This document shows, in pieces, positions 1 to 24,434 of a stretch of DNA of 24,434 bases. The notes beneath the pieces are model-generated. The model worked only from the letters and a program-made list of their open reading frames with translations. It was not told where the DNA came from and searched no databases. Position 1 is the first letter of the stretch; each line of letters begins with the position of its first letter. The position numbers and the translations under genes are program-made. The stretch spans positions 1 through 24,434 of IMG/VR virus record IMGVR_UViG_3300035034_003097. The stretch is one strand, 5' to 3'. This DNA comes from a virus.

Positions 1-1288
1 GTATCATACTCATAAACCATTTAGTTACTAGACTAAAGTCATTCTGGTTTCCTTCAGTAAGTGTAACAAATCCTTTTTTAACCCATATATCATACGGGAC
101 ATTATCCTCTGTGATTCTTTTATCTAATACGCCACTTGGCATAAAGAAATGGGGTATCACATATTTCTTATTTGAATCCTTTTTTTGAATAACAAGTACT
201 GCTGCAGTCAAGTCAGTTGTTGATGATAAATCTACACCACCTACAGCATAACTATCTCTTAAATCATCTAGTGAGTAACTTTCCTCATTATTAAGATCAT
301 CATAGGATAACCACGAACCCGAATCCGCTTGTTTAATATTAAAGTCCTTGCAAAGCATCGTTACTCTTGTTGATAAGTCATGTTTTGATTTATTCATAAC
401 ATCTTCTAAGTATGAAAAAGTCTTAACAATACCAATACTAGGATTTGATTTCTGCCACGTTGTTTTATCTTCATATATTTCTTTTACTGAATCTTGGGTA
501 TAAAGCCATGGAAGTACACGCTCATCATCTATTTCGCGTTTGATCATCTTTCTAGCATAGTCTAATTTATTATCTAAAAAACCACCGATGGTTGTCCCTT
601 CAGTAGTAATGATAAATATCAGTGGTTCTTTCTTAGTAGATTGTGATTGCTTGATTGCATCATAGACTTTAGAATCTGTCATTTCATGCACTTCATCAAT
701 ACAACCAACTTCTATATTGTATCCATCTTTATTCCTCGATTGTGCAGATAGCTTCTTAATCTTGTTTTTAGTTTTTGGTGAATAGATATGATAGATATTT
801 TTCTTGCTTCTTGTTTCCTTTGATAATGCTGGAGACTGTTCTCGCATGTTATTAATTTCTTCAAAGAGAATGTTTGCTTGCTCTGTTGTATTAGAAGCAC
901 AGACGATATCCACTCCACCTCTTGAAAGGAAGAATTCAGCTAAATCAATACCAGCAACAAATGTTGTCTTTCCATTCTTACGAGCAATCAATAGTATGAC
1001 TTCATTAAATCTTCTGAGTCCAGTTTCAGACATTTTGAAACCATAAGCTGTTTGAAGTATTGCTTTCTCCCATAGTTCAAGTTTGAACCTTATCCCATTG
1101 AATGGTGACTTTGTGTGTTTACAGAACGTTTCAATAAAATCAATTCGAAGTTGTCCTGGTTTCTCATCAAAATAATACAATGGATTGTCTAGCTCCTCTA
1201 TAAGTTGATCTAGCGCAGTTTGAAGTTCTACACCAACTACTATGTTTCCATTCTCTATTTCATTATAATATTCAATTAGATAATTCAT
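1..1288 (-). CDS. terL: Phage terminase large subunit, 3' end outside the window
   Basis: ATPase-nuclease motor that packages phage DNA into the prohead. The minus-strand frame stays open from the ATG at 1288 to the left edge (429 codons), so the C-terminal part is missing only because the window ends. Visible motifs are a Walker A-like ARKNGKT (residues 102-108), a Walker B CIDE (196-199), a coupling motif IITTEG (226-231) and the start of the nuclease domain at GGVDLSSTTDLT with the likely metal-binding Asp353. This order is typical of Terminase_1 / HK97-type large subunits, which are usually about 550 residues long. The start codon overlaps the TGA of the small-subunit gene in an ATGA, which implies coupled translation. 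No frameshift was found in the visible part. Confidence 0.93.
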   Translation of the reverse strand, partial: MNYLIEYYNEIENGNIVVGVELQTALDQLIEELDNPLYYFDEKPGQLRIDFIETFCKHTKSPFNGIRFKLELWEKAILQTAYGFKMSETGLRRFNEVILLIARKNGKTTFVAGIDLAEFFLSRGGVDIVCASNTTEQANILFEEINNMREQSPALSKETRSKKNIYHIYSPKTKNKIKKLSAQSRNKDGYNIEVGCIDEVHEMTDSKVYDAIKQSQSTKKEPLIFIITTEGTTIGGFLDNKLDYARKMIKREIDDERVLPWLYTQDSVKEIYEDKTTWQKSNPSIGIVKTFSYLEDVMNKSKHDLSTRVTMLCKDFNIKQADSGSWLSYDDLNNEESYSLDDLRDSYAVGGVDLSSTTDLTAAVLVIQKKDSNKKYVIPHFFMPSGVLDKRITEDNVPYDIWVKKGFVTLTEGNQNDFSLVTKWFMSMI

Positions 1289-1608
1289 TCATTTGCTTTC
1301 TTAAGGAATTCATCAAACGCATCATCTCCATCATCAACCTGAGTTCCAAGAATACTATTTAACGTTTTGATTACTGTTCCATATGAGTTCACTAATTTTG
1401 TATAGTATTTCGCAGCTTCTGTTTGTCGTTGCGCTCCTCTATTTGAAGTTTGAATAGCACCATATTTTCTAATCTGTTCCTGTAACTTATCAAGTTCCAC
1501 TTTCATAAATGCAGCTTGATAAATTAAATTATCTACTAATTCTGTCTTTGATTCTTCGACCAAAGAAAAAAGCGATTTTAATCGCTCATATTCTATATCA
1601 ATATTCAT
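1285..1608 (-). CDS. terS: Phage terminase small subunit, P27-like
   Basis: A 107-residue protein directly upstream of the large terminase gene. It would recognise the packaging site and load the large subunit. The first half is predicted helical and charged. The part from about residue 65 (AAKYYTKLVNSYGTVIKTLNSIL) matches the usual C-terminal pattern of P27-family small subunits: a helix with a KLVNSY-type stretch, then a short acidic tail. Length and position also fit. It overlaps terL by 4 bp (ATGA) and the upstream gene by 4 bp, so the three genes form one translationally coupled unit. The family call rests on pattern memory plus synteny; the role is fairly safe. Confidence 0.75.
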   Translation of the reverse strand: MNIDIEYERLKSLFSLVEESKTELVDNLIYQAAFMKVELDKLQEQIRKYGAIQTSNRGAQRQTEAAKYYTKLVNSYGTVIKTLNSILGTQVDDGDDAFDEFLKKANE

Positions 1609-2036
1609 AGCTTGTCTAAGTCCTCAAAGAACTCTTTAACAAAGTCTTGGTATTTTTCATTTGTATCTAAATTATATTTTTTATGTATGGCAATACTCAA
1701 CTTATTAAATAAAGGAATCAAATCTTCATTCACATCAGCAATTTCTAGTAATTCTTTTGAGTTTGTATCTTTTGCATGTGTAACTTCTTCTCTAAGTGAT
1801 TTTAATTTAAACCACTCATCACCTGACAAACCATCTCTGTACCCAGCTTCGTAAAGCTTTCTTGCTTGGAATATAACAATATGATAAAAAGACATGTTCA
1901 ATTCAATATAAGCAGGATGTTGTTTTGCAAACTCATCTTTAGATAATTTTAGTTGTTTGTATTTCTTTGTTATTCTCTTTGTTATAAATTCTAATTGCAT
2001 GATACTTCTTAGGTAGTTTTCTTCAAGAGCTTGCAT
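1605..2036 (-). CDS. Small phage protein of unknown function upstream of the terminase genes
   Basis: A 143-residue, Lys/Glu-rich protein that looks mostly helical, with no signal peptide or membrane segment. I do not recognise the family. Its last bases overlap the start of the terminase small subunit gene (ATGA overlap), so it is translated with the packaging genes and probably works at or near DNA packaging or head assembly; that is inference from position only. Upstream lies a 114-bp non-coding stretch with an unusually GC-rich part that could be the cos site. Confidence 0.65.
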   Translation of the reverse strand: MQALEENYLRSIMQLEFITKRITKKYKQLKLSKDEFAKQHPAYIELNMSFYHIVIFQARKLYEAGYRDGLSGDEWFKLKSLREEVTHAKDTNSKELLEIADVNEDLIPLFNKLSIAIHKKYNLDTNEKYQDFVKEFFEDLDKL

Positions 2037-2096
2037 AATTTCACCTTCTCAAATTCAATTTCTAGATTTTCAAAATTATTGCCTCGTGTTTCTTAA

Positions 2097-2150
2097 GCGT
2101 CCCCCTACGCGGTACCCTTCGCAAATAAATAATAGGCATTGGGGCGGGGG
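2097..2150. other. GC-rich non-coding segment, possible cos packaging site
   Basis: Within the 114-bp gap 2037-2150 this part is strikingly GC-rich for the window. It holds a C5 run at 2101-2105 flanked by a short inverted repeat (GCGT at 2097, ACGC at 2106), then GGTACCC, and ends in GGGGCGGGGG (2141-2150). In HK97-type phages with 3' cohesive ends, the cos site usually lies just upstream of the terminase genes and near an HNH gene, and both are present here. The cut position cannot be read from sequence alone. Confidence 0.4.
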
Positions 2151-2687
2151 TTATAAAACATATTCTGTATAGTGATTTACTGATAAACTTTTTTTGTTTG
2201 CGGCATTTTGTTGTCTTAGCAAGTACAAAGGGTGCCACGGTTCTCCTGCTTGCGTTTTACCGCCTAAATAGTACCAATCTGATGCAGAGTGATTAACTCT
2301 TAAGGCATCAACATCTGTAAAGCAAGTGCTCTTAAGATATGGAAATCTATTTATATTATTGCCCCACATGGCGTGAAGTCTTACACTAGGATATTGTTTG
2401 ATGATTTTCTCAATTTCAACAAGATTGCTATTATGTAAGGTGTTGTTAATTGATGAATGTAATCCTGCTGGGTTTGTCGATCTTTGTGGGTAAATGTTTA
2501 GCATAATCCATCCAGTATATCCAAGTTTAACTGACATGGAAGCAACTTCTCTTAAAGTCGGATCTAATTTTGTAGGTGTTGCATAACTAGGATTAATACC
2601 GAAAACAATAAATGGATTGTTACCAGTTACATCTCCAAGAACAAATCTTTCTGCATTTGATGCTGAATTTATATATATCCAAGCCAT
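2151..2687 (-). CDS. DUF1643 family protein
   Basis: A 178-residue cytoplasmic protein with the DUF1643 signature: a GINPSYATPTKLDPT segment (about residues 31-45), a GYTGWIMLNIYPQRSTNP segment (about 56-73), and a C-terminal GEPWHPLYL segment. The family is common in phages and mobile elements of Firmicutes; its biochemical role is not established to my knowledge. The ribosome binding site AAGGGG overlaps the stop codon of the gene upstream, so the two are one transcript. It sits between the HNH/MetK genes and the possible cos region, within the phage accessory block. Confidence 0.8.
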   Translation of the reverse strand: MAWIYINSASNAERFVLGDVTGNNPFIVFGINPSYATPTKLDPTLREVASMSVKLGYTGWIMLNIYPQRSTNPAGLHSSINNTLHNSNLVEIEKIIKQYPSVRLHAMWGNNINRFPYLKSTCFTDVDALRVNHSASDWYYLGGKTQAGEPWHPLYLLRQQNAANKKSLSVNHYTEYVL

Positions 2688-2694
2688 TAGAAAA

Positions 2695-3018
2695 TTACCC
2701 CTTATTCTTTAAATAGATATCAGAAATAAACTCAAGAAAGTATTGAGCTGCCCATTTTTGTACGTTGGCATGTCCACTAGGAGATTTTCTATTTATTTTT
2801 TCAAAATACTGCTCAAACTTATCACGATACTCATCTAATGTAATCTCTTTATTAATCAACTCATTAAGTGAAAATCCACGATTCTGATTAATCGTATACA
2901 TTACATTTGATGCCATAATATCCGGTCTTGCTATGTTAGGATATTTCTTTTCCATCCATTCAACAAATCCTTGTTGATACTTTTTCTTATTCTCACGTGT
3001 AATATTAATCTTAGCCAT
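2695..3018 (-). CDS. Small protein of unknown function
   Basis: A 107-residue charged protein without membrane segments; I cannot place it in a family. The C-terminal part (FEQYFEKINRKSPSGHANVQ, about residues 68-87) looks like a helical domain. It has a plausible AAAGGGTG ribosome binding site, starts 43 bp after the HNH gene and runs directly into the DUF1643 gene. A TATAAT-like hexamer on the minus strand (3042-3047) lies in the gap upstream but lacks a clear -35 partner. It is real by its length, start signal and operon position; function unknown. Confidence 0.6.
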   Translation of the reverse strand: MAKINITRENKKKYQQGFVEWMEKKYPNIARPDIMASNVMYTINQNRGFSLNELINKEITLDEYRDKFEQYFEKINRKSPSGHANVQKWAAQYFLEFISDIYLKNKG

Positions 3019-3061
3019 ATAAACACACCCTTTCGATAAAAATTATAACACGAATGTATGC

Positions 3062-3346
3062 TTAACTCATAATCAAATTACCATCTTCATCAAATTGCTG
3101 TGACTTCGAGAAACGCTTGTGTTGTTCGTTGTGGCATTTTTTACACAATAACTCCAGGTTCTCCTGATTCAAACTGATTGCTGGATCCTTAACATTATGT
3201 ATTGATAGTTTTATAATGTGATGAACTTCTTCTCCTAAAGCACCACAACGTTCACACTTACCATTTGCATCTCGTATCTTGATTTCTCTAGCTATACGCC
3301 ATGCTACTGATTTATAGAATCTATGTAACTCTTTAGGCTTTCTCAT
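3062..3346 (-). CDS. HNH endonuclease
   Basis: A 94-residue metal-dependent DNA nuclease of the phage packaging-associated type. The fold is clear: a CxxC knuckle (Cys31, Cys34), the His pair HH at 42-43, Asn63 in the QENLELLC stretch, a second CxxC (Cys68, Cys71), and the final His at 72 and 76. In many cos phages such an HNH protein works with the terminase in cutting at cos, and the terminase genes follow a short distance downstream here. The start overlaps the end of metK by 14 bp, which suggests the two are co-translated. Confidence 0.88.
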   Translation of the reverse strand: MRKPKELHRFYKSVAWRIAREIKIRDANGKCERCGALGEEVHHIIKLSIHNVKDPAISLNQENLELLCKKCHNEQHKRFSKSQQFDEDGNLIMS

Positions 3347-4463
3347 ATAGATTTCTCAATTCGGTTATCTTATCATCTACATTTTCCCAACGAACATCTA
3401 AATCTTCTCTACCAAAGTGTCCATACTTTGCTAACTCCTGGAACTTAACTTTATCAAGGTTGAGTTCTTTTCTTATGTTTTCTGGTCTAAAATCAAATAC
3501 ATAATTTACGATTGCTTGTATCTCTTCATCAGATGTAACACCAGTTCCAAATGTATCAACCAAAACACTTACTGGCTTTGCTACTCCAATAGCGTAGCTT
3601 AAGTGTACCTCGCAGTGTGTGGCCAAACCTGCCCCTACAACGGCCTTTGCTACGTATCTGGCATAATAAGCCGCACTTCGATCAACCTTGCTTACGTCCT
3701 TACCTGAAAAGGCTCCACCACCATGTTTACTGTAGCCACCATAAGTATCAACAATAATCTTTCTACCTGTTAGTCCTGAATCGGCATATGGACCACCTAT
3801 CACAAACTCTCCTGTTGGATTGATTAATACTTCCGCATCTATAATCGTATCGAAATCAAATACTTTAGTCAGGACTTCATTGATAATAATTTCCTCATAC
3901 AGTTCTCGTTTGACGCCTATTTTTGTTTGAGCTGACACTACTATTGTTTGTACTTTCTTTGGTCTCCCATTCTCATACCCAACAGATACCTGACATTTAC
4001 CATCAGGTCCAAAGATGTGTGAGTATTTCTCTTTACGAATTTTATCCATCTCTTTTGAGATATGATTCGCTAACATAATCGGCAATGGCATGAATTCTTG
4101 TGTTTCATTACAAGCATAACCAAACATAATCCCCTGATCACCTGCACCTTGTTCGTGTGATTCAGTTGAATTGACACCAAGAGCGATATCAACTGATTGT
4201 TTGCTTATCTTTTCCATAACTACAAATTCATCTTCATAGCCTATCTCTTTAAGTTTATGTTTTGCTATCTCTGCATAATCTACTTTCGCAGATGTGGTTA
4301 CTTCCCCAAAGACAAATACTAAATCATCTTTGATTGCCGTTTCAACTGCAACTCGAGCGTTTTTATCTTGTTCTAATATAGCATCTAGTATTGCATCACT
4401 GATTTGGTCACAAACCTTATCCGGATGTCCACTAAATACAGATTCACTTGTAATTACTTGCAT
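3333..4463 (-). CDS. metK: S-adenosylmethionine synthetase carried by the prophage
   Basis: Methionine adenosyltransferase: makes S-adenosylmethionine from methionine and ATP. Hallmarks are HPDK near the N-terminus (residues 13-16), the GDQGIMFGYA motif (about 109-118), and the phosphate loop GGGAFSGKD (about 247-255). At 376 residues it is near full length (cellular enzymes are about 380-400) and shows no break, so it is probably active. Its ATG follows an AAGGAG site. It lies inside the minus-strand phage block, overlapping an HNH gene, and downstream of a DNA methylase gene that would use its product. A terminator just upstream (4488-4511) would limit read-through from the genes before it. 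Not a typical host locus for metK. Confidence 0.95.
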   Translation of the reverse strand: MQVITSESVFSGHPDKVCDQISDAILDAILEQDKNARVAVETAIKDDLVFVFGEVTTSAKVDYAEIAKHKLKEIGYEDEFVVMEKISKQSVDIALGVNSTESHEQGAGDQGIMFGYACNETQEFMPLPIMLANHISKEMDKIRKEKYSHIFGPDGKCQVSVGYENGRPKKVQTIVVSAQTKIGVKRELYEEIIINEVLTKVFDFDTIIDAEVLINPTGEFVIGGPYADSGLTGRKIIVDTYGGYSKHGGGAFSGKDVSKVDRSAAYYARYVAKAVVGAGLATHCEVHLSYAIGVAKPVSVLVDTFGTGVTSDEEIQAIVNYVFDFRPENIRKELNLDKVKFQELAKYGHFGREDLDVRWENVDDKITELRNLYEKA

Positions 4464-4487
4464 TCGTTCATCTCCTTTATCAACGAG

Positions 4488-4511
4488 TAAAAAAGGAGCT
4501 TATTCGCTCCT
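4488..4511 (-). terminator. Intrinsic terminator or attenuator upstream of metK
   Basis: On the minus strand the stem AGGAGC/GCTCCT (4506-4511 with 4494-4499, six-base loop) is followed by a run of Ts (4488-4493). It overlaps the stop codon of the preceding small gene and ends 25 bp before the metK start, so metK is reached either by partial read-through or from an internal promoter. Confidence 0.7.
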
Positions 4512-4802
4512 AAGTGCTGATTTTGTTAAGTATGCTGTATACCTTGCGTAATGATATCCTTCGCTTTCAACTAAGATTCCAAAATCATGTTCATTACTTG
4601 TTACAAAGATACAATGGAATACATCATCTTTATCACAATACATTTCATCAATGTTTTCTTTTATAAAGTCATAATCATCTAGTGGATTCTGTATGAATGT
4701 CTCAAATAAATCTGAATCAATGATTATCTCTTTTTCAATTATGAATTCATCTTGTGGAAGAAGTTCTTCAGGCGTTGCTTTTCTAATAAAGTTTACTTTC
4801 AT
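4500..4802 (-). CDS. DUF6329-like small phage protein
   Basis: A 100-residue acidic protein resembling small phage/ICE proteins that I recall as DUF6329: a DSDLFETFIQNPLDDYDFIKEN stretch (written here from residue 29 on), then MYCDKDDVFHC, and a GILVESEGYHYARYTAY end. No catalytic function is known to me. The frame is open further upstream, but the ATG at 4802 is chosen because it makes an ATGA overlap with the stop codon of the preceding gene, and earlier ATGs would lie deep inside that gene. The terminator hairpin at 4488-4511 covers its stop codon. Confidence 0.7.
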   Translation of the reverse strand: MKVNFIRKATPEELLPQDEFIIEKEIIIDSDLFETFIQNPLDDYDFIKENIDEMYCDKDDVFHCIFVTSNEHDFGILVESEGYHYARYTAYLTKSALRSE

Positions 4803-5176
4803 TTTTTTATCTCCCATGCCGTATAGACTGAACGGTATGTGCAATCCCATGTATCTAGTATGACTCCATCTACACAAGTCGTAACATGACCAGCCATTTT
4901 TAAGATATAAGTTCCTTTTGGGTGTAACTTTTTAAAATCGTCACCCTTAACTCTAGGTTCTCCTTTGATTGCTTTAAAAATCAATCTTGGATAACTCTTT
5001 AAATAATCGTATAAGAACTTCGTATCTTTGTAACTTGAATAGCCAAGTTCTCTTTTCTTACGATTCAATTCCCTGCGACACTCTAAGTAATCAGTGTTGG
5101 TTGCTGTCGCGATTGCTCGTACAACACAATCTGATGTCTTGATGCCTTTAGGATGTGCATTAAATTCCTTAAACAT
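4799..5176 (-). CDS. Papain-like cysteine peptidase fold phage protein
   Basis: A 125-residue protein whose motifs recall small phage proteins with a papain-like fold: Asp-Cys in KTSDCVVRAIATAT (Cys at about residue 17) as the possible nucleophile, and a GHVTTCVDGVILDTWD stretch (about 95-111) supplying the likely catalytic His and a following Asp. Substrate unknown; such proteins might trim a host or phage protein, but this is inference. It has a very good AAAGGAGG ribosome binding site, is the first gene after a 70-bp gap behind the DNA methylase gene, and overlaps the next gene by 4 bp. Confidence 0.65.
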   Translation of the reverse strand: MFKEFNAHPKGIKTSDCVVRAIATATNTDYLECRRELNRKKRELGYSSYKDTKFLYDYLKSYPRLIFKAIKGEPRVKGDDFKKLHPKGTYILKMAGHVTTCVDGVILDTWDCTYRSVYTAWEIKK

Positions 5177-5246
5177 AAATAGCCTCCTTTGTTTTGGTTA
5201 CTCTATATATCACTCTAAAGGGACTAAATAGCAAGTTATATTTCCA

Positions 5247-6458
5247 CTATAGTGACTTATTTTCAAAGTAATTAAAATCGTTAAGCGGAGACCTCTTTCC
5301 ATCTCTAATCAAATAGCAATTCTCATTTGTTTCTTTATGTTTTATATAACGTTTAACAATAACATCGACAAATTTCTCATCAAGTTCCATTAAATAGGAT
5401 TTACGATACAATTGATCAGCTGCTATCATCGTTGAACCTGAACCACCAAATAAATCTAGTATGGATTCGTGACGTCTTGAGGAATTACTGATTGCTTTTC
5501 CTACAAGTTCTAATGGTTTCATTGTTGGGTGTTCTTCATTCTTTCTTGGTTTGTTATATTCCCAAATAGTGTCTTGAGAACGATCATCCACAAAGTAATG
5601 AGCTGCGCCTTCTCTCCATCCATAAAGAATTGGTTCATGTCTCCAATGATAATCTTGTCGACCAAGTACTAATGCATTTTTCACCCACACTAAACATTCA
5701 GCTAATTTGTACCCAGCGTTCTTAAATGCATTTCTAAAGTTTAATCCTTCCGTATCTGCATGGCAACAATAGATTGCTCCACCAGGTTTTGTGTGTTCAT
5801 ACATATTTTTAAAAGCAGCCAATAAAAAAAGATAGAAAGTATCGTCTTCCATCTTATCGTTTTTAATCTTACCAGCAGTTCCTTCATAATCAACATTGTA
5901 AGGCGGATCAGTAAAAATCATATCTATTTCTTTTCCATCAAGTAATGTCGCTACTTGTTCTGCGTCAGTTGAATCACCACACATAACTCTATGTGTGCCT
6001 AGCTCATAAATATCACCAGGCTTTGAGAATGGATCATCTGGTACTTCATCATCAATATCGAAATCATCATCAGCTGCGTTATCTGGTAATAACTTTTCCA
6101 TTTCCTCAAAACCAAATTGAAGCATATCCAAATCAAGTCCTTCTAACTCTTCTTCAAGTTTCGATAAATCCCAAGTAGCTAGTTCAGCTGTCTTATTATC
6201 TGCTAAGCGAAATGCTTTGATTTGTTCGTCGTTTAAGTCATCTGCGATAATACATGGCACTTCTTCTAAACCAAGTGACACAGAGGCTTTTAGACGGGTA
6301 TGACCGGCAATAATGACGTTGTCACTTGTAATAACAATCGGAACTTTAAATCCGAACTCTTTGATCGAATTAGCAACTGCTTTTATTGCCTCATCGTTGT
6401 TTCTTGGATTGTTTTCGTACTCTTGGAGTACCGATACTTGTTTCATCACTATATTCAT
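5247..6458 (-). CDS. ParB-domain DNA methyltransferase (N4-cytosine or N6-adenine, beta class)
   Basis: A DNA methylase of 403 residues with two parts. The N-terminal about 100 residues form a ParB/Srx-type domain (NPRNNDEAI, then the AGHTRLKA motif near residues 52-59). A linker rich in Asp/Glu follows (about 125-145). The methylase domain begins with catalytic motif IV DPPY at 184-187 and carries the SAM-binding motif FGGSGST near residue 340; IV before I is the beta-class order. The start is taken as ATG 6458, because the upstream in-frame GTG lies inside the Shine-Dalgarno GAGGAGG that serves this ATG. It overlaps the preceding HTH gene by 68 bp. In phages such enzymes usually protect the genome from host restriction. 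No restriction partner is adjacent. Confidence 0.92.
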   Translation of the reverse strand: MNIVMKQVSVLQEYENNPRNNDEAIKAVANSIKEFGFKVPIVITSDNVIIAGHTRLKASVSLGLEEVPCIIADDLNDEQIKAFRLADNKTAELATWDLSKLEEELEGLDLDMLQFGFEEMEKLLPDNAADDDFDIDDEVPDDPFSKPGDIYELGTHRVMCGDSTDAEQVATLLDGKEIDMIFTDPPYNVDYEGTAGKIKNDKMEDDTFYLFLLAAFKNMYEHTKPGGAIYCCHADTEGLNFRNAFKNAGYKLAECLVWVKNALVLGRQDYHWRHEPILYGWREGAAHYFVDDRSQDTIWEYNKPRKNEEHPTMKPLELVGKAISNSSRRHESILDLFGGSGSTMIAADQLYRKSYLMELDEKFVDVIVKRYIKHKETNENCYLIRDGKRSPLNDFNYFENKSL

Positions 6459-6918
6459 TCGTCCAAACCTCCTCACCTTTTTCTAGGCGTTTCTCCATTA
6501 GCTCTATTTCAGCTTTCTTTTCATTGTATTCAATACCATACTTCGTTATCAGCAAATACTTAATTGCTTGAATATCCGGTAATGATTGCTTTTTATATTT
6601 TGTGATACGTTTCTTAGTACCTGTTTTGGTTTCCTCAATGACAGTCTGTGTTTCTTCATATTCAAACCCAACTGCACGTTGATAAATCGCATCAACTAAC
6701 TTTTGTTTTAACTCTTCATCACCAAACTGGAACGCATCATTTAATCTCTTATGAACTTTTCTCAATTTGATAACCGTTTTTTCTGTGATACCCAAATACT
6801 CAGCTACTTGTTTTTGAGTAGCTCTTTTAGATATCATTTCCGATATCGCTTTTAACTTGTTCTCTAGATAACCAGATTTCTCCCAACGCTCGTATGTATC
6901 AAGCATTTTTCCTTTCAT
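6391..6918 (-). CDS. HTH protein, terminase-small-subunit-like
   Basis: A 175-residue protein with an N-terminal helix-turn-helix (TQKQVAEYLGITEKTVIKLR, about residues 33-52). A basic middle part follows (AIYQRAVGFEYEE, then a KTGTKKRITKYKKQ stretch) and a charged C-terminal tail. This layout is shared by phage DNA-binding proteins often labelled small terminase or transposase-like. Since a P27-like small terminase lies next to terL, this is more likely an accessory DNA-binding partner, perhaps of the methylase gene it overlaps by 68 bp; that pairing is inference. It is the first gene after a 270-bp gap and so may head a transcript. Confidence 0.6.
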   Translation of the reverse strand: MKGKMLDTYERWEKSGYLENKLKAISEMISKRATQKQVAEYLGITEKTVIKLRKVHKRLNDAFQFGDEELKQKLVDAIYQRAVGFEYEETQTVIEETKTGTKKRITKYKKQSLPDIQAIKYLLITKYGIEYNEKKAEIELMEKRLEKGEEVWTNEYSDETSIGTPRVRKQSKKQR

Positions 6919-6928
6919 TTAAACCACT

Positions 6929-7135
6929 CCAACTGTTTACAAAAAACTGTAATTATTCACCAGTTGGAATACTACAAGTATCTCTGCAAAAACAAAAAAG
7001 AACCCATTTTACTGAATTCTTCTCGTTTCTAGGCTGGTCTGTTAAGCCAGTATTCCATTTTGCTTTTACCTTTGCTCATTATAATACTATCACACCCTTG
7101 ACAGTTTCACAATATATCAACCTTGCTCAACCTTG
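6929..7135. promoter_or_regulatory. Non-coding gap with an inverted repeat, a direct repeat and a possible minus-strand promoter
   Basis: The gap 6919-7188 separates a minus-strand transcript start from a plus-strand gene. It holds a perfect 7-bp inverted repeat (CCAACTG at 6929, CAGTTGG at 6961), a 9-bp direct repeat TCAACCTTG starting at 7117 and 7127 (one helical turn apart), and a TATAAT hexamer on the minus strand (7078-7083) without a good -35. A TTGTCA at 7133 could be a weak -35 for the plus-strand gene. These look like regulator sites, but none is decisive. Confidence 0.35.
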
Positions 7136-7188
7136 TCATTTTATCCTCGCATATTTTACATGTACTCTAATAGAGAGGAGTTGAAAAT

Positions 7189-7374
7189 ATGAATGATTCA
7201 ATAATTGAGATCAAACTTAAAGGTTATCATGTAAAGATTGATAATGAATCGACTACGATTACTGAAGGTAAAGACTTACTTCTAAAAGTAGATCACAAGA
7301 ACGTCAAACCCATTGTAAGATTAGTTATTCAAAAGATTAACCAAATCAAGAAACAAATCGAAACTAAGGAGTAG
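7189..7374 (+). CDS. Small plus-strand phage protein of unknown function
   Basis: A 61-residue basic protein, probably a beta-strand N-terminal half (IIEIKLKGYHVKIDNESTTI) and a helical Lys-rich C-terminal half. Family unknown to me. Three things make it credible as a real gene although it opposes all its neighbours: a clean GAGAGGAG ribosome binding site 8 nt before the ATG, lack of a competing frame on the other strand, and an intrinsic terminator that begins at its stop codon. It sits alone between the DUF1492 gene and the methylase transcript, where an independently expressed small regulator or anti-host protein would be plausible; that is inference. Confidence 0.6.
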   Translation: MNDSIIEIKLKGYHVKIDNESTTITEGKDLLLKVDHKNVKPIVRLVIQKINQIKKQIETKE

Positions 7375-7396
7375 CTACAAGCTCCTTTAGTTTTTC
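7362..7396 (+). terminator. Intrinsic terminator of the small plus-strand gene
   Basis: The stem AACTAAGGAG (7362-7371) pairs with CTCCTTTAGTT (7382-7392, one bulged T) across a 10-nt loop, followed by a T-run. The stop codon TAG lies at the edge of the stem, so the terminator is tied to this gene. Confidence 0.75.
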
Positions 7397-7397
7397 T

Positions 7398-7808
7398 CTA
7401 AGGAAGTATAATTTCTAGTAATGCTTTATCATGCCATCTTCTTATCGTAGCTGATGAAAAGAACATCTTATCAGCAATTTGTCTCCAACTTAACCAATCA
7501 ATATATCTATGAATCAATATCATACCGTACTGTTTATTTTCCAAGCCTTCAATCAATGAAATAATTTCACCTTTAATGATTGGCAGATTTCTTTCCAGCT
7601 CTTTAATCAACAACTCATTGTCTAGTGTTTTATGAATCCACTTTTCAAATGGAGCTTTTAGACTTTTAGTTCCATCTACACGAATGGTATCAAAGTTAAT
7701 TCCAGGAATCGAATTAGCAAGACGTATATACTCTTCGACTTGTTGCTTTAACAGTTCAATCTTCTCTTTCGTTTTATGATATCTACTTAGGTATTCTTTC
7801 ACAGTCAT
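7398..7808 (-). CDS. DUF1492 / ArpU-like late transcription regulator
   Basis: A 136-residue protein with a helical N-terminal two thirds (EYLSRYHKTKEKIELLKQQV) and a C-terminal sigma-region-4-like HTH (about residues 105-130: YIDWLSWRQIADKMFFSSAT followed by IRRWHDKAL). This matches the DUF1492/ArpU group found at the end of the early region in many Firmicute phages, where such proteins are thought to switch on late genes. An AGGAGG site lies 6 nt before the ATG, and the gene overlaps the rusA-like gene by 26 bp. Its position between replication genes and the packaging block fits a late switch. Confidence 0.75.
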   Translation of the reverse strand: MTVKEYLSRYHKTKEKIELLKQQVEEYIRLANSIPGINFDTIRVDGTKSLKAPFEKWIHKTLDNELLIKELERNLPIIKGEIISLIEGLENKQYGMILIHRYIDWLSWRQIADKMFFSSATIRRWHDKALLEIILP

Positions 7809-8220
7809 CTACTTCCTCCTTGAACTTACTTAACACATTGATTTCAATTGCAATCCCTGTTGGATCATCAGACCATAGTTTTTCCACATGTTCAACAACA
7901 ACTTGTGCATCATCATTCCAATAGCCAACCTCAGTCATACAGTCTTTTAGCATCTTCTCCAAATTATCGGTATCAGGTCTAGTAACTCTCCATTCCTGAT
8001 GCTTGTGACCTTTGCCTTTAGGAAATCTCCATATCACATCAAGTCTAATAGGACCTTTCATTGGTTCCTTTGGTTTGAATGGCTTTAAGTGTTTGATTAT
8101 TGTTCGTCTTGCTTTCTTTAATTTTTCTGGTTTATAGAAAACTGGCTTATTGTTTACCAGTGTTACTTTATTTTGTTGTGCAGTAATAGTTGGTGGATCT
8201 AGTAGTAAAAATATTTTCAT
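7783..8220 (-). CDS. rusA: RusA family Holliday junction resolvase
   Basis: A 145-residue endonuclease that resolves Holliday junctions and branched phage DNA before packaging. The hallmark RPDTDNLEKMLKD (residues 81-93) and the following YWNDDAQV (100-107) supply the conserved Asp residues (83, 85, 103, 104) and the Lys that bind metal and cut DNA. Length is normal for the family. It follows the primase-helicase gene across a 233-bp structured gap and overlaps the DUF1492 gene downstream. Confidence 0.92.
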   Translation of the reverse strand: MKIFLLLDPPTITAQQNKVTLVNNKPVFYKPEKLKKARRTIIKHLKPFKPKEPMKGPIRLDVIWRFPKGKGHKHQEWRVTRPDTDNLEKMLKDCMTEVGYWNDDAQVVVEHVEKLWSDDPTGIAIEINVLSKFKEEVDDCERIPK

Positions 8221-8271
8221 AGCATTCTCCTTTTTCAGAATTTTTTTGATTTTTTAGTTGAAGAAAGGTAA

Positions 8272-8433
8272 GTGCTGACGATGATGCATTTGTTTGGGAT
8301 AGGGCAGGCTCACAAGCCCTATCCTACAAACATGCGTCAGCGTGTTGTTGCAACACATATATATAAGGCCTATCTGCAACAACTTGTCGATAGGGATTTT
8401 CACCCTTTATGCTTCATTTTTATGCAGATAGGG
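8272..8433. other. Structured non-coding segment between primase and rusA, possible origin or small RNA
   Basis: The 233-bp gap 8221-8453 is packed with inverted repeats: a long stem with GCTGACG (8274) against CGTCAGC (ending 8341), extending through GGATAGGGC / GCCCTATCC; a perfect 9-bp pair GTTGTTGCA (8344-8352) and TGCAACAAC (8375-8383); and a perfect 10-bp pair CCTATCTGCA (8369-8378) and TGCAGATAGG (8423-8432). The heptamer GATAGGG occurs three times directly (8298, 8389, 8427), and its complement also appears. A 97-codon plus-strand frame crosses it but has no convincing start signal. Nested, competing stems next to a primase gene suit a replication origin or a structured RNA. Confidence 0.5.
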
Positions 8434-8453
8434 AATATTTCCTTTCGGCAACA

Positions 8454-10454
8454 TTATTCTGCAGTTGCTTTTTGTACCTTCATACCTCTACCTTTTGAAC
8501 ATACATATTCGTCACTAAAATCACTTAATCGTTTCCGCACAGTTCGTTCTGCGAGGTCTAAATAGCTCATTAAATCAGTGAGAGCACAACTACCTGTCCC
8601 TGCTGATTCGATATCAAATGCAGTATCAAATTCTTCTTTTCTTGATTCCGGTGTTTGTTTTCGCTTTCCGCTTTTTTCTAGATTTCCCTTAGGATCTCCG
8701 CTGGCATATATCTTTTGTAGAATCCCAGTATCGTCCACTCTGTGAATCGGATATTCAAACCAAAAGTTCACTGGTTTGAAGTTTTGAAACTCACGCAAGC
8801 TACTCTCTAACCGCCAAGCAGTTGATGTCATAACGTCTGCATTTTGTGCCATGAATTCTTCTGTTGTTTCAAGCTGAATCATATCAAGTTGTGCATCAGG
8901 GTCACGTGCAAACACACCCGAACCAGACGCTCTATCCATTGCTTTTTTAAAACCTTGCGCCCCTTTTGAGTGATGATGACTATAAATTGCAGTGACTCCG
9001 GCTTGTTTGCATATCTTGTCAAACTGATTACTAAATTTACCCATTTCTGATGCGTTGTTTTCATCACCAGTAATCACTTTATATATTGGATCAATAATAA
9101 CTGCATCGAATCCTTGATTTTTGATTTTCCTAACGATTATAGGTACAAGTTTATCAAGTGGCATTGCTTCACCTCTTAGGTTCCAGATAGCTATGTCTTG
9201 GTTGTGTTTAGGCTTGAGTTTCATTGCCTTATATATTTGAACAAAACGATTAATAAAACTCGGTCTATCAATTTCTAGGTTTATATACATGACTTTTGAT
9301 TTCCTACATTGAAACCCAAGCCACTTTATACCTTCTGACAAAGCAACTGCTAATTCCATAAGTAAAAAACTCTTCCCCGCTTTGGAAGACCCAGAGATTA
9401 GCATTTTATGTCCAACTCTAACAACTCCTTCAACTAGTTCATCTGGTACATTCGGTGACTCTGCAATGGCTACATCTAGATATTCATAACTGGGCAATTC
9501 ATCTGTGATGCCTTCTACAAAATCTAGCCAATCATTCCAGTTACGTCTACCAATATTTGTATCTACTAGAGTCTGAACAACTCCGTTTCTTGTAACACCA
9601 GGCATCCTTGATAACCTTGATGGATTACGATTTGCTCTATCTACTTTAAATCCATTTTTTGCTAAGAAATCATATAAGTACTCAACTCGATTACGATACT
9701 CTTTAGCATTTGTTGCATTAACTCTTATGATTGCATGTAAACTTTTTGAACCACTATGAACCAAGCATGCAATAGGTAATTGAAGTTTGCGATACAAGGC
9801 ATCTTGGTCAGGAATAGGCATTTCATCTGATTCGACAAGCGCATAGGTAAATCTTGTAATATTATCATTTTTTACACCCTTACCATCAACAGGATTAAAT
9901 CTAATCCATGCACCACACTCCTCTTGCCAATCACCAATAACTGCACCAATATCATCTGAGTGTTTGTGTAGTTCTTCAATTAGTTGTTTAGCTGTTCTAT
10001 CAAAGTAGCCTTTACCAGGCATCCATCTACCTTCTTTATCTTGCCAAACATCATTAGTAACAAATCCTACATGCTCATCTTCTTTAAATAGTGTTTCAAG
10101 ATAAGTAATTAATTGTTCTGTTGCTGATTTATCGTTTGTTGGATCGTAGACAGTTCCATCACCATCGTATTCGATAATATCGTCCCACTCCATAATGCCT
10201 CCAGGTTGCACCCAGCCATTTTCTTTAGCTATTCTTATAATTGTTCCACCTGCTATGGGATCAGAGGAACCGTTGAAGGTTTCCCACTTTCTAAAGCACT
10301 CTCCATCTATATAACGTGAGTCGTTTTTACTCCAGTCATCCCATACCGAACAATCATATCCTTCCGCTTTGAGTGCCATGCCTATGTTAATCCATTCTTG
10401 ATATTCTAATGATGCTACATCTATTTGTTTCAAAGCATCTAATATGTTGTCCAT
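8454..10454 (-). CDS. Phage primase-helicase (PriCT, AEP-like primase, RecA-like ATPase)
   Basis: A 666-residue replication protein with four parts. A PriCT-type helical domain covers residues 1-80 (WINIGMALKAEG, WDDWSKND). A primase-like domain of the archaeo-eukaryotic type spans about 170-300, with acidic VESD (207-210), SGSKSLH (His240) and NRNPSRLSRMPG (276-286). A RecA-like helicase/ATPase spans about 335-560, with Walker A GSSKAGKS (355-362), Walker B VIIDP (452-456) and the SHHHSKG loop (492-498). A winged-helix-like end lies at about 610-666 (LTDLMSYLDLAERTVRKRL). It would prime and unwind phage DNA during replication. An AGGAGG site precedes the ATG, 10 bp behind the DEAH helicase gene. 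The non-coding structured segment directly downstream could be the origin. Confidence 0.88.
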   Translation of the reverse strand: MDNILDALKQIDVASLEYQEWINIGMALKAEGYDCSVWDDWSKNDSRYIDGECFRKWETFNGSSDPIAGGTIIRIAKENGWVQPGGIMEWDDIIEYDGDGTVYDPTNDKSATEQLITYLETLFKEDEHVGFVTNDVWQDKEGRWMPGKGYFDRTAKQLIEELHKHSDDIGAVIGDWQEECGAWIRFNPVDGKGVKNDNITRFTYALVESDEMPIPDQDALYRKLQLPIACLVHSGSKSLHAIIRVNATNAKEYRNRVEYLYDFLAKNGFKVDRANRNPSRLSRMPGVTRNGVVQTLVDTNIGRRNWNDWLDFVEGITDELPSYEYLDVAIAESPNVPDELVEGVVRVGHKMLISGSSKAGKSFLLMELAVALSEGIKWLGFQCRKSKVMYINLEIDRPSFINRFVQIYKAMKLKPKHNQDIAIWNLRGEAMPLDKLVPIIVRKIKNQGFDAVIIDPIYKVITGDENNASEMGKFSNQFDKICKQAGVTAIYSHHHSKGAQGFKKAMDRASGSGVFARDPDAQLDMIQLETTEEFMAQNADVMTSTAWRLESSLREFQNFKPVNFWFEYPIHRVDDTGILQKIYASGDPKGNLEKSGKRKQTPESRKEEFDTAFDIESAGTGSCALTDLMSYLDLAERTVRKRLSDFSDEYVCSKGRGMKVQKATAE

Positions 10455-10464
10455 TTAGTTCCTC

Positions 10465-12042
10465 CTATGGTCTATATCCAGCAGCATTTATTCCTCTAGG
10501 TAAACACCATCGGTTATCTGCTATGCGTGTAATCATTTTGCTTGCTGCATCAAATGCCCATACACCGACATGTAAAAAGCCATATCGTTCTAGGAATCGG
10601 ATTTGTTTTGGTGTTGCTAATCCTTCCATTTGTCTGTTCTTAAGTTTTTCAATGAGCATACTAGCCATACCACAGCTGGTAACCGCATCAGGATAGATTC
10701 CATGCTTTTCTAAATAGTCAAGCTGTCTTTCAGTCGCAGGTCCCATCTCCCACATAAATGTAGGTTCATAACTAGCCAAGTCTTCTGCTGATATAGAAAA
10801 TGCATATTGAATTGGATCTACCAGTTTTGATTTCTTTCTGCGCATTGAAGCTAGTTCTCTTGCAAGTGCGTCTTCACGTTCTTGGATTGCATCTCTTTCT
10901 GCTTCAGCTTCAGCGTCAAGTAAATCAATACCACTTTCTTGGTCCATCATCTTCTGATCGATACGTTTTGCTAAGTCTTCGTCTTTTGAAACAAGTGCTG
11001 ACGGTCTACATAAATCATGGCGTTCTGTCATCCATAGAAAATCAAGCAACAATAACTCTTTCTTTCCAGGATGAAGTCTCATACCACGTCCGACCATTTG
11101 TTGATAAAGACTTCTGATTTTAGTTGGTCTTAGCACAACAATAGTATCTACTGATGGGCAGTCCCAACCTTCTGTTAGTAACATAGAATTACATAAGACA
11201 TCGTACTCTCCAGCTTCAAAGTCAGCTAAGATTTCATCTCTATCTTTACTGTTCCCATTAACCTCAGCTGCTCTAATACCATGCAAGTTTAATAACTCAC
11301 AAAATTTTTGAGATGTTTTAACTAAGGGTAAGAAGACAACTGTCTTTCTGCCTTTGCAATAATCAAGCATTTCAAGTGCGATTTGATTAAGGTATGGTTC
11401 TAATGCTGAGCCAACTTCACCTACAGCATAATCACCATTTGATACACCAACACTATGGATATCTAATTCAAGAGGAATCATCTGTGCTTTAACAGGTGCA
11501 AGGTATCCTTCTTTGATTGCTTGATGTAGTGAATACTCATATGCTTTTGAATCAAAGTACTTTCCAAGATTCTTTTGATCTGAACGATCTGGTGTTGCAG
11601 TTACGCCTAGCACATTTGCACCATCAAAATGCTTTAATATGCGTTGGTAAGTATTGCTCATTGAATGGTGCGCTTCATCAACTACAATCGTCTTAAAATA
11701 ATCACTTGAAAAACTCGTTAATCTCTTCATTTGAGATAAGGTTTGTACTGATGCAACTGTGACTAATTTTGACGAGCCAATGGCGGTAGACTCAGCTTTT
11801 TCCAAAGCCGAATCTAATCCACTAGTCTCCATTAATTTGTCTGATGCTTGATCTAATAACTCACCTCGATGAGCAAGTATTAACGCTTTACTTCCGTCTT
11901 TTGTTTCTTCTTCAACTACCTTTGAAAATACGATTGTTTTTCCAGTCCCAGTAGGCAGTACTAATAGTGTTTTATTGTGTCCTTCTATCCATTGATTTCT
12001 AATGGCATCTACTGCTTCAGTTTGATAAGGTCTTAATACCAT
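10465..12042 (-). CDS. DEAD/DEAH-box superfamily 2 helicase
   Basis: A 525-residue ATP-dependent DNA helicase of the phage replication module. Motifs in order: Q-like RPYQTEAV (4-11), Walker A TGTGKT (31-36), DEAH (122-125), TATPDR (148-153), and the C-terminal helicase domain with WDCPSVDTIVVLRPT (293-307) and GRGMRLH (318-324). The tail from about 430 carries two short ATERQLDYLEKHG / ATPKQIRFLERYG-type repeats that recur in phage helicases of this type and may bind DNA or a partner. AGGAGG ribosome site before the ATG, 12 bp behind the DUF669 gene. It works with the recombination and primase genes on either side. Confidence 0.92.
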   Translation of the reverse strand: MVLRPYQTEAVDAIRNQWIEGHNKTLLVLPTGTGKTIVFSKVVEEETKDGSKALILAHRGELLDQASDKLMETSGLDSALEKAESTAIGSSKLVTVASVQTLSQMKRLTSFSSDYFKTIVVDEAHHSMSNTYQRILKHFDGANVLGVTATPDRSDQKNLGKYFDSKAYEYSLHQAIKEGYLAPVKAQMIPLELDIHSVGVSNGDYAVGEVGSALEPYLNQIALEMLDYCKGRKTVVFLPLVKTSQKFCELLNLHGIRAAEVNGNSKDRDEILADFEAGEYDVLCNSMLLTEGWDCPSVDTIVVLRPTKIRSLYQQMVGRGMRLHPGKKELLLLDFLWMTERHDLCRPSALVSKDEDLAKRIDQKMMDQESGIDLLDAEAEAERDAIQEREDALARELASMRRKKSKLVDPIQYAFSISAEDLASYEPTFMWEMGPATERQLDYLEKHGIYPDAVTSCGMASMLIEKLKNRQMEGLATPKQIRFLERYGFLHVGVWAFDAASKMITRIADNRWCLPRGINAAGYRP

Positions 12043-12054
12043 AGTTAGTTCCTC

Positions 12055-12507
12055 CTAAAATGGAAGATCGCTATCAATGAAGTACTCCTCTTTGTAGTCG
12101 ATAAAATATGCAATGTCATTGATAGATTTTTCTTCACCTTGATTATTAACATACGTTCTTTGTTTAAAGTGAGCGCGACCCTTAGAACCGACAACTCTAT
12201 TCCAATCCATAGTTAACTTTTCACCGTGTTTCTTTTGTCCGATACTTCTAAAGAATCCAGAAATACGCCATTCTAATGTACGATACAACAACAAGTCAAA
12301 CTTAACAGTTGCTACACCGTCCTTAGTACTCACTTGAACGACAATTGAAGCTTTGTTACAAGCTGGAATCTTAGCGCTACCTGGAAATCTTCCTCGTTCA
12401 AAATTTATTACTTCAAAATTGTAATCACCTTCCGGTAATAAAATATACTCTGTTCCATCTGATTCAATCGAATCATTCCAATCCATTATCATATTATTTT
12501 TATTCAT
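12055..12507 (-). CDS. DUF669 family protein, possible single-strand DNA-binding protein
   Basis: A 150-residue protein with the DUF669 pattern: an acidic start (MDWNDSIESDGTEYILLPEG), then a YNFEVINFERGRFPGSAKIP segment and a basic stretch around residue 110 (RVVGSKGRAHFKQRTYVN). It ends in the acidic tail DSDLPF, a feature shared with bacterial SSB proteins, whose last residues recruit other replication enzymes. DUF669 genes usually sit between a recombinase ATPase and a helicase in Firmicute phages, exactly as here. A role in coating single strands is inference from tail and context. Confidence 0.8.
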   Translation of the reverse strand: MNKNNMIMDWNDSIESDGTEYILLPEGDYNFEVINFERGRFPGSAKIPACNKASIVVQVSTKDGVATVKFDLLLYRTLEWRISGFFRSIGQKKHGEKLTMDWNRVVGSKGRAHFKQRTYVNNQGEEKSINDIAYFIDYKEEYFIDSDLPF

Positions 12508-12509
12508 AA

Positions 12510-13478
12510 TTATTGTTCTCCTTTTTTATTTTTTATTGCTTCTACTATTTTTTTCCAATTTGGGATTATCCAGCGTGTGATAAAATCATCTGAGTAATCA
12601 CTGATTGGTGTTTCAAATTCATAATGTCCTTTGGCAGCTACTACTTCTTGTAATTGCTTTTCAGTAACATTGTCTGTTTCTAGTTTCTTTCTAAGCTGTT
12701 CTACAAACGCTAAGGTTGTTACATCTTTTGAATCGTAATCCATGACTTGATCTTGTGGTACATCATAAATCTCAAACAGGTGTTTTATAGATGTAAAATC
12801 TAGTTCAAGTTCTTCTGATAAATCAAATCTATTCTTTGCATCATAGGTTGGATTATGTGTTGTATACAATACTCGTTTCCCACCTTGAGCTTTTCTTTTG
12901 TTGTTTTCTGTAGTTACGATATAAATCTTGTAATTGACAAAGAACAATGCATCACTCCACTCTTTGATTAATGGTGCTACTTGTCTTGATAGCTTCATTT
13001 CATATCGATCAAATGCGCCTTGTTCTTCTGGTAATTCAAACTTTTTGAGTTTTGAATGTGCTGTCACAACAACATTGATTCCTACTTCGATTAACTGGTC
13101 TAACAATGATAAGAGCTTTGCATATTCATCAACTAGGTATGTATACCCTTTGCCGTATCCAAAATCTTCAATATTGTTTTTTCGATACTTATCGCACACC
13201 GCATTTATACATAATGATTCAGACCAGTCGGCAGTGTCTAACACGACAGTCTTACAGATATGTGGATTTTCATGGATTTCTTTTACAACTGAGATTAACT
13301 CATCCCATGACTTATTACATTTAATTCTTCGTACATCTAAATTGCTTGTTCCGCCTTCTGTATCAATGAACAATGGATCTGGAAATTGACTAGCAAATGT
13401 AGACTTTCCAATACCTTCTGGTCCATAGATGACAATCTTCTTTGGGCGTTGTTCTTTACCTTCAATAATATTTAACAT
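12510..13478 (-). CDS. Sak4-like P-loop ATPase, phage recombination (AAA_24)
   Basis: A 322-residue RecA-type ATPase. Walker A is GPEGIGKST (19-27), then FIDTEGG (37-43) and Walker B-like VVLDTADW (78-85). A middle VVVTAHSKLKKFE segment is typical of AAA_24 phage proteins, some of which (Sak4 group) promote strand annealing or exchange together with an SSB. Here the gene is bracketed by a Cas4/RecB-like nuclease (7-bp overlap upstream) and a DUF669 protein, so nuclease, ATPase and putative SSB together form a recombination module. The C-terminal part is helical and charged, perhaps for partner binding. Confidence 0.85.
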   Translation of the reverse strand: MLNIIEGKEQRPKKIVIYGPEGIGKSTFASQFPDPLFIDTEGGTSNLDVRRIKCNKSWDELISVVKEIHENPHICKTVVLDTADWSESLCINAVCDKYRKNNIEDFGYGKGYTYLVDEYAKLLSLLDQLIEVGINVVVTAHSKLKKFELPEEQGAFDRYEMKLSRQVAPLIKEWSDALFFVNYKIYIVTTENNKRKAQGGKRVLYTTHNPTYDAKNRFDLSEELELDFTSIKHLFEIYDVPQDQVMDYDSKDVTTLAFVEQLRKKLETDNVTEKQLQEVVAAKGHYEFETPISDYSDDFITRWIIPNWKKIVEAIKNKKGEQ

Positions 13479-14662
13479 TTTTCTTTATCTCCTTCTTTTA
13501 TAATAGTTACCTCTTCACGAGGATCTGTATTTGGTACTAGAATCATTGAGCCGGTTTTAAGAGTAATGAATGGTCCAATAATGCTAGTGACTTTATCTTT
13601 ACCGATACGCTTAGTTAACTCTGTGATTCCTGCTACTTTTTGTGAAACATAAGGATCAACGCCTACTTCTTTGCAAGCTTTAATCACTCCATTTTCATCT
13701 GTAATCTTTCTTGTGACTCTTGAATGAACTAACTTATAGTTTGGCCACGCTTGTCCTGACTTCGCCTTCTTTAAAGCATAGGACTTAATATCCTCAGCAA
13801 AACGAATCATGTCATCAAGCTTTGGTAACAACTCCATAATTTCTTCATCAGATAAAGTAGTAATAGGTTTACTTGAAGCAGTGAATGTTTCCAACATAGA
13901 CTCAGCTCTAACTGCACATGTTTCTCTTCCTGAACAATAACGACAGTGCTTACCAGGATTTCCACTTGGTGTATCTACTCTTGTTCTTTTCACTGCTGGA
14001 ATTAGAATATCTTTCTCAAAATTAAGTAAATCCTCTATAGACATTACATAGTCATTTGTATTTCCAATCACAGGTTGATAAACAACAAGTCTTACATTTT
14101 TTACAGCATACAAATCTTTATAGGCTTTGTACAAATAAAGTGCGTAAATGGCAAGTTGGGTATTAAACATTCCAGACTCATGGTCATATGCGTGAATAGG
14201 TAATCGTCCTGTCTTTAAATCAATAACAGTTAGAGTGCCACCATCTACTCCTGATATAACTCCGCAATCTAGTGTTCCTCTTGCATCTTCATCAAAATCC
14301 ATATCTAAGAGTTGTTCAATAACTACAAATGGTTCTGTATCAGATTTCTTCTTTTCAAACTCAATCGTATTGATTACATAATCTGCATACCCATCTGCAA
14401 TATCCTGCATATCATCTGAATACATATCGAGCTCTTGGATCAATGCTTCAATCGGTTTTACATCACTGTCATAATCAATTAAGTTCAGTGACTTACTAAT
14501 GAGTGTAGCACCTAATTCATGACATTGTGTACCAAACTCTGCTTGCGGACTCACTTCTTGATTGGTACCATCATTGAAAATAGTGCTTAATGGACAATTG
14601 AGCCAAATATTACTTTTACTCGGGCTATACTTTCGACTGTGAACTGTTGGACTTCTTGACAT
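13472..14662 (-). CDS. DUF2800 protein, Cas4/RecB-like exonuclease with likely Fe-S cluster
   Basis: A 396-residue PD-(D/E)XK nuclease that would make single-stranded DNA for phage recombination. Visible are the N-terminal SPSKSNIWLNCP (Cys23), His48 in FGTQCHELG, GTLDCGVI (129-136, Asp132), VIDLKTG (146-152, Asp148 and Lys150), and a C-terminal cysteine group Cys240, Cys243 and Cys249 (HCRYCSGRETC). One N-terminal plus three C-terminal cysteines is the arrangement of AddB/Cas4-type iron-sulfur nucleases. The start at 14662 is preferred over the ATG at 14671, because that ATG is part of the Shine-Dalgarno AAGGAG serving it. It overlaps the small gene upstream by 38 bp and the ATPase gene downstream by 7-bp. 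Confidence 0.88.
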   Translation of the reverse strand: MSRSPTVHSRKYSPSKSNIWLNCPLSTIFNDGTNQEVSPQAEFGTQCHELGATLISKSLNLIDYDSDVKPIEALIQELDMYSDDMQDIADGYADYVINTIEFEKKKSDTEPFVVIEQLLDMDFDEDARGTLDCGVISGVDGGTLTVIDLKTGRLPIHAYDHESGMFNTQLAIYALYLYKAYKDLYAVKNVRLVVYQPVIGNTNDYVMSIEDLLNFEKDILIPAVKRTRVDTPSGNPGKHCRYCSGRETCAVRAESMLETFTASSKPITTLSDEEIMELLPKLDDMIRFAEDIKSYALKKAKSGQAWPNYKLVHSRVTRKITDENGVIKACKEVGVDPYVSQKVAGITELTKRIGKDKVTSIIGPFITLKTGSMILVPNTDPREEVTIIKEGDKEKC

Positions 14663-14813
14663 CTTTTTCATCTCCTTCTTTTTTATTTGTTTCTTCTGGT
14701 AGCAACATCACTTCTAGTGCGAGTGTTTTAGCAGTTCCACTAATCAATAGTAATGCTTCAGCTAAATCCTTATCTGTCAGAAATGGTTTGCTTACCACTG
14801 TTTCTTTTTTCAT
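14625..14813 (-). CDS. Small phage protein upstream of the DUF2800 nuclease
   Basis: A 62-residue protein: a hydrophobic helical first half (DLAEALLLISGTAKTLALEV) and a charged Lys/Glu/Ser-rich tail. Short proteins of this kind often precede DUF2800 genes in Firmicute prophages; function unknown to me. A GGAGG site precedes the ATG, and the gene overlaps the nuclease gene by 38 bp, so it is translated with it. Confidence 0.6.
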   Translation of the reverse strand: MKKETVVSKPFLTDKDLAEALLLISGTAKTLALEVMLLPEETNKKEGDEKDVKKSNSSQSKV

Positions 14814-14867
14814 TTCAAAACCTCCTTCACTAGATGAATGGCAAGGTTTGTTATGGTTTGCCGATAA

Positions 14868-15449
14868 TTATTCAAATTTCTTTATTTTTTCTTTCAAAAG
14901 ATTGATGAGCTGTACTCTTCTCATCTGAACCATGCTTCTTGATTTCTTGACGATTTCAGCTATAGCAGCATCCGTCTTTCCTTCATTAAATAGTTTGATA
15001 ATCAGTTGATCGGTAGCTTCAAATTCATCAACAAGACTCCATATGAGGTCTGCTTGGTATTGTTCTGCTTCTTTTTCTTGTTTTGTTTTGTAGCTACAGT
15101 CTGCAAACTCTAATTCATAATTGTCGTACATGTAATCCATCGATACAGGAAGACCTTTTCTAACAAATGGACATTGGCTGCAATCTTCTCTACATTTCAC
15201 AAGACCAAACTTTTCAGAAGGAATCATGCATCTAGATTCCGTGTCTTTTCGTCTTCTTTCGTTACGTTGTTCATTTCGATGCCAGTGGAAATACTCCTCA
15301 GTACAAGGGATGAAACGTAGATCACCATCACCATCTTTCATAGGAATCCAGCATGGTAATGTGTTCTCTATATCACTTTGTAAATCTTCTACTGATCCAT
15401 ACCCATGAAGTTTAGGATTTTGATTCTTTGTTTCCTTTGATAATTTCAT
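14868..15449 (-). CDS. Possible early regulator with a cysteine cluster and C-terminal HTH
   Basis: The first gene of the minus-strand early block, 193 residues. It has four clustered cysteines (Cys74, 86, 90, 93), likely a zinc site. An Arg/Glu-rich stretch (HRNEQRNERRRKD, 57-69) precedes them, resembling sequences in ICE and phage regulators. The C-terminal HTH of sigma-region-4 type (about 140-180: ATDQLIIKLFNEGKTDAAIA, then VKKSRSMVQMRR) could bind DNA. Its exact target is unknown. The GGAGGT ribosome binding site lies in the 3' arm of a hairpin (15459-15493) followed by a T-run, so its expression is probably controlled at the RNA level. Confidence 0.6.
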   Translation of the reverse strand: MKLSKETKNQNPKLHGYGSVEDLQSDIENTLPCWIPMKDGDGDLRFIPCTEEYFHWHRNEQRNERRRKDTESRCMIPSEKFGLVKCREDCSQCPFVRKGLPVSMDYMYDNYELEFADCSYKTKQEKEAEQYQADLIWSLVDEFEATDQLIIKLFNEGKTDAAIAEIVKKSRSMVQMRRVQLINLLKEKIKKFE

Positions 15450-15458
15450 AAAAAAAAT

Positions 15459-15493
15459 ACCTCCAAATCAGATTTTTATTCTGAAATGGAGGC
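15459..15493 (-). promoter_or_regulatory. Leader hairpin covering the ribosome binding site, attenuator-like
   Basis: In the minus-strand transcript CCTCCA (15488-15493) pairs with TGGAGG (15460-15465), continued by TCAG/CTGA around a nine-base A/T-rich loop, with a UU/UU internal loop. The 3' arm contains the Shine-Dalgarno GGAGG of the gene starting at 15449 and is followed at once by TATTTTTTTT. It can be read as a translation-blocking stem or an intrinsic terminator before the first early gene. Confidence 0.6.
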
Positions 15494-15513
15494 ACTCTTT
15501 TCGTAATATGTAG

Positions 15514-15595
15514 ACAGTTCAGTGGCGTAGTAAAGAGAACGGATTTGTACATCCATTTCAATTTACAGGCCACTCTTCACATTTGAATGAACTGT
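15514..15595. other. Long imperfect inverted repeat in the divergent control region
   Basis: ACAGTTCA plus GTGGC (15514-15526) is complementary to GCCAC (15569-15573) and TGAACTGT (15588-15595), with 14 unpaired bases on one side; an inner GGAT/ATCC stem lies at 15541-15554. It would form a structured leader in the minus-strand early transcript, or a separate small RNA. No open frame of note covers it. Confidence 0.45.
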
Positions 15596-15612
15596 ATGAT
15601 TTTATTGTTTTG

Positions 15613-15676
15613 GTACTTCAATGTGACCAACCGAGCAAAGGCTGTGAAGTACTGACTAGGTTAGCTAATTCCTAGT
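15613..15676. promoter_or_regulatory. Two operator-like inverted repeats
   Basis: GTACTTCA (15613-15620) and TGAAGTAC (15645-15652) form a perfect 8-bp pair around 24 bases. Directly after it, ACTAGG (15655-15660) and CCTAGT (15671-15676) form a 6-bp pair around a TTAGCTAA palindrome. The second lies just downstream of a minus-strand TATACT (15685-15690), a possible -10 of the early promoter that has no clear -35. This is where a repressor such as the small HTH protein would be expected to bind. Confidence 0.45.
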
Positions 15677-15721
15677 ATGATATTAGTATAAAACCTTTAC
15701 ACGATTTAAAAAACGGGTGTA

Positions 15722-15754
15722 TTGTTGATTCTTTGTTGATTTTTTATTGATTCT
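15722..15754. repeat. Three tandem 11-bp repeats
   Basis: TTGTTGATTCT, TTGTTGATTTT and TTATTGATTCT follow one another without a gap (15722-15732, 15733-15743, 15744-15754). A period of 11 bp places the same face of each unit near one side of the helix, as expected for cooperative binding of a regulator. They lie between the early-gene side and the promoter of the HTH-HamA-HamB operon. Confidence 0.6.
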
Positions 15755-15781
15755 TTACAAATGCGAATTTTTTCTTTGTAA

Positions 15782-15810
15782 TTTCAAATAATAATTTTAT
15801 ATGATATAAT
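15782..15810 (+). promoter_or_regulatory. Promoter of the HTH-HamA-HamB operon
   Basis: A consensus TATAAT (15805-15810) with an extended -10 TG (15802-15803) lies 27 bp before the ATG of the HTH gene. The -35 position at 17-bp spacing reads TTTCAA, a weak match, which suits an extended -10 promoter. The tandem repeats lie about 30 bp upstream. Confidence 0.65.
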
Positions 15811-15836
15811 TTAAATTAATAAAGGAGGTGTTTTCT

Positions 15837-16046
15837 ATGACCTATAACTACAATGGATTATGGAAATTGATGATAGACAATAACCTCAAGAAGAAAGACA
15901 TAATGGTAAAGGCTAAAATTTCATCATCAACTATGGCTAAAATAGGAAAAGGACTCCCAGTTAAATTGGAAGTCCTAGCAAGAATATGCGAATTGCTTAA
16001 ATGTAATATTGGAGATATTTTAGACATTCGCATTGAGGGGGAATAA
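15837..16046 (+). CDS. Small Cro/CI-type HTH regulator
   Basis: A 69-residue DNA-binding protein that is almost only an HTH domain of the HTH_26/YozG-like group: LWKLMIDNNLKKKDIMVKAK (about 8-27), then ISSSTMAKIGKG and VLARICELLKCNIGDILDI. Such small regulators often precede methylase and defence operons in Firmicutes. The ATG at 15837 is chosen over the GTG at 15828 because the latter is part of the ribosome binding site AAAGGAGGTG. It starts the operon, with the HamA-like gene following after 3 bp, so it very likely controls the operon through the repeats upstream. A role as phage repressor too is possible, but it lacks the protease domain of CI. Confidence 0.88.
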   Translation: MTYNYNGLWKLMIDNNLKKKDIMVKAKISSSTMAKIGKGLPVKLEVLARICELLKCNIGDILDIRIEGE

Positions 16047-16049
16047 ATC

Positions 16050-17501
16050 ATGAAAAAACTCTGCTTCAGTTCATACTTTAAAATTCTTTCACAAGCAAAA
16101 TCTGGTGGGAATCAAGAAGATCTATTTAGAAGTATAATAGGTCCACTTTTTGCAAGTGGAGGTAGATACAACGATGATAGAAGTACAATAACTCGATATA
16201 AAAGTGGTAAGGATGATATTCCTACCAATTTGTCAAGTGCTGCTCATAGTGGAGATGTCAATTATTTAGTTACTGAATATAGCAAAGATTTAATAAAGCG
16301 ACTAGCTCCAGACAAAAGGGCTAATATTATACTTGCAGTTAAAGATTTACTTACAAGCGAAAACACCTTACCTGAAAACACAATAATTGGTGATGATACT
16401 TCTTATTCCAAAGCCAATATTATTAACAGTTCTACATTTTCAATCCCATCTTTTCTAGCAAATATAACTTTGTACTGTCTAAAGATTTCTAATGAAGTCA
16501 CTCCAGAAATAAATAATACTTTTCTTGATTCCTTTGATTCAAGACGGAGTGAAATTAACTTTAATGATAATCCATTAAGAGTAGATCCAGAACTAACATT
16601 TACAGCTAGACAAGAATCATTTGATAGAACGTTTTTTGAAATTACTCATCCCGGTTCTTTAACAACACCTAATCACTCAACGATAAAAATATATGGCTTA
16701 AGTTTTCAAAACAAAGAGTTCAATTTTAGAGATATCAACTCATTTGTACTTAACAATATAGGAAGATATGTTTTTTCTAGAGCTAAAAGAAATGAATATA
16801 AAACAAACGACAACTTTGAAACTCTAGCATTTGACGCAGTCAAAGAGTTAAAAAGAATTAATTCATCATTTTCGTTGGGAGATCATTTTTCTGAAGTCAT
16901 GCTCTACTCTTTTTTGGAATGTGCTCTTAAAGCTCCCAAGATACTAAGTAAAGTTGAGCTAAACAATATAGGTGGTTCCTATAACAGTTCTAGTTCAGGA
17001 GTGCACCTAATGATTTCAAATGATGTAAGCTTAAGAAATCACCAATTAGCATTCGGTGCATCAAACGTACTGAACAATATCAATATCGCAATAGACAATG
17101 CATTTTTACAAATTATAGAAATAATTAATAATCTAGCGGATGAGATAGATTTGGTCGAGAGTAACATTCTAGATTCTTCTTTTGATAAAGAGACCACTAA
17201 ATTCTTGAAACGAACTCTTGTTCCAACAAAAACAACTATGTCATCTCCAGATACTTCATTTGGAGTATTCTTAGGTTACTCAATTTCACTAGATGGAACC
17301 GACAGTCTCAGCAATATTGATTTCGCTAATCATATGAGAAACAGGATGCAAACTGATATCTTATCTGTTATACCTTATATTCAAAACAAGATTGCTACCT
17401 TAGGGCTAAGTGGTTATTCATTTTACTTATACATACTTCCATTGATAAATGCTGAATCTGATAAGGATACAATAATGAACTCCTCTTTGGGGGTAGAATA
17501 A
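16050..17501 (+). CDS. hamA-like: HamA-like (DUF1837) protein with N-terminal extension and altered nuclease motif
   Basis: A 483-residue protein in two parts. Residues 1 to about 180 are an extra domain I do not recognise, with a RSTITRYKSGKDDIP segment (44-58) and a helical following part. From about 180 the sequence follows HamA/DUF1837, the nuclease subunit of Hachiman defence: FSEVMLYSFLECALKAPKIL (280-299), SGVHLM (316-321), and QLAFGASNVLNNINIAIDNA (332-351). In active HamA the last motif reads GESK, a PD-(D/E)XK catalytic pair; here it is G-A-S-N (A337, N339), and the usual Asp near GVHL is Ser. Glu282 is kept. So the nuclease is probably inactive, unless other residues serve. HamA is normally about 250-300 residues. 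The stop codon is followed at once by the ATG of the helicase. The family call is from motif memory. Confidence 0.72.
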   Translation: MKKLCFSSYFKILSQAKSGGNQEDLFRSIIGPLFASGGRYNDDRSTITRYKSGKDDIPTNLSSAAHSGDVNYLVTEYSKDLIKRLAPDKRANIILAVKDLLTSENTLPENTIIGDDTSYSKANIINSSTFSIPSFLANITLYCLKISNEVTPEINNTFLDSFDSRRSEINFNDNPLRVDPELTFTARQESFDRTFFEITHPGSLTTPNHSTIKIYGLSFQNKEFNFRDINSFVLNNIGRYVFSRAKRNEYKTNDNFETLAFDAVKELKRINSSFSLGDHFSEVMLYSFLECALKAPKILSKVELNNIGGSYNSSSSGVHLMISNDVSLRNHQLAFGASNVLNNINIAIDNAFLQIIEIINNLADEIDLVESNILDSSFDKETTKFLKRTLVPTKTTMSSPDTSFGVFLGYSISLDGTDSLSNIDFANHMRNRMQTDILSVIPYIQNKIATLGLSGYSFYLYILPLINAESDKDTIMNSSLGVE

Positions 17502-20114
17502 ATGATAAAACCAAGAAATCTTACTTTGGGTGAAGAAATCTTTGCTGATATAGAATCCAACGAGTATTTGCATGAAATCTTCTCTTCAATTACTTATAAC
17601 TATACACTCAAGCTATTTGATGGTATCAACAGATCACCAAAGGAAATCAACATTAATGATGCGTTAAGATTTGCAGATTTACTATCAAAATCCACATATA
17701 AAGAAGAACATAGAGAGTTAGCCCAACAAATAATAGCCATACTAAACTACCTTTACCCTGACAATAAAAAAATAGATCTCTTTGCACATTCAATCTTACA
17801 AGTCATCGGTAATTATAGAGGTCTTGAGTTATTAAACAAGGGACAAAACTACATATCAATCTTTGATGAAATTTATTCTAAATTTGATAAAAAATATCTA
17901 GCAATTCCTTATCAGGATGGAATGTATTTTTTCCATCCACAAAAAGCAATTTACGACCGATTAAATGAAGAATCTTTCAGTTACTCTGGACCAACTTCTC
18001 TCGGAAAATCCTTCTTATTAAGAACTTTCATAAAAGATAAGATTATAAACGGATATGACGGTAATTTTGCAATATTAGTACCAACAAAAGCATTGATAAG
18101 TGAAATCACAAAAAGTGTAATTAATGATTTAAAACAGTTTCTAAATGAAAAAAATTATGTTGTAATTAATTCTTCTGGTGCTCTTGCTTTAAAAGATGAT
18201 CATAAATATATATTTATTCTAACACCAGAAAGAATGTTGTACTTATTGATTTCGTTCCCAGCAATAAATATTGATTATTTATTCATCGATGAAGCTCACA
18301 AAATATCAACCAATGATGAACGGAGTGCATTCTACTACAAAGTCACTAGTATGCTTAGTAATAGGAATAATAAAACTAATGTAGTCTTTGCTTCTCCAAA
18401 CATCCCAAATCCTGATGAGTATTTAAAACTATTGCCTAATCCAGAAGACCCCAAAGAAAGAACGCTAATTACATCGTATTCTCCTGTAAGTCATATTCAA
18501 TATTTAGTAGATCTTGTCTCTAATCAAATTTCTATTTATAACGACTTGACTAATTCGTTTAATCAATTGTTCAACATACGATATAATGATGAATCAAATC
18601 ACATTGACTTTATCAAATATATGAGTAAACATGATAATAAGGTGCAAAGTATTGTTTATTGTAATTCAAAAGCAAATGCTATTGAATTTGCACGAGAATT
18701 TGCGAAAAATTTACCTGTGAGGGATGATATAGAAGAATTGATTGCTCTTTCAAATGAGATTAAAAATGAGATTCATTCAGATTATTATCTTCCTGAATTA
18801 ATTAAAAAGGGAGTTGCTTTCCATGTCGGTTACTTGCCTAACTACATACGTTCAGATATAGAGGATTTATATAGAAAACAAATGATCACGACACTATTCT
18901 GTACTAGTACGCTAGTTGAGGGAGTTAATCTTCCAGCTGATAATCTTTTTATAATGAGCTATCAACGATCTAGAAGTATCATGAGCGCGGTTGAGTTTAA
19001 AAATTTAATTGGTCGTGTAGGTAGAATTGAATATAACCTATATGGAAATGTTTTTTTGGTAAGATATAAAAATAACCAAGATATTGAAAAATACGAGAGT
19101 TTAGTCACCGATAAAATACCTGAACAAAAGCTTTCTCTTTTATCAGCACTAACAAAACCCCAAAAACAAAAAATTGTAGAGTCATTAGTTCAAGGAAATA
19201 TTAAGCTTCTAAAGTATCCAAAAGATCAAACACAATCTAATTATTCATTAATGAGAAAATTCGCTTTGATTTTATTAAAAGATATTACATCTGAAAAGAG
19301 AAGTATAGTTGTTGACACTTTTGCTGATTTTCTAAGTGAAGACTCAATGCAAGTTATCAAAACAAACTTTTTAAAAGACAAAAAACATACTCCTGACGAT
19401 GATATCAATATATCAATAGATCAAAATGAACGGTTAGCTGATGCTATAAATAATGGTTTATCATATCCGCCAGTTGTCAATGGTATTGTTGACTACAATG
19501 AACTTGTAGAGTTTCTTAAAAAACTAAGTTCGATATTTATGTGGGAATATTATGAAAAGTCAACTATTGGCAAAACAAATCAAGATGGTGATTTAGCTGT
19601 TTTAAGATGGTACGCGGTCGTTCTAGATCAATGGATGACTGGTTATGGATTAAGTCAAATCATAGCTAGAGCCATTAAATATAAACAGGAAGCAGAAAAC
19701 CAGACAATTCAAGTATATGGAAGCTTCATACCATATAATGATTCAAGAGAACACAGAAACATTGTAATATCCGATACACTTAATATTGTTGATAATATCA
19801 TATTATTTAAATTCTCTAACTACTTTTTAAGATTCTCAACTGAGTATAAAAACATACACGGTATTGAAGATAATTTTGAGAACGACTGGTATGAGTATGT
19901 AGAATATGGTTCAACTAACAAACTAACTATTTTCTTACAAAGAAATGGATTCACACGAGAAACATCAACATACATTAAAACCCACCAAGAACAATATGTT
20001 ACTATTTTGGAAGATGCAGTTAAGCTTGACAAATCTTTGCTCGAATGTAATAAAGAAACAGTTCGACAAGAGGTTCAACAAATACACTATAATCTCCCGA
20101 ATCTATTTGCATAA
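17502..20114 (+). CDS. hamB-like: HamB-like superfamily 2 DEAH helicase
   Basis: An 870-residue helicase of the Ski2-like kind found with HamA. The N-terminal about 150 residues are helical. Motif I is SGPTSLGKS (162-170, Lys169), motif II DEAH (263-266), motif III FASPN instead of SAT. The second RecA domain has CTSTLVEGVNLPADN and motif VI GRVGR (504-508), followed by EYNLYGNVFLV. The remaining 350 residues are a helical C-terminal part without a known motif. In Hachiman the helicase holds the HamA nuclease in check until it senses damaged or phage DNA. The gene starts directly at the end of the HamA-like gene (no gap), so the two are coupled. The catalytic motifs are intact, in contrast with those of its partner. 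Confidence 0.82.
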   Translation: MIKPRNLTLGEEIFADIESNEYLHEIFSSITYNYTLKLFDGINRSPKEININDALRFADLLSKSTYKEEHRELAQQIIAILNYLYPDNKKIDLFAHSILQVIGNYRGLELLNKGQNYISIFDEIYSKFDKKYLAIPYQDGMYFFHPQKAIYDRLNEESFSYSGPTSLGKSFLLRTFIKDKIINGYDGNFAILVPTKALISEITKSVINDLKQFLNEKNYVVINSSGALALKDDHKYIFILTPERMLYLLISFPAINIDYLFIDEAHKISTNDERSAFYYKVTSMLSNRNNKTNVVFASPNIPNPDEYLKLLPNPEDPKERTLITSYSPVSHIQYLVDLVSNQISIYNDLTNSFNQLFNIRYNDESNHIDFIKYMSKHDNKVQSIVYCNSKANAIEFAREFAKNLPVRDDIEELIALSNEIKNEIHSDYYLPELIKKGVAFHVGYLPNYIRSDIEDLYRKQMITTLFCTSTLVEGVNLPADNLFIMSYQRSRSIMSAVEFKNLIGRVGRIEYNLYGNVFLVRYKNNQDIEKYESLVTDKIPEQKLSLLSALTKPQKQKIVESLVQGNIKLLKYPKDQTQSNYSLMRKFALILLKDITSEKRSIVVDTFADFLSEDSMQVIKTNFLKDKKHTPDDDINISIDQNERLADAINNGLSYPPVVNGIVDYNELVEFLKKLSSIFMWEYYEKSTIGKTNQDGDLAVLRWYAVVLDQWMTGYGLSQIIARAIKYKQEAENQTIQVYGSFIPYNDSREHRNIVISDTLNIVDNIILFKFSNYFLRFSTEYKNIHGIEDNFENDWYEYVEYGSTNKLTIFLQRNGFTRETSTYIKTHQEQYVTILEDAVKLDKSLLECNKETVRQEVQQIHYNLPNLFA

Positions 20115-20155
20115 AAAAAGCGACTCAACTCAATTAAGAGCTGGGTCGCAATTTT
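20113..20155. terminator. Two-way terminator between convergent genes
   Basis: GCGACTCA (20120-20127) pairs with TGGGTCGC (20142-20149), including one G-U, and an inner CTC/GAG. A run of seven As (20113-20119) gives a T-run to minus-strand transcripts, and AATTTT (20150-20155) a weaker one to the plus strand. It would end both the hamB-like gene and the gene arriving from 20213. Confidence 0.8.
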
Positions 20156-20212
20156 ACAAATTCTTCTTTTTTTCATTTTTCTTGAAATTTTTTTTAATCC
20201 AACTACAATTAA

Positions 20213-21097
20213 TTAATTTTTTTTTACTCTTTTATTATATATTGAAATTATATCTTCAAAAAATGTATCAATTGAAATATCTGATAATTCTAATGGAAAT
20301 GCTGGGTTAACTAAATTATCATCAATTAGATCTTGGGTATTATAATATATTTTTGGAACTGTTTTACTAAAGTCAACAATCATAAGTGCACATCTTTCGT
20401 ACTTATAGTGTTCTCCCATAGATAAATCACGATTATTAATCGCACTAAAAAATGCAATAAAGTCCTCAACTTTAGTTTTATTTGTTTTAAAAGATATATT
20501 TCCTTTAATCATGTCCTGTTCATCATACTCGTACACAGGTGTCAAATAGATTTCTCCCATTGTTAACTCAGGATAGATCATGTGAAGATTTAAGGCTTCA
20601 GCAAAAGTTCTCTCAAATAATGTATCATTATTTTTACCAATGCTGCTTAATTGAGAACGGATATTTATTATCAATGAATTAGTAATAAATTTATCTCCAT
20701 ATGGGTCTGTATGATTACCAAAACTTAAAGGACCCCAATCTACTTTTCTTTTTGCAGGTTTAATCTCTTTCGGAATATATGAGACATCTTGGTTTTTCTT
20801 TTTTAAGAATCCATATACACCCAGCTCTGGTTTAGAAGCTTTAAGCGGAGGATTAATCTGTCTTTGATTTAATCCATATAGAACTAGACCTTCCTTAGCT
20901 AATTCATGGATATGATTGATTAACTTAGAAGAACGGATAAAACTCTCCTTCGCTTTTAAACCATTTGCAATTTTATGTCTATTCTCTAATTTCACAAATT
21001 TATCTGCATACAAAGAATGATTTTGAATAGCCCATTCTAATTCATTCTTAATCAATAAAACTTTGGCTTCAGCTATCTGCTTAACTTTATCATTCAT
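20213..21097 (-). CDS. Unknown protein, possible restriction endonuclease partner of the methylase
   Basis: A 294-residue soluble protein. The N-terminal 75 residues are helical and charged. The middle has a VDWGPLSFGNHTDPYGDKF segment (119-137). The most conserved-looking part is FERTFAEALNLHMIYPELTM (161-180) followed by GEIYLTPVYEYD (181-192), which could be a nuclease core with Glu162, Glu167, Glu177 and Glu182, but I cannot assign a catalytic motif. I suggest a type II restriction enzyme because, without the IS, it would be divergent from an N6-adenine methylase with about 117 bp between. It has an AGGAG ribosome binding site. The IS insertion 40 bp upstream splits its apparent promoter. 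Its C-terminal end faces a shared terminator. Confidence 0.45.
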   Translation of the reverse strand: MNDKVKQIAEAKVLLIKNELEWAIQNHSLYADKFVKLENRHKIANGLKAKESFIRSSKLINHIHELAKEGLVLYGLNQRQINPPLKASKPELGVYGFLKKKNQDVSYIPKEIKPAKRKVDWGPLSFGNHTDPYGDKFITNSLIINIRSQLSSIGKNNDTLFERTFAEALNLHMIYPELTMGEIYLTPVYEYDEQDMIKGNISFKTNKTKVEDFIAFFSAINNRDLSMGEHYKYERCALMIVDFSKTVPKIYYNTQDLIDDNLVNPAFPLELSDISIDTFFEDIISIYNKRVKKN

Positions 21098-21116
21098 AAT
21101 ATCACTCCTAGTAGAA

Positions 21117-21145
21117 ATTTTATCACATTTTATTTAATATGACTA
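21117..21145 (-). promoter_or_regulatory. Promoter of the gene at 20213-21097, broken by the IS
   Basis: An extended -10 TGATAAAAT lies at 21117-21125 on the minus strand. At 17-bp spacing the present -35 (21140-21145) is TAGTCA, supplied by the IS end. Deleting the IS plus one target copy brings TTGTGA (now 22248-22253, minus strand) to exactly that spot. So the 8-bp target lies within the former spacer, and the IS replaced a good -35 by a poor one. Confidence 0.55.
21130..21137. repeat. Left 8-bp target duplication of the IS
   Basis: TTATTTAA directly abuts the left end of the IS and is repeated exactly at 22238-22245. Eight base pairs is the normal target duplication length for the IS1595 family. 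Confidence 0.9.
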
Positions 21146-22237
21146 TAAAGAAAGCCCAACTTTTATGATTGATGCTAGTATAAAAATAGGACATATTAAA
21201 CATAGAGAGTACATGATAAGATAAGAATTGAAAAGGAGCGAACTTTCTATGGCAAAAGAACTTTCTTTAATTGATTTTATTGAATTATTTGGCAGTGAAG
21301 AAAAATGCATATCCTATCTTTTTAACACAAGATATCCAAACTATTCTTGCAAAAAATGTCATGGCACTCGGTTGTCAGCAATAACAACAAGACCTCATCA
21401 ATATTACTGTAAAGACTGTCACACTCAAATTTCAGTCCTCAAAAGCACACTGTTTGAAAATTCGAAGATTTCTTTGAACAAATGGTTTTTGGCAATCTTT
21501 TTAACATCTAGAGATAAGCGTGGCGTTTCGTCATTAACATTATCTAGAGAATTGAGCATCGGTCTTCCGACAGCAATAGAAATGCTTAGAGAATTAAGAG
21601 TACTCATGGCCAAAAGAGATCAGGTGTACAAACTATCAGGTATGATTGAAATTGATGAGTTCTTTATTGGTTCATCCGGTGGTAAACAGGGTCGAGGGAC
21701 TTCAAAAAACAAGGTTATTATCGCTTTATCCCACCAAACTGTCGCTAAAAACAAGGAAACAGATGAGTTCATTGAAGTTTATAGGGATTCAACATCTGAA
21801 CTTTTTCAAGAAAGCAGCGACTACGAAATTTTAAATATTCCGATGTACTGCAAAATGATGGTTACTGAATCATTGGACAAGAAAACAATCAATCAATTCG
21901 TCACCGATAACATCGAAGTAGATTCTTTAATTGTAACAGACAAATATAGAGGGTATAGTAAACTTGTCGAAACTGGTAACCAGCATACAGCTATTGAATT
22001 TAATCCAGATGATAATCAGTATCATCATTTGCACATTGTTATATCCAATTTGAAGTCATTCGTACTTGGAACATATCACGGATTAGGTGCAGAATACCTT
22101 CAATCTTATTTGGATGAATTCTGTTACAGATTTAATAGAAGAAAATTACGTGATATACTGTTTGATAGACTATTAGAATTGACCATTAAAAACCAGTAGA
22201 TTTAAAACACAAAAGTTGGGCTTTCTTTATAGTCATG
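21138..22237 (+). mobile_element. Complete IS1595-family insertion sequence, 1100 bp
   Basis: The ends are 30-bp inverted repeats (21138-21167 and 22208-22237) that differ at two positions (the outermost base and base 28). They share the core ATGACTATAAAG followed by AAAGCCCAACTTTT. The element holds a single intact transposase gene and is flanked by a perfect 8-bp direct repeat TTATTTAA. Structure and exact duplication suggest a fairly recent insertion of a still functional element. It sits in the divergent promoter region between the unknown gene at 20213 and the methylase gene. Confidence 0.92.
21249..22199 (+). CDS. tnp: IS1595-family transposase (ISXO2-like)
   Basis: A 316-residue transposase. 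The N-terminal zinc ribbon has Cys34, Cys37, Cys54 and Cys57 (CKKC, CKDC); a helical LSRELSIGLPTAIEMLREL segment follows. The catalytic ISXO2-like domain has EIDEFFIG with the first Asp, IVTDKYRGY with the second Asp, and a C-terminal HIVISNLKSFVLGTYHG, matching the DDNK type of this family. The end CYRFNRRKL is also typical. An upstream in-frame TTG (21228) exists, but the ATG at 21249 follows AGGAG at 21234 and is the better start. No frame break, so it is probably active. Confidence 0.94.
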   Translation: MAKELSLIDFIELFGSEEKCISYLFNTRYPNYSCKKCHGTRLSAITTRPHQYYCKDCHTQISVLKSTLFENSKISLNKWFLAIFLTSRDKRGVSSLTLSRELSIGLPTAIEMLRELRVLMAKRDQVYKLSGMIEIDEFFIGSSGGKQGRGTSKNKVIIALSHQTVAKNKETDEFIEVYRDSTSELFQESSDYEILNIPMYCKMMVTESLDKKTINQFVTDNIEVDSLIVTDKYRGYSKLVETGNQHTAIEFNPDDNQYHHLHIVISNLKSFVLGTYHGLGAEYLQSYLDEFCYRFNRRKLRDILFDRLLELTIKNQ

Positions 22238-22245
22238 TTATTTAA
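22238..22245. repeat. Right 8-bp target duplication of the IS
   Basis: TTATTTAA follows directly on the right end of the IS and matches the copy at 21130-21137 base for base. Confidence 0.9.
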
Positions 22246-22260
22246 AATCACAATGAATAG

Positions 22261-22289
22261 TTGATGTTGAGCGGAGTATGTCGTATAAT
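22261..22289 (+). promoter_or_regulatory. Promoter of the N6-adenine methylase gene
   Basis: TTGATG (22261-22266) and TATAAT (22284-22289) are spaced by exactly 17 bp, a strong vegetative promoter match, 25 bp before the ATG with GGAGG at 22303-22307. It lies wholly to the right of the IS and is therefore intact. Confidence 0.75.
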
Positions 22290-22314
22290 CAAATAAGTAT
22301 ATGGAGGTATAGAG

Positions 22315-24114
22315 ATGATTGAAAAGGGTAAATACTTAACATCACAAATCGAATCACAATTAATTCGAGAAGTTCTAAAAAGCAACAAGAAAAAAGCGAA
22401 ATCTTCGTTCTTGAAAAAGTTAATGCTTGAAAATAATAATGAACTTAGTTTGTATTTAAGTAAACAAATAAAGAGATATACACTTAAAGAGGTGGAAAAC
22501 TTCTTTGAATCAAATTTAGATAAGAATATTAAAAAAAGTAATGGTGTTGTGTTTACACCCGAATTTATTATTGATTATATTTGCAATAGTAGTTTAAGAA
22601 ATTATAAAGAAGGAGAAACAATTTTAGATCCTGCTTGTGGTTGTGGTGCATTTGTTATTGGAGTTTTAAATTGGTTTTTTATGAATCTAAAGGATCAAAC
22701 AATCTCAATTCTAAAACAATCACTATATGCATTTGATATTGATTCTGACCATATTAGAAGAACAAAAATAATGATATATTTATTTTTAGAAATTAATGAC
22801 TTAAGTTTAGTTGACGAATCAGAACTAAATATCTATTCGATTGATACCCTTAAAGAAGATTGGAGCAAATTGACCAAGCTAGAATCATTCGATTACATAA
22901 TCGGTAATCCTCCATATGTAAATAATCATGATTTAAATGAAAATTATATTGAATTCTTAAAAAACAATTTTGAAACTGCTAGCAAAGGAGTGTTTAATAC
23001 TTTCTATGCTTTCTTAGAAAAAGGCACTCAATATCTTACAAATAATGGTAATCTTACTTTTATTATACCCAATAATTTTTTATCTATATCATCTGCTGAG
23101 CCGTTAAGAAAATGGTTATCTAGTGGAAGATATGTTGATTCAATAATAAATTTTGGAGAGAACAAGGTGTTTTCACCAATTATGACATATAATTTAATTA
23201 TTGAGTTGAACAAAAAAGATAAAAATAATCTAAAGTATTATGTAACCCCAAAGCTTAAAAACGATCATATCGCACAAGTTTTAAACGCCCAAATAAACTA
23301 TATTGATATTTCTTATGATTCATTAAATGATTCAAGCTGGAAACTAGTTTCACAAAAAATACAGAGAAATTTGCAAAAGATTGAAAACTCTGGAGAGAAA
23401 TTAAAATCAAGAATAAAGACTGGTATTGCTACACTACGTGACAAAATTTATTTAGTTGATGGTGATCGGATTCAAGGATATTATAAATTAGTAGATGGTA
23501 TTAAAATGGAAATTGAAGAAAAAATACTTAGACCAATCTACAAAGTGTCTAGAATCAAAAGTGAAGAGGATATTGATAAATACAGAAGTTTTATTATTTT
23601 TCCATATTTAAAGCAAGATGCAAAATATGAAGTAATGAGTGAAAATCATCTAAAGGAAACATACCCCAAAACTTATAAATATCTTCTAACTCAATATGAT
23701 ATTTTATCTAGCCGTGATGTCGGAAAAAACAAATATAAGGAATGGTTCCAATATGGAAGGAGTCAGGGACTTCACAATTTTGGTTTAAAATTATTACATC
23801 CGACATTTAGTGCTTTTCCAAAGTTTATTAAATTAGATGATTCAAACGCTCTTTTTAACAACGGATACGCATTAAACTGTGATATGAATGAAATCAACAT
23901 AATTCAAAAAATACTTAATTCTGTAATTATGGACTATTATATTAAACATACTAGTTATTCCATTAGTGGTGGATTCTATTGTTATCAAAAAAAATATATT
24001 CAAGACTTTTCAATTCCACTTTTAAATAATGAAGAGAAACACTACTTAGAAAACGAGAACAATAAAAAATATATAAATAATTTTCTTATAAAAAAATACG
24101 ATTTACAAATTTAA
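22315..24114 (+). CDS. N6-adenine DNA methyltransferase, gamma class (TaqI/Eco57I-like)
   Basis: A 599-residue SAM-dependent DNA methylase. Motif X-like VVFTPEFIIDYI (78-89), motif I ILDPACGCGAF (103-113) for SAM binding, and catalytic motif IV GNPPY (197-201) occur in the gamma-class order. The following GTQYLTNNGNLTFIIPNNF and the FSISS-type stretch match TaqI/Eco57I-type enzymes. The C-terminal half (about 330-590) is likely the target recognition domain; it ends with NSVIMDYYIKHTSYSISGGF. No PD-(D/E)XK nuclease is seen at the N-terminus, so it is not an obvious type IIG fusion. Its likely partner is the divergent gene across the IS. Own promoter and terminator are present. It would protect self DNA from that partner. 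Confidence 0.9.
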   Translation: MIEKGKYLTSQIESQLIREVLKSNKKKAKSSFLKKLMLENNNELSLYLSKQIKRYTLKEVENFFESNLDKNIKKSNGVVFTPEFIIDYICNSSLRNYKEGETILDPACGCGAFVIGVLNWFFMNLKDQTISILKQSLYAFDIDSDHIRRTKIMIYLFLEINDLSLVDESELNIYSIDTLKEDWSKLTKLESFDYIIGNPPYVNNHDLNENYIEFLKNNFETASKGVFNTFYAFLEKGTQYLTNNGNLTFIIPNNFLSISSAEPLRKWLSSGRYVDSIINFGENKVFSPIMTYNLIIELNKKDKNNLKYYVTPKLKNDHIAQVLNAQINYIDISYDSLNDSSWKLVSQKIQRNLQKIENSGEKLKSRIKTGIATLRDKIYLVDGDRIQGYYKLVDGIKMEIEEKILRPIYKVSRIKSEEDIDKYRSFIIFPYLKQDAKYEVMSENHLKETYPKTYKYLLTQYDILSSRDVGKNKYKEWFQYGRSQGLHNFGLKLLHPTFSAFPKFIKLDDSNALFNNGYALNCDMNEINIIQKILNSVIMDYYIKHTSYSISGGFYCYQKKYIQDFSIPLLNNEEKHYLENENNKKYINNFLIKKYDLQI

Positions 24115-24138
24115 ATATTTTTCAAATTAAAAAAACTC

Positions 24139-24168
24139 AAGCACTATAAAATATAGTGCTTTTTTATT
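24139..24168 (+). terminator. Intrinsic terminator after the methylase gene
   Basis: A perfect 10-bp stem AAGCACTATA (24139-24148) with TATAGTGCTT (24152-24161), a three-base loop, and a T-rich tail. An A-run before it could also serve minus-strand transcripts. Confidence 0.88.
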
Positions 24169-24217
24169 AATCGTGTAATACACGTTATAATCGTGTAAAT
24201 CGAAATGTAATCGTGTA
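24168..24217. repeat. Three 10-bp direct repeats with exact 20-bp spacing
   Basis: TAATCGTGTA starts at 24168, 24188 and 24208. The first is followed by ACACG to make a near-palindrome (CGTGT/ACACG, 24172-24184). They lie in the otherwise gene-free stretch 24115-24354, between the methylase terminator and the tRNA terminator. Spacing of two helical turns and closeness to a tRNA 3' end suit arm-type sites of a tyrosine integrase; a regulator site is the alternative. Nothing else is seen in this gap. Confidence 0.6.
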
Positions 24218-24310
24218 GAAATTCTTCACTCAACACCAAAAATCAGTAAAATCAGAGTACTTTTTTGTATTTCTAATTTTACAAAAATGGAGAAAGGCCC
24301 TATATAGCAC

Positions 24311-24342
24311 AAAAAAAGGTCTGATACAATTGTATCAAACCT
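24311..24342 (-). terminator. Intrinsic terminator of the tRNA-Gly gene
   Basis: On the minus strand AGGTTTGATACAA (24330-24342) pairs with TTGTATCAGACCT (24317-24329), with one U-G pair around a perfect 16-bp palindrome (24322-24337), followed by a seven-T run. It lies 13 bp after the tRNA CCA end. Confidence 0.85.
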
Positions 24343-24354
24343 ATGCTTTCAGTA

Positions 24355-24428
24355 TGGAGCGGGTGATCGGGATCGAACCGACACTATCAGCTTGGAAGGC
24401 TGAGGTTCTACCATTAAACTACACCCGC
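24355..24428 (-). tRNA. trnG: tRNA-Gly with anticodon TCC
   Basis: Minus-strand 74-nt tRNA with encoded CCA. Acceptor stem GCGGGTG/CACCCGC, D arm with AATGGTAG, anticodon stem TCAGC/GCTGA around the loop CTTCCAA (anticodon TCC), T arm GTCGG-TTCGATC-CCGAT, discriminator T, then CCA. All stems close. The 3' end points toward the mobile region, the usual side for an element inserted at a tRNA gene. The tRNA itself is intact. Confidence 0.97.
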
Positions 24429-24434
24429 GGTAGA

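Follow-up and report, generated by a model that had tools for sequence, protein, structure and literature searches.

Results

Organization of the operon

The window, i.e. the whole stretch of DNA analysed here, is a contig of 24,434 bp from the IMG/VR virus IMGVR_UViG_3300035034_003097. Positions 15837-20114 carry three intact open reading frames on the plus strand with intergenic gaps of 3 and 0 bp, the same tight arrangement that the initial annotation had described. The operon is of the Hachiman type and consists of an HTH_26 regulator, a HamA-domain protein (HamA*) and a HamB helicase. The following features were assigned:

15783..15828, plus strand: putative promoter and Shine-Dalgarno sequence (extended -10 TGATATAAT, Shine-Dalgarno AAAGGAGG; by consensus only)
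15837..16046, plus strand: HTH_26 (Cro/C1-type) regulator, 69 aa (Pfam PF13443, E 6e-15)
16050-17501, plus strand: whole HamA* gene, 483 aa
16050..16586, plus strand: N-domain of HamA*, residues 1-179, all-helical (AlphaFold2; homologues in ABC-3C, LmuA and NACHT proteins)
16611..17498, plus strand: HamA (DUF1837) domain, residues 188-483, predicted to be catalytically dead (Pfam HamA; fold match)
16995..17066, plus strand: lost D-GEXK positions, S316 (16995-16997), A337 (17058-17060) and N339 (17064-17066), from the alignment with L033, L051 and L059
17502..20114, plus strand: HamB SF2 helicase, 870 aa (PADLOC HamB1; PDB 9wh1_B)
20119..20148, no strand assigned: hairpin, possible terminator, between convergent operons (arms GCGACTCA...TGGGTCGC)

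The putative promoter at 15783-15810 (TTCAAA-N16-TATAAT with TG) has the top promoter-like score within 15400-20400, and a strong Shine-Dalgarno sequence (AAAGGAGG) precedes the regulator ATG at 15837. The extended -10 site claimed initially is therefore present as the best-scoring one, but its function as the operon promoter is only plausible because promoter-like sites are no commoner than in shuffled sequence (32 observed vs 29.6). A terminator-like site on the minus strand (20126-20143) lies inside the downstream hairpin.

The operon is divergent from minus-strand phage early genes, including one for a DUF2800 protein, which end at about 15449; the phage location proposed before holds. Downstream of the operon follow a type II restriction enzyme gene (20213-21097, minus strand; PADLOC PDLC03558, E 6e-92) and a type II methyltransferase gene (22315-24114, plus strand; PADLOC PDLC03335, E 5e-152), with a transposase gene of the IS1595 family between them (21228-22199, plus strand). 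The contig, which encodes DNA methyltransferases, also carries a phage-borne S-adenosylmethionine synthase gene (3333-4463, minus strand; PDB 3iml_A, E 3e-112) upstream of the terminase-side genes. A tRNA-Gly (TCC) gene at the contig end (24355-24428, minus strand) is possibly a prophage attachment site.

A HamB helicase next to a HamA that has lost its nuclease motif

The third gene encodes an intact HamB-type helicase, as had been suggested, and not a housekeeping helicase: the PADLOC model HamB1 (PDLC00190) matches residues 5-869 with an E-value of 0 and PDB 9wh1_B matches with E 4e-78. Pfam DEAD scored E 5e-11, and the DEAD/Helicase_C motifs are present in the form GPTSLGKS, DEAH and LIGRVGRI.

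The HamA-like nature of the second gene was confirmed by profile searches and by fold comparison. Pfam HamA (PF08878) matches residues 228-465 (E 2e-32), in line with the similarity to DUF1837/HamA expected for residues 180-483, and the 490-residue PADLOC model HamA1 (PDLC00164) matches residues 1-480 (E 7e-108). Superposition of residues 187-483, taken from an AlphaFold2 model of the full-length protein, gave AbpA (8zue_A) as the best fold match (Z 17.5, 249 residues, 3.6 Å), and E. coli HamA (8vx9_A) reached Z 14.3 (224 residues, 3.9 Å). The PDB sequence match to 9wh1_A is limited to residues 203-473. The profile similarities of the three genes are much stronger than expected by chance.

Hachiman (HamAB) is a two-gene operon of HamA (DUF1837) and the Ski2-like helicase HamB (PDB 8vx9; PMC12278908), and the catalytic motif of HamA is D-GEXK (PMC12278908; PMC12799240). 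The locus shares with it the HamA/DUF1837 domain and a full-length Ski2-like SF2 helicase in adjoining genes (gap 0 bp), but differs in the lost motif, the extra helical N-domain of about 180 residues and the HTH gene in front. In the alignment with homologues, the D, E and K positions of HamA* are occupied by S316, A337 and N339. A GTDB genome scan with the whole HamA* as query yielded 51 relatives. The motif E is absent in 26/26 distinct fused homologues, being replaced by A or, in the Alistipes MAG protein L061, by T, whereas three unfused outgroup HamAs (L033, L051, L059) retain D-E-K. Judged from these substitutions, the HamA nuclease of HamA* is dead, and because D-GEXK is lost the operon is a Hachiman variant with a dead HamA and not a canonical Hachiman system.

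In the HamA tree the fused proteins form one clade, the sole exception being L058, a sequence truncated by the end of its contig. Their sister clade consists of unfused HamAs which are also dead and are mostly found behind type I or type III restriction-modification (R-M) operons. By parsimony, loss of the active site would have preceded the fusion of the N-domain, and because the sister proteins lack the N-domain the loss does not require it. Among the closest relatives, pN/pS was 0.11-0.25 for the dead HamA domain; for the N-domain it was 0.28-0.39. Both parts are under purifying constraint and hence are not decaying.

Several other arrangements were seen among the relatives. A dead unfused HamA together with HamB occurs in L034, L036-L047, L049, L050, L052 and L057, several of these pairs being immediately preceded by type I hsdMSR or type III mod-res operons. 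Copies from several Actinomycetota and from a Tissierella genome are nearly identical, which points to recent transfer. In L023, where the motif of the unfused HamA reads G-K-N, an upstream gene (5888-6718, plus strand; 276 aa) encodes an NBR1-type Ig-like domain (N_BRCA1_IG, E 1e-10) and is a possible separate effector. In the viral contig L009 (6001-7278) and in Eubacterium sp. 14-2 (L056, 7001-8278), the N-domain-HamA gene is shortened to 425 aa by an internal transposase-like gene.

The N-domain is helical and lacks a catalytic signature

The additional N-terminal part of HamA*, about 180 residues as noted initially, was modelled by AlphaFold2 as an all-helical domain of nine helices (residues 1-180, pLDDT 90.8). 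No convincing family match was obtained in Pfam, NCBIfam or PHROG. Foldseek returned no fold match (best E 4.5 in PDB and 1.9 in BFVD), and the best Z in the VIA comparison was 2.1; this lack of matches does not by itself establish that the fold is new. No protease family was found in residues 1-180, and the domain has neither a conserved catalytic-looking set of residues nor a nuclease motif.

Two candidate assignments were discarded. A Pfam Peptidase_C53 hit on residues 15-70 (E 0.03-0.13) was below the cut-off, occurred in 1/33 members and was attributed to chance. A divergent HTH related to the adjoining regulator seemed possible by eye, and hhalign gave it a probability of 0.1%. For P0005, no close relatives in viral contigs were confirmed.

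Homologues of the N-domain in other immune systems

Further homologues were collected with the profile A3, which was built from eight members and whose seed includes some ABC-3C proteins, but no CTD6 or NACHT proteins. The homologues were drawn from sampled genomes, so that the frequencies of 13/398 and 6/391 are sample values; a second search by 'phylum' overlapped the first set and contributed little.

The N-domain was found at the N-terminus of CTD11 ABC-3C proteins (L004, L008, L097-L100, L110, L117, L118), followed by MC7 and a DUF2326 ATPase. It also fronts the CTD6 proteins L095 and L096 (E about 1e-9 to 1e-10), after which come MC2 and an AAA_23 ATPase, and these CTD6 proteins match the full-length PADLOC LmuA model PDLC03857 (E 1e-72). 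Furthermore, in L093 and L094 (E 1e-24 to 1e-28), one of them with SNaCT14, it lies in front of a NACHT NTPase. Lamassu and ABC-3C belong to one superfamily, in which the N-terminus of LmuA is the effector (PMC10586767). On the basis of these profile matches the N-domain is a portable module common to Hachiman, ABC-3C, Lamassu LmuA and NACHT proteins, and since it is common to three other unrelated immune systems, it looks like an interchangeable weapon.

The CTD11 proteins appear to parallel HamA. L125, which lacks an N-terminal helical domain, matches HNH_2 above the cut-off (E 4e-7), and L126 is similar; CTD11 proteins with the N-domain show no HNH match and a CxxC...CxxC zinc ribbon that was judged by eye to be degenerate. 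In this small sample, the ancestral HNH nuclease thus seems degenerate in the N-domain-bearing ABC-3C branch, i.e. possession of a helical N-terminal domain would go along with decay of the nuclease. Four other CTD11 proteins (L122, L123, L124, L127) have a different helical N-terminus, and in these the HNH match is weak, partial or absent. Their N-terminus is a possible distant relative of the N-domain; hhalign gave 9.7%, over residues 3-60 only.

Genomic location and mosaic evolution of the N-domain

Conserved phage early genes were present in the flank of 20/28 fused-HamA loci and 12/15 other N-domain loci. A homologue of the HTH gene P0001 was found at 11 and 9 loci of the two groups, respectively; the counts cover the fetched flanks, some of which are short. 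The regulator-type HTH gene was found at N-domain loci of both the Hachiman and the ABC-3C type. Most occurrences of the N-domain fall at a single prophage hotspot next to early genes, where the same HTH gene often lies in front. The fused architecture itself is conserved in more than 25 loci from several Bacillota families and one Alistipes MAG.

Within HamA*, the N-domain is less conserved than the HamA domain in 207/210 pairs (98.6%). Identity between the contig and L002 is 88-93% over the promoter and the HTH gene, drops to 57-71% over 16050-16550 and is mostly 76-90% beyond. The contig groups with L003 in the N-domain tree and with L002 in the HamA tree, and both groupings have starred support. 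Because identity dips over the N-domain and the two trees disagree, the domain recombines or diverges as a block.

Discussion

Comparison with known dead-HamA systems

The layout had been regarded as an unfamiliar form, a view that does not hold. The 490-aa PADLOC model PDLC00164 already spans the long form of HamA*, and the plan of an effector on a dead HamA is known from AbpA and from protease-HamA. AbpA combines a Cap4 nuclease with a dead HamA (PMC12278908; PMC12799240). AbpAB (PDB 8zue; 9wh1 is a relative) therefore follows the same plan of effector domain, dead HamA and HamB-like helicase, but AbpA uses a PD-(D/E)XK nuclease of the Cap4 type, whereas the N-domain of HamA* is an unrelated all-helical module. 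According to PMC12799240, protease-dHamA (HamMAB) carries a trypsin-like protease on a dead HamA, has an upstream MBL nuclease gene and needs oligomerisation; further single-origin HamA fusions are mentioned there. It resembles HamA* in that the dead HamA is fused to a module also found in other immune systems, but here there is neither a trypsin-like protease nor an MBL nuclease gene, the upstream gene being HTH_26.

The remaining relatives share the N-domain and differ in the sensor. In Lamassu/ABC-3C, where it heads CTD6 LmuA and CTD11 effector proteins, the sensor is an SMC/Rad50-like ATPase (LmuB/DUF2326) with a middle component instead of HamA/HamB. The bNACHT proteins (SNaCT14) with the N-domain are single-protein STAND sensors. 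The interesting part of the locus is the distribution of the N-domain over four systems together with its faster, mosaic evolution. In the literature searched, the coverage of which was partial, we found no description of the domain or of its sharing among four sensors.

Proposed function

The Hachiman assignment of the initial annotation holds, but it had been missed that the HamA nuclease is dead and that ABC-3C, Lamassu and NACHT proteins possess the N-domain too; these points alter which mechanism is likely. We think it probable that the locus is a prophage-borne abortive defence operon of the Hachiman (HamAB) family with a dead HamA adaptor, in which the N-domain acts as effector or recruits one. 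By analogy, HamB would serve as a DNA-integrity sensor for invading, free or damaged DNA, and the dead HamA would be kept only as a HamB-docking adaptor that passes the signal on. HamB working on free or damaged DNA may cluster or release HamA*, probably clustering the fused N-domain. The latter, a presumed replacement effector or recruiter of one, would be switched on by this HamB action, and the HTH gene would tune expression of the operon. As the N-domain has no conserved catalytic-looking set, we favour a non-nuclease mode driven by contact or oligomerisation.

The effector role is inferred from position and replacement logic for a domain with no catalytic signature or known fold. In support of it, LmuA, CTD11 and NACHT proteins all carry the N-domain at their N-terminus, the place of the effector. 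Against it, the confinement to a prophage hotspot would fit a phage-control role too, and R-M genes adjoining many of these loci could supply the nuclease. The dead HamAs of the unfused sister clade, which have lost the active site but have no N-domain, also speak against it. A more far-reaching version, to which we give slightly less than even credence, describes the N-domain as an undescribed, non-enzymatic-looking helical effector. It would have been retained by Bacillota prophages at a constant hotspot following an HTH gene and combined with at least four sensors (HamB/dHamA, two ABC-3C/Lamassu types and NACHT), the former nuclease decaying in every system that had one.

Rather unlikely, in our opinion, is that the N-domain serves in control or targeting by recognising a phage or host protein, e.g. 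to keep the system inactive during replication of its own prophage, with a killing nuclease provided in trans by neighbouring R-M genes. The early genes and HTH genes counted above at fused-HamA and other N-domain loci are consistent with this, as are the type II R-M pair downstream of the operon on the contig and the position of the sister clade's unfused dead HamA-HamB pairs directly behind type I/III R-M operons. A contact surface would also be expected to change quickly, and in 98.6% of pairs the N-domain has evolved faster than HamA. However, the N-domain is the sole domain in the effector position of the CTD6/LmuA form, the type of R-M system varies between loci and some loci have none.

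An ordinary Hachiman system, with HamA* as an active nuclease and a merely regulatory N-domain, is very improbable: the HamA fold and HamB are conserved, but S316, A337 and N339 replace all three catalytic positions and the E is absent across the fused clade. We give equally little weight to a decaying, non-functional remnant, for which the lost HamA active site and the IS1595 transposase within the adjoining R-M locus might speak, but which conflicts with three intact open reading frames, an architecture kept in more than 25 loci and pN/pS well below 1.

Implications

Returning to the N-domain as effector or effector recruiter, one small domain placed before four unrelated infection sensors constitutes a natural experiment. 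If the domain is toxic, its target would partly explain several defence systems together, including some for which the listed effector is hypothetical. The locus also bears on the stated puzzle of why AbpAB carries a dead HamA (PMC12278908): the HamA nuclease would have been lost in the ancestor of a large clade, whose HamA may act as an adaptor that is coupled to the N-domain or to neighbouring restriction enzymes.
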